The notes under the pieces: generated by a model
Told to the model about the DNA's origin: nothing
Databases searched by the model: none
What the model saw: the letters and a program-made list of their open reading frames with translations, nothing else
Origin: Haloprofundus halobius
GTDB lineage: Archaea; Halobacteriota; Halobacteria; Halobacteriales; Haloferacaceae
Length of the DNA stretch: 64,000 nucleotides
Direction: 5' to 3'
NCBI RefSeq assembly: GCF_020097835.1
Contig: NZ_CP083666.1
Coordinates: 558,001 to 622,000 of the forward strand
Shown here: piece by piece, positions 1 to 64,000 of the stretch
Position numbering within the stretch: position 1 is the first letter of the stretch
Layout of the letters: every line of letters begins with the position of its first letter
Translations under genes and position numbers: made by a program

Positions 1-758
1 TAGTCCTCGTACTTCGTGTACTCGACCTGCTCGTCCTGCGTGTAGTTCGACAGCTGGAACGGTCCCGTGCCGTTGGCGTCGCTGTTGATCTCGTTGGACT
101 CTCTCGACTCGATCCAGGACTGCTGGACGATCTCGCCGTAGCTGGCGAGCAGGCCGATAGCCATCGGGTTGACGCCGTCGGAGACGACGTCGACCGCGCG
201 CTCGCCGTCGACGGGCTGTGCCTCGGTGATACCCGCCAACTGGTCGCTCTGCGGACTCGCCAACCCGCCGACGTCCTCGTCAACGATGCGGTTGATGCTG
301 AACGCCACGTCCTCGGGGGTGAGCTCGTCACCGTTGTGGAACGTCACGCCCTCGCGGAGCGTCAGGCGAACGCGGTCCGGCTCCGTCTGTTCGTAGTCCT
401 CGGCGAGACCCTCGATCACCTGCCCTTCGCGGTTGCGGTCGAGTGCGCCCTCGTAGATCTGCATCAGGATGATGTCGGTGTTCGTCTCACGGTGGTCGTG
501 AGGGTCGAGACCGGAGTCCATCTGTCCTTGCGTGATGGTGACGGCGAACTCGCTGTCGTCCTGGTTGTCCTCGCTGTCGGAGGTACCGGTGTCGTTACCG
601 GTGTCGTTGCCACCGCTTTCGTTGCCGGCCGCCGGCGTATCGGTGTTGATCTCGTCGGAGTCACCGGAACAACCGGCGAGCGCTGCGGTTGCCGCGGCAC
701 CGCCTGCCAACTGGAGGTAACGGCGTCTGCTAACACGTGACTGCCTGTCTTCAGTCAT
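1..758 (-). CDS. ABC transporter solute-binding lipoprotein, peptide/nickel type (SBP_bac_5), 3' end outside window
   Basis: The N-terminal ~252 residues are visible; the gene runs off the left edge. The start ATG is at 758. The protein opens with a Tat signal (SRRRYLQLAGG) and a lipobox (LAGC), followed by a long Gly/Asn/Asp/Ser linker, so it should be lipid-anchored outside the membrane after Tat export. The body has family-5 binding-protein features: an ITQGQMDSGLDPHD segment near residue 75 and VTFHNGDELTPEDVAFSINR near 140. Family members bind oligopeptides, dipeptides, nickel or sugars for an ABC importer; the ligand cannot be read from this part. Its permease and ATPase genes would lie to the left, outside the window. 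Confidence 0.9.
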   Translation of the reverse strand, partial: MTEDRQSRVSRRRYLQLAGGAAATAALAGCSGDSDEINTDTPAAGNESGGNDTGNDTGTSDSEDNQDDSEFAVTITQGQMDSGLDPHDHRETNTDIILMQIYEGALDRNREGQVIEGLAEDYEQTEPDRVRLTLREGVTFHNGDELTPEDVAFSINRIVDEDVGGLASPQSDQLAGITEAQPVDGERAVDVVSDGVNPMAIGLLASYGEIVQQSWIESRESNEINSDANGTGPFQLSNYTQDEQVEYTKYED

Positions 759-781
759 GAAACCACATGGGTGTTACCCCG

Positions 782-790
782 ATATATATG
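782..790 (-). promoter_or_regulatory. Box A (TATA) of the solute-binding protein gene
   Basis: An alternating ATATATAT run centred about 28 nt upstream of the start codon at 758 on the minus strand. This spacing predicts a leaderless transcript, the common haloarchaeal arrangement. Confidence 0.6.
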
Positions 791-884
791 CTATGGTACT
801 ACCAATCGCAATACACCGGCGAGTTTCACCCGAACCGACATTTCGTGGCATACACTTAAGTACGGGACTTACCAAGCGTGCGAC

Positions 885-1517
885 ATGGCCGCACACCGCC
901 GGTCATCGCTCAGGAATCTGTTCGACCAATCGCCCACCCCGCACATCGCGCACCCGCCGCGGACACACCACCGTCAGTTCTACGTCGCTACCGACGGGTC
1001 GTACCGTCCCGACGGTGGGGGCCTCGGGGCCGTCATCGAGACGCGCGACGGCGTGCGAGTCGCCCGCGTCTCGCTGCCCGACGTCGTGCCGAACAACAAC
1101 GTCGCGGAGTACCGCGCGCTCCACCTCGGACTCGACGTGCTGGCGGCCCGTGCCCCGAAAACCGCGAGTGTCGGCGTTCTCATCGACCACGACGACCTGG
1201 CGGCGAACGTCAACGCCGCGACGCTCGCCGCGGCGGACCCGTCGTGGAACCCCGCCGGAACGCCGCCGATTCCCGCCGGCAGCGAGAACCATTGGCGCGG
1301 CATCCTCGCGCGCATCTCGGGGTTCGCCGACCTTCGGGCGGCGCGCATCGACAGCCGGGAGAACCCCGCGCACGTGCTGGCGAACGCGCCCACCGAGTAC
1401 ACCCACGTGAACCGCGAGCCCGACCGGTGCGTCCTCCCGGAACCGCTCGGAGCGCCGAGCGTCGGCGACGACGGGGTACTCCCGCCGTCGCGGACGGAAC
1501 GTCCGGCGGGCGACTGA
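885..1517 (+). CDS. RNase H-like domain protein
   Basis: 210 residues, started at the ATG at 885, just before a basic/His-rich N-terminus and 25-30 nt after an A/T-rich CTTAAG box; an upstream extension is possible but does not look coding. An RNase HI-type core is visible: ATDGSYRPDGGG (first catalytic Asp, about residue 33), NNVAEYRALHLGLDVL (catalytic Glu) and a VLIDHDD strand in the position of the third Asp. The last family Asp, normally in an A-D-x-L-A motif, appears as NPAHVLANA, with His in the Asp position. RNase HI enzymes degrade RNA in RNA-DNA hybrids. Activity here is uncertain because of the changed residue and a long insertion before that motif. Confidence 0.75.
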   Translation: MAAHRRSSLRNLFDQSPTPHIAHPPRTHHRQFYVATDGSYRPDGGGLGAVIETRDGVRVARVSLPDVVPNNNVAEYRALHLGLDVLAARAPKTASVGVLIDHDDLAANVNAATLAAADPSWNPAGTPPIPAGSENHWRGILARISGFADLRAARIDSRENPAHVLANAPTEYTHVNREPDRCVLPEPLGAPSVGDDGVLPPSRTERPAGD

Positions 1518-1598
1518 GGTCCGGTCCGCGTTCCTCGGCACCGACCGCCGAGGACGAAACGCACCAGCTATCAGTTAGCGACGACGACGCTTTCAGAG

Positions 1599-2216
1599 AT
1601 GCCGTCACCGTGGACACGACTCCGGGAGGACCTGCGCGCCGCACTGGAGAACGACCCCGCCGCGCTGAGTCGCACGGAGGTACTGCTCACGTACCCCGGA
1701 GTCCACGCGCTCTGGATGCACCGCCTCGCACACGCGCTCTGGAACGCGCACCTCCATCTCCCCGCCCGCCTGCTCTCGCACCTCTCGCGCTTTCTCACGG
1801 GCGTCGAACTTCACCCGGCGGCGACGGTGGGACGACGGGTGTTCGTCGACCACGGGATGGGCGTCGTCGTCGGCGAGACGGCCGAAATCGGCGACGACGT
1901 GGTACTCTACCACGGCGTCACGCTCGGCGGCAACTCGATGCGCCGGACGAAGCGACACCCGACCATCGAGGACGACGTCGTTCTGGGCGCGAACGCGACG
2001 CTCGTCGGTCCCATCACCGTCGGCGAAGGCGCACGCGTCGGGGCCGGTGCCGTCGTCATCGACGACGTACCCCCCGGGACCTCCGTCGTCGGCAATCCCG
2101 CCCGCCCGGCCGGAGGGTCGTCCGGCGAAAACGGCGGAGACGGCGGTTCGCGCGGGGACGACGACTCCCGCACCGACGAAGCATCCGACGACGCGGCGGA
2201 CACTCGCGACCGGTGA
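1599..2216 (+). CDS. cysE: Serine O-acetyltransferase
   Basis: 205 residues. The enzyme transfers acetyl from acetyl-CoA to L-serine, giving O-acetylserine for cysteine synthesis in the cytoplasm. An N-terminal helical domain ([14 protein letters not shown]) is followed by a left-handed beta-helix of hexapeptide repeats, with the signature [18 protein letters not shown] at about residues 87-104, then YHGVTLGG and VVGNPARP. The C-terminal ~30 residues are a disordered Gly/Asp/Ser tail typical of haloarchaea. It lies about 80 nt after the RNase H-like gene on the same strand. The family assignment is firm. Confidence 0.93.
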
Positions 2217-2276
2217 CGGGTCACGCGCGTGTGCCCGAGGGGGAAGATTGATAGGAGGTGTTGGCATACCGCTCGC

Positions 2277-2996
2277 ATGGTCCTCGAAACAGATAGCGCA
2301 CGGGAGCTCGGTCCCAGAGGTGGTGGCGTACTTCTGCGGACGGTCCGTGTGCGGGCACGCGAACTGGCCCTCCTGTTTTCGGCCGCCGTCGCGCTGACGC
2401 TCGTCGCGTTTCGAGCGACCGGTGTCGACTTACAGCGCGCGGCGCTCCGCGCGTACGCCCCGGCGGGAACCGCACTCTCGACGGACCCGTTGGTCTCGCT
2501 CGCCGTCGAACTGCAGACCGCGATGCTCGTCGGCGTCTTCGCCACCGGAGCGGTACTGCTCTGGCACACCCGCGAGGAGGTGCGTCCCCACGGGGCGCGG
2601 ACGGGGCGGCTCTATCTCCTGTCGGCGGGGCTCTTCGTGGTCGGTGTCGCTCTCGGCGCGGCGCTCGTCGTTCCTGCGCTCCTCGAACTGCTCAAGTTCG
2701 GCGTCCTCCGGAGCGGGTTCGTCCCCGCGTACCGGCCCTACTGGCTCGCGGAGGTGGCGCTGTTTCTCCCCGTCGCCGTCGGCGTCGCCCTCTCGCTGCC
2801 GACGCTGATGGTCGCGCTCGTCGGCGACGGCGTCGTCTCCTCGACGGTGCTGCACCGAGACTGGGGGTTCGCGCTCCTCGGCGTGCTCGCCTACGCGTCG
2901 GTGTACTCCCCGCCGGACTCGGTGACGTTCGTCGTCTACGGCGGCGTGCTCCTCGGCGGCTACGTCGCCGGGTTGGTCGTGCTGACGTTCGGGTAG
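2277..2996 (+). CDS. TatC-like multi-pass membrane protein (divergent TatC paralogue)
   Basis: 239 residues with about six hydrophobic segments. The order matches TatC: a TM1 region, a second membrane segment ending in LLWHTREEVRPHGARTGRLY (compare TatC '...LWRFIxPGLYPHERR'), a TM ending in VVPALLELLKFGVL (compare 'FVVxPxALxFLLSFG'), a segment before HRDWGFALLGVLAY, and SVYSPPDSVTF in the position of the conserved 'TPPDxxSQ' loop. The N-terminal 'HLxELRxR' signature, part of the Tat signal-peptide site, is not visible. Established: TatC forms the twin-arginine translocase receptor. Inferred: this is a diverged homologue that may not act as a normal receptor. An AGGAGGTG sequence at 2253-2260 matches a Shine-Dalgarno site but is 16 nt from the chosen ATG, farther than usual; no in-frame closer start exists. 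Confidence 0.65.
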   Translation: MVLETDSARELGPRGGGVLLRTVRVRARELALLFSAAVALTLVAFRATGVDLQRAALRAYAPAGTALSTDPLVSLAVELQTAMLVGVFATGAVLLWHTREEVRPHGARTGRLYLLSAGLFVVGVALGAALVVPALLELLKFGVLRSGFVPAYRPYWLAEVALFLPVAVGVALSLPTLMVALVGDGVVSSTVLHRDWGFALLGVLAYASVYSPPDSVTFVVYGGVLLGGYVAGLVVLTFG

Positions 2997-3109
2997 TCAG
3001 CAGCGGACGGTGAACCCGGTACTTCTCACGACTCGAAAGCGTTGCAGAGCAGTACCCGAGCGTCGGCCGCGAGAACGCGCTGATGTCACCGGAACGACGA
3101 CAGGAGACG

Positions 3110-3262
3110 ATGCCCTCCCTCTCTCGACGTCGCCTGCTGTCCGTATCTGCGACCGGCGTCGCCGCACTCGCGGGGTGTACTGCGAGTTCGAGCGAAGATG
3201 GCGCGACTGTCAGCGAAAGCGCGACTGCTACCGAGAGTGACGCACGATACTGGTCGCTCCTC
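3110..3262 (+). pseudogene. Remnant of a Tat-exported lipoprotein (N-terminus only)
   Basis: From the ATG at 3110 the reading frame gives a textbook Tat lipoprotein signal: SRRRLLSVSATG, a hydrophobic stretch, the lipobox LAGC, then a Ser/Thr/Glu-rich linker. After about 45 residues the frame loses all haloarchaeal protein character. It then runs antisense through a copy of the neighbouring malic enzyme tail. I read this as a truncated gene whose body was lost in the rearrangement that left the repeat at 3343-3393. Confidence 0.6.
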
Positions 3263-3342
3263 TCTCGTCGTTTTCACACAGCGCACTACACCAGTCGAGA
3301 ACGTAACGAAAATCAGAGTCGGTCGCCGTCGACGAACAGTCG

Positions 3343-3393
3343 CTACTCTTCCTGTGCGTCCACCACAGCCACGCCCGCGAGGTTGACGATATC
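3343..3393 (-). repeat. Duplicated 3' end of the malic enzyme gene (last 16 codons + stop)
   Basis: On the minus strand this encodes [16 protein letters not shown] then a stop, the same 16 residues that end the intact malic enzyme at 3472. The two copies are 129 bp apart. About 42 of the 50 bases compared match, and every difference inside the codons is synonymous. Upstream of the Asp codon the similarity stops abruptly. It is therefore the tail of a second malic enzyme gene, or of a diverged allele, left beside the present one. Confidence 0.85.
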
Positions 3394-3471
3394 GCTTCCA
3401 CCTTTTTCCGCTCGGGATCGCTCCGCGACCCAGTCGCGCAAAAATCTGGACCAAAAAGATGTGCTCGCGCG

Positions 3472-5721
3472 TTACTCTTCCTGCGCGTCCACGACCGCCA
3501 CACCCGCCAGATTCACGATGTCTTTGACTTCGTCGCCGCGCTGGAGCACGTGGACCGGCTTGTCCATGCCGACGAGCATCGGGCCGATGGCCTCCGCGCC
3601 GCCGAGGCGCTGGAGCAGTTTGTAGCCGATGTTGCCCGCTTCGAGGTTCGGGAAGATGAGCACGTTCGCCGGTTCGTCGAGGTCCGTGAAGTCGTAGGTG
3701 CCTTCGAGAATCTCCTCGACGACAGCGGTGTCGGCCTGCATCTCGCCGTCGACGGGGAAGTCGACCTCGGGGTCCTCGTGCAGCAGCCCCACCGCGTCGC
3801 GCGGTTTTCGGGTGCCCTCGTTGTCGACGCTGCCGAAGTTCGAGTACGACAGCATCGCCGCGCGGGGTTCGACGTTGAACCGGCGCGCGAGTTCGGCGGT
3901 GTGTTTCGTGACCTCCGCGAGCACGTCCGCCGTCGGGTCGAGGTTCACCGTCGTGTCGGCGGCGAAGATGACCCGGTTCTTGAACGTCAGCATGTACACC
4001 CCGGCGGCGTAGTCGGCGTCTTCGGCGGTGCCGATGACCTGCAGCGGCGGTCGAAGCGCCGATGGGTAGTGGTGCGTCAGGCCCGTGAGCAGCGCGTCGG
4101 CGTCGCCCTGTTCGACCATCACACTACCGAAGTAGTTACTGTCGCGGCGGATCAGTTCGCCCGCCTCGCTCCGGGTGATGCCTTTGCGCTGGCGGAGTTC
4201 GTGGAGTCGGTCGGCGTAGCCCTCGTGGTCCTCGCCCGCCGGGTCGACGATGTTCACGTCGAACTCCAGGCCGAGGTTCGCGGCCGTGTCGCGGATGGTG
4301 TCGGCGTCGCCAAGCAGGATGGGTTCGGCGATGCCCTGCTCTCGAATCTGGTAGGCGGCGCGGATCATCTTCTCGTCGGTCCCCTCCGCGAGGGCGACGC
4401 GCTTGGGGTTCGACTTCGCCTTGTTGAGGACGACGCGCATCATCTCGCGGGACTTGCCGAGGCGGGCTTCGAGGCGCTCCTCGTAGTCGGCGACGTCGAT
4501 GTCCTTGCGGGCCGCGCCGCTGGTCATGGCGGCCTGTGCGACGGCGGGCGCGACCTCGAACAGCACGCGCGGGTCGAGCGGTTTCGGGATGATGTACTCG
4601 GAACCGAACTGCAACGGCTGGTCGCCGTACGCCTTCACGACGGCGTCGGGCACGTCCTGGCGGGCCAGTTCGGCGAGCGCCTCCGCGGCGGCGACTTTCA
4701 TCGCCTCGTTGATCTCGGTCGCGCGCACGTCGAGCGCGCCGCGGAAGATGAACGGGAAGCCGAGCACGTTGTTCACCTGGTTCGGGTAGTCCGAGCGCCC
4801 CGTCGCCATGATGACCGTGTCGTCGCGGGCGTCTTTCGCCGCCTCGTACGGTATCTCGGGGTCGGGGTTCGCCATCGCGAAGATGACGGGGTCGTCGGCC
4901 ATCGACCGAACCATCTCCGGCGAGACGATGTCGGCGACGGAGAGACCGACGAACACGTCGGCGCCCTCCATCGCGTCGGCGAGGTCGCCGTTCGGGCGGT
5001 CGGCGGCGAACTCGCGCTTGAACTCGTTGACCTCGTCGGAGCGGTCGACGGTGATGATGCCCGAGGAGTCGCACATCGTGATGTTCTCGCGCTTCGCGCC
5101 GAGCGAGACGTAGAACCGCGCCGTCGCGATGGCGCTCGCGCCGGCGCCCGAGAAGACGATGTCGAGTTCGTCGAGTTCCTTGTCGACGATTTCGGCGGCG
5201 TTCAGAAGCGCCGCGCCGGAGATGATGGCCGTCCCGTGCTGGTCGTCGTGGAAGACGGGGATCGATACCTCCTCGCGGAGTCGCGACTCGATTTCGAAGC
5301 ACTCGGGCGCTTTGATGTCTTCGAGGTTGATCCCGCCGAACGTCGGCTCCATCGCGGAGACGCACTCGATTATCTCGTCGGGGTCGGCGCGGTCCAACTC
5401 GATGTCGAACACGTCGATGTCGGCGAAGCGCTTGAACAGGACGCCCTTACCCTCCATGACGGGCTTCGACGCCTGCGCACCGATGTTGCCGAGGCCGAGC
5501 ACCGCAGAACCGTTCGATACGACGCCGACCAGGTTGCCTTTGGCGGTGTAGTTGTACGCCTCGTCGGCGTCGTCGGCGATATCCAGACACGGTGCGGCGA
5601 CGCCGGGCGAGTACGCCAGGCTCAGGTCGCGTTGGGTGTTCGTCGGTTTGGTCGTCGAAATCTCGATTTTGCCGGGAGGTGATTGTCGGTGGTACTCCCG
5701 TGCGTCGTCATCCAGCCCCAT
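3472..5721 (-). CDS. maeB: NADP-dependent malic enzyme (malic enzyme + phosphotransacetylase-like domain)
   Basis: 749 residues from the ATG at 5721; a longer upstream reading frame exists but lacks family similarity. It oxidatively decarboxylates malate to pyruvate. The N-terminal malic-enzyme domain is visible: [41 protein letters not shown] (about residues 58-87), then FHDDQHGTA and the nucleotide-binding [10 protein letters not shown]. The C-terminal ~320 residues (from about 430, RMVVLNKA...[12 protein letters not shown]) form the phosphotransacetylase-like domain of the MaeB type, thought to be regulatory. Full length for the family (~750). The tail is duplicated at 3343-3393. An A/T-rich CATAGTTTT lies about 30 nt upstream. 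Confidence 0.95.
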
Positions 5722-5794
5722 GGCTGCGGCGACTCTTTCCGTCGGCAAAAAACTATGCATAGCGTCGATATCACGGTTCGACGAACGACGAAAC

Positions 5795-7138
5795 TCAGCG
5801 GGTATCGTGACCGAATCTGAACCCCGAGCCGTCGTCGGAGTGCTTCTCTTCGTCGTCGTCGGACTCGTCGCCGCCCGCAGACGTCGTCTCGTCGGTCGTC
5901 GACTGCCGCGACCCGGATTCGGACCGACTGCCGGTCCGGTCGTCGTCGCCGAACCGGTCGTCGTCGCCGAATCTATCGTCGTCATCGTGTCGGCTCCCAC
6001 CGACTCCGCTGTCGGGTCCGTCGTCGCCGTCGTCACCGACAGCACCGTCGCCACCGGCATCGCCATCGTCGCCGCCGTCTCCGTCGGCCGGAATCGTGAC
6101 GAGGGCGAACGAGGGGTTCGAGTGCCCGAGCACCATCAGTTCGTACATCCGGAAGTACGTCTGGACGACGATTCCGACCGGAAGCGCGATGAGCAGGAAC
6201 GCCAGAAACGCCACCAGAAGCGTCAGTCCACCCAGAGCGGCGGTGACCGGGGTGAGCATCGCACCGAACACGCTCACGATTGCGATGACGACGACGACGG
6301 CTATCGCACCGATGACGAGTCCGGGGATGGCGACGACGATGCTGGTAGCGATGCCGACACCGATTCCGAGGATGGCCCGCATGACGAGGTAGACGAGATA
6401 CTGCTTCCACTCGCCGCGGAGCGTCGGCCAGAAGCGCCGCCACCCGTCGACGACGCCCACGTCTTCGACGAGCATCACGGCGGTGACGAACGTGTTCGTC
6501 AGGCCGACGACGAGGCCGAGAACGACGCTCACGAGGGCGAAGAGAGCGAGCGCCGCGACGATTCCGACGACGCCGACTCCGGCGAAGAGGCCGCTGAAGA
6601 GGCCGGGGTCGATACCGTACTCCGAGAGGAGTCCGGGCGCGACGAACGCGAGGACGAACAGCGCGGCCCCGACGAGTATCGGCACGCTGACGACCACGTC
6701 GAGGAGCAGTTTGAAGCCGAACAGTCGAAGCCCCTTGCCGAACCGACGGCGGAACGGCCCGCGGATGCGCACGTCGTCGGTGCGGAGGGCGTCGAGGAAG
6801 ACGAATCGCATCACGTCGCCGATGAGGCGGAACAGGAGGACGAGGGCGAGGAGGACCACGAGGACGCCGCCGACGAGGAGGGCTACCTCGGCGAGCGTCC
6901 CGGGGTCGACGCCGGTCGTCGGGTCAGGCGCTGGAGAGGGCGTCGGCTGTGGTTGCGTCGGCACGTCGCCGCTTCCCCCGAAATTACCGAAATTCAGCGG
7001 TGAACTGCCGGTGTTCAACACGCCGAGGAAGAAGACGATTACTGCGAGTCGGAGCCACCGACCGAGGCGAAACGGGAACAGGAATCGACGAGTGGAATCT
7101 ATCGCATCGTCGATTGCATCGATTGCGTACCAGGGCAC
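5795..7138 (-). CDS. Multi-pass membrane protein of unknown function with acidic C-terminal tail
   Basis: 447 residues. The N-terminus ([23 protein letters not shown]) is a short amphipathic lead-in to the first membrane helix, followed by a Pro-rich extracytoplasmic linker. About six further hydrophobic segments lie between residues 85 and 340, in clusters separated by basic loops ([30 protein letters not shown]). The last ~90 residues are Asp/Gly/Ser-rich with repeated DDRFGDD units and are probably disordered. The domain arrangement resembles the haloarchaeal DUF7544 family, but I do not recognise a function. It is divergently placed from the malic enzyme neighbours and transcribed alone. 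Confidence 0.8.
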
Positions 7139-7161
7139 GGTCGGATGATTTCACTCGCACG

Positions 7162-7171
7162 ACAAATACGT
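7162..7171 (-). promoter_or_regulatory. Box A of the membrane protein gene
   Basis: On the minus strand CGTATTTGTC lies about 27 nt upstream of the ATG at 7138, a good position for a haloarchaeal TATA element driving a leaderless message. Confidence 0.5.
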
Positions 7172-7226
7172 TGCCCTAAAAAGCACAGTTCGGGTGGCGA
7201 CGCGTTCTCCTGGTTTTACTTTTCGA

Positions 7227-8396
7227 CTACACGGAGAGCAGTTCGTGTCGTTCGACGGCGACGTCGTAGCCGACGGCGTCGACCTCCCGGCTCGGCCACT
7301 CGCCGGTTGCGGTGAGCGTCTCGAACCTGTCGCCGGTGACGAGCACCGTGTCCTCGCTCTTCGCGCCCTGAATCGTCGGATTCCACGCGTATCCCATCGG
7401 CGCGTGAACGTCGTCGTCGGCCGTCGGCGACGCGAACCACTCGCGTCCGGCGTAGCCCGCCGCGCCGCCCTGATGGTGGTGCTGCCACTCGTCGGGGAAC
7501 CCGACGCGGTCGTACGCCTCCCGAATCGCGTCGAAGACGCTCGACGCTGCGCCGCCGTGCTCGGCGACATCGCGCGTCGCCGCCAGCGCCGTCGCCTCGA
7601 CGCGCATCGCCTTCTCGTGTCGCTCGGCGAGCCACTCGGGCGGGTCGAACGCGACGGTTCGGGTCGTGCTCGCGTGGAGGCCGCCGCGTTCGGCCGTCAC
7701 CGAGACGAGCGCGTAGTCGCCGAGCGGTTCGAGTTTCGGCGTGTAGTGGCGGTACGACTGCGCGCGCTCGGCGCCGCCGACGAGGACGACGGGCGCGTTG
7801 ATGCCGCGGGCGGAGAGCGTCACGCGCAGCGCCGACGCCGCCTCGTGTTCGGTGTCATCTGCGGTCAGTTGGCGACAGACCTGCTCGACGGCGTCGGCGG
7901 TGTCGCGCCCGAGCGCTCGGTACGTCTCGATATCGCCCTTTGAGAGTGGTTGCCGGAGCGCCGAGGCGTTGACCGACTCGAAACCCGGCACCTCGAAGTC
8001 CGCCGCGGCGTTCGCCGGCGAGCGGTCGGCGACCGTCTCCGCGAGCGACGACTCGTACCACTGCCCCGTCTCGACCGAGAACTCGTCGGGGAGTTCCTCG
8101 TCGACGAGGCGCGGCGCTTCGATGTTGTCGGTGACGACGCGGAACTCGCCGTCCCCGGCGTCTCCGTTCTCGGATGCGACGTACCCCGCGGCGGCGACGC
8201 CGAGGTCGGCCGTCGCGCTGACGACGTTGTCGCCGCCGGTGAGCCACGCGAAGGAGTTCGGACGGGCGAACCAGACGGCGTCGAGACCGGTGTCGTCGAG
8301 ATACTGGCCGAGTCGTCGCCGCCGGTCGGCGAGCGCGTCGGACGGGTCGGCGGTTCCGCTGGTACTGACCCCGGCATCGTCGGTGTGGTCGGTCAT
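7227..8396 (-). CDS. M24 peptidase-fold protein, probably inactive (Xaa-Pro aminopeptidase-like)
   Basis: 389 residues from the ATG at 8396. The N-terminal creatinase-like domain (residues 1-170; LDAVWFARPNSFAWLTGG) and the C-terminal pita-bread domain are recognisable. M24 enzymes bind two metals through Asp, Asp, His, Glu, Glu. Here the first Asp pair is replaced by Ser (YALVSVTAERGGLHASTTRTV, where active enzymes have D-x10-D before TRT), and the TIEPG glutamate appears as WNPTIQG. The last Glu is kept in SEDTVLVTG, and a His-rich HHHQGG occupies the His loop. This suggests a binding or regulatory pseudo-peptidase rather than a protease. The gene stands alone. Confidence 0.85.
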   Translation of the reverse strand: MTDHTDDAGVSTSGTADPSDALADRRRRLGQYLDDTGLDAVWFARPNSFAWLTGGDNVVSATADLGVAAAGYVASENGDAGDGEFRVVTDNIEAPRLVDEELPDEFSVETGQWYESSLAETVADRSPANAAADFEVPGFESVNASALRQPLSKGDIETYRALGRDTADAVEQVCRQLTADDTEHEAASALRVTLSARGINAPVVLVGGAERAQSYRHYTPKLEPLGDYALVSVTAERGGLHASTTRTVAFDPPEWLAERHEKAMRVEATALAATRDVAEHGGAASSVFDAIREAYDRVGFPDEWQHHHQGGAAGYAGREWFASPTADDDVHAPMGYAWNPTIQGAKSEDTVLVTGDRFETLTATGEWPSREVDAVGYDVAVERHELLSV

Positions 8397-8650
8397 GTTC
8401 GGGCTAATCGGCGGCACGTACTTCAACCGGTCGAAGGCGGACGACGAGACACGGCAACGAACGACGAGACGGCGGCGGACGAAGCCCGATGCGAACGGAC
8501 GCGGAACGCCGACTGAGAGCGGGCGACAAAGTCGCCGGTCGGACTGCCTGACTCCGCTGGCTTGTTCGACCGGTGGACGTTCGAGAAGCGGACCAGATGG
8601 GCGTTCGGACAGGTCTAAGTACGCCCGCGCCCGACCCTGCGCTAGGGAAC

Positions 8651-9544
8651 ATGCTGAGAACACGCACTCGCCCCGACTGGTTCTCGTTTCGACGTTTCGC
8701 GGCGTTCACCACCGCGTCGACGGCGCTGCTCATGATGCTGGGTATCTACACCGCAGCGACCGGGTCCGGACTCGCCTGTTCGGCCCAGTGGCCGCTCTGC
8801 GACAACGGCCTACTGCCGCAGACCATCCCGAGCTTCATCGAGTGGTTCCACCGTCTCGTCGCGATGGTCGTCGGCTTCCAGATTCTCGGGACCGCGGTGT
8901 GGGCGTGGAGGCGCGGGGCCGAACGAGGCGTCAAACTCTCGGCGACGCTCGCGCTCGTCGTGTTGCCGCTGCAGGTGAGCATCGGCGCGGTGACGGTGAC
9001 GCTGTCGGGACTGATTCCGAACGGCTACTCGGTGCCGACGCAGGCGGCCCACTTCGTCGTCGCGCTGACCATCTTCGGCGCGCTGACGTTCGCGACGCTG
9101 CGCGCGTACGAGAGTCACTTCCGCCGGTCGGCGCTCGAACGGGCGACCCTCGCGCTTCCGGCGGCGCTGGTACTGGTCGGACTCGCGGCACTCTCGAGTC
9201 GGGTCTGGGCGTTCGTCCCCTACGGATCGGCGACGCAACCGCTGTTCATCGGCACGTCGCTCGGGGCCATCGCGGCGCTACTCGCGGCGCTGGTCTGGAT
9301 CACCCAAGCGTCGACTGGACGGTCGGAACTGAAACGCCTCCGCCCGCTCGTCGTCTCCGCGCTCGCCTTCGTTGTCCTCGTCGCGCTGCTCGGTCGCGAC
9401 CTGGTCGTGTACACGTCGCTCGTCCGCGACCTCAACGCGCTGCTGTTCGGTCTCGCGCTCGCGAGCACCGCCGCGGCGGCGTGGCTCGCCCGACGTGCGG
9501 AGACGACGGAGACGCCGCCGACACACGGCGTCAGCGGCGACTGA
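8651..9544 (+). CDS. ctaA: Haem A synthase (COX15/CtaA family)
   Basis: 297 residues, start ATG at 8651, with 7-8 hydrophobic segments. It should hydroxylate and oxidise the haem O C8 methyl group to make haem A for terminal oxidases, in the membrane. Family marks in the N-terminal half: LGIYTAATGSGLACS, a Cys pair (ACSAQWPLC), haem-ligand-type His in IEWFHRLVAMVVG (about residue 64) and PTQAAHFVVAL. The C-terminal half has no His inside any membrane segment, so the second His pair of bacterial eight-helix CtaA is missing. It is transcribed away from the M24-like gene. The family assignment is firm. Confidence 0.88.
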   Translation: MLRTRTRPDWFSFRRFAAFTTASTALLMMLGIYTAATGSGLACSAQWPLCDNGLLPQTIPSFIEWFHRLVAMVVGFQILGTAVWAWRRGAERGVKLSATLALVVLPLQVSIGAVTVTLSGLIPNGYSVPTQAAHFVVALTIFGALTFATLRAYESHFRRSALERATLALPAALVLVGLAALSSRVWAFVPYGSATQPLFIGTSLGAIAALLAALVWITQASTGRSELKRLRPLVVSALAFVVLVALLGRDLVVYTSLVRDLNALLFGLALASTAAAAWLARRAETTETPPTHGVSGD

Positions 9545-9580
9545 GCGCGTCGTCGTCCCGAGCCATTCGTCTTTGTCCCG

Positions 9581-9586
9581 TTTTTT
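9581..9586 (+). terminator. T-tract terminator after ctaA
   Basis: A run of six T follows a GC-rich stretch about 40 nt after the ctaA stop codon, in the style of archaeal T-tract terminators. There is no strong hairpin. Confidence 0.4.
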
Positions 9587-9686
9587 CTCCGTTCAGTTTT
9601 CAATCTGGTAATAAACACGTCAAACAGAGTGTAGAGTTCCAGTCAGGAAGAAAAGTTGAAGCGTCTGCTCGGCCTCGTCTATCGAT

Positions 9687-10664
9687 ATGAAGTCAAACCG
9701 TCAGTCCGGCGTCAGTCGTCGGACGTATCTGAAGTTGGCCGGAGCGGGCAGCGTCGCAGGACTCACCGTCACCGCCGGGTGCACCGTCGACACCGGCGGC
9801 GACGGCGGGGATGGCGGTGACGGCGGCGACGGCGGGTCCGGCAACGACACCGGAACCGACGGTGGCGACGGCGACGGCGGAAACACGGAGATCGTCCCCG
9901 GCACCGCGCCCGGATTCCCGCCGTTCGAGTTCAAAGACGATTCGGGCGAGTTGGTCGGCTTCGACATCGACCTCCTGTCGGCGGTCGTCGAGGAGACCGA
10001 CTACACGCTCGCCGACTGGGAGGAGTTCGAGTTCGACTCGCTCATCCCGGCGCTGCAGAACGACCGCATCGACGTCATCGCCGCCGCGATGACCATCACC
10101 GAGGACCGCCAGGAGACCATCGCGTTCTCCGAACCCTACTACAACGCCGACCAAGCGATTCTCGTCGCCGGCGGAGGCGACTTCAGCCCGGAGTCGCTCG
10201 ACGACCTCGCCGGCCAGACCGTCGGCGCGCAGGAGGGGACGACGGGCGCGGGCGTCGTCGAGGACGAGCTCGTCGCCGACGGCGACGTGCAGGAGTCGGA
10301 GTTCCGCACCTACGGCAGCTACGTCCTCGCCGTGCAGGACCTCGAAAACGGCAACGTCGACGCGCTCGTCATCGACCAGCCGGTCGCGCAGACGTTCGCC
10401 GACCAGCGCAACGTCGAGATCGCGTTCGTCTACGAGACGGGCGAGCGCTACGGCTTCGGTCTGCGACAGGACGACGACGACGTCGTCTCCGCGCTCAACG
10501 AGGGGCTGCAGGCGGTCCGCGACAGCGGGCAGTACGAGGAGATCCGCAACGAGTGGTTCGGCAGCGACGGCGAGGAAGGCGAGTCGGGCAACGAGTCGGC
10601 CGGTAACGACTCCGCGGGCAACGAGACGGGCAACAGTTCGAACTCGTCCGCAGTCGGGGAGTGA
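9687..10664 (+). CDS. Polar amino acid ABC transporter, solute-binding lipoprotein (SBP_bac_3)
   Basis: 325 residues. It starts with a Tat signal (SRRTYLKLAGAG), a hydrophobic core and the lipobox TAGC, then a Gly/Asp linker of about 35 residues. The mature domain is family 3: PGFPPFEFKDDSGELVGFDIDLL, DSLIPALQNDRIDVIAAAMTITEDRQ and AFSEPYYNADQAI, with the family-typical aromatic and acidic pocket residues. It should bind an amino acid outside the cell and hand it to the permeases encoded next. The C-terminus ends in an Asn/Gly/Ser tail. First gene of a four-gene operon; the permease gene starts 3 nt after its stop. Confidence 0.95.
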   Translation: MKSNRQSGVSRRTYLKLAGAGSVAGLTVTAGCTVDTGGDGGDGGDGGDGGSGNDTGTDGGDGDGGNTEIVPGTAPGFPPFEFKDDSGELVGFDIDLLSAVVEETDYTLADWEEFEFDSLIPALQNDRIDVIAAAMTITEDRQETIAFSEPYYNADQAILVAGGGDFSPESLDDLAGQTVGAQEGTTGAGVVEDELVADGDVQESEFRTYGSYVLAVQDLENGNVDALVIDQPVAQTFADQRNVEIAFVYETGERYGFGLRQDDDDVVSALNEGLQAVRDSGQYEEIRNEWFGSDGEEGESGNESAGNDSAGNETGNSSNSSAVGE

Positions 10665-10667
10665 CGG

Positions 10668-11393
10668 ATGGACCCGACAGTCGTCGCACAGACCACGGGC
10701 GACTGGGCGTTCGTCCTCGACAACGCCCCCTACCTCTTCGTCGGTGCGGGGTTGACGATACTGCTCACCGTCGTCAGCATGCTGCTCGGCTTTCTCGTCG
10801 GCTTTCCGGCGGGAATCGTGGAGGTGTACGGCGGCCGGGTGAGCACGTTCGTCGTCGAGACGGTCGGTATCGTCCTTCGGGGGACGCCCATCGTCGTCAT
10901 CCTCATCTTCATGTACTTCGTCTTCTCGACGCCGAGTCTCACGCTCGGGCTGTTCGACGTGACGGTGACGCTCTCGGACGCGTTCATCGCGAGCGTGCTG
11001 GGGCTGGGGCTGCGGAGCGCCGCGTACCAGTCGCAGATCTTCCGCGGGGCGCTCCAGAGCGTCGACGAGGGCCAGTTGGAGGCGGCGCGCTCGGTGGGGA
11101 TGAGCAAACTCGAAGCGATTCGCCACGTCGTCGTGCCGCAGGCGCTTCGGCGGTCGGTTCCGGGCTTCCAGAACGAGGTGACTATCGTCCTCAAGGACAC
11201 GAGCGTCGTCTTCGCCATCGGCCTCGCCGAGTTGCTGACGCGGAGCTACGACCTGTTCGTCCGCCAGACGACGGCGGTGCTGGAGGTCGTGCTGTTCGTC
11301 AGCGCTATCTACTTCGTGCTGACGTTCGTCACCAATCGGGGACTGGACCTCGTCGGCTCGTACTACGAGATTCCGGGCGGTGAGCAGGCGTGA
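10668..11393 (+). CDS. Amino acid ABC transporter permease (HisM/GlnP type)
   Basis: 241 residues with about five membrane helices. The permease EAA motif is clear: AYQSQIFRGALQSVDEGQ followed by EAARSVGMSKLEAIRHVVVP (about residues 120-158), the loop that docks with the ATPase. It follows the binding protein gene by 3 nt and precedes the ATPase gene. It forms half of the membrane channel, with the second permease at 12213 as partner. Such permeases are often heterodimeric, which explains two permease genes in one operon. Confidence 0.93.
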   Translation: MDPTVVAQTTGDWAFVLDNAPYLFVGAGLTILLTVVSMLLGFLVGFPAGIVEVYGGRVSTFVVETVGIVLRGTPIVVILIFMYFVFSTPSLTLGLFDVTVTLSDAFIASVLGLGLRSAAYQSQIFRGALQSVDEGQLEAARSVGMSKLEAIRHVVVPQALRRSVPGFQNEVTIVLKDTSVVFAIGLAELLTRSYDLFVRQTTAVLEVVLFVSAIYFVLTFVTNRGLDLVGSYYEIPGGEQA

Positions 11394-11457
11394 CGGTGGG
11401 TTTGGAGCGGTCAGAGTCAGCGCGCAGTTTCGCAGATTTCGCAGGAGGTCGACGTAC

Positions 11458-12216
11458 ATGAGCGACAACGAACACACGTATCTACTCGAGGTGGACCGCG
11501 TCTCCCAGAGCTACGGGACCGAGAAAGTGCTGCGCGACATCAGTTTCGAGATGGGCCGCGGCGACGTGACGGTGCTCGTCGGCCCGAGCGGGTCGGGGAA
11601 GTCGACGATGCTGCGCTGCGTCAACCGACTCACCGAGATCGACAGCGGCGACATCTACCTCGACGGCGAGCGCGTCACCGGACCCGACGTCGACGTGAAC
11701 GAACTCCGCAAGGAGGTCGGCATGGTGTTTCAGGGCTTCAACCTGTTCGCGCATCTCACGGCACGTCAGAACATCATGCTCGGGCCGCGTCGCGTGCTCG
11801 GCCTCAGTAAGGAGGAGGCCGGAAAGCGCGCCGACGAGCACCTGGAGATGGTCGGCCTCACCCCGCAAGCGGACTCCTACCCCGGCGAGCTTTCCGGCGG
11901 CCAACAGCAGCGCGTCGGCATCGCCCGCGCGCTGGCGATGGAGCCGAAACTGATGCTGTTCGACGAGCCGACGAGCGCGCTCGACCCCGAACTCATCGGG
12001 GAGGTGCTGGAGGTGATGCGCGACCTCGCAGACCGCGGGATGACGATGCTCGTCGTCACCCACGAGATGAGCTTCGCGCGCGAAGTCGCCTCCGAGATGC
12101 TGTTTCTCGACGGCGGGAAGATCGTCGAGCGCGGCCCACCCGAACAGCTGTTCGAGCGCCCTGAACAGGACCGCACGGCGTCGTTCCTCCGGCGCATCAC
12201 CGAGATGCACTCATGA
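11458..12216 (+). CDS. Amino acid ABC transporter ATP-binding protein (GlnQ type)
   Basis: 252 residues. I use the ATG at 11458 because the protein then begins just before the first beta strand; an earlier ATG at 11380 would overlap the permease. The ABC motifs are complete: Walker [11 protein letters not shown] (about 40), Q-loop MVFQGFNLF, signature LSGGQQQR (about 145), Walker [12 protein letters not shown] and H-loop VTHEM. It energises import by the two permeases. Its stop codon overlaps the start of the second permease gene (4 nt). Confidence 0.95.
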
Positions 12217-13145
12217 GCGAACCCGTCGTCGACGCCGCCCAGGAGCAGGAGGGCGAGACTCGACTCACGACCGGGACGGCCGGACGGGCGCTCCTCGTCG
12301 CCGCCGGGGTGCTGTTCTGGGGCTGGCTCCTGCTTCGGTGGCTCAACGACTGGCTCGGCGGGCTGTTCGTCCCGGTCGGAGAGCCGTTCGTCCCCCCGGC
12401 GACCGTCGAGTCGCTCGGGGCCGGGGTTCCGGGTCTCGCGGGCGCGTTCGAGTCGCTCGCGTTCGCCGTCGAGTATCTGCCGACCCTCTCGGAGGGGCTG
12501 TGGCTCACGCTCGTGCTGACCATCCTCGGCATTTTCTTCGGCTTCTTCATCGCCGTGCCGCTGAGCGTCGCCCGCGTCTACGGCAACCTCTCGAAGTACG
12601 TCTCGCTCGTCTACACCGAACTCCTGCGCGGGACGCCGCTTCTCGCGCAGCTGTTCGTGCTCTACTACGGGCTGAACTTCTCGGGGTTCATCCCCGGCTT
12701 TCTCGACGGCGTGTTCGCCAATAACGCCGCGTGGGCCGCGCTCGTCGGGTTCATCCTCAACAGCGCCGCCTACCAGTCGGAGTACATCCGTTCGGCGCTA
12801 CAGAGCGTCGACGCGGGCCAACTCACCGCGGGTCGCGCCATCGGCCTCTCGAAAGTGGACGCGATTCGCTACGTCGTCCTCCCGCAGGGGCTCCGCTTCG
12901 CCATCCCCGGCTGGACGAACGAACTCATCTACCTCATCAAGTACTCGTCGCTGGCGGCGTTCATCACCGTCCCGGAGCTGTTCAAGCGCGCCAACGACAT
13001 CGCCTCCTCGAACTTCCGCTACACGGCGATGTTCACCATCACGGCGGTGCTGTATCTGGCGCTCGTCATCACGGCGTCTCGGCTGATGGGCTGGGTCGAA
13101 GACAGAACGGCGATTCCGGGACTCGGGACGGGGAGGGGACGGTAG
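12213..13145 (+). CDS. Amino acid ABC transporter permease, second subunit
   Basis: 310 residues. An N-terminal extension with an extra hydrophobic segment precedes the usual permease domain, where the EAA region ([38 protein letters not shown]) sits around residues 190-230. The helices and [13 protein letters not shown] segment fit His/Glu/Gln-type permeases. It overlaps the ATPase gene by ATGA and ends the operon. The order binding protein-permease-ATPase-permease predicts one complete importer. Confidence 0.93.
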
Positions 13146-13159
13146 CGTAACGCTGCTTT

Positions 13160-13816
13160 TCACGGCTTCCGTACTTTTAGTTCGAGCCCCCACGTGAACT
13201 CCACGTCCGACTCGTCGCCGAGCTCCGCGTCCGGCGGATACGTCGCCACGTGCGTCTCGAACCGGTACGTTCCCGGTCGCATATACCCCCACGTCCGGTA
13301 GTCGTCCCACACGTCGTACACGGAGGTGACCGACGCCGACTCGTCGTACTCTTTCTGTCCGCACGCGTACGAAGCGTATCCACGGGGCTCTCCGGCCGGT
13401 CGGTCCGGACTCCACTTCCCCTCGACGCGGTCCATCCACTCGGCTGAACTCGGCCTGTGAAGCACGAGGCCGTCGGCGACGCTGACGCCGCGGTCCCGGT
13501 TGAAGATGCTGCACATCTCTTCCCGGTGTGAGAGTTTACGTGCCGCTCCCCGATTCGTCGTCGTCACTTCGACGCGCGCTGTCTTCTCGGGGGTCACGTT
13601 CGGCTCTACGACTTCGGCGTCGATTTCGAGTTCCGCCTCTTCCGGGATCTCGTCCGTCGATGCTATCGAAATCCAACGCTGGGCGTCCGGGTCGGCGTTT
13701 TCGGGTGGCTCACGGTTTCTCGACTCGTTCGATCCGTCGGCGGACGCCAACGGTGGGTCCGCGACACAGCCGGAGAGTCCGGCGGCGACGACGGCGAGGA
13801 GGGCACGTCTATCCAT
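13160..13816 (-). CDS. Putative lipoprotein of unknown function
   Basis: 218 residues. The N-terminus MDRRALLAVVAAGLSGC has an RR pair, a short hydrophobic core and a lipobox Cys at 17, so it is probably a Tat-exported lipoprotein. A charged Ser/Asn/Glu linker leads to a ~150-residue beta-rich domain (EAELEIDAEVVEPNVTPEKTARVEVTT), followed by GTYRFETHVATYPP and EFTWGLELKV. This looks like an immunoglobulin-like extracellular fold. No enzyme motif is visible. It is convergent with the ABC operon, with only 14 nt between the stop codons. Confidence 0.8.
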   Translation of the reverse strand: MDRRALLAVVAAGLSGCVADPPLASADGSNESRNREPPENADPDAQRWISIASTDEIPEEAELEIDAEVVEPNVTPEKTARVEVTTTNRGAARKLSHREEMCSIFNRDRGVSVADGLVLHRPSSAEWMDRVEGKWSPDRPAGEPRGYASYACGQKEYDESASVTSVYDVWDDYRTWGYMRPGTYRFETHVATYPPDAELGDESDVEFTWGLELKVRKP

Positions 13817-13875
13817 GGCTCCGAATCACGTACGGCGTTCAAAAGTGTTGATGGAGTGAACGAAGTCCCGCCGAC

Positions 13876-14943
13876 TCAGAACTCCGTCACGACCTCGATG
13901 CCCTCCGTCTCGTAGTTCGTCATCGCCGCCAGTCGCTCCGGCACCTCTGAGAGTGACACCTCTCGACTCACGAGGGCGCCGGGGTCCACGTCGCCCGTCG
14001 CCATGAGGCCTAAGAGTTCCTCGTACCGCGTCGGCGGCATCCCGCGCGAGCCGAGGAAGGAGATCTCCTGCATCGTCATCCGGTCCGTCGGCAGCGACAC
14101 CTCGCCGCGCTCCTTCTCCGTCGTCAGTCCGAGTTGGACGTGCGTGCCGCGCTTGCGGAGACAGAAAATCGAGTTGCGACACGTCTCTTCGAGGCCGAGC
14201 GCGTCGACGGAGACGTGTGCTCCTCCCCCTGTCTCGGCGCGAATCGCGCTCGTGACGCCGCGGCCGTCGAGGTCCGAGGAGTCGACGGTGGCGTCCGCGC
14301 CGACTTCGCGCGCGAGGTCCAGTTTCTTCGCGTCGATGTCGACGGCGACGACGCGCGCGCCCACCGCGTTCGCGACCTGCACGGCGGAGAGTCCGACGCC
14401 TCCACAGCCGTGGACCGCCACCCAGTCGCCGGTTCGGACGTCGGCGCGGTGGGTGAGCCCGTGGAACGCCGTCATGAACCGACAGCCGAGCGCGGCCACG
14501 TCGCGGGCGGCGACGTTCTCCGGCAGGGGCATCGCGTTGTAGTCGGCGTAGGGGACGTGGACCTGCTCGGCGAACGCGCCCGGAGCCTCCGACTGGAAGC
14601 CGAGCGAGAGGCCGTCCTGACAGACGTTGCCGTGACCGTTTCGGCAGTACGGGCAGGTGCCGTCGCCGAGGTTGAACGGGACGGCGATTCGGTCGCCATC
14701 GCGGAGGTGGTCGACGCGTTCGCCGACGGCGACGACGCGACCCGCGGGTTCGTGGCCGAGAATCTGTCCCTTCGGCACCTGGTCGTCAGCCCACTCGCCG
14801 TGGCCCTGCCAGGCGTGCCAGTCGCTCCGGCAGATGCCGCAGGCTTCGACGCCGACGACGACGCCGTGCGGGTCGGGTTGGGGGGCGTCTACGTCTTCGA
14901 CGACGAGCGGTTCTCCGTACTCGTGTAAAACTGCGGCACGCAT
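13876..14943 (-). CDS. Zinc-dependent alcohol dehydrogenase family protein
   Basis: 355 residues from the ATG at 14943, matching the usual family start (MRAAVLHEYGEPLVVEDV). It is a medium-chain dehydrogenase. Catalytic zinc ligands: Cys in EACGICRSDWH, then GHEPAGRV. Structural zinc cysteines: CPYCRNGHGNVC. NAD(P) site: GCGGVGLSAVQVANAVGA (about residue 175-192), followed by VVAVDID, whose acidic residue after the second strand favours NAD. It oxidises alcohols or reduces aldehydes; the substrate is not evident. It is divergent from the carboxypeptidase gene. Confidence 0.92.
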   Translation of the reverse strand: MRAAVLHEYGEPLVVEDVDAPQPDPHGVVVGVEACGICRSDWHAWQGHGEWADDQVPKGQILGHEPAGRVVAVGERVDHLRDGDRIAVPFNLGDGTCPYCRNGHGNVCQDGLSLGFQSEAPGAFAEQVHVPYADYNAMPLPENVAARDVAALGCRFMTAFHGLTHRADVRTGDWVAVHGCGGVGLSAVQVANAVGARVVAVDIDAKKLDLAREVGADATVDSSDLDGRGVTSAIRAETGGGAHVSVDALGLEETCRNSIFCLRKRGTHVQLGLTTEKERGEVSLPTDRMTMQEISFLGSRGMPPTRYEELLGLMATGDVDPGALVSREVSLSEVPERLAAMTNYETEGIEVVTEF

Positions 14944-15136
14944 CGCCGTACGGTATGCGAAGTCGCCACAAAAGTTCGCCGTCTTCGAAGCCGGAGCGTC
15001 GGTGTCCTTCGCTCGCGGCGATTCGTCGCCCCGACCAACACTCCGGCCACGTGTACGTTCTACTCCAGACCGAAAAACGTTTAGCAGTCTCCAGCCCTTC
15101 GGGTGAGCTATCTTCCGAGACGACGGTCCCTCACGG

Positions 15137-16426
15137 ATGAACCGACGGCAGTACCTCTCGACGGTCGGAGTGGCCGCGCTCGCGGTTCCCAACGCGGCCG
15201 AATCAGTCGTCGGTGCCGTCGATGCCATCGATGCACAGCCCAGTCAGACGTCCGAAGCGCAGACGTCACTCACCAACGAGCGACTCGCGGCGAAACTACG
15301 GGCGCTGGACGAACGGTCGCCGCTCGTCGCGCTCCGACGAATCGGTCGCTCCGCCGGTCGAGACGACCCGCTGTGGGAGTTCCGAATCGGCAGGGGAGAG
15401 ACGAACGTCCACCTCGTGACGCAGTTGCACGGCGACGAACCCGCCGGAACCGAGGCGATACTCACCGTGCTTCGGGAACTGGTCGACGACCCCGAAAGGC
15501 ACGCGGACGTCCTGAACGAACTCACGCTCACCGTCGTCCCCCGGGCGAACCCCGACGGCGCGATGTTCGCCCGCGACGACGACGGCGACGGCACCGCAGA
15601 GCGCGTCACCCGTCGGGAGAACGTCCAACCGTGGCGGCAGGACGCCTCCCGACACGAACCGGACTACCACAGCGTCAACCGGCCGCCGGGCTACGACCTG
15701 AACCGCGACTTCGACCCCACGGTCGAGTTCTCGCAGGCGGGCCGTTCGGCCCGAAACACCGACGCCGACTCCAGCGAGTGGACCGAGTACGAGGAGAACG
15801 ACGAACAGTACTGGCGACACGACCGGGCGTATCGGGGGCACACGCTCCGCGGCAGCGGCCTCGGACTCACGCCGGAAGTCACCGCGGTCGTCGACTCTTA
15901 CCGGTGCGCGGACCCGGACGTAGCCATTACACACCACCACAAGAGCGTCGGCACGCGCGGGCGGAGCGCGGAGTCGCCGTCGCTTCTGAGCGTCATGGCG
16001 GCGTTCGGCCCGGCGTATCTCGAACGCGCGCCGTCGTACGAGGCCGGCGAACCGGTCGAGACGGTCGTCAATCCGTTCCTCGACGCCGAGACGAGTCGGC
16101 GCTCGCTCCGACTGAACTCGGCCGTCGCCCGCGAACTCACCGCGGGCGGACGGTTTGGTGAGGTGACTCGCTACGGCTACGAACCGCTCTGGGGGTCGTA
16201 TCTCGACGCGCTCTCGCCGAAGACGAACGCCGCGGGGATGCTGTACGAAGTGGCCGGGCAGTCCGACGAGGCGGACAGCTTCGACTACGGCCGAAAGATC
16301 GCCGTCTCGCGGGCGGCGTTCCGGCGGACGTTCGAGGCGCTGGCGACGGACCCGACGCTCTCGAACGTCGACGAGCGTCGGTACTTCGACCTCCCGCTGG
16401 AGTCGGGCGGACCGACGGAGCGGTAG
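15137..16426 (+). CDS. M14 family zinc carboxypeptidase, Tat-exported
   Basis: 429 residues. The N-terminus (MNRRQYLSTVGVAALAVP) is a Tat signal with no lipobox, so the enzyme is probably secreted. M14 residues are visible: zinc HGDEPAGTE (His/Glu about 97-100), the substrate-binding Asn/Arg region (NPDG, GYDLNRDF), a later zinc His in DPDVAITHHHKS (about 258) and a catalytic Glu in GMLYEVAGQ. M14 enzymes cleave C-terminal residues from peptides; this would supply amino acids outside the cell. No neighbour shares its strand. Confidence 0.85.
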   Translation: MNRRQYLSTVGVAALAVPNAAESVVGAVDAIDAQPSQTSEAQTSLTNERLAAKLRALDERSPLVALRRIGRSAGRDDPLWEFRIGRGETNVHLVTQLHGDEPAGTEAILTVLRELVDDPERHADVLNELTLTVVPRANPDGAMFARDDDGDGTAERVTRRENVQPWRQDASRHEPDYHSVNRPPGYDLNRDFDPTVEFSQAGRSARNTDADSSEWTEYEENDEQYWRHDRAYRGHTLRGSGLGLTPEVTAVVDSYRCADPDVAITHHHKSVGTRGRSAESPSLLSVMAAFGPAYLERAPSYEAGEPVETVVNPFLDAETSRRSLRLNSAVARELTAGGRFGEVTRYGYEPLWGSYLDALSPKTNAAGMLYEVAGQSDEADSFDYGRKIAVSRAAFRRTFEALATDPTLSNVDERRYFDLPLESGGPTER

Positions 16427-16510
16427 TCGGGACGGTCCGCGCGGCAGTCGGATCCGTTCGGGCGGCAGTCGAGTCCAAACGGCGGCCGACCGCCCCCGGC
16501 GGTCGACGTC

Positions 16511-18016
16511 TCAGAAGAAGTCGGTGAGGCCCGCCTGTCCGTCGTCGTCCTCGGCATCGCTCCCGGAGTCGTCGGACGTCGATTCTTCGGAACTGTCGTC
16601 GGCCTCGATCGCGGACATCCCCGCCCCCTCGACCGTTTCGCCTGCCTTCGTGTCGTCGGTGGCTCCGTCGCTCTCGCCGTCCAACGCCGAGTCGGCCTCG
16701 CCGTCTCCGCCGCTCGCCGTGTCCGCGAACGCGCCGCCGGAGTGCGCCTCCATCGCCTCCTCGCGGAGTTCCTCGGCGTCTTCGACGATGGACTGCACTT
16801 TCTTCGTCGACTCGCCGCTGCCGGTGACGTGGGCGACGTGTTTCTCCTCGAACTCGTAGTACGCCGCCATCGCGACGGTGAGGTCTCGGGGCTTGCAGTG
16901 GTGGGTCATCACCGAGAGGTAGGGGACGATTCGTCGGCGCGCGATGCTCATGCTCGCGCCGCTGGATTCGGCGATTTGGCGGGCCACCTCGTCGCCGGTC
17001 TTGTCCTTCGAGCGCCAGAACTGCGGGCGTCCGTAGCGCGTCCACCCACCCTTCGTGCCGTCGCGGGCGGCGGCGACGCCCGCAGCGAGGTTGTCGCCGG
17101 CGTAGCGCCAGTAGCTGTAGTCCTGGCTCGCGCGCACGCGACCCAGCCAGCGGTCGGCGTTGGCGAGGAACTCGTAGGCACGGGCGACCTCTTCGCCCTC
17201 GTACACGTCGAGCATGTTGTCCTCGACCCACTTCGTCAGGTCGTCGGGCGTCTCGTCGACGTCGTAGGAGGTGTACAGCGCCTCCTGCGGCGACTCCTCT
17301 TTGAGCACTTGGTCCAAGAACTCGAAGATGCCCACGGAGCGGTCTCGGTCGCTCGTCGCGACGGACTCCTCGGTGATCTCGTCGCGGCCTTCGGCGGCCG
17401 CCTGGAGGTCGTTGACCGCGCCGCGGAGGTCGCCGCTGTTGGCGTCGGCGATGCGTTCGAGGGCGGCGGATTCGTACTCGATTCCCTCCTGTCGGCAGAT
17501 GTCTCGGAGGACGGGGACGATCGAGCGGGCGCTCACGTCGCGGAACTCGATCGATTCGCAGGCGTTGCGCAGGCCGCGGCTCATCTCGTAGAACTCGTTG
17601 GCGATGAGCACCATCGGCTGACCCGCCTCCTTGACGAGCTTCGTGATCGCGCGCGCGCCGCCGCGGTCGTAGTTGCCGTGGATGTTGTCGGCCTCGTCGA
17701 GGACGATGAGTTGGCGACCCGACTCGCCTTTGCTCGACCCGCCGAGCGTCTCGTTCATCGCCGCGCGCCCGGCGAAGCGCTCGATGACGGCGGCGGTCCG
17801 CTGGTCGGAGGCGTTCAGTTCGACGGTCTCCCACCCCATGTCGTTGGCGAGCGCGTGCGCCGCGGAGGTTTTGCCGACGCCCGGACTGCCGTAGACGATG
17901 ACCGCGTCGCCGTGGTCGTCCCATGTTTCGGCCCACTCGCGGAACTTGTCGCGGGCCTTGTTGTTGCCGCGTATCGCCGACAGCGACCGAGGGCGATACT
18001 TCTCCGTCCAATCCAT
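16511..18016 (-). CDS. rfcL: Replication factor C large subunit
   Basis: 501 residues from MDWTEKYRPRSL. RfcL is part of the clamp loader that places PCNA on primed DNA. An N-terminal AAA+ ATPase contains Walker A YGSPGVGKT (residues 42-50) and Walker B LIVLDEADN. The central lid and collar domains follow. The C-terminal 90 residues are acidic and low-complexity and end in QAGLTDFF, a perfect PIP box (QxxLxxFF) for PCNA binding. The small-subunit gene is not in the window. A TTTAG box 28 nt upstream predicts a leaderless mRNA. Confidence 0.97.
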   Translation of the reverse strand: MDWTEKYRPRSLSAIRGNNKARDKFREWAETWDDHGDAVIVYGSPGVGKTSAAHALANDMGWETVELNASDQRTAAVIERFAGRAAMNETLGGSSKGESGRQLIVLDEADNIHGNYDRGGARAITKLVKEAGQPMVLIANEFYEMSRGLRNACESIEFRDVSARSIVPVLRDICRQEGIEYESAALERIADANSGDLRGAVNDLQAAAEGRDEITEESVATSDRDRSVGIFEFLDQVLKEESPQEALYTSYDVDETPDDLTKWVEDNMLDVYEGEEVARAYEFLANADRWLGRVRASQDYSYWRYAGDNLAAGVAAARDGTKGGWTRYGRPQFWRSKDKTGDEVARQIAESSGASMSIARRRIVPYLSVMTHHCKPRDLTVAMAAYYEFEEKHVAHVTGSGESTKKVQSIVEDAEELREEAMEAHSGGAFADTASGGDGEADSALDGESDGATDDTKAGETVEGAGMSAIEADDSSEESTSDDSGSDAEDDDGQAGLTDFF

Positions 18017-18041
18017 TACGCGAACAGAGGCGAGTGCCGCG

Positions 18042-18046
18042 TTTAG
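18042..18046 (-). promoter_or_regulatory. Box A of rfcL
   Basis: The minus-strand sequence CTAAAC lies about 27 nt upstream of the rfcL start codon, in a GC-rich surrounding. Confidence 0.45.
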
Positions 18047-18164
18047 TGGTTCCGGAGCGTCCCGTTCTCCGCCCTCGACGTTCACGTCCACACGACCGTC
18101 GTCGACCCACGACGATGGGCGCTCTTATGCCGAACATCGAGGAGTACACCCACGGTGAGAGAGC

Positions 18165-18761
18165 GTGGCGAATTTTCTCGTGTACTACGGAACGGGTGAG
18201 GGACAGACGGCGAAAGTCACCGACCGCATCGCCGAACGACTCGACGAACGCGGACACGACGTGACGGCGGTCAACGCGAGCAAGTCCCCGGACGGCATCT
18301 CGGTGACGGCGTTCGACGCCGTCCTCGTCGGCGCGTCGATACACGGCGGGAAGCAACAGCAGGCGGTCGTGCGGTTCGTCGACGCGAACCGTGACGCGCT
18401 GGCGACGAAACCGACTGGATTCTTTCAGGTGTCGCTGTCCTCGGCGGACGAGCGGGGGGAGGCGCAGGCGGCGGGGTACGTCGACGGGTTCGTCTCCGAG
18501 ACCGACTGGCACCCCGACCGAATCGGCCTCTTCGGCGGCGCGCTCCGCTACTCGGAGTACGGGTTCCTCAAGCGACTGGTGTTGAAGCAGATCGCCAAAC
18601 GCGCGCTCCCGGACACCGACACCTCCCGAGACGTGGAGTTCACCGACTGGGCGGAGGTCGACGCGTTCGCCGCCGACTTCGCCGCGTTCGCCGAGGGGCG
18701 TCTCGGCGTCGTCCCGCCCGTCTCCGACCCAGACGGAACACGAGAGGAGTCGGACGAGTGA
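18165..18761 (+). CDS. Flavodoxin-domain protein (HemG-like)
   Basis: 198 residues with a GTG start at 18165, chosen because the flavodoxin fold begins immediately (MANFLVYYGTGEGQTAKV). The FMN phosphate loop is YGTGEGQT (8-15). The rest (VLVGASIHGGKQQQAVVRFV, FFQVSLSSAD, IGLFGGALRYSEYGFLKRLVLKQIAKRAL) resembles the HemG-type protoporphyrinogen oxidase family of flavodoxins. A role in haem synthesis is possible and would fit the haem A synthase elsewhere in the window, but no haem gene is adjacent. It is divergent from rfcL. Confidence 0.85.
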   Translation: MANFLVYYGTGEGQTAKVTDRIAERLDERGHDVTAVNASKSPDGISVTAFDAVLVGASIHGGKQQQAVVRFVDANRDALATKPTGFFQVSLSSADERGEAQAAGYVDGFVSETDWHPDRIGLFGGALRYSEYGFLKRLVLKQIAKRALPDTDTSRDVEFTDWAEVDAFAADFAAFAEGRLGVVPPVSDPDGTREESDE

Positions 18762-19120
18762 GATCCCCGGAGAACTCCGGTAGCCAGACCGATTTTGCAC
18801 TCGCGTGACAGCCCCGCGAACTGGAGTTCGAGTTCTATCGGCTCGTCGCCGACTCGACGAGCGCCCGACAGGAGGCGCAGACGGAGGAGTGAACGGCCAT
18901 CACACGCGGTGAGTTACGTCTCGTCGTCGTTCGCGCCATTGTTCGCGTCGCCCACGACGAAAACAAGGGTGCGAAACCGACGACCCCGATACCGTGCGTC
19001 GCGAGTCGGAGGCCGGTCAGATCGCAGTACGGCCGAACAGTACGTGACAGACGCCCGAACACGGCAGTTTCCGCTATCGAAATCGTTTAGCCAACAACTT
19101 TCAAAACGCCGGCTACGACC
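18762..19120 (+). other. Gene-poor interval with a short coding-like remnant
   Basis: No complete gene is visible. Bases 18815-18892 read RELEFEFYRLVADSTSARQ and six more residues to a stop, which has haloarchaeal protein composition but no start, and looks like the tail of a lost gene. The remainder shows no repeat, RNA gene or conserved motif that I recognise. A TTTAG box near 19086 probably starts transcription of the next genes. Confidence 0.35.
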
Positions 19121-19213
19121 ATGAGGGATATCGCGTCTGGCTTTACGACGGCCGCGTACACGTCGGCGACCACGACCCGACCGGGAGTCCGGCGTACGGG
19201 CGAACACCGATGA
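19121..19213 (+). CDS. Possible 30-residue leader ORF overlapping the CoA-transferase start
   Basis: An ATG at 19121 opens 30 codons ending in a TGA that overlaps the ATG of the next gene (ATGA). A TTTAG element lies about 35 nt before it. The peptide (MRDIASGFTTAAYTSATTTR...) has no recognisable domain. It may be a translated leader that couples to the CoA-transferase gene, or simply the consequence of a GC-rich 5' untranslated region. The CoA-transferase frame is also open upstream of 19210, so an unusual start there is an alternative. Confidence 0.3.
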   Translation: MRDIASGFTTAAYTSATTTRPGVRRTGEHR

Positions 19214-20436
19214 CCGGTGAAGCCCGACAGTCCGACACCGACACCGGTCCCCTCGACGGCGTGACGGTCCTCGACGCCTCCCGCGTGCTCGTCGGCCCGT
19301 TCTGTACGATGCAGTTGGGCGACCTCGGCGCGGACGTCATCAAGATAGAGCGTCCCGGTAGCGGCGACCAGACGCGCGGGTGGCACCCGCCGACGTACGG
19401 TGACTCCGAGGAGAGCGCCTACTACCTGAGCGTCAACCGCAACAAGCGCTCGCTGACGCTCGACCTCGCGTGCGAGGAGGGGCGCGACGTGTTTCGAAGC
19501 CTCGCGAGCGAGGCGGACGTCGTCGTCTCGAACTTCCGCGTCGGCAAGATGGCGGAGTTCGGTCTCGACTACCAGACGCTGAAAGCGGAGAACCCCGGCC
19601 TCGTTTACTGCGCACTCTCGGGCTACGGCGAGTGGGGTCCAGATCGGGACCGACCGGCGTACGACCTCATCATGCAGGCCGAGGGCGGCCTCATGAGCAT
19701 CACCGGCGAGGAGGACGGCGCGCCGGTGCGCGTCGGTGTCGCCATCGCCGACATCGGCGCGGGGATGTACGCGACGCAGGCGATTCTCGCCGCGCTGTTC
19801 GAGCGCGAACTCGGCGACGGCACCGGCCAGAAGGTGGACGTCTCGCTGCTCGACGGACAGGTGGCGTGGATGAGCTACATGGCCACCAACTACTTCGCGA
19901 CGGACGTTCCGCCGGGACGGATGGGGAGCAAACACCCGACTATCGCCCCGTATCAGGCGTTTCCGACCGCGGACGGCTACGTCGTCGTCGCGGTTCCCTC
20001 CCCCACCCTCTGGCCGAAGTTCTGCGCGGCCATCGGCCACGAGGAACTCGTCGACGACGAACGCTTCGCCGACAACGCCGCGCGGGTCGAACACCGCGAC
20101 GAACTCGACGCGATACTGGAAGCCGAGTTCGAGACGCACACCACCGAGGAACTGCTCGCGCTGTTCGCCGAGTTCGGCGTCCCCGCCAGCGACGTGAAGG
20201 ATATGGAGGACGTCTTCGAGAACCCGCAGGTCCGCGCGCGAGGGATGCGACAGTCGGTGTCGCACCCGACCGCCGGCGAGGTGGTGATGCCGGGCAGTCC
20301 GATGCATCTCTCGAAGACGCCGACGTCCGTCCGTCAGCACCCGCCGCTGCTCGGCGAGCACACCGCCGAGATTCTCCGCGAGTTCGGTTACACCGACGAC
20401 GACATCGCGCAGTTCGGAGAAGACGGCGTCGTCTGA
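19210..20436 (+). CDS. CaiB/BaiF (family III) CoA-transferase
   Basis: 408 residues. Family III CoA-transferases move CoA between organic acids such as formate/oxalate, carnitine or other carboxylates. Visible signatures: PLDGVTVLDASRVLVGPFCTMQLGDLGADVIKIE at the N-terminus, NRNKRSLTLDL, the catalytic-Asp region RPAYDLIMQAEGGLMSITGE (Asp about residue 155), and VDVSLLDGQVAWM. The length is usual for the family. The substrate cannot be told; no acyl-CoA dehydrogenase or racemase gene is next to it. Confidence 0.92.
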   Translation: MTGEARQSDTDTGPLDGVTVLDASRVLVGPFCTMQLGDLGADVIKIERPGSGDQTRGWHPPTYGDSEESAYYLSVNRNKRSLTLDLACEEGRDVFRSLASEADVVVSNFRVGKMAEFGLDYQTLKAENPGLVYCALSGYGEWGPDRDRPAYDLIMQAEGGLMSITGEEDGAPVRVGVAIADIGAGMYATQAILAALFERELGDGTGQKVDVSLLDGQVAWMSYMATNYFATDVPPGRMGSKHPTIAPYQAFPTADGYVVVAVPSPTLWPKFCAAIGHEELVDDERFADNAARVEHRDELDAILEAEFETHTTEELLALFAEFGVPASDVKDMEDVFENPQVRARGMRQSVSHPTAGEVVMPGSPMHLSKTPTSVRQHPPLLGEHTAEILREFGYTDDDIAQFGEDGVV

Positions 20437-20558
20437 GACGCTCGCGCCAATCGGCCCTCTCTCTCGGTTTATTTGTCCCGTGCGACCGAACTCCGACGCC
20501 GTGCTACACGCTGTCGCACCGTGACAAGCCTTTTTCAGGTTCCCCGAGACGACCGGAT

Positions 20559-21200
20559 ATGTTCCCCGAGACGGTCGAGACCGAACGCCTCCGCTTGGAG
20601 CGCCTCGGTCCCGACACGGTCGACGTCCACGACTTCTACGCGGTCATGTCGTCAGCGGAGATGGACGAGGTAACTCGTCACCACACGCAGACGAGACACG
20701 AGACGCCGAAGGAGAGCGCCGATTACCTCGACGAAAAGGCCGAAAAGTGGAAGAGCGGCGAGGCCGCGCAGTACGTCGTCCGTCCGCGCGACGGCGAGGA
20801 CGGTGCGGGCGAGTTCGCGGGCGTCACCGGTCTCGGGTTCCAGTGGGAGAAACGGACCGCCATCATGGGCCTGTGGCTCCGCAAGCGCTTCTGGGGTCGC
20901 GGTTACTCCGGTGAGCGTGCGGCGGCGCTGTTGCACGTCGCCTTCGCCGAACTGGACCTCGAGCTCGCCTCGCCCGCGCACACGCCGGAGAACGAGCAGT
21001 CCAGGCGCGCCATCGAGAAGTACGTCGACCGATTCGGCGGCCGGTACGAAGGAATCCTCAGAAACTGGGTGCCCGCCGAGATGACGACCACGGGAGAGAC
21101 ATGGGATCTCCACCGCTACTCCATTGCGCAGACGGAGTGGTGTGCCGCCGTCGACGACGAGACGGTCGAGACGCCGGAGGTGCAGGTCAGCTATGAGTAG
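20559..21200 (+). CDS. GNAT N-acetyltransferase, RimJ/RimL type (first of a tandem pair)
   Basis: 213 residues. It follows the Acetyltransf_3 pattern: an N-terminal ETERLRLERL strand, central AGVTGLGFQWEKRTAIMGLWLRKRFWGRGYSGERAAALLHVAF with the acetyl-CoA pyrophosphate loop (KRFWGRGYSGE, about 108-118), and a final EKYVDRFGGRYEG. It transfers acetyl from acetyl-CoA to an amine, often a protein N-terminus or small molecule; the substrate is unknown. The next gene is a close paralogue overlapping it by 8 nt, so both are probably co-translated. Confidence 0.88.
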   Translation: MFPETVETERLRLERLGPDTVDVHDFYAVMSSAEMDEVTRHHTQTRHETPKESADYLDEKAEKWKSGEAAQYVVRPRDGEDGAGEFAGVTGLGFQWEKRTAIMGLWLRKRFWGRGYSGERAAALLHVAFAELDLELASPAHTPENEQSRRAIEKYVDRFGGRYEGILRNWVPAEMTTTGETWDLHRYSIAQTEWCAAVDDETVETPEVQVSYE

Positions 21201-21837
21201 CGGCCTCTTCCCGACGGTTATCGAGACGGAGCGTCTCCGACTCGAACCTCGAACGCCGGAGTACGTCGACGTCCACGAACTGTACCGCATCTGCTCGCCG
21301 TCGCCGGAGATGGACGAAGTCACTCGGCACCTCCCGTGGTCGCCGCACGATACTCCCAAAGAGACGTCCGAGTTCCTGCGTCGGGGGCGGCAGCACCGTG
21401 AGAACCACGAGACGGTCGACTACGTCATCAGACCACGAGAGAACGAGGACGGCGCAGGCGAAATCGCCGGATTCGGCGGGTTGAACCTCCAGTGGGACCG
21501 CCGCAGCGCCGGACTCGGTCTCTGGCTCGGAAAACGGTTCTGGGGCCGCGGCTACTCCGCCGAGCGCGCGGCGGCGCTGCTCGAACTCGCGTTCGACCAT
21601 CTGGACCTCGAACTCGTCCGCGTGTGCCACGACCCCGAGAACGAGAACTCCCGACGGGCCATCAAGAAGTACGTCGACCGCTTCGGCGGCCAGCGCGACG
21701 GCACGTTCCGCAACGCGGCGGCGACGGTTGATGGTGAGGTCGTCGACCGGACGCACTACACGGTAACGCAGAGACAGTGGCGCGAGGCCGGTGGCGATAC
21801 CGAGCCGACGGTCCGAATGCGGTGGGACGACGACTGA
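21193..21837 (+). CDS. GNAT N-acetyltransferase, RimJ/RimL type (second of a tandem pair)
   Basis: 214 residues. It parallels the preceding gene along its length: ETERLRLEPRTPEYVDVHELY, a central LWLGKRFWGRGYSAERAAALLELAF with the CoA loop, and KKYVDRFGGQRDG. It starts at the ATG at 21193, 8 nt inside the first gene. Tandem duplication followed by divergence is the simplest explanation. The ORF is intact, so both copies are likely functional, possibly with different substrates. Confidence 0.88.
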   Translation: MSSGLFPTVIETERLRLEPRTPEYVDVHELYRICSPSPEMDEVTRHLPWSPHDTPKETSEFLRRGRQHRENHETVDYVIRPRENEDGAGEIAGFGGLNLQWDRRSAGLGLWLGKRFWGRGYSAERAAALLELAFDHLDLELVRVCHDPENENSRRAIKKYVDRFGGQRDGTFRNAAATVDGEVVDRTHYTVTQRQWREAGGDTEPTVRMRWDDD

Positions 21838-21843
21838 CCCCGC

Positions 21844-23022
21844 TCACTCCGCGTCCGGCAACGACCCGGCGACGACCGTGCCGCCCTTCAGCACCGCCTC
21901 GGGGTTGTTCAGACGCGTCACGTCCTCGGTGGGGTCGCCGTCGACGACGAGCAGGTCGGCGAACGTGCCGGGTTCGAGCGTCCCCGACCCCTCCAACCCG
22001 ATCGCGTCGGCGGCCGTTTCGGTCATCGCCCGAATCGCCTCGGTCTCGGTCATGCCGTACTCGGCCATGAACGAGATTTCGGTCGCGTTCGAGCCGTGAG
22101 CGTTGAACGGCGTGCCCGCGTCGGTGCCGCCGGCGATTTCGACGCCCGCTTCGACGGCCCGACGGAACGAGTCGATGTGGCGCTCGTACACGTCGCGCGT
22201 CTTTCTGGCGCTCTCCTCGGTCGCCATCTCGGTGTTGCGGATGATGTGGTACGGTGCGGAGAGCGTCGGGACGAGCGTCACGTCCTCGTCGACGAGCATC
22301 TCGATGGCCTCGTCGTCGAGAAACGTCCCGTGTTCGACCGTGTCGACGCCCGCTGCGACGGCGGCTTTGACACCCTCGCCACCGTGGGCGTGCGTCGCCC
22401 CGTGGACGCCGCGGCGGTGTGCCTCGTCGACGATGGCGTGCAGTTCCTCGTCGGTCATCGCCACCGCGTCGGGGTCGCTGCCGGGCGTCGTCACCCCGCC
22501 GGTGGTCATGAACTTGATGAACTCAGCGCCCTGCTTGATCTGCTCGCGGACCGCCTTGCGGGCGTCGTCCGGGCCGTCGATCTCCCGTCCGAGGTGGTGG
22601 CCGTGCCCGCCGGTGATGGTGATGGAGCGGCAGTTGGCGACCATCCGCGGTCCCGGCACGTCGCCGCTGTCGACGGCGCGCTTCAGGGTGGGGTCCACGT
22701 CGCGCGCGCCCATCGCGCGGACGCCCGTCACGCCCGATTCGAGCGTCTTTCGGGCGTTTCGCGCCTCGACCAACGCGAGTTCCGCGTCGCTCATGCCGAC
22801 CACGTCCTCGACGCTCACCTCGCCGGAGAGCGAGAAGTGGACGTGCGCGTCAACGAGACCCGGCAGCACCGTCCGACCGGGCAGAGAGACGACCGGTTCG
22901 TCGGCGTCGGTCGCGGCCTCCGCGTCGCCGACGGCGAGTATCTCCCCCGCGTCGGCGTCGACGCGGATCGACCCCTCACGGGACTCTCCTCGGTCGAACA
23001 GCAGCACGTCTCGAAGAATCAT
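21844..23022 (-). CDS. Amidohydrolase family protein (imidazolonepropionase/prolidase-like)
   Basis: 392 residues from the ATG at 23022. A TIM-barrel metal hydrolase: the first metal pair is VDAHVHF (about residue 60), a metal-bridging Lys lies in EFIKFMTTGG, and later ligands are THAHGGEG, VEHGTF and the Asp in GGTDAGTP. The C-terminal LEPGTFADLLVVDGDP belongs to the small beta-sandwich. Related enzymes hydrolyse cyclic amides or dipeptides with a C-terminal proline; the substrate is not clear here. It is convergent with the acetyltransferase pair. Confidence 0.9.
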   Translation of the reverse strand: MILRDVLLFDRGESREGSIRVDADAGEILAVGDAEAATDADEPVVSLPGRTVLPGLVDAHVHFSLSGEVSVEDVVGMSDAELALVEARNARKTLESGVTGVRAMGARDVDPTLKRAVDSGDVPGPRMVANCRSITITGGHGHHLGREIDGPDDARKAVREQIKQGAEFIKFMTTGGVTTPGSDPDAVAMTDEELHAIVDEAHRRGVHGATHAHGGEGVKAAVAAGVDTVEHGTFLDDEAIEMLVDEDVTLVPTLSAPYHIIRNTEMATEESARKTRDVYERHIDSFRRAVEAGVEIAGGTDAGTPFNAHGSNATEISFMAEYGMTETEAIRAMTETAADAIGLEGSGTLEPGTFADLLVVDGDPTEDVTRLNNPEAVLKGGTVVAGSLPDAE

Positions 23023-23149
23023 CGTCGGCCCGTAGTGTCGGCGTAGGCTTGAACGTGTCTTTCTACGGTATGTGGGTGCACACGACACATTTCGGTCGCG
23101 TACCACGTGGCCAGAAAGCACTTCCGGCACCGCCAAGTTCGGGGAGAGT

Positions 23150-23746
23150 ATGACAGAGACGAACAGCGGCCGGTTCGGTGTTCTCACCGCCGTCGCGGGC
23201 GTGCTCGCGGGGACCGTCGCCTACGCGTTCGGGTACGCGCTGACGTACGTGCTCACGAGTTCGGAGATACAGAACTCCAGCGCACAGCAACTGCTGGAGG
23301 TTTTCAGCGGCGAGTCGGCCACGTGGAAAGCCGTCGGCTGGGTGTTCTACAACGCGCACTTCGTCGACGCGCAGATTCCCAGCCTGTTCGGCGCGTCCCG
23401 CGCGATCAACTTCGTCGCGGAGGTCGAAGCGTTCCCGTCGCTGCTGTACGTCCTCCCGCCGGTACTTCTGCTGCTCGCCGGTGTTGTCGTCGCGCGGATC
23501 GGCGGTGTCTCGGACGCCGCAGACGGCGCGAAAGTGGGCGCGTCGGTACTCGCCGGCTACTTCGCGCTCTCGGTCGTCGGCGCGTTCCTCTTTACCGTTC
23601 CCATCGGCGAAACGGCCACGGCCGAACCCGACTTCGTCGCCGCCGTCCTCGTCGCGGGTGTCGTCTACCCGGCCGTCTTCGCGACCCTCGGCGGTGTCGT
23701 CGCGGGCGTCGTTCAGAGTTCGCGGGCGACCATCTCGCCCCAATGA
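23150..23746 (+). CDS. Small multi-pass membrane protein of unknown function
   Basis: 198 residues, ATG at 23150. Four hydrophobic segments (about 10-32, 100-122, 133-155, 168-190) with an amphipathic loop after the first (SSAQQLLEVFSGESATWKAVGW). The arrangement suggests a simple integral membrane protein; no family motif is recognised. Its 3' end overlaps the 3' end of the following minus-strand acetyltransferase gene by 34 nt, an unusual tail-to-tail overlap. Confidence 0.75.
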   Translation: MTETNSGRFGVLTAVAGVLAGTVAYAFGYALTYVLTSSEIQNSSAQQLLEVFSGESATWKAVGWVFYNAHFVDAQIPSLFGASRAINFVAEVEAFPSLLYVLPPVLLLLAGVVVARIGGVSDAADGAKVGASVLAGYFALSVVGAFLFTVPIGETATAEPDFVAAVLVAGVVYPAVFATLGGVVAGVVQSSRATISPQ

Positions 23747-24210
23747 GTGAAGCCGAACCGCTCGTAGAACGCCCGTGCGCGCTCGTTCTCCCCGTCGACG
23801 TCGAGCACCATCCGGTCGAGCGGGAGCTCTTGCGCCCGCGCCGCGTCGAGCGCGGCGTCGAGTAACTCGTCGGCGACGCCCGTTCCGCGGTGGTCGGGGG
23901 CAACGTAGATCTCGTTGAGCACGGCCGCGTCCCAGATCATCGACAGCGACGCCGGGAGGACGAACGCGTAGCCGACGAGTCGGCCCTCGCCGTTCTCGGC
24001 GACGTGGATCGTCCGCCCGTCCTCGTCGACACAGCGGTCGACCCACGCTCGATACGACTCGCGGTACTCGTCGGTGAGTTTCGCCTCGTACGTCTCGCGC
24101 TTGTCGTCGCCGCCGGTGCCGTCGCCCAGTCCGAGTTCGAACGCGCGTTTCAGTTCCCAGAGGTCGTCGTACTCGCTGTCCTCGCCGTGTGCGTAGGGCC
24201 GAACGTCCAT
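23713..24210 (-). CDS. GNAT family N-acetyltransferase
   Basis: 165 residues. The core is VLNEIYVAPDHRGTGVADELLDAALDAARAQ, with the acetyl-CoA loop DHRGTGVA (about residue 106) and the usual end NERARAFYERFGFTHWGEMV. The acceptor is unknown. It is convergent with the membrane protein gene and overlaps it by 34 nt. It is unrelated in detail to the tandem pair at 20559-21837. Confidence 0.9.
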   Translation of the reverse strand: MDVRPYAHGEDSEYDDLWELKRAFELGLGDGTGGDDKRETYEAKLTDEYRESYRAWVDRCVDEDGRTIHVAENGEGRLVGYAFVLPASLSMIWDAAVLNEIYVAPDHRGTGVADELLDAALDAARAQELPLDRMVLDVDGENERARAFYERFGFTHWGEMVAREL

Positions 24211-24276
24211 GTCGGCGTGTCGACGACGGTCGGTATCAGTAGTTCGGAGTCCGTCTCTCCGGTCGCGTTGTCCCCG

Positions 24277-24915
24277 TCACTCGTGTCGCCGTCTTCGCCC
24301 GTTCTCGCGAAGTCGCGCGCCCACGACGACGACGCTCGTGAGCACCAACAGCAACTGCGTCCCCGAGGAGACGACCGGAAAGACGCGCTCGACGTTCTCG
24401 GGTTCCTCGCCCGAGGAGGGGTCGACCCCGGTGCGGTAGTGGCGCGTCTCAGTCGTCGCCCGCGGTTCCTCGGGTGCGAGTTCGACGAACGTCTGGACGA
24501 CGCCGCGCTGATTCGAGAGGTGGAGTCGCCCGTTTATCGAGTAGAAGCCGTCGTACAGGGGATAAAAGACGTTGACGCCGTTGGTGAACAGGTCCGGGAA
24601 GATGCCGCCGAGCGTGAGCGCCGCGAGCGCGGTCCACCCGAGGCGAACCCCGCGGCCGCCGAACCGGTCGCGGAGTCGCGAGCGGCCGGCGAGTCGAGTG
24701 TCGTAGAGGAGTGCCCCGCCGAAAAGTAACGGAAGCAACAGCGTATGGAGCAGCGAGCGGTGCGCGCCCGTGAGGACGAACCCGAAGAACGTGTCGAAGT
24801 CGGGCACCGCGGCGGCGACGAGGACGACAGTCAGCGCGCGGCGGTCGAACTCGTCGCCGAGGAGTGCGGCCGCGACGAGCGCGCCGACGGCGAGGTGGAC
24901 GACGGTCGATGGCAC
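24277..24915 (-). CDS. Membrane-bound metal-dependent hydrolase (YdjM/DUF457-like)
   Basis: 212 residues using the GTG at 24915, which gives the family start MPSTVVHLAVGALVAAALL; longer upstream frames lack similarity. Conserved His/Asp positions of the family are visible: VVHLAVG, VPDFDTFFGF, HRSLLHTLLLP and FPDLFTNGVNVFYPLY. Three to four membrane helices are present, and a final hydrophobic segment precedes a basic C-terminus. Family members are predicted membrane metal hydrolases with few characterised cases. It is divergent from the HTH gene. Confidence 0.8.
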   Translation of the reverse strand: MPSTVVHLAVGALVAAALLGDEFDRRALTVVLVAAAVPDFDTFFGFVLTGAHRSLLHTLLLPLLFGGALLYDTRLAGRSRLRDRFGGRGVRLGWTALAALTLGGIFPDLFTNGVNVFYPLYDGFYSINGRLHLSNQRGVVQTFVELAPEEPRATTETRHYRTGVDPSSGEEPENVERVFPVVSSGTQLLLVLTSVVVVGARLRENGRRRRHE

Positions 24916-25078
24916 GTACTGAGGTCGCACAGCGCGACTATGTACGTTGCGCCGCCGTCCGGGGTCTTCGAGACGCCTGACGAACTCGTCATTCGTCGAA
25001 CCCTCCTTTCGATAGCCTTTTCCCCGGTCGCCGACCCACACCGCCTATGTGGCAGTCCGCCCGCGGAGGGTCGCGACG

Positions 25079-25786
25079 ATGACCGAGACGCCCAGAGACG
25101 ACCTCGCTCGACGCATCGCCGGTGAGGTGACGCTCAGCGACGAACCGGGCGCGACGCTCCGGAAGTGGCGAACCGACTTCGACGTCTCCCAGACCGAACT
25201 GGCCGCGCAGTTGGACGTCTCCTCGTCGGTCATCTCCGACTACGAGAGCGGCCGCCGCGAGAGTCCGGGCATCGGCGTCATCCGGCGGATGGTCGACTCG
25301 CTGCTCGACATCGACGAACAGCGCGGCGGCGGCCGGATTCGCCAGTACGCCCGCGTGCTCTCGGCGGGCTTCGAGAGCGACATCGTCCACGACCTCCGCG
25401 AGTACTCCACGTCGATCCCGCTCGACCGCCTCTACGAGGCGATGGAGGCGACCGAACTCGTCCGCGGCGACGAGGACACCGTCAGCGGCCACACCGTCAT
25501 CGACAGCATCCAAGCCATCACGCGCCTCTCCTCCGACGAGTTCTACCGCCTCTACGGGCAGAGCACGAACCGCGCGCTCGTGTTTACGGGCGTCACCCGC
25601 GGCGAGTCGCCGCTGGTCGCGATGCGCGTCGTCAACCCGACGCCGAACGCCGTCGTGCTCCACGGCGTCGAGGAGGACGACCTCTGGGAGCACGCCCCGG
25701 CACTCGCGCGCATCGACGGCTTCTCGCTGGCCATCTCGAACCGCGACCTCGACGAGATGCTCGACGAGATGCGCGAGTTGCCGTAA
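25079..25786 (+). CDS. Archaeal helix-turn-helix (XRE-type) transcriptional regulator
   Basis: 235 residues. The HTH lies at about 30-85: RKWRTDFDVSQTELAAQLDVSSSVISDYESGRRESPGIGVIRRMVDSLL. The C-terminal ~130 residues form a ligand-binding-like domain (YGQSTNRALVFTGVTRGESPLVAMRVV, VLHGVEEDDLWEHAPALARIDGFSLAIS). This two-part design belongs to a conserved archaeal regulator family; its target is not known. No operator palindrome is obvious directly upstream. It is intact and of usual length. Confidence 0.88.
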   Translation: MTETPRDDLARRIAGEVTLSDEPGATLRKWRTDFDVSQTELAAQLDVSSSVISDYESGRRESPGIGVIRRMVDSLLDIDEQRGGGRIRQYARVLSAGFESDIVHDLREYSTSIPLDRLYEAMEATELVRGDEDTVSGHTVIDSIQAITRLSSDEFYRLYGQSTNRALVFTGVTRGESPLVAMRVVNPTPNAVVLHGVEEDDLWEHAPALARIDGFSLAISNRDLDEMLDEMRELP

Positions 25787-25921
25787 CTGGCCTGTTCTCT
25801 CTACCGTCGCCTCCGTCGGGTCGGTGTCGATGTGGTGTATCGCCTCCGGCGAGAGCAATCGACCGCTCGGGAGTTCGACCCACCCGGTCGCCAGCAGGCG
25901 AATCCGACCCCTTCTCGCGGC

Positions 25922-26242
25922 TTACCCGAACAGCGACTCGCTTCGGGCGTCTTGGATGGCGTACGCCGCCCCCAGAATCGCCACTCCGAGGAACACTTCG
26001 GTGTACCCGGGCGGTGTCGGGTTCGGCAGCAACGACCACGCGAAGATGGCGAGGCTGAAGAGGACGAGGAGCCAGATACGCCACTTGCCGAGGAGTCGCC
26101 TTCCGAAGTCGGTGCCGTTCGACCCCTCTTCTTCCAGTCGCCCGGTGCCCGAGTCAGCCCTAATGGCCTCCTCTCCGGTTTCGCTTTCCCTGTCGGTGTC
26201 GTCCGTGTCGGTTTCGACGTCCGTATCGTTGCGAACAGACAT
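25922..26242 (-). CDS. Small membrane protein, function unknown
   Basis: 106 residues from the ATG at 26242. The first ~55 residues are acidic and Thr/Ser-rich (cytoplasmic or disordered), followed by KWRIWLLVLFSLAIFAWSLLP and a second helix EVFLGVAILGAAYAIQD. No domain is recognised. The 135 bases between its stop and the HTH gene end contain an open minus-strand frame (RIRLLATGWVELPSGRLL...) with no good start; I do not call it. Confidence 0.7.
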   Translation of the reverse strand: MSVRNDTDVETDTDDTDRESETGEEAIRADSGTGRLEEEGSNGTDFGRRLLGKWRIWLLVLFSLAIFAWSLLPNPTPPGYTEVFLGVAILGAAYAIQDARSESLFG

Positions 26243-26325
26243 CTCTTCCCACCACCTGACGGTACGGCGTCGACCCTCAAAGGTAGACGGCAAGAATACA
26301 AAAGCCGTTGAAGTGGACGCCGAAG

Positions 26326-27663
26326 CTACGCGACGTACTCGTACTTGCGCTCGTTCATGCGGCCCCACCCGGTGAAGACGAACTCGTCGGCCGGGGGAGT
26401 GAACTCCTCGATCTCCGTCTCCTTCTGATGGTTGTGCGCGTCGTGAACTTGCTCGTACTCGTCGTAGTCGAGTTCGTAGCGGCGTTCGAGTTGGTCGTCG
26501 ACGTCGAGCGCGCGTATCTCGTCGAGCCACCCGTCGCGAACCGTCTCGGCGTGAATCTCCGCCTGCGCGCCGGAGCCGTACGAGCCGACGAGCAGCCGGT
26601 CACCCGCGAGCGACCGTCCCGCCTCGGCGGCGTTCTTCAGCGCGCTGATGCGGGCGATGTGGACCGAGCCGGTGTACCAGTTGCCGACCTGTTCGGAGAT
26701 GGCGAGCGTCGGTTCGATGGCGCGGGCGTACCAGTCGAGGTAGTTGTCGGTCTTCTTCAGCGCGTCCATGTAGTCGCGGATGGCCGCCTCGTACTCATCC
26801 CACGACCCGAAGTCGGCCTCGCGTGGTTGGCGGCCGATCTCGTCGGCCATCGCGGCCTCGACGTCGGTGCCCCGGGTCATGTGGCGATACCCCAGGAGGG
26901 CCGCCTTTCGGACCATCCCGGGGAACGGCGTGTGGAACGGAATGTACTCAAAATGGTCGGGGTGGGTGTCGCCCGCGACGCTCTCGTAATCTTCGAGCGC
27001 CTCGCGCATGCGTGCGAGGTACACCTGCACCGAGCGCTTGCCGTCGACGCTCGGGAACTGCTGGTTCGGCTTGAGGAAGTCGGTCTCGTCGGCGGAGCCG
27101 TAGCCCTGTTCGGTCGAGAGCTCGACGAGATCTGGGTCCTCGGAGATGAGCATCGCCACCGCGCCCGCGCCCTGCGTCGCCTCGCCGGGGTCGCCGCGCT
27201 CGTACAGGGCGGTGTCGGTGGCGACGACCAGCGCCGACCGACCGCGGTTGCGACCGGCTTTGATCCAGTTGTAGGCGTCGTCGAGACTCTGCGTTCCGGC
27301 GATGCAGGCGAACTTCCGCTCGCCCTTGTTCGCGTGGTGGAAATCCTCGTCGTACAGCTGTTCGAGACAGCCGGCGATGTACGTCGAGACTGGCTTGGAG
27401 TTGTCGAAGGAGCTCTCGGTGGCCACGTCGATGCGGCCGATGTCGTCCGGCGTCAGGCCGCGGCGCTCCATCAGTCGCTTGGCCGCGTTCGCGCCCATCG
27501 TGACGATGTCCTCGTACACGTCGGGGAACGAGGAGGCTTCGAGACCGATTCCCTTCGTGTACTTCTCGGGCTCTTCGCCCTTCACCGGAGCGAACGTGCC
27601 GGGGAGGTCGAGAACGAGCTTTCCCGTCCACATTTCGACGGCGTCGATGCCGACTGCGGTCAT
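26326..27663 (-). CDS. hmgB: Hydroxymethylglutaryl-CoA synthase
   Basis: 445 residues. Condenses acetyl-CoA with acetoacetyl-CoA to HMG-CoA, the entry to the mevalonate route for archaeal isoprenoid lipids. The catalytic Cys is Cys120 in ERKFACIAGTQS. Other family marks are the general-acid Glu region VATESSFDNSKPVSTY (about 81-95), FHTPFPGMVRKAALLG (catalytic His region) and LLVGSYGSGAQAEI. The length is normal for the haloarchaeal enzyme. A CATATACTC box lies 27 nt upstream, suggesting a leaderless message. Confidence 0.97.
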   Translation of the reverse strand: MTAVGIDAVEMWTGKLVLDLPGTFAPVKGEEPEKYTKGIGLEASSFPDVYEDIVTMGANAAKRLMERRGLTPDDIGRIDVATESSFDNSKPVSTYIAGCLEQLYDEDFHHANKGERKFACIAGTQSLDDAYNWIKAGRNRGRSALVVATDTALYERGDPGEATQGAGAVAMLISEDPDLVELSTEQGYGSADETDFLKPNQQFPSVDGKRSVQVYLARMREALEDYESVAGDTHPDHFEYIPFHTPFPGMVRKAALLGYRHMTRGTDVEAAMADEIGRQPREADFGSWDEYEAAIRDYMDALKKTDNYLDWYARAIEPTLAISEQVGNWYTGSVHIARISALKNAAEAGRSLAGDRLLVGSYGSGAQAEIHAETVRDGWLDEIRALDVDDQLERRYELDYDEYEQVHDAHNHQKETEIEEFTPPADEFVFTGWGRMNERKYEYVA

Positions 27664-27685
27664 GAATGAGGGATAACGAACATGA

Positions 27686-27693
27686 GTATATGG
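27686..27693 (-). promoter_or_regulatory. Box A of the HMG-CoA synthase gene
   Basis: On the minus strand CCATATAC ends about 24-27 nt before the ATG at 27663. Confidence 0.5.
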
Positions 27694-27726
27694 GCCTGTC
27701 GATGGGGGGTTCGTCAGGTGTCGAAC

Positions 27727-29364
27727 TCAGTACGTGCCGACGGTGAACGTCATCGACTTACTCGACCCGTCCGCGAACCGAAGGCTGACGGTGAGTTCCT
27801 CGTTCTGCATGTCCACCTCGTCGCCGGACTCACTCTCGCGGAAGTAGAGCAGCGAGAACGTGACGTCGCTTCCGGCCTCTGCGGTCGCGCGCTCGGTCAG
27901 TTCCGCGCGTGTTCCGAGCCGGTAGCGACTGTCGTCGTCGTCGCCTGCCTCGTAGTAACCCGACTCGTCGGTGTCGAGGTAGAGTTCGTGCTGTCCGGGT
28001 TGGTTCTGTCCTCCGTTCTGCTCCTGCAGATTGCCCGCCGCGTCGGTGTCGACCGTTATCGCTTCGACCGTCACCGGGTCCGAGCCGTCGTTCGAGACGT
28101 TGAACCGGACCGTCGACGACTCCCAGAACGGCTCCGCGTCGCCGTCGTAGCTGACGCTGCTCGCGGCCGTTCCGTCGTCGCTGTCGTCACCGCTGCTACC
28201 GCTTCCTTCCGGGACCGTCAACTCGAACGTCGCGTACTCCGCCGCTTCCTCGCCGTACCCGATATCGACCTCGACGTTCTCGTTTTCCGTCGCCTCCTCC
28301 GGCGCCTCGTAGACGACGCGCAACCGACCCTCGCTGTCGGTCGTCCGTCCCTCCGGGAACGTGACGCTGCCGTCGCCGGTCGTCACCTCGGCGTCCAGTT
28401 CCTCGCCGGTCACCGGGTTTCCGAACCCGTCGCGGACCTCCGCGACGAGCATCCGATTCGTGCCCGCCCGCACCGTCTCGTCGTCGCCGGAGACGTCGGT
28501 GACGTACGCCGCCTCCGTCTCGCCGACGTTCGAACCGACGCCGACTTTCGCCATCCGGAGCGAGTACGTCTCGTCCGCTTCGAGCGTAATCGTCAGGATA
28601 CCGTCGTCGACGGCGACGTCCTCGACGTACCCGCCTTCGGTCTCCGATTCGAGTAGTTCGCGCCAGTCGTCCTCCGACAACTCCGTCGCGAGTGAGATCC
28701 GAATCGGTTCGTCGTCGCTCGTCACCGTCGTCGTTCGCGTCGAGGCGCTCGCCGGCCGCACGTCGACCGAGGTCGCGCCGGTCCGCGCCGCCGACACCTC
28801 GCCGTCGAGCGACACGAGAGAGATGCGCCGCCCGTCGACGAGCGTCTGCTCGCTCTGGGGGAGTGTCGCGCCGCCACCGAAGCGGTTGTACAGCACCGAG
28901 TTCTCGTACACCGTCGTCGGCGGGTTCCGGTACTGCGTGTAATCGGGCGTGTATTCGAGCGACCGCGTCTCGAACGAGCGAATGTCCTCGCCTGTCCAGT
29001 AGTCGGCCGTCTCCCCGTCGACGGCTCTCGCGTTCTCGATTTCGATGCCGTCGGCGACGCGCTCTGTCATCGAGAGGCGCCCGCTCGCCGGTGGTGGATT
29101 GACGAACAACACCCGGTTCGGATACCGCGCCCCGAGAGAGATCGAAACCGGGTGCGTCGCGTCGGTGTTCGCGCTCCGCAGAATCGCGTTGCGCGCGTCC
29201 AACAGTTCCTGTTGAACGCGCTGGTTGTGGTCGAACTCGACGCGCTCGTTGTCCGTCGGGACGACCTGCGCCTGATACATCGACATCGAGAGTATCAGGA
29301 TGCCGAACAGGAGGACGGAACCCACCTGCACGGTGACCGCACGTCGGTCGTCCCGAAAGTTCAT
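27727..29364 (-). CDS. Secreted protein with archaeal pilin-like N-terminus and Ig-like domain
   Basis: 545 residues. The N-terminus NFRDDRRAVTVQVGSVLLFGILILSM resembles archaeal type IV pilin/secretion signals (charged, then a long hydrophobic helix), so the protein is probably anchored with the bulk outside. The middle carries a Big-1-like segment (AEVRDGFGNPVTGEELDAEVTTGDGSVTFPEG; TTDSEGRLRVVYEAPEE). The C-terminus has beta-sandwich sequence with a Gly/Ser/Asp linker around 390-410. The arrangement fits the haloarchaeal DUF7289 group. Function unknown, probably cell-surface. It is separated by 65 nt from the DUF2150 gene upstream. Confidence 0.8.
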   Translation of the reverse strand: MNFRDDRRAVTVQVGSVLLFGILILSMSMYQAQVVPTDNERVEFDHNQRVQQELLDARNAILRSANTDATHPVSISLGARYPNRVLFVNPPPASGRLSMTERVADGIEIENARAVDGETADYWTGEDIRSFETRSLEYTPDYTQYRNPPTTVYENSVLYNRFGGGATLPQSEQTLVDGRRISLVSLDGEVSAARTGATSVDVRPASASTRTTTVTSDDEPIRISLATELSEDDWRELLESETEGGYVEDVAVDDGILTITLEADETYSLRMAKVGVGSNVGETEAAYVTDVSGDDETVRAGTNRMLVAEVRDGFGNPVTGEELDAEVTTGDGSVTFPEGRTTDSEGRLRVVYEAPEEATENENVEVDIGYGEEAAEYATFELTVPEGSGSSGDDSDDGTAASSVSYDGDAEPFWESSTVRFNVSNDGSDPVTVEAITVDTDAAGNLQEQNGGQNQPGQHELYLDTDESGYYEAGDDDDSRYRLGTRAELTERATAEAGSDVTFSLLYFRESESGDEVDMQNEELTVSLRFADGSSKSMTFTVGTY

Positions 29365-29429
29365 GAGCGGGACAAGTCACGGAGACAGTAAAAGTTACTG
29401 CTCCGACGACTGTCTGGTCGTCGAACCGA

Positions 29430-30008
29430 TTACTCGTCGTCTTCGACGACTTCGGGGTCGCTCATCGCGCTCTGGAGGCTGTCGAGACCGTTGACCCACT
29501 CGGAAACGAGACCGTACTCCAGTTGCTCGGCGACCGACATGTCGAGCTCCGCGCCGTCGATGATGTGCGTGCCCGCCTGGACGAGATACCCGAGTGCGGC
29601 GTCGAGGTCGTCCTCCGCCTCGGCGTCGGCGGCGGCGTGGACGTACTCGTCGACGGGTGCATCGCCGACGGTGCCGCTGTTGACGTACTCCTCGGCGGCG
29701 TAGAAGACGCAAACGAGACTCGTCTGGACGCCGTCGATGAGCATCAGTTTCTCCTCGTCTTCGAGCGACGGTTCCGAGAGGACGATATCACGAATCTTCG
29801 CGAGTTCGTCGAGCGCTCGTTCCTCGTCGAGCGCGTCGTCCTCGTACGCGGAGACGATTTTAGCGACGGCGATGGCCGCGTCGTCCTGCAGGTTCAACAG
29901 CAGTCGAGCGGAGTCCTCGTTCTCGGGGTCTAACTCCTCTTCTTCGACGCGGGTCAGCCAGTTTTGCCACCGTTCCTCCGTGTAGAACGTTTCCTCGGGG
30001 TCAACCAT
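29430..30008 (-). CDS. DUF2150 family protein
   Basis: 192 residues, strongly acidic and almost entirely helical, opening MVDPEETFYTEERWQNWLTRVEEEELDPENEDSARLLLNLQDDAAIAVAKI. This pattern matches the haloarchaeal DUF2150 family of unknown function. No membrane segment, metal site or nucleotide loop is visible, so it is a cytoplasmic protein. It is followed on the same strand by the pilin-like gene. No function is inferred. Confidence 0.8.
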   Translation of the reverse strand: MVDPEETFYTEERWQNWLTRVEEEELDPENEDSARLLLNLQDDAAIAVAKIVSAYEDDALDEERALDELAKIRDIVLSEPSLEDEEKLMLIDGVQTSLVCVFYAAEEYVNSGTVGDAPVDEYVHAAADAEAEDDLDAALGYLVQAGTHIIDGAELDMSVAEQLEYGLVSEWVNGLDSLQSAMSDPEVVEDDE

Positions 30009-30206
30009 ATCTCACCCGAACGCTGCAGTACTCAAATGCCTTTCTTCTCAGCGGACACAACGTGCGAACGCCTCACTCGGTGGCGATTCGAGGTCGAATT
30101 TCGCCGACCGGACGGCGTCTGACGCAGCGTCCTCACCGGAGAAAGTCAAATACAGCGACAGTTTTCGGTGCACAGAGGTCCCACCGCGGTTTCGGTCACG
30201 CGTCCG

Positions 30207-31055
30207 TCATCTGTCGAGCGTCGCCTCGGTGTCGATACCGTAGACACGCTTCGGCGTCTCGACGTGCGCGTTCCGCATCGCGTCCCCGTATCCCTCCCCC
30301 AGCAGCCAGCGGACGCGACGCGGCACCGTCTTCGGTCCCAGCACCGCACCCGGCCGGTCGGGGTCGTCGACGAAGTCCGTCTCCATCAGGAACGGTTCGC
30401 CGGTCTCGACGGCGACGCGCAGACGGTCCTTCTCGCTCATCACGCTCGGCGTCGGGCCGCGGAGTCTCCCGGCCGCGTAGTGTTTGACGACGTTCTCCGC
30501 CGGGAGGCCGCGTTCCTCGGCCCATTCGGCGATGTCGGTGAGGTCCTCACTCGATTCGGTGTGCAGTTGGACCGCGCAGTCGTGCTCCGCGCCGAGCGCG
30601 AGCGCGTGCTTCAACACGTCGTTCGAGGCGGTCCAGACCGAGTCCGACACGTCGTAGTGCGGGCGTCCCGATTTCAGCGCCAGCGCACGCCCCTCGGCGA
30701 CGAACTCGGCGGCGACGTCGAGGCCGGCACACATCAGGTCGCGCGCGTCCTCGGGCGCGAAGCCGCGCTCGTCGGTCAGACGGGAGACGAGGCCGGGGTG
30801 GACACCGAGAACCGGCCACGCACGCCCGTCGAGCACCTCGGTCGCCGAGGCGACCGCGCCGAGCGTCTCCTCGAAGACGGCGCGAAAGTCCTCGCCCGTC
30901 TCGGCCTCCACGCCGAGGTGCCACGAGGGCTTGTTGACGACGAGCAGGTGCGTGCCGCCGAGGCGCGCGAACTCCTCGACGGCCTCGACGCCCCGGCCGT
31001 GTCGCGGGTCGAGGTGGAGGTGGTTGTCCAAGACGGGGATGTCGAGTTCGTCCAT
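30207..31055 (-). CDS. TatD-related metal-dependent hydrolase
   Basis: 282 residues from the ATG at 31055. Amidohydrolase barrel: the first metal motif is VLDNHLHLDPRHGRG (His12, His14), then LGVHPGLV (about 97), ALKSGRPHYD, AVQLHTESSED and the final Asp in FLMETDFVDD. The order fits the TatD DNase/hydrolase superfamily in a haloarchaeal variant. TatD members have 3'-5' exonuclease or other phosphatase activities; the activity here is open. It is co-directional with the NYN-domain gene, 67 nt downstream of it. Confidence 0.88.
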   Translation of the reverse strand: MDELDIPVLDNHLHLDPRHGRGVEAVEEFARLGGTHLLVVNKPSWHLGVEAETGEDFRAVFEETLGAVASATEVLDGRAWPVLGVHPGLVSRLTDERGFAPEDARDLMCAGLDVAAEFVAEGRALALKSGRPHYDVSDSVWTASNDVLKHALALGAEHDCAVQLHTESSEDLTDIAEWAEERGLPAENVVKHYAAGRLRGPTPSVMSEKDRLRVAVETGEPFLMETDFVDDPDRPGAVLGPKTVPRRVRWLLGEGYGDAMRNAHVETPKRVYGIDTEATLDR

Positions 31056-31122
31056 GGTCGTCGTCGGTGCGTGAGAGAGAAAAGTCTGGCCGAGTCGGAC
31101 GGGAGGTCGGGACCCTGTCGGC

Positions 31123-31575
31123 CTACTCGCCGAGGGTGATGCTCTCGGTGGCCGCGTTCCGGAGCGCGTCCGACCGCCCGTGCGCCCCCGGCGCGATGGC
31201 GAGCGTCCGAACTCCCTGCGCGTTCGCCATCTCCAGCACCGGTTTGAAATCCGTGTCGCGCGAGGCGATCGCCATCGTTCCCACACTCCCTTCGATGGCG
31301 AAGCGCGTCGCGTCGACGGCGAGTTTCACGTCCACGTCGCCGCTCGTGACGATGACCTCGTACCCGCGGGCCTCCGCGGCCTGAATCAGTCCAGGCGTCG
31401 CGTGTTCGTCGAGATACAGTCGCGTCGTGACGAGACGCCCCGCCCCTTCCGCCGACTCCCGCACGTCGTCCAAGTCGACGTCGAACTCGTCGCGCAGAAT
31501 GTTCGGCCCGTCGACGAACAGCGCGACGCCTCTGTCGCGCCCCGACTCGTCCGTGAGCCGTCCGAGCAACTCCAT
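31123..31575 (-). CDS. NYN-domain (PIN-like) putative ribonuclease, TIGR00288 type
   Basis: 150 residues from the ATG at 31575. NYN/PIN-like fold: the first acidic strand is RGVALFVDGPNILRDEF (Asp about 24), and the others are GYEVIVTSGDVDVKLAVDATRF and MAIASRDTDFKPVLEMANAQG, giving the Asp cluster (D, D, D) that binds metal in these nucleases. Family members are predicted RNA-processing nucleases. A TATAC box about 25 nt upstream on the minus strand predicts a leaderless mRNA. It is divergent from the halolysin-type protease gene. Confidence 0.87.
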   Translation of the reverse strand: MELLGRLTDESGRDRGVALFVDGPNILRDEFDVDLDDVRESAEGAGRLVTTRLYLDEHATPGLIQAAEARGYEVIVTSGDVDVKLAVDATRFAIEGSVGTMAIASRDTDFKPVLEMANAQGVRTLAIAPGAHGRSDALRNAATESITLGE

Positions 31576-31696
31576 GACCCCGATTTTCCCCGGGAAAGTA
31601 TAGGCGTGCTGATTCCGACCCCCATTCGTACGAACGCATCCGACGAGAATGTTTTCACCGATTTTCATTTATCTAGTTTTGACAATAAGGAAAATA

Positions 31697-31705
31697 ATTA
31701 AATAT
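31697..31705 (+). promoter_or_regulatory. Box A of the protease gene in an A/T-rich divergent promoter
   Basis: ATTAAATAT sits about 30 nt before the protease ATG, inside the most A/T-rich stretch of this part of the window (31670-31710). Confidence 0.55.
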
Positions 31706-31731
31706 CCTAGGTGTAACTTTCAGGCGCAGCT

Positions 31732-33333
<1,602 letters not shown>

Positions 33334-33493
33334 CTCGGTAGCGATAGAATCGTCAGTCATCGACTTCCGGTCCCTGTTCTCGCCGCGCCGCACTCGTCGT
33401 CGACCGTCCCGTTTCGAGAACCACCACACACTCTACAATTTCCACAATTTGTACAAGGCGCGAGTTCATACGCCTCGGTCCCGTGTACGTGTT

Positions 33494-34822
33494 ATGCGAC
33501 TTCGGTACGTCGACGGGCGCGTCCGAATCGACGGCTCGTCGGACGCGTTCGGCGATGCGGACAGCCCGGTCGTTTCCGACTCGCGTCGAGTCGACGCACT
33601 CCACTACCGAGCTCTCCGCGACGCGCTTCGAGCGGCGGACCCCGACCTCGAAGACGAGGTGCTCGACCCCGTACCCGGCCCGGTACTCGCGTGCTCACTC
33701 TCGCTTCGGCCCTACCAGCGAGAGGCGCTTCGCCGCTGGCAAAGTGACGAACGCGGCGTCGTCGTCCTCCCGACCGGGGCGGGCAAGACGTACGTCGGCA
33801 TGGCGGCCATCGACGCCGTGGGCGGGCCGACGCTCGTCGTCGTTCCGACGCTCGAACTCGTCGACCAGTGGCGCGACGAACTGGCGTGTTTCGAGGTGCC
33901 CGTCAGCGAGTTCACCGGCCGGGCGAAAGAGTTCGCACCGATTACGGTGACGACGTACGACTCGGCGTACACCCACGCACCGACGCTCGGCAACCGTTTC
34001 GAGTTCGTGCTGTTCGACGAGGTCCACCACCTCGCCGCCGAGAAGTACCAGCGCATCGCCGAGCGGATGGCCGCCCCTGCCCGGATGGGGTTGACCGCGA
34101 CGTACGAACGAGACGACGACCGACACACCCGACTCGTTCGACTGTTGGGCGGGAAGGTGTACGAGATCGGGACGGACGACCTGACCGGCGAGTACCTCTC
34201 GACGTACACCGTCGAGCGAATCACGGTCGAACTCACGCCCGAGGAGCGTGAGGCGTACGACGAACACGCCGCGGTGTTTCGCAACTACGTCGCGTTCAGC
34301 AACGTCTCGCTCGACGCCCCCGACGGCTACCGGAACCTGGTCATCAGAAGCGGCAACGACCCGCGGGCGTGGCGCGCGATTCGCGCCAAGGAGACGTCGC
34401 GCAAAATCGCGTTCAACGCCGAGTCGAAACTGGACGAACTCGCTTCACTCCTCTGTGAGTGCCGCGACGAGGGCGACCGGGTCATCGTCTTCACCCGCTA
34501 CAACGACCTCGTCCACGTCGTCGCCGACCGGTTTCTGATTCCCGCTATCACGTACAGGACGCCGACCGACGAGCGCCGCGCGATTCTCTCGGGGTTCAAG
34601 ACCGGCCGGTACGACGCTATCGTCAGTTCGCAGGTGCTTGACGAGGGCGTTGACGTGCCCGACGCGAACGTCGGCATCATCCTCAGCGGCACGGGAAGCG
34701 AACGCGAGTACCGCCAGCGACTCGGCCGCATCCTCCGTCCCTCCGAGAGATCTGCTCGTCTGTACGAACTCGTCTCCGCCGACACCGGCGAGGTTCGTAC
34801 TGCCGACCGTCGCCGCGTTTGA
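33494..34822 (+). CDS. rad25: XPB/Rad25-type superfamily 2 DNA helicase
   Basis: 442 residues, ATG at 33494. Motifs: LRPYQREALRRW (Q-like), Walker A LPTGAGKTYVG (92-102), VVPTLELVDQW (Ia), DEVHHL (about 175, Walker B), GLTATYERDDDRH (III plus the ERED-like element), FTRYNDLV, LDEGVDVPDANVGII (V) and QRLGRILRP (VI). XPB helicases open DNA in repair. It is followed after 18 nt by the Bax1 nuclease gene, the standard archaeal partner. A pair of ACAATTT repeats lies upstream at 33435-33450, near the promoter. Confidence 0.95.
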   Translation: MRLRYVDGRVRIDGSSDAFGDADSPVVSDSRRVDALHYRALRDALRAADPDLEDEVLDPVPGPVLACSLSLRPYQREALRRWQSDERGVVVLPTGAGKTYVGMAAIDAVGGPTLVVVPTLELVDQWRDELACFEVPVSEFTGRAKEFAPITVTTYDSAYTHAPTLGNRFEFVLFDEVHHLAAEKYQRIAERMAAPARMGLTATYERDDDRHTRLVRLLGGKVYEIGTDDLTGEYLSTYTVERITVELTPEEREAYDEHAAVFRNYVAFSNVSLDAPDGYRNLVIRSGNDPRAWRAIRAKETSRKIAFNAESKLDELASLLCECRDEGDRVIVFTRYNDLVHVVADRFLIPAITYRTPTDERRAILSGFKTGRYDAIVSSQVLDEGVDVPDANVGIILSGTGSEREYRQRLGRILRPSERSARLYELVSADTGEVRTADRRRV

Positions 34823-34840
34823 TTCACCCATCAACTCCCG

Positions 34841-36445
34841 ATGCTCACGAAGAAACTACTCGAAACCCGACGGCGAAAACCCGAGATATGGCCCGTCTAC
34901 CGACCGCCCGAGGAGTACCGTACCGTCGCAGCGTCCGTCCTCGCCGCCTATCGAACCGGCGTGACGAAGGCCGAACTCGACGAGACGCTCCGCGACGTCG
35001 AGACGCACGAGACGTACACGCTGGTGCGTGGCCTCAGAAAGTTACTCGACCGAAGACTCTCCTTCGACCGCGACCCGCCCGCCGACCCGGCCGACCTCCG
35101 CGAAGCGGCGTTCGAGCGCGGGTTCGTCACCGACGTCCGCGAGCGACGGGAAGTGATGGACGCCGTCGGCGACGAGTTCGGCATCTCCGGCGAGGCGGTC
35201 GCCGACGCGCTCTGGGCCGACAGAGATCGCGAAAAGCGTCTCCGCGACGCACCTACCATCGGCCCCGCGGACCTCCTCCGGCAGTACAACCTCGCGCTCA
35301 CGGGGACGTTTCTCTGCGACGCCGTCTCGCTCACCGTCGAGAGTCGGACCGACCTCGACCGTCTCGCCGCCGCGGCGTCCGAACTCGGCGTGATGGTCGA
35401 CTATTCGGGCGACACGGACGAGACGGACAACTCGCACGCACTCCGCGTCGTCGGTCCGGCAGCGGTGGACCGCAAGTATCGGACGTACCGAAAGCGGGTC
35501 GCCGAGTGGGTCGGTCGCGTCGTCGCCGCGAGCGACCACTCACTCGCGGCGCGCGTCGAAGTCGAGGTTCGCGGCGAGACGCGACTGTACGAGTTCACGG
35601 TCGATTCGACGGAAAGTGACCTGTTCCCGCTCTCGCCGTGGTCGTGCACGCCCGACGACGACCGGCGAGCGCGGTTCGTCGACCGAATCGAACCGCGGCT
35701 CCCGCGGTGGCGACTCCGGACGAGTCCGACGGTGCTTCGCGGCGTCGACGGCGGGGGAACCGATGGTGACGGCGCGCGCGCCGTCGCCGACCTCACGTTC
35801 GAGCGCCCGCACAGCGGCCGCGAGTGCTATCTCGCCGTCTTCGACTGTTGGACACCCGAGTTCCTCGAAAGCCGCTTGAGCGCACTCCGGGCGGCCGCGG
35901 GCGACAGGCCGATACTCGCCGCCGTCAACGAGCACCGCTGCTGTGTGTCCGGTGCCGGCGCGGAGACGCTGAGAGACGGCCTCGCCTCGCGTCTCGTCGC
36001 GGAGCGTGCGACGGACGCCGACGCGGTCCTGTGGTACGCGAACGCCTTCCCGGTCGAGGGCGTCGCCGTCGAACTCGACGCGCTGGAGCGCGAGTGGGTC
36101 GAGACGGACCGCGACTACCTGCTCCCCGTCAACCTCGACGCGGAGTCCGACGCGCTGGAGGTCGACGCCTTCGCGTACGACCGGCAGGTCGAACCCGAGG
36201 CGGTGCGCCACCACGCGCTCGATACCGGCTACGGCGTCCTCTCGAACGGGACGTATCTCCCCGAGCATCTCGCGTCGGAGCTCCGAACGGAAATCGAGTC
36301 GCTCGACCGACGGACGCTCGACGCAGTGCGACCGCTCCTTCGGAGCCACGATCTCGGGACCGATGCGCTCTCCGAGCTCGGGTATCGCGTCGACGACGAG
36401 GAGAATTGCGTACCTCTTCGAGTTCGGCGACGTGAAGCGGATTGA
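34841..36445 (+). CDS. bax1: Bax1-type nuclease (DUF790), XPB partner
   Basis: 534 residues, starting MLTKKLLETRRRKPEIWPVYR, the conserved N-terminus of the DUF790/Bax1 family. Archaeal Bax1 binds XPB and is a structure-specific endonuclease that cuts near bubble junctions; the complex is considered a repair machine. The central region (about 90-150, LREAAFERGFVTDVRERREVMDAVGDEFGISG) and the C-terminal nuclease-like part are full length. The gene is 18 nt downstream of the helicase gene and therefore co-transcribed. Repair function is inferred from the family. Confidence 0.92.
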   Translation: MLTKKLLETRRRKPEIWPVYRPPEEYRTVAASVLAAYRTGVTKAELDETLRDVETHETYTLVRGLRKLLDRRLSFDRDPPADPADLREAAFERGFVTDVRERREVMDAVGDEFGISGEAVADALWADRDREKRLRDAPTIGPADLLRQYNLALTGTFLCDAVSLTVESRTDLDRLAAAASELGVMVDYSGDTDETDNSHALRVVGPAAVDRKYRTYRKRVAEWVGRVVAASDHSLAARVEVEVRGETRLYEFTVDSTESDLFPLSPWSCTPDDDRRARFVDRIEPRLPRWRLRTSPTVLRGVDGGGTDGDGARAVADLTFERPHSGRECYLAVFDCWTPEFLESRLSALRAAAGDRPILAAVNEHRCCVSGAGAETLRDGLASRLVAERATDADAVLWYANAFPVEGVAVELDALEREWVETDRDYLLPVNLDAESDALEVDAFAYDRQVEPEAVRHHALDTGYGVLSNGTYLPEHLASELRTEIESLDRRTLDAVRPLLRSHDLGTDALSELGYRVDDEENCVPLRVRRREAD

Positions 36446-36507
36446 TCGGTGACGACAGTGACGGTGTCGGTCAGAGTTGGGATGTTGGCGAAAAAAGACG
36501 GGTCGGC

Positions 36508-37776
36508 TTACCGCTCGTTGACCTTCAGCACCTTCCCCGCGGCGATGGTTTGGCCCATGTCGCGGATGGCGAAGGAACCGAGTTCGGGAATCTCGCTCGA
36601 CGGTTCGATGCTGAGCGGTTTCTGCGGGCGCAGCGTGACGATGGCGGCGTCGCCGGCTTTGATGAAGTCGGGGTTCTCCTCTGCGACTTCACCCGACGCG
36701 GGGTCGAGTTTCTGGTCGATGGACTCGAACGTGCAGGCGACCTGCGCCGTGTGCGCGTGGATAACCGGCGTGTAGCCGGCGGTGACGACCGACGGGTGCT
36801 GCATGACGACGATCTGCGCCTGGAACGTCTCGGCGACCTTCGGCGGGTCGTCGGCCGGGCCGCAGACGTCGCCGCGGCGGATGTCGTTCTTGCCGATGCC
36901 GCGGACGTTGAAGCCGACGTTGTCGCCGGGTTCTGCGCGCGGGACTTCCTCGTGGTGCATTTCGATGGTTTTGACCTCGCCGGAGACGTCCGAGGGCTGG
37001 AACGAGACGTTCGCGCCCGTCTCCAGGATACCGGTCTCGACGCGGCCGACCGGCACCGTTCCGATACCCGAAATCGTGTACACGTCCTGAATCGGCAATC
37101 GCAGCGGCGCGTCCGTCGGCGGCGACATCTCGGGGAGGTTGTTCAGCGCCTCCAGCACCGTGGGGCCGTCGAACCACGGCATGTTCTCGGAGCGCTCGGC
37201 GACGTTGTCGCCCTCGAACGCCGAGATGGGGATGAAGCGCGCGTCGTCGGTGTCGAAGCGGACCTGCGTGAGCAGTTGCTTCACGTCGTCGACGACCTCG
37301 CGGTAGCGGTCCTCCTCGTAGTCGACGGTGTCCATCTTGTTCACCGCGACGATGAGCGTCTCGATGCCGAGCGTCCGCGAGAGGAACACGTGCTCGCGGG
37401 TCTGCGGCGCGACGCCGTCGTCGGCGGCGACGACGAGAACCGCGTGGTCGGCCTGCGACGCGCCCGTGATCATGTTCTTCACGAAGTCGCGGTGACCGGG
37501 CGTGTCGACGATGGTGAAGTAGTACTTGTCCGTGTCGAAGCGCTGGTGGGCGATGTCGATGGTGACGCCGCGCTCGCGCTCCTCGGCGAGGTTGTCCATC
37601 ACGTAGGCGAACTCGAAGCCGCCTTTGCCCTTCTCGGCCGCTTCCTCTCGGTGCTGCTCGATGACGTGCTCGGGTACCGACCCCGTCTCGAAGAGGAGCC
37701 GCCCGACGAGCGTGCTCTTCCCGTGGTCGACGTGGCCGATGATCGCTAAATTCTGATGTGGTTTGTCCTGTGCCAT
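36508..37776 (-). CDS. tuf: Translation elongation factor EF-1 alpha
   Basis: 422 residues. GTPase that delivers aminoacyl-tRNA to the ribosome. All G motifs are present: GHVDHGKST (15-23), [20 protein letters not shown] and SAF. Domains II and III follow ([30 protein letters not shown]). The sequence is close to the standard haloarchaeal EF-1 alpha except DTPGH, where I recall DCPGH in typical copies. The usual neighbours (rps7, EF-2, rps10) are absent: the flanks are Bax1 (convergent) and a CBS protein. This is either a second copy or a relocated sole copy. Confidence 0.95.
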
Positions 37777-37957
37777 GGTAACAACAGACGGTGCGCGCCT
37801 GTCAGATTCCTTATGACGTACGAGAGCAAAACGGTTGTCTCCAGTACGCTACCCGAACGTAGTTACGATTGATACGTTCGTGAACGGGAGAGACTCACGT
37901 ATCGGCGACGGTGGCTTCGGCTGAAAAGAATAGAGGGAGCGGTCGCGTGCGGAGGAC

Positions 37958-38383
37958 TTACGCCGAGTAACCCGGCGACTGCGCCTCGATGACGTCGGCG
38001 ATGTTCGTCATCTCCTCGCCGACGGTGGCGACCAGGTCGTCGAGCGTGACGATGCCGACGAGTTTGCCGTCGTCGTCGACGACGGGGAGTCGGCGTACTT
38101 TGACCTCGCCGAACTTCTTCGCGACGGCGAACCCCTCCTCGCTCTGGTTGATGGTCTCGGGGTTCTCGGTCATGATCTCCTCGGCGGTGAGCTCCGAGAT
38201 GTCGTCGTGGTCGGCGACGGCCAGCGCGATCTCTCGGTCGGTGACGATGCCGCGCGGTTCGTCGTCCTCGACGATGACGACGGACCCGGTTCCCTCCGAA
38301 GAGAACATCTGCGCGATCTCTTTGATGGTCGTGCTCGGTTCGGCTGTGACGACGTCCTCGGTTGCGAGGTCACCAACTGGCAT
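37958..38383 (-). CDS. CBS-domain pair protein
   Basis: 141 residues made almost wholly of two CBS domains (about 5-62 and 70-130): MPVGDLATEDVVTAEPSTTIKEIAQMF, GSVVIVEDDEPRGIVTDREI, and VKVRRLPVVDDDGKLVGIVTLDDL. CBS pairs bind adenine nucleotides and usually regulate another protein. No partner domain is fused. It is upstream of and co-directional with the EF-1 alpha gene, but 181 nt apart, so probably separately transcribed. Confidence 0.93.
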   Translation of the reverse strand: MPVGDLATEDVVTAEPSTTIKEIAQMFSSEGTGSVVIVEDDEPRGIVTDREIALAVADHDDISELTAEEIMTENPETINQSEEGFAVAKKFGEVKVRRLPVVDDDGKLVGIVTLDDLVATVGEEMTNIADVIEAQSPGYSA

Positions 38384-38617
38384 AGCGACTACTAGACCAA
38401 CGGTGAACGTGGTAATCGTGGGGCCTGTATTTGCACGGGGTTTGACGACGGTCGAGATGCCTCATACCCTGCAGAAAATTCTAAAAACTGCACAAATTCT
38501 AAACTTCTCGAAGAGTCCCGACAGCGTTCACTCCGCGACGGCCGAAAGCGGCAGCCGAAAACGATAGCCGGAAGCGACGGCCGAAAGTGACGACCGAACT
38601 CCGGATCATTCACAACG

Positions 38618-38866
38618 CTCGTCGGCGACTACCTCGACGTGACCGGCCAGACGGTGGCCGTACCGGTCTCTGGAGCGAACATCGACCTCACGCAGTTCGC
38701 CGACTACGCCGAAGACGGCCTCGCCGAACTGGTCGCTACCGGACACTTCGGCTGACTGTCGACGACTGGCCGAGAGTAGCGGGAGCGGTCGCCGAAGCCG
38801 TCGAAGGACGCGGTTCGGAGCCTCTCGACCGGGTAGCGACAGCGTCGGAAGAGTGTCCCGAAGGCG
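38618..38866 (+). pseudogene. ilvA: Frameshifted C-terminal remnant of threonine dehydratase
   Basis: Bases 38618-38755 read LVGDYLDVTGQTVAVPVSGANIDLTQFADYAEDGLAELVA..., which matches the C-terminal part of haloarchaeal threonine/serine dehydratases (the '...VVVVLSGGNVDLTxFADYxRDGLAEL' region). Near 38727 the coding sense moves one frame, continuing as GRYRTLRLTVDDWPRVAGAVAEAVEGRG, the start of the ACT-like end. The catalytic N-terminal part with the PLP Lys is absent. This is a decayed gene fragment. Confidence 0.7.
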
Positions 38867-39050
38867 GTCGACTGATTACCTACCCGAAAACTACGGGAGA
38901 GAGGGAACCGACCACGACGATTTTCTAGCCCCACATTCGGTTTATACGAACGCTTTCGGTGAGGACTTCGAATGTCGTCCAGTAGCGCGGATGGTCCCGA
39001 CAACCCTCTCAGCAGACGTGAGAGCGAGAGAGATTGGAGAGAGGAGGACG

Positions 39051-39158
39051 TCAGAACGCCTGCATCGCGCGACTCATGTCGGCGAACGTTGCGGTGCGGC
39101 GTTCGGTGAGAGCGGTGGCGTCGGCCTGAGTCTGATCAGGATTTTTTGCTACAATCAT
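39051..39158 (-). CDS. Possible 35-residue small protein
   Basis: ATG at 39158, ends ...TFADMSRAMQAF at 39051. It is A/T-richer than neighbours, and a TATTTAC element lies only about 10 nt upstream, too close for a normal box A. It could be a relic. No domain is recognised. Confidence 0.2.
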   Translation of the reverse strand: MIVAKNPDQTQADATALTERRTATFADMSRAMQAF

Positions 39159-39356
39159 AGTAAATACGTCGACAGAGGGGTAGATAAAGATTCTCTCAGG
39201 AACGTCGACTGGTGCGGCGTCCGAACCGACGATTCCGGCATGTTCGTGCACATTTCGGATTCGATATTCGCTCAGTCCCCCGAATCGGGCGTGCTCTTTC
39301 GTTCCAGATACACGAACGAGCACATTGCCGCTATCGGCGCGAGAGAAGATACCAAA

Positions 39357-39366
39357 GCATTACTTA
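39357..39366 (+). promoter_or_regulatory. Box A of the gcv operon
   Basis: GCATTACTTA lies about 25 nt before the gcvT ATG, the spacing for a leaderless operon transcript. Confidence 0.45.
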
Positions 39367-39386
39367 CCCCAACCCAAGCCACTCAT

Positions 39387-40499
39387 ATGGCCCATCGGAA
39401 ACCGCCGCTGCGGGAGGTCCACGCCGACCGCGGGGCGACGTTCACCGGGTTCGGCGGATGGGAGATGCCGGTGGAGTTCGACTCCATCCGCACCGAACAC
39501 GCCGCGGTTCGCGACTCGGCGGGTATCTTCGACGTCTCGCACATGAGCGAGATCGAGGTGTCCGGGCCGGACGCGACCGAGTTGATGCAGCGGCTCACGA
39601 CCAACGACGTGACGGCGCTCGACCCGGGCGACTCGCAGTACTCCTGCATCACCGACGGGTCTGGCGTCATCCTCGACGACACCGTCGTCTACGCGCTGCC
39701 CGACGAGTTGACCGACGCCGACTCGCCGGAGCCGACGTACCTGTTCGTCCCGAACGCGGGCCACGACGAGCAGATGTACGAGCGGTGGACGACTCACTGC
39801 GACGAGTGGGGTCTCGACGCGACCGTCGACGACCGGACCGAGGAGTGGGCGATGTTCGCCGTGCAAGGTCCGGATGCACCCGACCTCGTCGCCGACGCTG
39901 CGGGCTCCGACGTGCTCGACCTCTCACGGTTCGAGGCCGCGTACGCCACTGTTGCAGCAAGCGAGTGTCTCGTCGCGCGGACGGGGTACACCGGCGAAGA
40001 CGGCTTCGAGGTGCTCTGTCCGTGGGACGCCGCCGAAACCGTGTGGGCTGAGTTCGACTGCCAGCCCTGTGGCCTCGGCGCGCGCGACACGCTCCGAATC
40101 GAGATGGGTTTCCTGCTCTCGGGCGAGGATTTCGACCCCGAAAACGAGCCACGAAACCCCTACGAGGCGGGCATCGGGTTCACCGTCAAACTCGACACGG
40201 AGTTCGTCGGGCGCGACGCGCTCGAACGGGCGAAGAAAGACGGCGTCGACGAGCGATTTGTCGGCCTGAAACTCGACGAGCGCGGTATCGCCCGTCACGG
40301 CTACGAACTCCGCGACAAAGATGGCGAGAGTATCGGTCACGTGACCAGCGGGACGATGAGTCCGACGCTCGGAGAAGCTATCGCGTTGGGCTACGTCAAA
40401 CGCAACTACGCGGAACCGGGCACGCGCATCCGGGTCGTCGTCCGCGGCGACGAAAAGCGCGCACGAATCGTGAACACACCGTTTCTGGAGGACAAATAG
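39387..40499 (+). CDS. gcvT: Aminomethyltransferase (glycine cleavage T protein)
   Basis: 370 residues from the ATG at 39387. Takes the aminomethyl group from lipoylated GcvH and makes methylenetetrahydro(methano)pterin plus ammonia. Family marks: FTGFGGWEMPVEFDSIRTEHAAVRDSAGIFDVSHM (about 16-51), the folate/pterin region MQRLTTNDVTALDPGDSQYSCI, ARTGYTGEDGFEVLC (about 200), LGARDTLRIEMGF, and the conserved end HVTSGTMSPTLGEAIALGYV. First gene of the gcvTHPAPB operon; gcvH starts directly at its stop. Confidence 0.97.
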   Translation: MAHRKPPLREVHADRGATFTGFGGWEMPVEFDSIRTEHAAVRDSAGIFDVSHMSEIEVSGPDATELMQRLTTNDVTALDPGDSQYSCITDGSGVILDDTVVYALPDELTDADSPEPTYLFVPNAGHDEQMYERWTTHCDEWGLDATVDDRTEEWAMFAVQGPDAPDLVADAAGSDVLDLSRFEAAYATVAASECLVARTGYTGEDGFEVLCPWDAAETVWAEFDCQPCGLGARDTLRIEMGFLLSGEDFDPENEPRNPYEAGIGFTVKLDTEFVGRDALERAKKDGVDERFVGLKLDERGIARHGYELRDKDGESIGHVTSGTMSPTLGEAIALGYVKRNYAEPGTRIRVVVRGDEKRARIVNTPFLEDK

Positions 40500-40877
40500 A
40501 TGTTCGAAGTACCTGACGACCTGCGGTACATGGAATCGCACGAGTGGACAACGACCGACGACGTAGCGCGAATCGGCATCACCGACTTCGCCCAGGACGA
40601 ACTCGGCGACGTGGTGTTCGTCGAACTGCCCGACGAGGGCGACGAACTCACCAAGGACGAGGAGTTCGGCGTCGTCGAGAGCATCAAGGCGGTTTCGGAC
40701 CTGTACGCACCCATCTCGGGCACCGTCGTCGGCGTCAACGAGGCGCTGTTCGACCAGCCCGAACTCGTCAACGACGACCCCTACGCGGAGGGGTGGATGC
40801 TCGAAGTCGAGCCGGCGAACGAAGCGGAGTTCGACGAACTGCTGACCGCAGAGGAGTACCGCGAGCAGACCGAATGA
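40500..40877 (+). CDS. gcvH: Glycine cleavage system H protein
   Basis: 125 residues. Lipoyl carrier that moves the aminomethyl group between GcvP, GcvT and the dihydrolipoyl dehydrogenase. The lipoylated Lys is Lys63 in [15 protein letters not shown]. The fold is complete (RYMESHEW...[23 protein letters not shown]...[15 protein letters not shown]). The ATG at 40500 immediately follows the gcvT stop, and its own TGA overlaps the gcvPA start (ATGA), so all are translationally linked. Confidence 0.97.
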
Positions 40878-42202
40878 CGCGAGAACGAGGCAGCCCCTAC
40901 GCACCGCACGCCGACGCGGAGATGGCCGCGATGCTCGACGCCATCGGCGTCGACGACGAGGAGGCGCTGTTCGACATTCCCGAGGGCGTCCGCTTCGACG
41001 ACGAGTTCGGCATCGAACCGCGGAGCGAGCAGGCGCTGCGACGGGAGCTGACGGCGCTTCTGGCGAAGAACGACGACCTCACCGAGTTCATGGGACGCGG
41101 GCACTACGACCACTACGTCCCCTCCATCGTCGACAGCCTCTCCCAGCGCGCGGAGTTCATCACGAGCTACACCCAGTACCAACCGGAGATCACGCAGGGG
41201 TTCCTGCAGGCGCTGTTCGAGTACCAGTCGATGCTGGTCGAACTCACGGGGCTTCCGGTGGCCAACTGTTCGATGTACGACGCGGCGACGGCGCTCGCCG
41301 AGGCCGCCCGTCTCGCCGACCGAGTCCGACAGGCCAGCGGCACACGAGTGCTCGTTCCCGAGTTCCTTCGTTCGGGCAAACGCGGCGTCCTCGACAACTA
41401 CCTCGCCGGCGCAGAGATGACCGTCGAGACGTACCCGATGGACGACGGTAACGTCGACTTCGACGCGCTGACCGAACTCGTCGACGACGAGACGGCGATG
41501 GTCTACGCCGAGAATCCGACGGTCCGCGGCACCATCGAGGAGCGTCTCTCTGACATCGGTGACCTCGCCGCGGAGAACGACGCGCTGTTCTGTCTCGGCA
41601 CCGACCTCGTCGCGCTCGCACTACTGGAAGAACCGGCGAGCGTCGGCGCGGACGTTGTCGTCGGCGAGGCCGGCGTGCTCGGCCTCCCGACGGCGTACGG
41701 CATGGGACTCGGACTGTTCGCCACGCGCGAGGAGTATCTCCGCCAAGTTCCGGGTCGACTCGTCGGCGTCAGCGAGGACGCCGCCGACAAGCGCGCCTAC
41801 ACGCTGACGCTGCAGACGCGCGAGCAGCACATACGCCGCGAGCGCGCGACGAGCAACATCTGCACGAACCAGGCGTGGGTGGCGCTCCGCGCGGCCATCC
41901 ACCTCGCGTGGCTCGGGCCGTCCGGACTCGTCGACCTCGCGGAGGACTGCGTCCGCGACGCGGCCACCCTCGCCGAGCGCCTCGACGCGCTCGTCGGACT
42001 CCAGGCTCCGATCCACGACCGCCACCACTTCCGCGAGTTCGTCGTCCACACCGACCAACCGGCGGCCGCCATCGCCGAGGACCTCGAGACAGAGGGGTAC
42101 GCGGTCCACGTCGTCGGCGAGCACCTGCTGCAGGTGTGCATCACCGACGCGAACGCCCACGACGCCGACGGCCTCGTCGCGGCCTTCGAGGAGGTGCTCT
42201 GA
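40874..42202 (+). CDS. gcvPA: Glycine dehydrogenase (decarboxylating) subunit 1
   Basis: 442 residues, ATG overlapping gcvH by 4 nt. Two-subunit archaeal P protein; this is the alpha half without the PLP lysine. Visible family sequence: [77 protein letters not shown] (about 75-155). It decarboxylates glycine with its partner GcvPB. The stop TGA shares one base with the gcvPB ATG (TGATG). Confidence 0.97.
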
Positions 42203-43635
42203 TGATTCACGACCAAGCCAGATACGTCGAGAACGGCCAGTACGAACCGCTACTATCGGAGAAGGAGACGACCGAAGTCGAAATCGGCGAGAACGACGAC
42301 TCGCCGCTTCCCGACGACCTGACGCGCGACTCGGTCGAACTGCCCGACGTCTCGGAGCCCGAACTGGCGCGGCACTACACGCGGCTCTCACAGATGAACT
42401 GGAGCATCGACAGCGGGCCGTACCCGCTCGGCTCCTGTACGATGAAGTACAATCCGAAGTTCACCGAGGACGTGGCCGCCGACCCCAACGGTTCCGTCCA
42501 TCCGGACCGCTCCGCGCGGAGCGTCCAGGGGTGCCTCGGACTGCTTCACGGCCTTCAGGAGTATCTCGCGAGAATCGGCGGGATGGACGCCGTCACGCTC
42601 CAGCCGCCTGCGGGGGCCGCCGGCGAGTTCGCGGGCATCCTCGTCGCGAAGGCGTACCACGAGGCCAACGGCGAGGACAGAAACGAGGTCATCATCCCCG
42701 CGAGCGCCCACGGCACCAACTTCGCGAGCGCGGCGATGGCCGGCTACGACGTGGTCGAACTCCCCTCCGCCGAGGACGGCCGCGTCGACGTCGAGGCGCT
42801 GGAAGCCGCCGTCGGCGACGACACCGCCGCGCTGATGCTGACGAATCCCAATACGGTCGGCCTGTTCGAGCGCGACATCGAGCACATCGCCGAGACGGTC
42901 CACGACGCGGGCGGGTTGCTCTACTACGACGGCGCGAACCTCAACGCGCTGCTCGGCCGTGCTCGCCCCGGCGACATGGGCTTCGACATCATGCACTACA
43001 ACGTCCACAAGACGTTCGCCACCCCGCACGGCGGCGGCGGCCCCGGTGCGGGCCCGGTCGGCGTCGTCGACGAACTCGCCGAGTACCTGCCGTCACCGCG
43101 CGTGCGCGAGCGTTCGTCCGGCTCCGGCTACGAACTGTTCGACCCCGAGCGGTCGGTCGGCAAAGTCCACGGCTTCCAGGGCAACTGGCTCGTCCTCGTC
43201 AAGGCGTACGCCTACATCGCGCGCCTCGGCGACGAGGGACTGCTCGACGCGAGCGCCAAGGCCGTGCTGAACGCGAACTACCTCGGCTCACAGGTCGAGT
43301 TCGACATCCCGTACGGCCCGTACCACCACGAGTTCGCGGCGACCTCGGGCGAGAAAGACGCCGCCGACGTGGCGAAGCGGATGCTCGACTACGGCGTCCA
43401 CCCGCCGACGACGAAGTGGCCCGAGATGGTGCCGGAGGCGATGCTGACGGAACCGACCGAGATCGAGAGCAAGAAGTCGCTCGACGACCTCGCCGCGGCG
43501 TTCAACGCCGCCGCCGCGGACGACGAGGAGACGCTCGCCGACGCACCGTCACGGACGACCGCCCGGCGCATCGACCAGGTGAGCGCCGCGCGCAACCCAC
43601 GACTGTCGTGGCGCGCGCTCGACGGCGACGAGTGA
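42202..43635 (+). CDS. gcvPB: Glycine dehydrogenase (decarboxylating) subunit 2
   Basis: 477 residues. PLP-binding half of the P protein: NWSIDSGPYPLGSCTMKYNPKF near residue 75, YYDGANLNALLGRARPGDMGFDIMHYNVHKTFATPHGGGGPGAGP (about 235-280), where the Lys of NVHKT is the PLP lysine. It ends in the usual disordered basic tail. Last gene of the operon; the lipoamide dehydrogenase (L protein) gene is not nearby and may be shared with other complexes elsewhere. Confidence 0.97.
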   Translation: MIHDQARYVENGQYEPLLSEKETTEVEIGENDDSPLPDDLTRDSVELPDVSEPELARHYTRLSQMNWSIDSGPYPLGSCTMKYNPKFTEDVAADPNGSVHPDRSARSVQGCLGLLHGLQEYLARIGGMDAVTLQPPAGAAGEFAGILVAKAYHEANGEDRNEVIIPASAHGTNFASAAMAGYDVVELPSAEDGRVDVEALEAAVGDDTAALMLTNPNTVGLFERDIEHIAETVHDAGGLLYYDGANLNALLGRARPGDMGFDIMHYNVHKTFATPHGGGGPGAGPVGVVDELAEYLPSPRVRERSSGSGYELFDPERSVGKVHGFQGNWLVLVKAYAYIARLGDEGLLDASAKAVLNANYLGSQVEFDIPYGPYHHEFAATSGEKDAADVAKRMLDYGVHPPTTKWPEMVPEAMLTEPTEIESKKSLDDLAAAFNAAAADDEETLADAPSRTTARRIDQVSAARNPRLSWRALDGDE

Positions 43636-43650
43636 GTCGTTGCGACGAGA

Positions 43651-44016
43651 TTACGACGCTTCCTCGTCGAGAATCACACCGTCGTCTTTGACGTTCGGCG
43701 CGCCGACGACGAGCACGGTTCCGGGCTCGACGGCGGTCAACTGCCGCTTCGCTTCCGGGGCGACGACCACGTAGTCGTCGGGTTCGAGTTCGAGCGTCTC
43801 GTCTTCGACGCTGAGTTCGAATCGGCCGTCGAGGACGACGTACAACTCCTCCTGTTGCTTCTGGTAGTGGTACGGCGTCGATTCGCCCGCCTCGAACGTC
43901 CAGACGTTCGGTCGCATCGTCTCGGGACGGAGGTGGTACCCGACCGGTTTCACGCGGGCATCGGCCGCGTCCGCCTCGTGTGTGTCGACGTCCGAGAGGT
44001 TGACTCGTGAGTACAC
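43651..44016 (-). CDS. Cupin-domain protein
   Basis: 121 residues using a GTG at 44016 (MYSRVNLSDV...), placed where cupin similarity begins; an upstream open frame continues but is not protein-like. Cupin motif 1: GESTPYHYQKQQEELYVVLDGRFEL (His/Gln/Glu ligands; the second canonical His is Gln here). Motif 2: LEPDDYVVVAPEAKRQLTAVEPGTVLVVG. This is a small single cupin, probably a metal- or ligand-binding protein without known reaction. It is convergent with the gcv operon. Confidence 0.78.
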   Translation of the reverse strand: MYSRVNLSDVDTHEADAADARVKPVGYHLRPETMRPNVWTFEAGESTPYHYQKQQEELYVVLDGRFELSVEDETLELEPDDYVVVAPEAKRQLTAVEPGTVLVVGAPNVKDDGVILDEEAS

Positions 44017-44229
44017 GGCGCACCGTTCGCTATGGACGACGAAAGAACGTTCGGCGAATCTCCAGTCCGTATCGCACCGGAGGGTGTATGGGGCGGATGC
44101 AGAACGGTACGACACGGACGTGAAGTGGGAAATCGGCAGAGACGGAGCGTAGGAGTTCGGCAGGCGAAACCGAAGGGACGTCTGGAGAGAGGGCTCGGGG
44201 CATACCGCGGGACAGCGGCCGGACATCCG

Positions 44230-44391
44230 CTACTGCGTGCTGTCGATCCCGTCGATGAGGATGAAACCGTAGTCGCACTCGGTACAGCGCCACTTCGTCT
44301 TCTCGCCGAGGTGGAGGGTCGTACTCGCCGAGCGGTAGAACTCCTGACTCCCGCCGCAACTCGGGCAGTCGTGTTCCATTTCGAGACTCAT
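44230..44391 (-). CDS. Small zinc-ribbon protein
   Basis: 53 residues from the ATG at 44391. Two CxxC pairs (HDCPSCGGS near residue 9, WRCTECDYG near 35) around a basic/Ser segment form a zinc beta-ribbon, matching a small haloarchaeal family (DUF7838-like). Zinc ribbons of this size often bind nucleic acids or assist transcription; the function is not inferred. It is short but has strong coding composition. Confidence 0.75.
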   Translation of the reverse strand: MSLEMEHDCPSCGGSQEFYRSASTTLHLGEKTKWRCTECDYGFILIDGIDSTQ

Positions 44392-44642
44392 GTCGCTATC
44401 TCGCGCGGGCGTGGTGTTGAAGATGTTGGTTCGGGGGCGACCCTCCTTTCGCCTCTCGTCGGTTCAGCGACGCTCCGGAGACGTTCCGGCGACGCTTCGG
44501 CGTGAAATGGGCGCGTGGAAACTGAGCGATAGTGTTCGAGTCGAAGCGTCCGGGCCGCCATATAGTGTATTCTGCGATATTGAGTGCGGTCTTATCGTCG
44601 TCGCCCGCCTACCGCTCTCATGGCCGAGAGACGAATCGGTAG

Positions 44643-44951
44643 GATTCGCTCGGCGAGCGCATTCAGGCGAGACTCCCCGACGCCCGGGTCGTGAAGTGTT
44701 TCAACACCGTCTCGAACGCGCAGATGGTCGACCCCCACTTCGAGGCGGAGACGCCACCGATGTTCGTCTGCGGGAACGATGTGGGGGCGAAGCGAGAGGT
44801 CGAGGAGTTGCTAGTCGAGTTCGGATGGCCGAGCGCGATGGACGTCGGCGATATCACCGGCGCGCGGTATCTGGAAGCACTCGTCCCGCTGTGGGTTCGC
44901 GTCGGCCAGCAGTTGGGCACGTACGGTCACGCGTTCGCGGTGGTCGAGTAG
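44643..44951 (+). pseudogene. 5'-truncated NADPH-dependent F420 reductase-like gene
   Basis: An in-frame TAG at 44640 precedes 102 codons with no start: DSLGERIQARLPDARVVKCFNTVSNAQMV..., then FVCGNDVGAKREVEELLVEFGWPSAMDVGDITGARYLEALVPLWVRVGQQLGTYGHAF and a stop. This is the C-terminal half of the F420H2:NADP oxidoreductase family. The N-terminal NADP-binding Rossmann motif (GGTGxxG type) is missing. Upstream bases carry no trace of it. It is a truncated relic. Confidence 0.8.
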
Positions 44952-45211
44952 CGACAGTAACCCGGAGAATCGGTCGAGAAGGCGCTTTCGTACTGTCGAT
45001 ATGAAACACGGAATCGCCTTCGGCGTGAGACACCGCCTCGTGCTCGACCCGCGCCGTTTCTCGAACGACAGAAATACTCAGAGCGCCTCTAGACGAGTAT
45101 TCTCCTTCGTTTCGGCGCGTGCGCTCCACCGCGACGGTAGATTCGACCACGACGGTCGAGAGCCCGCCCGTGGGCGATCTCCGTCGACGCAGTCGAAGGG
45201 GGTGGAACTAC

Positions 45212-45790
45212 ATGACTACCAAAACTGACGAACTACGGGCGCTGTTCGCGCGGCTCAGTCGGCAGACGACGTTTACCGAACACCAACGACCCGACACGCA
45301 CGCCCTTTCAACCGACGACGACCTCGACGCAGCGCTCCGGTGCGTCGTCCGCGAGATGCGAGACGAGTACGGCTTCAGAACCTCGCTGGACGAGAGCGAC
45401 CTCGAAACGATGGTTCGAGGGTTCTACGCCGGACAGTCGGACGCTGAACTCGCCGCCTCGCTCGACACTTCGGCCGGTGTCGTCGAGCGAGCGCGCATCC
45501 ACTTACAGCTGCTCCGCGAAGGCGACCTCGAAGGACCGGTCGATCACCGGAAGTTGGCGAGACTGCTCGACGAAGGTGCGTCGACAGACGAGTGCGTGGT
45601 CGCTCTCGGTGTGAGCGAGCGCGCGATTCGACGGGCAAAGCAGGTGCTCGTAGCGCGACGAGCGGCGCAACAGAGTGGGTATCGGTTCCACTTGGAGTTC
45701 GAGTCGTTGCTGCGTGAGGCGGGGCTGAGCGACGAGATGGTGGCGACGAGACAGGCCGACCGCGCCGTGTTCGCGGACGTTCTCGATTGA
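45212..45790 (+). CDS. Conditioned-medium-induced protein 4 (Cmi4)-like helical regulator
   Basis: 192 residues, ATG at 45212. A GGGGGTGG sequence resembling a Shine-Dalgarno site ends about 8 nt upstream. The protein is helical with two HTH-like units: SDAELAASLDTSAGVVERARIHLQLL (about 80-105) and STDECVVALGVSERAIRRAKQVLVARR (about 125-151). This repeat pattern resembles the haloarchaeal 'conditioned medium-induced protein 4' family, known for growth-phase induction. A DNA-binding role is inferred from the HTH units only. Confidence 0.6.
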   Translation: MTTKTDELRALFARLSRQTTFTEHQRPDTHALSTDDDLDAALRCVVREMRDEYGFRTSLDESDLETMVRGFYAGQSDAELAASLDTSAGVVERARIHLQLLREGDLEGPVDHRKLARLLDEGASTDECVVALGVSERAIRRAKQVLVARRAAQQSGYRFHLEFESLLREAGLSDEMVATRQADRAVFADVLD

Positions 45791-45829
45791 GTGTTTGCCT
45801 CATCAAGCGGCATCGTCGACGGAGCCTAC

Positions 45830-45891
45830 GTGCGGTAGGTCGTCCGTGCGGCGACCCGTCTGTGCGGCAATCGCCCGTGTGGCGACCTGTA
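45830..45891 (+). repeat. Imperfect 15-16 bp tandem repeat, four units
   Basis: Units begin GTGCGG (45830), GTGCGG (45846), GTGCGG (45862) and GTGTGG (45877), each followed by a variable 9-10 bases rich in C and G. It lies in the 180-bp gap between the Cmi4-like gene and the glutaredoxin-like gene. No coding frame spans it. Confidence 0.6.
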
Positions 45892-45972
45892 CACGGTACA
45901 GTCAGGAGAGATGCGAGTCGACCGACCGTCCGCAGGCGAACCTCTTTGACGCGCGCGCACCTACCACCGGAC

Positions 45973-46215
45973 ATGTCCATCGAACTCTACGCGCTGGACG
46001 GCTGTCCGTACTGCGAGAAAGTCCACGACGCGCTGCAGGAGAACGACATCGACTACGAGACGTACTGGACCGAGGCGATGCACTCCGAGCGCGACGAAGT
46101 CAAGCGCGTGAGCGGTCAGCGCGGCGTCCCCGTGCTCGTCGACGACGACCACGGCGTGACGATGAACGAGAGCGAGAACATCCTCACGTACATCGAACAG
46201 ACGCTGGCGCGATGA
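45973..46215 (+). CDS. Glutaredoxin / GST N-terminal-like thioredoxin-fold protein
   Basis: 80 residues. The redox motif is LDGCPYCEKVHDAL (CxxC at 11-14), with the cis-Pro loop RGVPVLVDD and a C-terminal NESENILTYIEQT, as in glutaredoxins and GST N-domains. It would reduce disulfides or act in thiol metabolism; the thiol partner in haloarchaea is often gamma-glutamylcysteine. It overlaps the adenosyltransferase start by 4 nt (ATGA), so the two are co-translated. Confidence 0.88.
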   Translation: MSIELYALDGCPYCEKVHDALQENDIDYETYWTEAMHSERDEVKRVSGQRGVPVLVDDDHGVTMNESENILTYIEQTLAR

Positions 46216-46745
46216 AGATCTACACCGGTCGCGGCGACGAGGGACTGACTGACCTCCGGGACATGTCGCGCGTCTCGAAGACGAGTCCACGCATCGAAGC
46301 CTACGGTACCGTCGACGAGGCGAACGCGCTCGTCGGCACGCTCCGACCGACCGGCTACGACGACGTCGACGAGATACTCGAACGCGTCCAGAACCATCTG
46401 CACATCATCCAGGCGGACTTCGCGAACCCCGACCCCGACGAGGACGACCCGCAGGTGCGCGAGGAGCACGTCGAACGGTTGGAAGAGTGGATTGACGAGA
46501 CGAGCGAGGAACTCGAACCGCTGCAGTCGTTCATCCTCCCCGGTGGGAGCGAGTCCGGTGCGGGGCTGCACCACGCCCGAGCGGTCGTCCGCCGCGCCGA
46601 ACGCCGCGCCGTCGCACTCGCCGGCGACGAACCGGTGAACGAGCACGCGGTGACGTACCTCAACCGACTGTCGGACGCGCTGTTCGTCTTCGGTCGGCTC
46701 GTCAACGCCCGCGACGGCGAGAGAGAGGAGTCACCGACGTACTGA
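46212..46745 (+). CDS. Cob(I)yrinic acid a,c-diamide adenosyltransferase (PduO type)
   Basis: 177 residues. Transfers adenosyl from ATP to cobalt(I) to form adenosylcobalamin. Family marks: MKIYTGRGDEGLTDL (nucleotide-binding N-terminus), RIEAYGTVDEANALVG, FILPGGSESGAGLHHARAVVRRAERRAV (about 116-143) and YLNRLSDALFVFGRLVN. The product serves methylmalonyl-CoA mutase among others, which fits pccB later in the window. Its start overlaps the glutaredoxin-like gene. Confidence 0.93.
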   Translation: MKIYTGRGDEGLTDLRDMSRVSKTSPRIEAYGTVDEANALVGTLRPTGYDDVDEILERVQNHLHIIQADFANPDPDEDDPQVREEHVERLEEWIDETSEELEPLQSFILPGGSESGAGLHHARAVVRRAERRAVALAGDEPVNEHAVTYLNRLSDALFVFGRLVNARDGEREESPTY

Positions 46746-46865
46746 CCGCTCGTCGGGTAGCGTCGAAAGAACCCGGTGAGTCCGAGATGATGCCCACGGA
46801 CGCCGGGGGTTGGGACAGATGCGGTGTCTGACGAGACCGGACAGGTGCGGTCACAACACCGTGTT

Positions 46866-46879
46866 TTAGGTTAGCCTAA
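46866..46879. promoter_or_regulatory. DtxR/IdeR-like iron-box palindrome, copy 1
   Basis: TTAGGTTAGCCTAA, close to the metal-regulator consensus of the DtxR/IdeR/SirR family. It lies between the adenosyltransferase gene and tRNA-Val with no gene reading away from it. Confidence 0.5.
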
Positions 46880-46901
46880 GACACGCAAAAAGCGTTGCGA
46901 T

Positions 46902-46915
46902 TTAGGTTGGCCTAA
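46902..46915. promoter_or_regulatory. DtxR/IdeR-like iron-box palindrome, copy 2
   Basis: TTAGGTTGGCCTAA, 36 bp from copy 1 (center to center) and nearly identical; the extended form TTTAGGTTGGCCTAAA is palindromic at its outer 6 bases. Confidence 0.5.
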
Positions 46916-47033
46916 AACAGCCGGGACGCGTGAACACCCGCGGAACGGCGCGTCGCCCGGCGGTTTCGGGGGGCCGAAGCAACGGTCGGACAAGAAAATC
47001 CTTAAGTTCTACCCGCGGGTACGACTGAGTGCC

Positions 47034-47108
47034 GGGTTGGTGATCTAGTCTGGTTATGATACCTCCTTCACACGGAGGAAGTCGGCAGTTCAAATCTGCC
47101 CCAACCCA
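47034..47108 (+). tRNA. tRNA-Val (anticodon CAC)
   Basis: A 75-nt cloverleaf: acceptor GGGTTGG pairs with CCAACCC, discriminator A. The anticodon stem CCTCC/GGAGG encloses loop TTCACAC, so the anticodon is CAC (Val GTG codons). The T arm contains GTTCAAAT. No CCA is encoded. An A/T-rich CTTAAG box is about 30 nt upstream. There is no intron. Confidence 0.95.
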
Positions 47109-47122
47109 TTTCTGATTCCTCG
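47092..47122 (+). repeat. tRNA 3' end copy of an att-like direct repeat (left)
   Basis: 31 bases covering the 3' end of tRNA-Val and the following TTTCTGATTCCTCG. The same block returns at 47245-47275 with 26 of 31 identities. Confidence 0.5.
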
Positions 47123-47244
47123 CAACGACGAGTGATGCGAACGGCGCAGCCGTGAGCGGAGCGATGAGTCCGTGGAATCGAAACTGGTGACGGCAGCTTG
47201 AACTTGGGAGTGCAGCGAGCGAGGTGCGCGGAACGACCGAAGTG

Positions 47245-47275
47245 TAAATCTGGCCCAACCCTCTTCTGGTTCTTC
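47245..47275 (+). repeat. Diverged copy of the tRNA-Val 3' end (right)
   Basis: AAATCTGGCCCAACCC followed by TCTTCTGGTTCTTCG repeats the tRNA tail and its flank, 153 bp downstream, with no 5' tRNA half. The interval between the copies encodes nothing recognisable. It looks like an old attachment-site scar or small duplication. Confidence 0.45.
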
Positions 47276-47394
47276 GAATCAGATAGCGGCACGAATTACG
47301 ACCGTTGAGAGCCCAAAGCAACGCGCTTTCGATTTTTGACGCACGGTGCGTGTGACCGACTCACGCGCCACCAACCGCTTTGCGAAACAGTTTA

Positions 47395-47412
47395 ACTGAC
47401 CGGCCGGTTAGT
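47395..47412. promoter_or_regulatory. TetR-type operator palindrome over the tetR-MATE promoter
   Basis: ACTGACCGGCCGGTTAGT is an inverted repeat with one mismatched pair. It overlaps a TTTAA box and is followed by related half-sites (CTGACCGACCAGTCAG, 47425-47440). It sits upstream of the tetR fragment at 47455, a typical autorepression site. Confidence 0.6.
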
Positions 47413-47454
47413 ACGACCAAGACCCTGACCGACCAGTCAGTCGAGCCCCACCAA

Positions 47455-47655
47455 ATGAACGAGAAAACCTCCACCGAACTGAGACGCGCGACGTACCGCG
47501 CGCTCTGCAAGTACGGGCACGCCGCGGTGACGATGCGCGACATCGTCGACGAGTCCTCGAAGAGCGAGGTGACCCTCTACGACCGCTTCGAGAGCAAGCG
47601 CGGCCTGCTGGTAGCGCACGATTCGAGGGACGAAACCGAGGTGCGCGCCGAGTGA
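47455..47655 (+). CDS. TetR family regulator, reduced to the DNA-binding domain
   Basis: 66 residues. TetR HTH is clear: TELRRATYRALCKYGHAAVTMRDIVDESSKSEVTLYDRFESKRGLLVA (about 7-54). Normal members have a further ~130-residue ligand and dimer domain; here the frame ends soon after (HDSRDETEVRAE). The stop overlaps the GTG of the MATE gene by 4 nt. Either the effector domain was deleted and the junction fused to the transporter, or a minimal repressor is retained. The operator at 47395 supports recent function of the family in this operon. Confidence 0.7.
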   Translation: MNEKTSTELRRATYRALCKYGHAAVTMRDIVDESSKSEVTLYDRFESKRGLLVAHDSRDETEVRAE

Positions 47656-49154
47656 GCCTGCTCGACCGCATCGACAGCGTGTTCAAAGGTCCGGAGGACG
47701 TCGACCTCACCTCGGGCGGCATCGCGCGGCCGCTGTTCTACCTCTCGTTGCCCATCGTCCTCACGAACCTGATGCAGACGGCGTACAACCTCGCCGACAC
47801 CTTCTGGCTCGGCCAGTACGACACCGCCGCGCTCGCAGCCATCAGCTTCGCGTTCCCGATGGTGTTTCTGCTCATCGCCATCGGGATGGGCTTTTCCGTC
47901 GCGGGTAGCGTGCTCGTCGCCCAACACACGGGCGCGAACGACGCGAAGCAAGCCGAGTACGCGGCGTCGCAGACGGTGACGTTCTCGCTTCTCGCCGCGC
48001 TCGTGCTCGGACTCGTCGGCTTCGTCTTCGTCGAACAACTGCTGAGCATCTTCGGGGCGTCTCCGGAGGTACTCCCGATGGCGACGAGCTACATGCAGGT
48101 CATCTCGCTCGGCCTCATGTTCATGTTCGGCTTCTTCGTCTTCGTCGCGCTGATGCGCGGCTACGGCGACACCGTCACCCCGATGCTCGTCATGTTCGGG
48201 TCGGTCGTGCTCAACATCTTTCTCGACCCGTTTCTCATCTTCGGATTCGAGAACAATCCCCTCTTTACGATGCTCGGAATGGAGAACCTCCAGTCGACGC
48301 TGTTCGTCATGACGGGCTACACCGGGTCGGGTATCACCGGCGCGGCCGTCGCGACCATCTTCTCGCGGGCGCTGGCGCTGGCCGTCGGGTTGGCGATCAT
48401 GTTCGACGGAACCCGCGGCGTGGAGATTCACCTCCGCGACATGACCCCGAACTTCGGCTACGCGCGGAAACTGCTCGCTATCGGACTCCCCGCGTCCGTC
48501 GAGGGCTCCGGCCGCGCCGTCTCGATCAACCTGCTGCTCATCGTCGTCGGACTGTTCTCGACGAACGTCGTCGCCGCCTACGGCGTCGGGACGCGCGTGC
48601 TGTCGGTCATCTTCCTGCCGGCGCTCGCCGTCGCCCGCGGCGTCGAGACGATGACCGGCCAGAACATCGGCGCGGACAAACCCGACCGCGCAGAGAAGGC
48701 CGCCACCAGCGCCGCCTTGACGATGTTCGTCGTCCTCTCGGCGTTGGGCGTGCTCACCTGGTTCGCCGCCCGCCCCATCGTCGGAGTGTTCACCGACAAT
48801 CAGGAAGTCATCGCAATCGGCGCGGAGTTCCTCCGCTTCGTCGCGCCGACGTTCGGCTTCATCGGCGTCGTCCAGTCGTTCGTCGGGAGTTTCCGCGGCG
48901 CGGGCAAGACGGTCGTCGCCGCCGTCATCTCGGTGTCGATGCTCGGCCTCGTTCGCCTCCCCGTCGCCTTCTTCGGGGCCACCGACTTCGGTGTGGGTCT
49001 CGGTTCGTCGGGTATCTGGCTCGGATTCGCCGTCTCGAACGTCGTCGGCGGCGTCATCGCGTTCCTCTGGTACCGCCGGGGAACGTGGCGCGGCGTCGAC
49101 ATCTCGTCGAATCGGGACGCACCGAACGTCGAGGCCGAACTGACGGACGACTGA
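47652..49154 (+). CDS. MATE family multidrug/cation efflux transporter
   Basis: 500 residues with a GTG start overlapping the tetR stop. Twelve hydrophobic segments; family sequence GIARPLFYLSLPIVLTNLMQTAYNLADTFWLGQYDTAALAAISFAFP (about 20-66) and the second-half equivalent GLPASVEGSGRAVSINLLL. MATE proteins export drugs or metabolites using Na+ or H+. It would be controlled by the adjacent TetR-type operator. The C-terminus is a short acidic tail. Confidence 0.93.
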   Translation: MSLLDRIDSVFKGPEDVDLTSGGIARPLFYLSLPIVLTNLMQTAYNLADTFWLGQYDTAALAAISFAFPMVFLLIAIGMGFSVAGSVLVAQHTGANDAKQAEYAASQTVTFSLLAALVLGLVGFVFVEQLLSIFGASPEVLPMATSYMQVISLGLMFMFGFFVFVALMRGYGDTVTPMLVMFGSVVLNIFLDPFLIFGFENNPLFTMLGMENLQSTLFVMTGYTGSGITGAAVATIFSRALALAVGLAIMFDGTRGVEIHLRDMTPNFGYARKLLAIGLPASVEGSGRAVSINLLLIVVGLFSTNVVAAYGVGTRVLSVIFLPALAVARGVETMTGQNIGADKPDRAEKAATSAALTMFVVLSALGVLTWFAARPIVGVFTDNQEVIAIGAEFLRFVAPTFGFIGVVQSFVGSFRGAGKTVVAAVISVSMLGLVRLPVAFFGATDFGVGLGSSGIWLGFAVSNVVGGVIAFLWYRRGTWRGVDISSNRDAPNVEAELTDD

Positions 49155-49297
49155 TTCGTCGTCGCCCCGGTGTCTCGTCTCTCCTCTCTCTCCCCTCTCC
49201 TCTCACGCCTTCTCCGCAGCCGAACCATCACGGGGGGGAGACGGTCGTTCTAGCCTGCGAAACGGTGATTATCCGACGTTCGCTATCGGCGAGACAG

Positions 49298-49588
49298 ATG
49301 GAACTGCTATTCAGATTACTGGTCGCCGGATTCGTCATCGTCGCCCCGTCGGCGCTGTTTCTCGGTCTCTGGCACGGGTTACATCGGCTTCGGGACGACC
49401 GCCTCGTCGAACGACTGTTCGACGAGACCGACGACGCGGAACTGAGCCGTGGCGGTCGGTTCGTCCTGACGCCGACAGCGCGGCGCAGTCGCGCGTCCGG
49501 ATCCGTCGCCTGTGCGGCCTGTGGAACCCCGAACCCCCGCGGAGTCCGCTTCTGTCACGACTGTCTGTCGAAACTCGACGCGGCGTAG
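49298..49588 (+). CDS. Membrane-anchored zinc-ribbon protein
   Basis: 96 residues, ATG at 49298. One N-terminal membrane helix (LLFRLLVAGFVIVAPSALFLGLWHGL) and a C-terminal zinc ribbon with two CxxC pairs (VACAACGTPNPRGVRFCHDCLSKLD, about 70-94). This double pattern recurs in a haloarchaeal family (DUF7577-like). Function unknown. A preceding same-strand frame is open but lacks protein character. Confidence 0.75.
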   Translation: MELLFRLLVAGFVIVAPSALFLGLWHGLHRLRDDRLVERLFDETDDAELSRGGRFVLTPTARRSRASGSVACAACGTPNPRGVRFCHDCLSKLDAA

Positions 49589-49640
49589 AAGAGGGGGCGG
49601 TCAGTCTCGGTGTCGGTGCTCTCGCGTTCGGCGTGCGAAC

Positions 49641-50315
49641 TCAGTCGCGTCGGAGGGCGACGGCGGCCGCGCCGAGGAGGCCGACGAGCGCCGCGACGAC
49701 GCCGAAGCCGGGTCCGTCCGTGCTGGTGGTCTCCTCACCTTCGGTCGTCGCCTCGTCGGTCGCTGCTTCGTCGGTGGACTCGGTGTCGACCGACGTGGTC
49801 GTCTCGTCAGCAGAGGTCGTCGTCTCGTTGCCGGACGGCGTCTCCTCGCTCTGGCCTTCGGTGTTCAGGTACGCCGTGCTACTGATGGGCGCGCCGTTCT
49901 CCTGGTAGGGAACGTCCGCGGACTGGTTGAACTCCTGGTCACCGTCGTCGGTGTGTGCGGTCGCTATCGTCACCTGATCCCCGGAGAACGAGTCGTTGAG
50001 CGTCACCGTGATGTTCGTCTGCTCGCCCGGTTCGAGGTAGTCCGAGTGACCGATGAGGTCGCCGCCCTCGTCGAAGATGACGACGTAGCCGCCGTTCGAG
50101 AGGTTCGCTTCCTCAACGACGACGCTCTGGTTCTCGAGGGTCTGGTCGTTGTATTCGAGCGTCGCGGTTCCGTTCGCGGAGTCGTTTGCGCTGTCGTTCG
50201 TCTGCGCGGCGGCCGCTCCCGTCGCCGCGGGACCGAGGAGGGTCACCGCAGCGGCGAGCACGGCGAGCGCCACGACGGCGGTCAACGTGGTGCGTCGGAT
50301 TGTAGATTGCTTCAT
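49641..50315 (-). CDS. Surface protein with DUF7282-like domain and PGF-CTERM anchor
   Basis: 224 residues from the ATG at 50315. A Sec signal peptide (about 1-35, ending GAAAAQTND) precedes a ~100-residue beta domain (ATLEYNDQTLENQSVVVEEANLSNGGYVVIFDEGGDLIGHSDYLEPGEQ), the DUF7282/BGTF type. A Thr/Glu/Ser-rich, likely glycosylated stalk follows. The C-terminus is TDGPGFGVVAALVGLLGAAAVALRRD: a PGF motif, hydrophobic helix and basic end, the archaeosortase substrate signal. It should be cell-surface attached. An A/T-rich zone lies 80-100 nt upstream. Confidence 0.87.
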   Translation of the reverse strand: MKQSTIRRTTLTAVVALAVLAAAVTLLGPAATGAAAAQTNDSANDSANGTATLEYNDQTLENQSVVVEEANLSNGGYVVIFDEGGDLIGHSDYLEPGEQTNITVTLNDSFSGDQVTIATAHTDDGDQEFNQSADVPYQENGAPISSTAYLNTEGQSEETPSGNETTTSADETTTSVDTESTDEAATDEATTEGEETTSTDGPGFGVVAALVGLLGAAAVALRRD

Positions 50316-50567
50316 CGTTATCTCTGGTTCCGATGCCGTCCGGTGGGTCACCGACTCTGGGTACCCGGAGGACGCACCAGGAACTCGGCCAGCATATTTT
50401 CAACCAACTATAAATTATCTTGCGGAATCAAACGACTGTAGATAACAGTATTCACGGTATCTTCACACACGGTATGGTGACTCAGGGCGTGTAACTGTCG
50501 TGGTCGTTGGTGACGGAAGTATCAGATGTTCGAAAAACTCATAACTGAGTAAATCCTCGTGTCGTGT
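50316..50567. other. A/T-rich promoter interval
   Basis: Contains an A/T-rich stretch around 50396-50460 (TATAAATTATC at 50408-50419) that may drive the PGF-CTERM gene or a plus-strand transcript. No gene is seen. Confidence 0.3.
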
Positions 50568-50675
50568 ATGCACTGGAAACACCGACGCGACGCCCCCATC
50601 GCAGAGCAGAAAAAGAAAGAGACCGACGCCGGGACCCGTTGGTCGTTCATCGCGGCCGCGACCGTCGCCGCGTAG
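50568..50675 (+). CDS. Possible 35-residue membrane peptide
   Basis: ATG at 50568, MHWKHRRDAPIAEQKKKETDAGTRW then a hydrophobic end (SFIAAATVAA) and TAG. Frame sense continues after the stop only briefly (ATSYISAV). A CATAACT element about 28 nt upstream could be box A. The rest of the gap to 50896 has one GTG-started frame of 43 codons ending in VVVGRDPDD, not called. Weak evidence. Confidence 0.25.
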   Translation: MHWKHRRDAPIAEQKKKETDAGTRWSFIAAATVAA

Positions 50676-50896
50676 GCGACTTCGTACATCTCGGCCGTAT
50701 AGCCGCGTGCGACGCGCGCCGGTCGACCAACACGCAGCAAACGAACGACACTCGCTGACGCTCGCACGAGTTTTCTCCACCGACGACGCCGACGCCGCCG
50801 ACGAGTGCGTCGTCGTCGGCCGCGACCCCGACGACTGACCGCAGTCGCCCGTCGGCGCGACGAATGACATATATCTGATGGCTACGTCCACCACTT

Positions 50897-51550
50897 ATGA
50901 GTTACATCGCCGAGTTCGAGCTTTCGGGTCCAACGATACCGTTGATTGAGGCTCTGGCGCGCGTACCGTCGATGAAACTCCGCACCGAGGAGGCCGTCTC
51001 GTCCGGCGGCTCTTCGATTTTACAGCTGTACGTCTGGGCGTCCGGTGACGATTTCGAGCGGTTCGAGGCCGGTCTCGACGTGGACGAGACCGTCGTCGAC
51101 TACGAGGTGGTCGACAGCTTCGAGACGAAACGACTCTATCGCGTACGCGTCCCCTCCGACGCAGACGTGTTGTATCCCGCCATCGTCGAAGTCGGCGCGT
51201 CGCGACTGAAGCTGACGACGACGTACGAAGGTCTCGACGTTCGGATGCGCTTTCCCGACCGGGACTCGCTCTCGACGTTCCGCCAGCGCGTTCGTGAAGC
51301 GGGGATCTCGTTCTCGCTGAAACGGCTCTACGCACCCGAGAGTCCCGAACTCACTAAACAGTACGGACTCTCGGAGAAACAGCGAACGGCGCTGCTGACC
51401 GCCGTCGACATCGGCTACTACGACGTCCCGCGCCGCGCGAATCTCGACGAACTCGCGGAAAAACTCGACATCTCGGGACAGGCCGCGTCCGAGCGCCTCC
51501 GCCGAGGGACGGTCGCGCTCGTGCGCAACACTATCGACGCCGAATCGTAG
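50897..51550 (+). CDS. HTH-10 (bacterio-opsin activator type) transcriptional regulator
   Basis: 217 residues. The C-terminal ~55 residues are the HTH-10 domain: LTKQYGLSEKQRTALLTAVDIGYYDVPRRANLDELAEKLDISGQAASERLRRG (about 155-210), the defining haloarchaeal sequence. The N-terminal ~140 residues form a beta-rich sensory half (GDDFERFEAGLDVDETVVDYEVV). Targets are unknown; its neighbour sucD is convergent. It is of usual length and complete. Confidence 0.93.
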   Translation: MSYIAEFELSGPTIPLIEALARVPSMKLRTEEAVSSGGSSILQLYVWASGDDFERFEAGLDVDETVVDYEVVDSFETKRLYRVRVPSDADVLYPAIVEVGASRLKLTTTYEGLDVRMRFPDRDSLSTFRQRVREAGISFSLKRLYAPESPELTKQYGLSEKQRTALLTAVDIGYYDVPRRANLDELAEKLDISGQAASERLRRGTVALVRNTIDAES

Positions 51551-52420
51551 TCAGAGGAACGACTCGATGTTGTCGGCGACTTCCTCGGGCGTGTCGCCGA
51601 CGGGGACGCCCGCGTCGTTGAGGGCGTTGATCTTGCTCTCTGCGGTGCCGGTACCGCTGCCGGAGACGATGGCTCCCGCGTGACCCATGCGCTTGCCCGG
51701 CGGCGCGGTCCGCCCGGCGATGAAGCCGGCGACGGGCGTTTCCATGTGTTCGTCGATGAAGTTCGCTGCTTCTTCCTCGTCCTCGCCGCCGATTTCGCCG
51801 CACATGACGACGGCATCGGTCTCGTCGTCCGCCTCGAACAGCGAGAGGGCGTCGACGAAGTCCGTGCCGATGATGGGGTCGCCACCGATGCCGATGGCGG
51901 TGGTCTGACCGATGCCGCGGGCGGTGAGGTTGTCGACGACCTGGTACGTGAGGGTGCCGGAGCGCGAGACGAGACCCACGTTGCCGTCGGCGAAGATGTT
52001 GCCGGGGAGGATGCCGAGTTTCGCCTCGCCGGGGGTGATGATGCCGGGGCAGTTCGGGCCGATGAGGCGGGTGTCGACCTCCGAGAGCCGCTTGTTCACC
52101 TTCGCCATGTCCTGCGTCGGGATGCCCTCGGTGATGGCGACGACGAGGTCGAGGTCGGTGTCGAGCGCCTCGAACACGGCGTCGCCGGCGAACGCCGGGG
52201 GGACGAAGACGACGGAGGCGTCGGCGTCCTCCTCGCGGACGGCCTCGTCGACGGTGTCGTAGACCGGGATGCCGTCGACCTCCTGTCCGCCTTTGCCGGG
52301 CACCGCGCCCGCGACGACGTTCGTCCCGTACGCTTCCATCTGGCCGGTGTGGAACTTGCCCTCGCCGCCGGTGATGCCCTGTACCACTACGCGCGTGTCG
52401 TCGTCGACTAAGATACTCAT
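51551..52420 (-). CDS. sucD: Succinyl-CoA synthetase alpha subunit
   Basis: 289 residues. Catalyses ATP or GTP formation from succinyl-CoA in the citric acid cycle, with SucC. CoA-binding Rossmann-type start [17 protein letters not shown] (12-28), [29 protein letters not shown] and the catalytic phosphohistidine His247 in [11 protein letters not shown]. It begins inside the sucC stop (4-nt overlap), so the subunits are made together. Confidence 0.97.
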
Positions 52421-53562
52421 TGGCTCGCCTCCTGGGCGTTTTCGACCGCACGCTGAACCGCGTCCTCCAGCGTCTCTTCGACCTCCACGAGGTCGGTATT
52501 CAGAATCTCCATCCCCTCCTCGGCGTTCGTGCCAGCGAGGCGGACGACGACCTTCTTCGGAATCTCGTCGAACGATTCGAGCGCCTCGTTGATGCCCTTG
52601 GCGACCTCGTCGCCGCGGGTGATGCCGCCGAAGATGTTGAACACGACCGCGTCGACGTTCTCGTCGGAGAACACCATGTCGAGCGCGTTCGTCACACGCT
52701 CGGCTTTGGCGCCGCCGCCGATGTCGAGGAAGTTCGCGGGCTTCCCGCCGTAGTAGTCGACGAGGTCGAGCGTCGTCATGACCAGTCCTGCGCCGTTGCC
52801 GATGATGCCGACGTTGCCGTCGAGGCGGACGTAGTCGAAGCCGTACTCGCCGGCTTTCTTCTCCAGTTCGTCCTCGTACGTCTCGTCCTCCATCTCGGCG
52901 AGTTCAGACTGGCGGAACAGCGCGTCGTCGTCGATGTTCATCACGGCGTCGGCGGCGACGACGTCGCCGTCGCTCGTGATCATCACCGGGTTGACCTCGA
53001 TGTCGGAGGCGTCGCGCTCCTCGTAGAGGTCGTACAGCGTCGTGAGAATCGAGGAGACGTCGCGGGCGACCGACCGGTCGACGCCGGCGTCGTAGACGGC
53101 CTTCCGCGCCTGGTACGGGTGCAGGCCGAACGCCGGGTCGACGTGTTCACGAGCGATTGCGTCGGGGTTCTCCTCGGCGACCTCCTCGATGTTGACGCCG
53201 CCCTGCGTGGAGACCATAGCGACGGGTTCGCCCTCGCCGCGGTCCATCGTCACACCGACGTACAGTTCGTCCGTGAAGTCGACGCCGGCCTCGACGAGCA
53301 CCTGCTCGACGGTGTACCCTTTCAGGTCCATTCCGAGGATCTCGTCGGCGTACTGGCGGGCCTCGTCCTCGTCGGAAGCGATCTTGATACCGCCGGCCTT
53401 CCCGCGGCCGCCGACGTGTACCTGCGCCTTGATAGCGACTGGGTAGCCGATCGACTCGGCCGCATCGACCGCCTCGTCGACGCTCGTCGCGAGCTGTGAC
53501 TCCGGGACGGGAATCCCGGCATCGGCGAAGATATCCTTCGCCTGATACTCGTGAAGCTTCAT
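52417..53562 (-). CDS. sucC: Succinyl-CoA synthetase beta subunit
   Basis: 381 residues. ATP-grasp subunit: [50 protein letters not shown] (about 45-72), [28 protein letters not shown], and the C-terminal [24 protein letters not shown] and [14 protein letters not shown]. First gene of the sucC-sucD operon. A TTTAAG element about 30 nt upstream on the minus strand serves as box A. Confidence 0.97.
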
Positions 53563-53853
53563 GCGTACGTCTGAGGGTTCGACTGGCGCTTAAATCCCGT
53601 TCATTCGTGACACGGAGGCGCGTGGACGCGAACAGATGTCACAAACCCACACGCAAAAATATTGATACTATTCCAGAAATAAGACTCAATACCACCGAAA
53701 GCCTACGTAACCGTGCCCCGTAGTGCCCGGTCACTCGCGCCCACGATATATCCCGCTGCGGGGCTACTCAGTCTGGGGAGGACGTATCGTTCAGCGCCCG
53801 CGAGTCGCCGCGCCGGACTGAGCTTTTATTCGTTCTCGGTGTGACCCCGAGAT
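53563..53853. promoter_or_regulatory. Divergent promoter region sucC / SDR
   Basis: No gene. It holds TTTAAG on the minus strand for sucC (53592-53597), an A/T-rich run near 53656-53673, and TTTTATT at 53824-53830, about 24-30 nt before the SDR ATG. Confidence 0.5.
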
Positions 53854-54630
53854 ATGACCGTACTCGACAGATTTCGACTCGACGGACGGACAGCCATCGT
53901 CACCGGCGGCAACCGCGGTATCGGCCGCGAGATCGCCGACGCGCTCGCTGAGGCGGGCGCGAACATCGTCGTCGCCAACCGGAGCAGCGGGTCAGGAGAG
54001 GTGGCCGCCGAGGAACTCGCCGACGAGTGGGGCGTCGAGACGCTCGCCGTCCCCGTAGACGTCGCCGACGAAGCCGAAGTTCGTGCGATGGTCGACGCGA
54101 CTGTCGACCGCTTCGGCGGCGTCGACGTACTCGTCAACAACGCGGGCATCGTCGTCCACGAGGCCGCCGAGGAGATGACCGTCGACGAGTGGGATTCGGT
54201 GATGGAGACGAACGTTCGGGGAGTCTTTCTCTGCTCGAAGTACGCGGGTATCGAGATGATGGAGTCGGGCGGCACCATCCTCAACGTCTCCTCGATGTCC
54301 GCCCGAATCGCCAACTACCCGCAGCGGCAGGTCGCCTACAACGCCTCGAAGGGCGCAGTCGAGTCGTTCACCCGACAACTAGCCTCCGAGTGGGCCGAAC
54401 ACGACATCCGAGTCAACTGCCTCGCGCCGGGCTACATCCGTACCGACAACACCGACCAGGCCGACGACGTCGACCCGAACATCGACGAGGTGTGGCGCTC
54501 GGAGATGCTGATGGACGAGATTCCCGGCCCCGATGCCGTCGCGCCCGCGGCGCTCTACCTCGCCAGCGACGCCTCGTCGTACGTCACGGGCGCGTCGCTC
54601 GTCGTCGACGGCGGCTACACAGTTCGATAG
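53854..54630 (+). CDS. Short-chain dehydrogenase/reductase (classical SDR)
   Basis: 258 residues. NAD(P)-dependent oxidoreductase: TGGNRGIG cofactor loop (17-24), NNAGIV (95-100), Ser in VSSMSA, catalytic Tyr162 and Lys166 in AYNASKG, then LAPGYIRTD and the C-terminal VTGASLVVDGGYTV. The whole pattern is that of glucose 1-dehydrogenase / gluconate 5-dehydrogenase-like or beta-ketoacyl reductase-like SDRs; the substrate is not determined. Leaderless promoter as noted above. Confidence 0.92.
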   Translation: MTVLDRFRLDGRTAIVTGGNRGIGREIADALAEAGANIVVANRSSGSGEVAAEELADEWGVETLAVPVDVADEAEVRAMVDATVDRFGGVDVLVNNAGIVVHEAAEEMTVDEWDSVMETNVRGVFLCSKYAGIEMMESGGTILNVSSMSARIANYPQRQVAYNASKGAVESFTRQLASEWAEHDIRVNCLAPGYIRTDNTDQADDVDPNIDEVWRSEMLMDEIPGPDAVAPAALYLASDASSYVTGASLVVDGGYTVR

Positions 54631-54639
54631 TTCGCGCGG

Positions 54640-54870
54640 CTACGAGCGCGAGGCGTCGCCGACGCCGTCGGCGTACAGTCGCACCAGTCCGCATTCGGGG
54701 CAGACGTAGCCGCGGGCGGTGAGCGTACGCGTGAGGCCGAGCGAGCCGAGGATTCCTTCACGGGTCTCCTCGGTCCGAAGTTTCAGCCGCTCCTGTTGTA
54801 CCGCGGTCATCGGGTCAGCGCGCTCCATGGTGACACCGCAGTCGGGACAGCGGTGCGTGTCTGCGGGCAT
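54640..54870 (-). CDS. Small zinc-ribbon protein
   Basis: 76 residues from the ATG at 54870. CPDCG (residues 8-12) near the N-terminus and GYVCPECGLVRLYADG near the end give two CxxC pairs, separated by a helix (MTAVQQERLKLRTEETREGIL). A likely DNA/RNA- or protein-binding ribbon; function unknown. It is convergent with the SDR gene, 9 nt apart. Confidence 0.78.
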   Translation of the reverse strand: MPADTHRCPDCGVTMERADPMTAVQQERLKLRTEETREGILGSLGLTRTLTARGYVCPECGLVRLYADGVGDASRS

Positions 54871-54980
54871 ACCGGAGATACGCGTCGCCGGGCGAAAGTA
54901 GTTGTAGGTGGTCGCGTCGTACGCGGACTGGACTGGCACACGTCGCCCCCTTTATCGCTCCCGCGTCCCTCACCCCACGT

Positions 54981-55937
54981 ATGCGCGCAGCCAGATTCCA
55001 CGAACACGGTGGTCCCGAGGTACTGAGCGTCGACGACGTCGACTCGCCCGAACCCGGTTACGGCGAAGTCGTCGTCGACGTCCGCGCCATCGGCGTCAAC
55101 CCCGTAGACACCTACTTCCGCGAGGGCGCGTACCCCGTCCCCTCGCTTCCCTTTACGCCGGGGTCGGATCTCGCGGGCGTCGTATCGAGCGTCGGCGACG
55201 GCGTCGAGCGGTTCGCGCCCGGCGACCGAGTGTTCGGCACCGGCCTCGGCAACGGCATGCACGGCACCTACGCCGAGGAAGTCGCCGCGCCCGCGGAGTT
55301 CCTCGCAACCCTCCCGGAAGGGTCCTCCTTCGAGGACGGCGCGGCGCTCGCGCTCGTCGGGATGACCGCGTGGCAGGCGCTCGTCGCCCACGCGGAGTTA
55401 GAACCCGCAGAGTTGGCGCTCGTCCACGGCGGCAACGGCGGCGTCGGCCACGTCGCCATCCAACTCGCGGAGACGATGGGCGCGCGGGTGCTGACGACCG
55501 CAAATCCGGATTACCGCGACAGACTGCAGGAGCTCGGCGCGGAGACGGTGTTCGACTACGGCCGCAGCGACCTGACCGAGTCCGTCCAGCGGGTCGGCGC
55601 GCCCGAGGTCATCGTCGATACGTGGATGGACCAGTATCTCCAGTTCGATGCCGACGTGGCAGCGCAGGGCGCTCGCGTCATCTGCGTCGGCAACTCGACC
55701 GAGCAAGCGGGACTCTCCGCCGTGGGCGCGGCCAAGAGCAAGGACGTTCGCTTCCAGTTCATGACGATGTACAACACGCCGGACAAGGCGGCGGTGCTGG
55801 CGCGCCTCGGCGATTTGCTCGCCCGCGGCGAAGTCGTCCCCGAGATCGAGGAGACGTACAGTCTGGACGAGACGGGCGAGGCACAGCGCGCCGTATTGGA
55901 GGAGAGCTTCCTCGGGAAGTTGGTTATCACGACCTGA
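54981..55937 (+). CDS. NADPH:quinone reductase (zeta-crystallin-like)
   Basis: 318 residues, medium-chain dehydrogenase without zinc ligands. MRAARFHEHGGPEVLSVDDVD start, AIGVNPVDTYFREG (about 37-50), GSDLAGVV, and the NADPH loop VHGGNGGVGHVAIQLAETMGA (about 152-172) mark the QOR family. It reduces quinones or other enones with NADPH. It is an intact monocistronic gene between a zinc-ribbon gene and a DUF4177 gene. Confidence 0.92.
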   Translation: MRAARFHEHGGPEVLSVDDVDSPEPGYGEVVVDVRAIGVNPVDTYFREGAYPVPSLPFTPGSDLAGVVSSVGDGVERFAPGDRVFGTGLGNGMHGTYAEEVAAPAEFLATLPEGSSFEDGAALALVGMTAWQALVAHAELEPAELALVHGGNGGVGHVAIQLAETMGARVLTTANPDYRDRLQELGAETVFDYGRSDLTESVQRVGAPEVIVDTWMDQYLQFDADVAAQGARVICVGNSTEQAGLSAVGAAKSKDVRFQFMTMYNTPDKAAVLARLGDLLARGEVVPEIEETYSLDETGEAQRAVLEESFLGKLVITT

Positions 55938-56013
55938 GTGGCGGGCGGAGGGTGCATCCCTCCGGCGAGACGGAGCCACAAAACAGATACTGACCCGACA
56001 GTACCCACGTCGC

Positions 56014-56202
56014 ATGCAACGCTGGGAGTACAAGACCCGCCGAATCGACAGCGACTTGCCACTCTTCTCGTCGGACACGAGCCCCGAAGTCGAACTGAAC
56101 GAACTCGGCGACGAGGGCTGGGAACTCGTCGACACCATCATCGGGTCGGGGTCGAGCGGTACCGAGACGAAGTCGCTCATCCTGAAGCGTCCGAAGCAGT
56201 AA
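56014..56202 (+). CDS. DUF4177 small protein
   Basis: 62 residues, MQRWEYKTRRIDSDLPLFSSDTSPEVELNELGDEGWELVDTIIGSGSSGTETKSLILKRPKQ in outline: the family core is WEYK...LNELGDEGWELV followed by a strand-loop-strand end. DUF4177 proteins are small alpha-beta domains without a known function. It is 50-80 nt from its neighbours and has strong coding bias. Confidence 0.85.
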   Translation: MQRWEYKTRRIDSDLPLFSSDTSPEVELNELGDEGWELVDTIIGSGSSGTETKSLILKRPKQ

Positions 56203-56255
56203 GCAATCGCCTCGCCGCCGCGATTTTATGGCCCTCGGGGCCGACCACACCCTGT

Positions 56256-56966
56256 ATGACAGTAAGCTTCGACTTCAGCGACAGAGTCGCCGTCGTCACC
56301 GGCGCGTCGGGTGCGCTCGGCAGCGCTGTCGCCGAGGCGTTCCGCGACGCCGGCGCGACGGTCGCGGCCTGCGACGTGGTGGAACCGAGCGACGAGGACG
56401 CCCAACTCGACGCCGACGAGGGTATCCAGTTCTACAAAGCCGACTTCACCGACGAGGACACCGTCTCGGAGACGATGGAGCGAATCGTCGACGACCACGG
56501 GCGAATCGACTATCTCGCCAACATCGCCGGGACGTGGCGCGGGGGATCGCCGATCGAGGAGACCGAAGTGGACACGTTCGACTTCCTCTTCGACGTGAAC
56601 CTGAAGACGATGTTTCTCGCCTCCAAGCACGCGATTTCCCACCTGAAGGACGAAGAGGGAGCCATCGTCTCCGTCTCCGCGCGGTCGTCGCTCGAAGGCG
56701 GCGAGGGCGACGGTATCTACCGGGCGTCGAAGGCGGGCGTGCGACTGCTCACCGAGACCATCGCCGAGGAGAATAAGGGAATCGTACGGGCGAACGCCGT
56801 GATGCCGAGCGTCATCGACACGCCGCAGAACAGAGAGATGATGGAAGACGCCGACTTCGACACGTGGGTGAAACCCGAGGAGATCGCACAGGTCGTCATG
56901 TTCCTCTGCTCGGACGCGGCGGACGTGACCAGCGGCGCGGCGGTGCCGGTGTACGGGGAAGCGTAG
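56256..56966 (+). CDS. Short-chain dehydrogenase/reductase
   Basis: 236 residues. Nucleotide loop TGASGALG (15-22), LANIAGTW (in place of NNAG), Ser in VSARSS, and catalytic Tyr155/Lys159 in IYRASKAG. The C-terminus CSDAADVTSGAAVPVYGEA replaces the usual 'VDGG' ending. An NAD(P) oxidoreductase without known substrate. It starts at the ATG at 56256, preceded by TTTTATGG box-like sequence about 25 nt upstream. Confidence 0.9.
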   Translation: MTVSFDFSDRVAVVTGASGALGSAVAEAFRDAGATVAACDVVEPSDEDAQLDADEGIQFYKADFTDEDTVSETMERIVDDHGRIDYLANIAGTWRGGSPIEETEVDTFDFLFDVNLKTMFLASKHAISHLKDEEGAIVSVSARSSLEGGEGDGIYRASKAGVRLLTETIAEENKGIVRANAVMPSVIDTPQNREMMEDADFDTWVKPEEIAQVVMFLCSDAADVTSGAAVPVYGEA

Positions 56967-57054
56967 AACCGCGGCTAACGCGTCGCTGCGGAGGCGTCGC
57001 TACCGCGTCGACAGCGCCGCCAAAAATTCGCCACGAAACGCCCCGTGGGCGCGT

Positions 57055-58383
57055 TCAGAAGTACGTTTCCTGCAGGAAGCCGACGTAGTCCGTCACACCC
57101 AGATAGAGGGTGAACAGCAGGAGCGCGATAACCGGGATGCGGAGCATCCAGATCCAGTAGGTCTCGAACGCGCCGTCGCCGCTGCGACCCTGCGCGAGTT
57201 CCGCCAGCGAGTCCTCCGCGTAGACCCAGCCGACGAAGATGGCCATAAGCGTGCCGCCGAGGATGAGCAGGATGTTGTTCGCCAGCAGGTCGTACGTGTC
57301 GAGGTACGTGAGGTCCAATGCCGTCGGAATGCCGATGACGAACAGGACGCTGGCGATGGCGACGGTCGCCACCTTCCGGTCGACGCCGAAGTTGTCGATG
57401 GCGTACGAGACGATGACTTCGAGAATGCTGAACGCGCTCGTCAGCGCCGCGATTCCGAGCATCACGAAGAAGACGAAGCCGATGATTCCGCCCGCGGGGA
57501 GTTCGGCGAACGCCGCCGCGAGGCTGATGAACACCGCGCCCGCGCCGCCCGACCCTGGGTCGGTCCCTTGCGCGAATAGGAACGGGAAGACGACGAGACC
57601 CGCGAGGAACGCGATGAGCGTGTCGATGGTGACGACGGTCAGCCCGTCCTTCAGCAGGTTACGGTCCTCGCCGAGGTAGGACGCGTACGTGATCATCACG
57701 CCCATTCCGAGCGAGAGCGTGAAGAACGCCTGTCCCGCCGCGTCGGGGATGATGGAGAAGGCGTTGGCCGCGATCTCGCCGAAGTCCGGCGAGAGGTAGT
57801 ACGCGTACGCCTCGCCCGCCGAGTCGAGCGTCGCACCGTAGGCCGCTAGGCCGAGGAGCAGGACGATGACGCTCGGAACCATGAGTTTCGCCGCACGTTC
57901 GAGGCCGTCACGGATACCGAGCGCGACGACGCCCGCAACGAGGCCCATGAAAACGGCGTGGAAGACGACCGCGTTCGTTCCCGAGGCCGTCGAGAGGAAG
58001 TACTCCTCGGGAGCGCTAAAGTACGCGCCCGTGAGACTCCCGATGATGTACTGGATGACCCAGCCCCCGACGACGCTGTAGTACGAGAGGATGATGAACC
58101 CCGCGAGCGCCCCGATAGCGCCGATGAACGTCCACGCCGGTTTGCCGAGCCGCTCGAACGCGTTCACCGGATTGCGCTCGGAGCGCCGACCGATGACGAA
58201 CTCCACGAGGAGTACCGGGAGTCCGACGACGGCGATGAACAGCAGGTAGACGACGAGGAACGCCGCCCCGCCCGCTTCCCCCGTCAGGAAGGGGAAACGC
58301 CAGATGTTTCCTAATCCAACTGCGCTACCGACCGCTGCCAGAATGAATCCGAGCCGTGTGGCCCAAGTTTCTCGTGCAGGCAT
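57055..58383 (-). CDS. Sodium-dependent transporter of the NSS (SNF) family
   Basis: 442 residues with 11-12 membrane helices. The NSS sodium/substrate motif is near the start: [30 protein letters not shown] (about 4-33). It continues with helix 6 region DAAGQAFFTLSLGMGVMITYASYL. Na+-coupled symport of amino acids or similar solutes is the family role. A GTTTATAAC box lies about 29 nt upstream. It is divergent from a second NSS gene. Confidence 0.93.
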   Translation of the reverse strand: MPARETWATRLGFILAAVGSAVGLGNIWRFPFLTGEAGGAAFLVVYLLFIAVVGLPVLLVEFVIGRRSERNPVNAFERLGKPAWTFIGAIGALAGFIILSYYSVVGGWVIQYIIGSLTGAYFSAPEEYFLSTASGTNAVVFHAVFMGLVAGVVALGIRDGLERAAKLMVPSVIVLLLGLAAYGATLDSAGEAYAYYLSPDFGEIAANAFSIIPDAAGQAFFTLSLGMGVMITYASYLGEDRNLLKDGLTVVTIDTLIAFLAGLVVFPFLFAQGTDPGSGGAGAVFISLAAAFAELPAGGIIGFVFFVMLGIAALTSAFSILEVIVSYAIDNFGVDRKVATVAIASVLFVIGIPTALDLTYLDTYDLLANNILLILGGTLMAIFVGWVYAEDSLAELAQGRSGDGAFETYWIWMLRIPVIALLLFTLYLGVTDYVGFLQETYF

Positions 58384-58406
58384 GTTAGGCCCTATCTAAG
58401 GGACCT

Positions 58407-58415
58407 GTTATAAAC
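58407..58415 (-). promoter_or_regulatory. Box A of the first NSS transporter gene
   Basis: GTTTATAAC on the minus strand, about 26-30 nt from the ATG at 58383. Confidence 0.55.
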
Positions 58416-58701
58416 CCACGTCATCTTCTCTCATAGTGTCACGTGTTAACTGGTGTATATATTGATATCTATTAGAGTGAAATTAGAGTGATCCGGCTCC
58501 CCCGCGAGTGGTGACAGATTCGCATCAGGTGACGAATCGTCGCCAAACCCCGATTTACGTCGAAAATCCGAATCAGAACTGCGCGGGAGAGCGCCTATAA
58601 TCCGTTACTTTTGCCAGTTGAGAGTTCCACGACTCGAAACTCACTTTAGCGGCGTCGGACCAATGACAGACAATGACACGAGACGGGCGGGCGGTACACA
58701 C

Positions 58702-60126
58702 ATGACACGGGAGACGTGGGGGACACGAATCGGTTTCATCCTCGCCGCGGTGGGGAGTGCGGTCGGGCTGGGCAACATCTGGCGGTTCCCTTGGGTCGCC
58801 GCCGAACAGGGCGGGAGCGCCTTCCTCGTCGTCTATCTCCTCATCGTGCTCGCCATCGGCGTCCCGGGACTCCTCGCCGAGTTCGTCATCGGACGTCGTT
58901 CGAAACGCAATCCCGTCGGCGCGCTCCGGTCGCTGTCGGGATCGAAAAACTGGGGTCGAATCGGCTTCTTCAGCGTCGTCACCTCCGTCGCGCTGCTGTC
59001 GTTCTACAGCGTCGTCGGTGGATGGATCCTCCGCTACTTCGTCGAGAGCGGGGCCGCACTTCTCGGCGGTGAAGCGCCGTACTTCTCGAACCCCGGCGAC
59101 TACTTCGGCGCGGCGGCGTTCGGCCTCGACGCCGTCTTCTTCCACGTGCTGTTTCTGCTTCTGACCGCGGGCATCGTCTTTGCGGGCGTCCGCCGGGGCA
59201 TCGAGGTCGGGACGACGGTGATGATGCCTGCCGTCTTCGTGCTCCTCGTCGCCCTCGCGGTGTGGGCCTCGACGCGCGGCGGTGCCGCCGGCGGCTACGA
59301 GTTCTTCCTGCGCTTCGACGCGACGACGGTCCGAGAGAACTTCTTCCAGGTGCTCGGTCCGGCGGCCGGACAGGCGCTGTTCACGCTTTCGCTCGGCGCG
59401 GGGACGATGATAACGTACTCGTCGTACCTCGACGAGGACCGCTCGCTCCCCGCGGACGCGACGACCATCGCCGTTCTCAACACCGCCGTCGGGGTGCTCG
59501 CGGGACTCGTCGTCTTCCCGCTCTTGTTCTCGCTCGGTATCGACCCTGCGTCGACGGGCACCGGCGAGGGCGCGCTGTTCGTCGGTCTCGCGGGCGCGTT
59601 CTCGCAACTGCCCGGCGGCGTGCTCATCGCGACGGCGTTCTTTGCAGTCGTGACGCTGGCGGCGCTGTCGAGTTCCATCAGCATGCTCGAAATCCCCGTC
59701 TCGTATCTCGTCGACGAACACGGGATGGCGCGCCGTACCGCGGTCGGACTCCTGTCGGCCCTCGTCGCGGTGACGGGCAGCGTCTGTGCGCTCCGTCCCG
59801 GTATCTTTGGCTTCGTCGCCGGGACACTCGTCGACGTTCTCCTGACCGCCGGCCTCGCGGTGTTCCTCGTCTTCGTCGGCTGGGTGATGGGTCGGGACGC
59901 CCTCGACGAGTTCCGCGCCGGGAGCGGGACGTTCGCCCGCGCGCTCGCGGACCCGTGGCGCCTTGCCGTCGGCGTCGTCATCCCGCTGTTCCTCGTGTTC
60001 ACGCTCCTGACGACGTTCGGCATCGACGCGCAGGTGGGTTTCTGGCCCACCGTCGGCATCGCCGTCGGCGTCGCCGTCGTCACCATCCTCGGCGCGCGCG
60101 CCTCGCGGCGACTCCCAGCGAACTGA
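58702..60126 (+). CDS. Sodium-dependent transporter of the NSS (SNF) family, second copy
   Basis: 474 residues from the ATG at 58702; an ATG at 58663 would add 13 residues. I prefer 58702 because the paralogue at 58383 begins at the same alignment point (RETWATR/RETWGTR). The core is [29 protein letters not shown], then [26 protein letters not shown] and [17 protein letters not shown]. It is related to but clearly diverged from the neighbour (longer C-terminus). Na+-coupled import is inferred. A CCTATAAT box is at about 58595. Confidence 0.9.
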
Positions 60127-60268
60127 CCGGACTGACGGTAGGGGACGGGTCGACCGAAGGAATTTCAGACAAAAATATCGACAACTGTCGAACCATGTTT
60201 TGCCGTATTGCGGAAACCCTTTTGCACATCGAACGGACGTTCGTGACAATGACCGTTGGTGGTCCGGT

Positions 60269-61819
60269 ATGACGATGGACGACCGTATCGAAGAGCTCCG
60301 CGAGAAGCGCGAGGAGGCGCGCAAAGGCGGCGGCGAGGACCGAATCGAGTCCCAGCACGACAAGGGGAAGATGACGGCGCGCGAGCGCATCGACTACTTC
60401 CTCGACGACGGGACGTTCCACGAGTTCGACCAGTTCCGTACCCACCGAACCCACAAGTTCGGAATGGAGGAGAAACAGCTGTACGGCGACGGTGTCGTCA
60501 CCGGCTACGGCGAGGTCGACGGACGCACCGTCTTCGTGTTCGCGCACGACTTCACCGTCTTCGGTGGCTCTCTCGGCGAGGTGTTCGCCGAGAAAATCTG
60601 TAAGCTGATGGACCAGGCGATGGAGGTCGGCGCACCCATCGTCGGTCTCAACGACTCCGCGGGCGCGCGGATTCAGGAGGGCGTCACGTCGCTCGGTGGC
60701 TTCGCCGACATCTTCACGCGAAACCAGAAGGCCAGCGGTGTCATTCCGCAGATTTCGGCCATCATGGGACCATGCGCGGGCGGTGCGGTGTACTCGCCCG
60801 CCATCACCGACTTCATCTTCATGGTGAAGGATACGAGCCACATGTTCATCACCGGTCCCGACGTCATCAAGACGGTCACCGGCGAGGAAGTGACGTTCGA
60901 GGAACTCGGCGGCGCGGTTACTCACGCGTCGACCTCCGGAGTCTCGCACTTCGCGGTCAACTCCGAGGAGGAGGCGCTCGACGAGATAGCGCGTCTGCTC
61001 TCGTACCTTCCGCAGAACAACGTCGAGGACCCGCCGCGCGTCGATCCGTGGGACGACCCTGAACGGGCGGACGAGGAACTCAACTCTATCGTCCCCGACC
61101 AGCCTCGAAAACCGTACGACATGCACGATGTCGTCGACCGCGTCTGCGACGAACACTCCTTCTTCGAGGTCCACGAGGGGTTCGCGAAGAACATCCTCGT
61201 CGGCTTCGCCCGCCTCGACGGCCACGCCGTCGGCGTCGTCGCCAACCAACCGCGCGTCAACGCGGGGACGCTCGACATCCAAGCCTCCGAGAAGGGCGCG
61301 CGCTTCGTCCGCTTCTGCGACGCGTTCAACATCCCCATCCTCTCGTTCGTCGACGTACCCGGCTTCCTCCCCGGCACCGATCAGGAACACAACGGTATCA
61401 TCCGCCACGGGGCGAAACTGCTGTACGCCTACTCCGAGGCGACGGTTCCGCTCCTGACGGTCATCACGCGCAAAGCCTACGGCGGCGCGTACGACGTGAT
61501 GGCCTCGAAGCACTTGGGCGCGGACGTGAACTACGCGTGGCCGACGGCCGAAATCGCCGTCATGGGGCCGCAAGGAGCGGTGAACATCCTCTACCGCGAG
61601 GAACTCGCCGAGGCCGACGACCCCGACGCCCGCCGCGACGAACTCATCGAGGAGTACCGCGAGGAGTTCGCCAACCCGTACACCGCGGCGGACCGTGGGT
61701 TCCTCGACGACGTCATCGAACCGACTGAGACGCGGGCGCGACTCGTCGACGACCTGCACATGCTGAAGTCCAAGCGCGAACAGACGCCCGACAAGAAACA
61801 CGGGAACCTCCCGATATGA
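60269..61819 (+). CDS. pccB: Propionyl-CoA carboxylase, carboxyltransferase (beta) subunit
   Basis: 516 residues. Moves carboxyl from biotin to propionyl-CoA (or acetyl-CoA). Two carboxyltransferase halves: [20 protein letters not shown] and [24 protein letters not shown] (about 128-152), then [20 protein letters not shown], and in the second half [67 protein letters not shown]. Ends with the typical KHGNLPI. The gene overlaps pccX by 4 nt. The biotin carboxylase subunit (pccA) is not found adjacent. Confidence 0.96.
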
Positions 61820-62169
61820 GCCTCGACGCGGACGCGACCGAAGACGACGCCGAGGGCGGCGACGACACGCGAGGCGACGGCGAGGCGGCGGAGACGACCC
61901 GCCAACGCCTCGACGGGTCGACGGACCTCGTGATTCCCGCCGACGCGGACCCGCAGGAGGCGGCCGCCATAGCCGCCGTCGTCGGCGCACACCTCCGGGA
62001 CCAACAGGCGGCCGCGGCCGCCGCAGCGTCCGACGCCGCGGAGACGTGGGACGGGAGTCGATGGCGGTTCGCCGGGCGCGTCGACGCGCTGCAGGGCCGC
62101 TCCGTCAGAGTGCCCGACGGCGCACCGACGGACGCGTGGACCGCCGCGGGGCGGACCGACCGGTTCTGA
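61816..62169 (+). CDS. pccX: PccX-like small subunit ('acc operon protein')
   Basis: 117 residues. An acidic low-complexity N-terminus (about 1-35) is followed by [30 protein letters not shown] and [35 protein letters not shown]. In Haloferax mediterranei, a small gene of this kind (pccX) is needed for propionyl-CoA carboxylase. Starts at ATGA overlapping pccB. Its sequence is too short for an enzyme by itself; an assembly or regulatory subunit is inferred. Confidence 0.8.
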
Positions 62170-62205
62170 GTCCGAAGCTTCTCTCACTACCCCTACCGAA
62201 CCGGC

Positions 62206-62529
62206 GTGAAACGACGGCGGTTCCTCGCGTCCGTCGGTGCAGCGGCGGCACTCAGCGGTTGCAGCCCCGTCGGCGGGAACACGGCGTCCGAGTACGCCGT
62301 CGGCGAACTCGTCGTCCAGAACCTCACCGACGAGTCGCACCAGCTCCAGATACTGATTCTCGACGGCGACGACCCCGTCTCCGGCCCGGGCGCGTACGAG
62401 TTCCACTGCGAGGTCGACGACAGGGAACCCGTTGCGGAGTCGTTCGCGGACCTCGACGCCGACTGACTCGCCGTCATTGCGAATCTGGAGACAGACGGAA
62501 GCGTATTCTACCAGTACTCGCGCTGTTAG
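62206..62529 (+). pseudogene. Tat lipoprotein with an in-frame stop codon (probable recent pseudogene)
   Basis: A GTG start at 62206 gives KRRRFLASVGAAAALSGC, a Tat lipobox signal, then SPVGGNTASEYAVGELVVQNLTDESHQLQILILDGDDPV and EFHCEVDDREPVAESFADLDAD. A TGA stops it at 62464-62466, but the same frame continues as LAVIANLETDGSVFYQYSRC and a TAG at 62527. The second part is protein-like in composition and would complete a small beta domain. A single nonsense change in an otherwise intact gene is the simplest reading; the 86-residue form may still be made. Confidence 0.7.
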
Positions 62530-62671
62530 CGGCTCTGGCGCTCGCGAACCGCTTGTTCGGTCGGCGGAGTCTCAGTACTCGCCGTCCGCCTCGACGCGGG
62601 TTCGCCTCCACCACACCGTACGGTAGTATTTCGTTCTCGGACGCCGTACGTGCAATCGACGGGATGCGAGT

Positions 62672-63322
62672 ATGACGATAACCGTACATGTCGAGGAGAA
62701 CCCGAGCATCAGACTGACCGACCAGCGGTTCGAGGCGCGACCGCCCGACGAACTCTCCTTTCGCGTCGAGGGGAACCTCACCCTGTCCGGCACGCTGTTG
62801 GAAACGTTCGAGGGGACGGCGTTGAATCCCGTCAGCCTCGGCGTCGCGGTCGACGGCTCTCCCGACTCGCGGACGGTCGACATCGACCTGGCGGACGAGA
62901 CGACGCTGCGACTCGAAGCGGTCGACGTCGGAATCGCGACGCCGGACGGCGACGCGGTGCCGACGGAGCCGGACGACGTCGTCTCAGACGCGGAGGCGGG
63001 CGACGTCGTCCCGGACGCGGAACTGGCGGGCGACGTCGCGACCGAGGCACCGGACGCCGACGCGAGCCCGGCCGCGCTCTCCTTCACGGTCGACGGTTCG
63101 ATATCGGCGGTTCCCCACTCCGCCGTGACGGCGTTCGCAGACGGCTCGCCCCGACTGGTGTCGCTCACCTTCGCCGTCGACGACGCCCTCAGAGGCGACG
63201 TCGGGGCAGGAGCCGACGTCCTCGCCGAACTCTCGTTCTTCGGGTACACCGTCACCGTCCGCCGAGACGGCTCCATCGTCGTCGGCGCGCACGAGAACTC
63301 GACGGGGAAGGGCCTCCCCTGA
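62672..63322 (+). CDS. Hypothetical beta-rich protein of unknown function
   Basis: 216 residues, no signal peptide. Two similar halves flank an Asp/Ala/Glu-rich linker (about 95-130): TLSGTLLETFEGTALNPVSLGVAVDG and SLTFAVDDALRGDVGAGADVLAELSFFGYTVTVRRDG. The second half ends GSIVVGAHENSTGKGLP. The linker suggests two domains. No family is recognised. A cytoplasmic location is likely. It is separated by 142 nt from the broken lipoprotein. Confidence 0.65.
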   Translation: MTITVHVEENPSIRLTDQRFEARPPDELSFRVEGNLTLSGTLLETFEGTALNPVSLGVAVDGSPDSRTVDIDLADETTLRLEAVDVGIATPDGDAVPTEPDDVVSDAEAGDVVPDAELAGDVATEAPDADASPAALSFTVDGSISAVPHSAVTAFADGSPRLVSLTFAVDDALRGDVGAGADVLAELSFFGYTVTVRRDGSIVVGAHENSTGKGLP

Positions 63323-63421
63323 GCATCCGTCGACGAGAGCCACCGTTCGTTGACACGACCGTGCTGTCTTCTCGACAGGTTCCCGAGCGCTTTTGCCGGT
63401 CGCCGCGGAGTTCTATACAGG

Positions 63422-63781
63422 ATGGCAGACACAGACGTTTCGGCCGAGGACCCACCGTCACGAAGCGACGGCGGCCAGTCGTCGACGTCGAGTTCGTCAA
63501 GTTCGTCGCAACCGGGGGCGCTCACCCTCGGCGATCTCTTCGGGAGCTCCGAGAAGACCCAGTCCGGACCCGGTCCCACCTGGCTCCTCCGCCACGGGAT
63601 GTACATCGGGGCGATTCTCCTCGTCGGCTTCGTCATCCTGCCCGAACTGCTGCTCTCGTTCGGCGCGGGATGGCCCGTCGGGTTCGCGTGGGCGCTCGCG
63701 GAGGGACTGCGCTACGGGGCGGTCATCCTCGCCGGACTGTACGCGGTGAACGTCGCCATCACGGACGCGTTCGCCGACTGA
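63422..63781 (+). CDS. Small membrane protein with Ser-rich N-terminus
   Basis: 119 residues, ATG at 63422. Residues 1-50 are acidic and Ser-rich (DPPSRSDGGQSSTSSSSSSSQ), followed by two helices: WLLRHGMYIGAILLVGFVILPELLLSF (about 54-80) and FAWALAEGLRYGAVILAGLYAVNVAI (about 87-113). No known domain. Its short length and position suggest a small integral membrane protein of unknown role. Confidence 0.7.
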   Translation: MADTDVSAEDPPSRSDGGQSSTSSSSSSSQPGALTLGDLFGSSEKTQSGPGPTWLLRHGMYIGAILLVGFVILPELLLSFGAGWPVGFAWALAEGLRYGAVILAGLYAVNVAITDAFAD

Positions 63782-63893
63782 ACGTCGCCGTCGCACCCCG
63801 ATCTGGTGCCGATAGTCGCCCCTCCGGTTACCCCCGCGCTTTCGGCAGTCTTCGATTTTCGTCGGAGTTCCCCGCCTTTCGTCGCAGTTCGAC

Positions 63894-64000
63894 CTATCGC
63901 GCCCGCAGAACCCGCGCGGCGAGTTCGTCAACCGCCATCACTCGCTGGTTGACGGCGCCGATCCCGGACCGATAGAATGAGGTTCCGCATACGAATACGG
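63894..64000 (-). CDS. C-terminal end of an unidentified gene (partial, window edge)
   Basis: Only 34 codons plus a stop on the minus strand are inside: ...VFVCGTSFYRSGIGAVN QRVMAVDELAARVLRAR then TAG at 63894-63896. The composition is coding-like, and the stop lies directly before T-rich sequence. The product cannot be identified, and the reading could be fortuitous. Confidence 0.35.
   Translation of the reverse strand, partial: VFVCGTSFYRSGIGAVNQRVMAVDELAARVLRAR

Follow-up and report, generated by a model that had tools for sequence, protein, structure and literature searches.

The M24B prolidases (Xaa-Pro dipeptidases) carry a two-metal peptidase site with five ligands (Asp, Asp, His, Glu, and Glu). 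The M24 fold is also found in metal-independent enzymes, namely, creatinase and the ectoine hydrolase DoeA, and in the domain of Spt16, which has no peptidase function. In this work, we analyzed a 64,000-nucleotide window of the haloarchaeon Haloprofundus halobius (contig NZ_CP083666.1, positions 558,001 to 622,000) and found an M24-fold gene, hereafter P0001, in which one of the five ligands is kept. The product is probably a mislabelled sugar enzyme.

The gene and its predicted fold

The gene and its neighbors in the window are as follows.

7227..8396, minus strand: M24-fold gene P0001, 389 aa, identified by an uninterrupted frame, a Pfam match, and a predicted fold
5795..7138, minus strand: DUF7544 gene, adjoining the M24 gene downstream on the same strand
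3472..6066, minus strand: malic enzyme-phosphotransacetylase (Pta) fusion, with a homologue in 31 of 80 related loci
8573..9544, plus strand: ctaA (haem A synthase), a divergent neighbor; 45 of 80 related loci have a match, which in most of them is directly divergent

The first-pass annotation had described an intact gene of the M24 peptidase fold, and both points held. The frame runs through 389 aa and a stop without interruption, and Pfam PF00557 (Peptidase_M24) reaches 37.5 bits (cut-off 23), which places P0001 in the M24 family. A Creatinase_N match was below threshold, and the Pfam matches at E up to 1 consisted of M24, Creatinase_N, one weak HTH model, and nothing else; an NCBIfam search with P0001 found no model near its cut-off. 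AlphaFold (81 sequences; pLDDT 92.7, pTM 0.89) predicts the complete prolidase/creatinase fold. When compared by Foldseek and VIA-align, the model covers the whole two-domain prolidase fold, with Z of about 30 to prolidases and up to 30.7. Other fold matches include creatinase (Z 28.9), DoeA (28.8), the DMSP lyase DddP (27.7), and Spt16 (about 25).

As for the neighbors, malic enzyme-Pta was called as the next gene on the same strand in 39 of 121 loci by our own GC3-based gene caller, whose neighbor calls are approximate. Its frame (3472-6066) and the end of the DUF7544 frame share 272 bases; the true start of malic enzyme-Pta probably lies downstream of 6066 on the minus strand.

Active-site residues and metal ligands

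We aligned P0001 to the prolidase of P. furiosus through a profile of 20 relatives, with the P. furiosus residue numbers counted from this alignment. The metal ligands D209 and D220 correspond to S232 and S243, H284 to G311, and E327 to E348. The stretches HHQGGAAGYAGREW of P0001 and HSLGHGVGLEIHEW of the P. furiosus prolidase align without gaps, so that the metal ligand H284 corresponds to Gly311. The remaining ligand, E313, has its place within or next to a deletion of five residues, at which the P0001 family reads N339-P340. By strand register (GM..AWNP vs. GMVITIEP), the Glu of the EPG motif becomes N339, whereas it faces a five-residue gap in the HMMER and MAFFT alignments; no Glu is found there under either alignment. 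Row L044 of profile alignment A1 carries an out-of-frame stretch and was retained. Alignments by MAFFT and hhalign against ordinary M24 proteins of the same genome gave the same Asp, Asp, and His replacements, and hhalign run with three canonical rows likewise paired the His with Gly and left the EPG Glu opposite a gap. In summary, the ligands D, D, H, E, and E read S232, S243, G311, N339 or gap, and E348 in P0001, and E348 alone remains under all three alignment methods.

The nine positions that we take to represent the M24B active site, together with the adjacent R216, are listed below.

7752..7754, minus strand: Y215, where M24B enzymes have their first conserved active-site His (Y in 79 of 81 rows, F in 2 of 81)
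7749..7751, minus strand: R216, beside the place of the first active-site His (R in 81 of 81 rows)
7701..7703, minus strand: S232, place of metal ligand Asp 1 by alignments
7668..7670, minus strand: S243, place of metal ligand Asp 2 by alignments
7476..7478, minus strand: H307, active-site His that is kept and is not a metal ligand
7464..7466, minus strand: G311, place of the metal ligand His
7443..7445, minus strand: R318, place of the HExP His
7380..7382, minus strand: N339 (in AWNP), position of metal ligand Glu 1 or next to it
7359..7361, minus strand: K346, place of the conserved Arg in GVRIED
7353..7355, minus strand: E348, the sole metal ligand kept

These results agree with the earlier reading that both aspartates of the D-x10-D motif are Ser (S232-x10-S243) and that the last Glu is kept. 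The TIEPG Glu, described as Asn-like, is indeed absent, and its replacement by N339 follows from strand register, but HMMER and MAFFT show a gap. The count of three changed ligands has to be raised to four of five, because the metal His is also lost (Gly311). Judging from these replacements, P0001 should not bind the usual two metals.

Another M24 protein of the same genome (L004; C1:2241800-2242462) has Asp ligands that look altered (ITGASANVDGYHSELERT), with the GH and EPG motifs present.

Conservation and selection

Across 81 haloarchaeal sequences, seven of the nine canonical active-site positions never vary, and most of these seven carry new residues; over the whole alignment, 57 of 361 columns are invariant (hypergeometric p 5e-5). 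S243, G311, and N339 are among the residues without variation, position 232 is Ser in 79 of 81 rows, and R216, H217, H308, Q309, and E319 are likewise invariant. A second sample of 51 rows, which overlaps with the first and includes the H. halobius paralogue twice (L007 and L043), has few changes, mostly at S232 and S243, where paralogues carry Thr and Ala. The bacterial rows have V/T at S232 and N/S at S243, followed by H, G, R, N, K, and E; position 216 is R/K and position 215 is variable. Because seven of the nine active-site positions do not vary across the 81 sequences, the ligand loss is a family trait and not decay.

Pairwise dN/dS against five sequences of the genus was 0.09-0.18 (YN00) or 0.25-0.41 (NG86); two of the five sequences, with the same values, may come from a single genome. 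A pseudogene or decaying gene was rejected based on the intact frame, the invariant site, and dN/dS well below 1. Separately, one relative (L047; G168:C1:1608321-1609394) has lost H307, R318, N339, and E348 in addition; it is a decayed or re-purposed member and illustrates how decay of the site appears.

Distribution and phylogeny

Within the archaeal family, 149 of 170 genomes carry the gene, as do 304 of 392 haloarchaeal genomes sampled from the order. When a sample of the phylum was searched with a profile, 39 of 294 genomes had a match, all except one within the order. The nearest named relative is from Haloprofundus marisrubri (82%). The H. halobius genome has eight M24 matches, including one 51% paralogue of P0001 on the second contig. 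Bacterial relatives were found on plasmid records of Thermus, Pantoea, Deinococcus, Nostoc, and Gloeothece, the bacterial sample being composed of plasmids only; the same four ligands are missing from the proteins of Thermus, Deinococcus, cyanobacteria, and Pantoea. A Thermus homologue has the accession WP_244345360.1. A scan of viral contigs with the Pantoea protein found no relative.

In a 55-row tree, seven bacterial and 37 haloarchaeal rows form one clade (100/100) with a long stem, and ten ordinary M24 proteins and the DoeA homologue of H. halobius fall outside. Since the bacterial and haloarchaeal rows form a single clade with this support, the ligand loss is most simply explained as ancestral to the family. 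No paper on the P0001 family was found among the matches listed in open-licence PMC text.

Two relatives deserve separate mention. One outside the haloarchaeal order (L167), located on a 3,314-base contig of genome G527, adjoins apparent tripartite tricarboxylate transporter (TTT) genes; this short contig may be contamination. The other (L147), on a plasmid of T. thermophilus SG0.5JP17-16, is probably broken because only a 537-base remnant within a two-piece match is annotated.

Genomic context of the relatives

The bacterial copies reside among genes of sugar metabolism. In Thermus, the order is xylF, permease, ATPase, ROK regulator, xylA, xylB, M24, and Gfo/Idh oxidoreductase, and the copy in T. 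thermophilus SG0.5, which looks truncated, adjoins sugar ABC and beta-galactosidase genes. The order in Pantoea is ROK, MFS, GMC oxidoreductase, M24, and SDR. The Deinococcus copy follows GntR and aldehyde dehydrogenase genes and is next to sugar ABC and fucose isomerase genes. In Nostoc, malQ precedes M24 with a 14-bp overlap, and in Gloeothece a glucoamylase gene is found a few genes upstream. Among the haloarchaea, plasmid copies adjoin arabinofuranosidase, GH2-type, sugar ABC, and Gfo6 genes, and the H. halobius paralogue adjoins a GH2 protein. A chromosomal copy of Haloarcula is arranged as nucleoside hydrolase-M24-amylase-creatininase, M24 is paired with a PfkB kinase in two chromosomal loci, and Gfo/Idh-M24 pairs occur in some chromosomal copies. 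An SMP-30 lactonase gene lies approximately 4 kb from the H. halobius paralogue (C2:311723) and directly beside another paralogue (L042); SMP-30 matches were found in 56 of 170 genomes of the archaeal family.

Within 6-7 kb, 18 of the 19 loci of the family have sugar genes, compared with 2 of 8 loci of ordinary M24 genes (Fisher p 6e-4), with contexts classed from annotation by the author, not blind, and with related loci in the sample. When collapsed by genus, the counts were 12 of 13 and 2 of 8 (p 0.003). The family set comprises 19 inspected loci of 36-39 matched records, and it was mainly ROK, treZ, or sugar-porter genes that placed the Pantoea loci in the sugar class. The records left out are mostly additional ones from Thermus and Pantoea, a Haladaptatus record (H10), and two Aminobacter records, while an Anoxybacillus protein (L148) was excluded for having all five ligands. 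The control consists of 8 of 114 ordinary M24 plasmid records, with flanks of 6 or 7 kb; three of these eight loci adjoin hydantoinase, proline, or peptidase genes. The window copy itself has no sugar genes as neighbors (ctaA and malic enzyme), nor do the copies in N. thermotolerans and on the short G527 contig with the TTT carboxylate transporter have a sugar context, and the neighbors of other orthologues show no clear theme. The genomic context points to sugar metabolism, a possibility that the first-pass annotation had not raised.

Co-occurrence with markers of sugar use

We used glucose dehydrogenase as a marker of sugar use, defined by PF16912 matches stronger than 1e-60 (E-values separate between 2e-23 and 8e-73). 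Of the 392 haloarchaeal genomes, 296 have glucose dehydrogenase and 96 do not; the M24-fold gene occurs in 276 of the former and 28 of the latter. By archaeal family, the corresponding fractions are 49/57 and 3/35 in f4, 86/86 and 4/9 in f7, 83/86 and 5/8 in f1, and 53/54 and 13/31 in the remaining families; the association fails in f12 (5/13 and 3/13, p 0.67). Six mixed genera, which were hand-picked (the mixed genus g75, for example, was left out), gave a Mantel-Haenszel odds ratio of 10.8 (p 0.017). Part of the co-occurrence with glucose dehydrogenase may reflect genome size or lineage.

A link to ctaA was rejected. A CtaA-family match (PF02628, E up to 0.001, often partial) was found in 55 of 60 genomes that do not have the gene, so ctaA does not explain its presence.

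Proposed function and alternatives

We consider it reasonably probable that P0001 is a metal-free M24-fold protein that acts in sugar metabolism, more likely as an enzyme than as an inert binder. The predicted fold, the ligand loss, the conservation, the clade, the gene context, and the co-occurrence are what the analysis shows; the sugar substrate, the catalysis, the acid-base pair, and the reaction are what we infer from these patterns. The family would have swapped the two-metal peptidase site for a fixed polar site (R216, H307, Q309, R318, N339, K346, and E348). In this site, Arg, Lys, Asn, and Gln may bind, with their side chains, the hydroxyl groups of a sugar or of a compound derived from one, and H307 and E348, the pair retained from the peptidase site according to the alignment, would be the acid and base without a metal. 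Such a combination of retained and new residues would suit a polyhydroxy ligand and metal-free acid-base chemistry.

Our first choice of reaction is a mutarotase-like interconversion of anomers or ring forms. This fits best because the sugar partners are of every kind (transport, glycosidase, isomerase, kinase, and dehydrogenase), and such a step would serve glycosidases, isomerases, kinases, and dehydrogenases alike. Of the 170 genomes of the archaeal family, one has GalM and one has RbsD/FucU, so a mutarotase gap exists there, though spontaneous mutarotation may make an enzyme dispensable. In its fullest form, the proposal makes the family a further type of sugar mutarotase that works without metal on a peptidase fold, interconverts anomers or pyranose and furanose forms, fills the GalM/RbsD/FucU gap, and is wrongly annotated as a metallopeptidase; we regard this reading as tentative and rather unlikely.

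The alternative that survives best is a metal-free hydrolase that cleaves a C-N or C-O bond of a sugar derivative (lactone, glycosylamine, or glycated amino acid) in the manner of creatinase and DoeA, which are both fold neighbors. The Haloarcula copy (L088), flanked by nucleoside hydrolase, OCD-family, and creatininase genes, is in line with this, as are the adjoining Gfo/Idh, SDR, or GMC oxidoreductases that may make lactones. However, a second lactonase would be redundant near the H. halobius paralogue and L042, such that a lactonase role is less likely where SMP-30 is present, and the xylA-xylB and malQ contexts need no such hydrolase. We regard this alternative as possible, with the chances clearly against it.

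It is rather doubtful that P0001 is a non-catalytic pseudo-enzyme that uses the old pocket for binding only, as a sugar sensor, scaffold, or chaperone. The loss of four of five ligands would be expected of such a protein, and the non-peptidase Spt16 domain is among the PDB neighbors. However, the charged pocket residues are invariant in 81 sequences and largely retained in bacteria, and the neighboring genes mostly encode enzymes and transporters. The first-pass annotation had favored a non-catalytic binding role, which the present data do not bear out as the likely one. The pocket is not degenerate, and with its fixed R, H, R, N, K, and E common to archaea and bacteria, catalysis fits as well as binding.

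The ctaA and malic enzyme-Pta neighbors (45 and 31 of 80 loci, respectively) would suggest that P0001 takes part in haem A or central carbon metabolism, yet this is improbable given the CtaA-family matches in gene-less genomes and the lack of both neighbors at the inspected bacterial and paralogue loci. Least probable of all is a displaced metal site, in which H307, H308, E319, and E348 would still bind metal and the protein would be a peptidase after all, as the invariance of H307, H308, R318, and E319 and the name M24 family metallopeptidase given in public records to 18 of 19 inspected relatives might suggest, but the ligand alignments and the sugar contexts, as opposed to the hydantoinase, proline, and peptidase genes near some control loci, argue against it.

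If a metal-free sugar enzyme is correct, an overlooked step of sugar catabolism would be encoded in 304 of 392 sampled haloarchaeal genomes, as well as among sugar genes of Thermus, Deinococcus, cyanobacteria, and Pantoea. The Thermus xyl operon and the haloarchaeal pentose clusters make the sugar role directly testable. Most relatives inspected carry the metallopeptidase label in public records, although their metal site has been lost.

Comparison with known systems

GalM and RbsD/FucU mutarotases have only the proposed reaction and operon partners in common with the P0001 family. Membership in GalM was rejected, as PF01263 is absent from the Pfam matches of P0001 at E up to 1, and no RbsD/FucU match was found at the same threshold. 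The Spt16 N-terminal domain (FACT) shares the M24 fold (Z approximately 25). What sets the P0001 family apart from Spt16 is its conserved charged pocket and its metabolic neighbors.

Creatinase (1chm) has the same fold as the P0001 model (Z 28.9, rmsd 3.1, 336 residues aligned). This comparison is at the fold level, with no creatinase among the sequence matches of P0001 at E up to 1 or the profile matches up to 0.01. Similarly, the ectoine hydrolases DoeA/EutD (6twk and 6yo9) have the fold in common with P0001 (Z 28.5-28.8), a likeness at the fold level with no DoeA entry among the sequence matches of P0001 or profile A1. The H. halobius genome carries a separate DoeA homologue (L005), which is outside the P0001 clade. 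This strong DoeA/EutD homologue (C2:178993-179622; 385 bits) is found in a haloarchaeon, and a passage in a 2018 review (PMC5924519) describes ectoine consumers as restricted to Proteobacteria.

The M24B prolidases/Xaa-Pro dipeptidases share the full two-domain fold with P0001 (1pv9 from P. furiosus, Z 26.9; 5cde from X. campestris, Z 30.7), together with E348 and H307. Unlike these enzymes, P0001 has the Asp, Asp, His, and Glu ligands replaced, with Tyr for the first active-site His, Arg for the HExP His, and Lys for the Arg of GVRIED. Based on the predicted model and the alignments, P0001 is thus an M24 protein by fold and descent and not a metallopeptidase by site. If the proposed role is true, it would be a further case of a peptidase fold becoming a metal-free enzyme.

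Follow-up and report, generated by a model that had tools for sequence, protein, structure and literature searches.

The locus studied here raises the question of what is controlled by two near-palindromic boxes that stand 36 bp apart, start to start, beside a tRNA-Val gene of Haloprofundus halobius. A preliminary description of this DNA, a window of 64,000 nucleotides, had read the boxes as metal-dependent repressor sites, had called them orphan and had offered three possibilities: the remains of a gene since lost, control of a small RNA missing from the annotation, or an effect on the tRNA region. Our answer is sequence-based and draws on the boxes, the promoter layout, a conserved structured RNA, the complementarity of this RNA to mRNAs and the co-variation of that complementarity. 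According to our analysis, boxes, promoter, and RNA likely make up the gene of a DtxR-repressed, iron-sparing small RNA (sRNA) that would silence ferredoxin and aconitase, an analogue of RyhB in archaea. Transcription, DtxR-type repression, iron response, pairing in the cell, translational block, and the exact RNA ends are what we infer from these lines of evidence.

Paired DtxR-type operators at the tRNA-Val locus

Both boxes were found where they had been placed by the preliminary description. The proximal operator TTAGGTTAGCCTAA (46866..46879, minus strand) lies just upstream of the predicted transcription start, while the distal operator TTAGGTTGGCCTAA (46902..46915, minus strand) lies 5' of the sRNA core promoter and is kept in all five congeners; each box is an exact match to its pattern, and the strict palindrome of both is TTAGG-N4-CCTAA. 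Between the two boxes and on the same strand, the spacer alignment reveals a BRE-like element, TCGCAACGC (46892..46900; TCGYAACGC in most of the genus), with the same layout as at other double boxes, followed by the TATA-like element TTTTTG (46886..46891), which was judged by analogy and lies some 25 nt upstream of where the RNA is predicted to begin. This TATA element is weak, and other double boxes carry TTTTAT- or TTTAAA-like elements.

When the whole Haloprofundus genome was searched, TTAGGN4CCTAA was found at 17 sites, compared with a single site for a reversed-pattern control; most of these sites stand in front of genes for siderophore-type uptake or siderophore synthesis. Box pairs, counted as two boxes spaced 10 to 36 bp apart, number five in the H. 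halobius genome (29 to 37 bp start to start) and two to six in each of four congeners, and at least one is present in 106 of the 171 Haloferacaceae genomes, whereas the reversed-pattern control gave none in every listed genome. The arrangement of box, BRE/TATA, and box with the same spacing is common across Haloferacaceae (control: 0), the BRE/TATA sitting between the two boxes at the other double boxes as well. Two genes for binding proteins have their start codon no more than about 6 bases past the second box, and therefore the downstream box of these other double boxes sits at the transcription start. Several other boxes in the genome precede genes encoding Peripla_BP_2 binding proteins, a FecCD permease, and a class-III aminotransferase (Pfam domains); the last looks like the diaminobutyrate (siderophore) type, and a gene downstream of a double box in Haloferax bears that annotation. 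The genome encodes two DtxR-family proteins, each with PF01325 as well as PF02742. That the boxes belong to a metal-dependent repressor is thus supported by how enriched they are across the genome and by the iron-uptake genes that other copies precede, and they are best described as operators of a DtxR-family repressor, the binding protein being predicted.

Two further sites in the genome deserve mention. A single box just before a glutamine synthetase-like gene (L020, about 3594-3607; G000 C2:33593-33606) would point to an unexpected member of an iron regulon, and a 29-bp double box stands ahead of a gene whose product has a reversibly-glycosylated-polypeptide (RGP) domain (L018, about 11832-11874; G000 C1:1726831-1726873), the same pair being found again in three congeners.

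A predicted conserved, structured RNA directly behind the boxes

On the minus strand, the boxes are directly followed by a predicted small RNA gene of about 94 nt (46769..46862, ends approximate) with two hairpins, two seeds, and no ORF. This block, read from 46862 to 46769, shows 92.4% mean pairwise identity across the genus. This exceeds the 89.4% of the adjoining coding gene, where third codon positions reach 77.5%, and is far more than the 61% and 53% seen in flanking non-coding DNA, the lower value referring to the stretch between the distal box and the tRNA promoter. Hairpin 1 (46822..46861, minus strand) and hairpin 2 (46772..46807, minus strand), which carries the ferredoxin seed in its loop, both display compensatory changes between genera. 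Across nine sequences, 96% of the cells are paired in the two-hairpin structure versus 29 to 45% for slid controls, and 12 of the 27 base pairs changed on both sides versus 0 to 4 for slid controls, with the qualification that the covariation alignment was fitted to the structure and that the 96% figure and the covariation count are inflated as a result. When single sequences are folded independently, most homologues again form these two hairpins; the sRNA of H. halobius taken by itself exceeds shuffled sequences only slightly in stability (z -1.37).

A covariance model (CM) built from five congeners, with the box and the tRNA outside the model, identified further copies in genera g10 and g11 (genera are given here by our working numbers), all of them directly behind a box and near tRNA-Val(CAC). 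The neighborhoods of tRNA-Val(CAC) yielded additional copies in g5, g7, and g9; in g12 and g14, longer versions stand behind double boxes next to this tRNA. Genus g9 is taken to be Haloferax, since one g9 genome shares 90% identity with a plasmid of Haloferax larsenii over 3 kb. CM and synteny together place the sRNA next to tRNA-Val(CAC) in eight or more genera, in each case immediately behind a box, and a box touches the RNA 5' end in every tRNA-Val-adjacent homologue found in Haloferacaceae, an arrangement that would place the sRNA promoter under the iron repressor. The search for the double box in relatives, which had been proposed earlier, found boxes conserved beside tRNA-Val(CAC) with the RNA following the box, and the suggestion that the boxes drive an unannotated small RNA is strongly supported by this conserved, structured candidate.

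A divergent homologue with tRNA-Val(CAC) and both seeds was detected in another family of the order (G190, L244); its single box stands 42 bp ahead of where the model begins, and this copy suggests that the sRNA may be older than the family. In many Haloferacaceae genera no copy was detected at the tRNA-Val locus with the models used, and an order-wide pattern search gave no further convincing copy. The tRNA-Val(GAC) copies retrieved from relatives are without boxes. Weak CM or pattern matches lacking boxes or tRNA (L090, L091, L238, L242, L243, and L246) were treated as chance, and an 11.6-bit match at a double box of genome G025 (L046) was dropped, the true copy in this genome being L124. 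Rfam returned the tRNA as the only match in the window, with no relation to RyhB or to any other curated family. The longer versions in g12 and g14 (L069-L072, L153-L155) contain a further conserved motif, GUAUCGCCUCCGUC, whose complement holds an SD-like GGAGG, in some copies followed by ATG, suggesting that a third target may exist.

Two seeds complementary to ferredoxin and aconitase start codons

In an alignment of 13 homologues, the stems vary freely, and the linker (G)CRUCUGUCCC and the loop CCGUGGGCAUCA are nearly invariant, the core of the loop fully so. The loop of hairpin 2 presents the ferredoxin seed (46788..46799, minus strand), which is the complement of TGATGCCCACGG at the start codon of fdx, the gene for the main [2Fe-2S] ferredoxin (MPTVEYLNYE..., Fer2 domain). 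Pairing was assessed by contiguous Watson-Crick seed matches, full-length duplex energies being dominated by unspecific long pairing. Between the loop and the fdx start there are 12 to 14 Watson-Crick bp in g1, g5, g7, g10, and g11, 10 to 11 in Haloferax (g9), 9 to 13 in g14, and 8 to 9 in g12 (13 with G-U in one), and in 18 of 22 genomes shuffled sRNAs attained the observed pairing length 0 times in 300. In g14, the fdx start reads ATGCCAACGG (ATGCCAACAG in one) instead of ATGCCCACGG, changing ATGCCC to ATGCCA, and the RNA loop reads CGUUGGCAUCA instead of CGUGGGCAUCA, changing GGG to UGG; the two substitutions constitute a matched, compensatory change on both partners. Two other genes, secY (L157, G000 C1:360954) and a plasmid orc/cdc6 gene (L163, G000 C2:110716), also begin with ATGCCCACGG and are complementary to the sRNA loop over 10 to 11 nt; they could be extra or false targets.

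The unpaired linker, which is the reverse complement of TGGGACAGA(CGC), harbors the aconitase seed UCUGUCCCA (46811..46819, minus strand); this seed is complementary to UGGGACAGA, where the aconitase gene (acn) has its start codon. In haloarchaea the aconitase protein opens with MGQT, and its gene starts ATGGGACAGAC in every sRNA-bearing genome where it was found. In the H. halobius genome, ATGGGACAGA occurs at seven sites, among which only the aconitase copy starts a long open frame. In most genera the linker pairs with acn over 8 to 11 bp. The pairing extends over 9 bp in most congeners, H. halobius included, over 11 bp in g7, 10 to 11 in g12, 10 in Haloferax genome G032, and 7 in g10, and one Haloferax genome has an interruption in it; the seed of g12 and g14 has moved into the loop of a third hairpin, with the match kept. 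Complementarity to mRNAs of iron-using proteins is thus kept in evolution, more weakly for aconitase in some genera, and aconitase is deemed the less certain of the two predicted targets.

Both genes were ranked in a sample of 792 predicted genes of H. halobius that deliberately contains them, so that ranks and not p-values are meant: by loop pairing energy the top gene is ferredoxin, and by length of the linker match it is aconitase. Moreover, four of the six genomes without a detected sRNA (G008, G104, G165, and G170) have lost one of the two complements. These results, together with the fact that the two most conserved unpaired stretches both match start codons of iron-sulfur proteins and that the compensatory change in g14 fits ferredoxin, argue against an account in which the boxes do drive an iron-repressed RNA, but one with other real targets, its complementarity to fdx and acn being coincidental or a partial story. 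We consider that account unlikely, although it can appeal to the complement of the MPT start shared by secY and the plasmid orc/cdc6 gene, to the short aconitase pairing in g1 and g10, and to the extra conserved motif of g12 and g14.

For the preferred reading, in which ferredoxin and aconitase are the targets, the form of their mRNAs is relevant. TATA-like elements are located about 28 to 30 bases before the ATG of ferredoxin (TCTAATG) and of aconitase (TTTATA), from which both mRNAs look leaderless or nearly so, and pairing would therefore mask their 5' end and start codon. In the proposed mechanism, the paired DtxR-family operators would flank an archaeal core promoter on the minus strand, and with sufficient iron the repressor would hold this promoter off. 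When iron is scarce, the sRNA of about 94 nt would be transcribed leftwards from about 46862 and would fold into two hairpins, exposing two antisense seeds. At the start codon, the mRNA of the main [2Fe-2S] ferredoxin would pair with the hairpin-2 loop and the aconitase mRNA with the linker; with the 5' end and start codon of both messengers buried, translation would stop and iron would be spared. Since the repressor is active with iron present, the sRNA would be made only under iron shortage, lowering two iron-sulfur proteins. The predicted ferredoxin target is presumably the same protein as HVO_2995 of Haloferax volcanii. Iron starvation of H. volcanii lowers the ferredoxin HVO_2995 about 2-fold (PMC11349517), a drop that lends the proposal indirect support but could also stem from causes other than the sRNA.

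Coding potential and neighboring genes

It is very improbable that the boxes drive the gene of a tiny protein and not a non-coding RNA. The minus strand does contain a 50-aa ORF with a GTG start (46702-46854), but a small ORF on this strand was ruled out, since single-base indels between congeners break every reading frame within the conserved block; furthermore, the conservation is uniform and not codon-patterned and stops before the pduO stop codon, and the stems covary.

The locus is bordered by a cobalamin adenosyltransferase gene (46212..46745, plus strand; Pfam PF01923, E 3.6e-58), which is convergent with the predicted RNA and does not overlap it, and by tRNA-Val(CAC) (47034..47108, plus strand; ARAGORN and Rfam), a conserved neighbor running in the direction opposite to the sRNA. 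All five congeners keep box, promoter, and box between these two genes. Beyond the tRNA, a very short TetR-like HTH ORF of 66 aa (window 47455-47655) looks truncated and is directly followed by a 500-aa MATE-type transporter ORF (47652-49154), both assigned by eye. The tRNA is the nearest plus-strand gene and the neighborhood is conserved, but regulation of the tRNA-Val gene, or a relic of a lost iron gene, is hardly tenable: the BRE/TATA between the boxes (TCGCAACGC-TTTTTG) reads leftwards on the minus strand, away from the tRNA, as at other double boxes, which ruled out a rightward promoter; 67 poorly conserved bases lie between the distal box and the conserved tRNA promoter; depending on the genus, box and tRNA are about 60 to about 500 bp apart, whereas the RNA always abuts the box; and all five congeners as well as seven or more other genera conserve the boxes, promoter, and RNA, which contradicts a relic. 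The earlier remark that no iron-uptake gene lies nearby holds for proteins, but a predicted RNA gene does follow on the minus strand, and with this conserved gene directly behind them the boxes are not orphan.

Relation to known iron-sparing RNAs

In bacteria, small RNAs that spare iron are textbook material. RyhB is a Fur-repressed enterobacterial sRNA which is made at iron shortage, pairs near start codons, and lowers iron-using proteins including aconitase; PrrF of Pseudomonas is an iron-repressed, iron-sparing sRNA, and the iron-sparing MrsI of mycobacteria is controlled by IdeR, a DtxR-family repressor. The haloarchaeal sRNA differs from RyhB in its predicted DtxR-type and not Fur control, in the absence of any Rfam relation, and in its predicted action on leaderless mRNAs through two start-codon seeds. 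With MrsI it would share control by a DtxR-family repressor; MrsI, however, is bacterial and, as far as known, has other targets. The haloarchaeal DtxR family includes Idr1 and Idr2 of Halobacterium and Idr, SirR, and TroR of Haloferax, and members of this family, with two candidates in the genome, are the expected repressors of the sRNA. An sRNA target is not reported in the accessible portions of the literature on this family.

IsrR of Staphylococcus and FsrA of Bacillus are likewise iron-repressed, iron-sparing sRNAs (PMC9410917, PMC11257911, PMC12871923). Both, like PrrF, are Fur-controlled and bacterial, and the haloarchaeal sRNA has no Rfam match to any of the three. Among haloarchaeal RNAs, s479 of Haloferax (PMC8155600) and the Haloferax oxidative-stress sRNAs (PMC5892119) resemble the predicted sRNA in having proposed trans targets, but they are tied to zinc transport and to oxidative stress, respectively; the latter paper makes no mention of ferredoxin, aconitase, or DtxR. 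Our survey of the open-access literature found no account of an iron-repressor-controlled archaeal sRNA with fdx and acn as targets. By kind, the predicted RNA is iron-sparing sRNA-like, and by descent it is a new RNA family. We think it likely that it represents the first archaeal iron-sparing sRNA, a DtxR-controlled family whose members lie next to tRNA-Val in eight or more genera of the Haloferacaceae and probably also in another family of haloarchaea; its two co-evolving seeds would mask leaderless fdx and acn mRNAs at their start codons.

To our knowledge, archaeal sRNAs with a clear regulator, targets, and conservation are rare. The one described here comes with a switch, a structure, two predicted targets, and target co-variation. 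If the proposed reading is true, it would be a case of convergent evolution, in which the iron-sparing regulatory logic arose under an unrelated repressor, and the counterpart in the genetically tractable Haloferax would allow direct tests of whether sRNAs control leaderless mRNAs in archaea.
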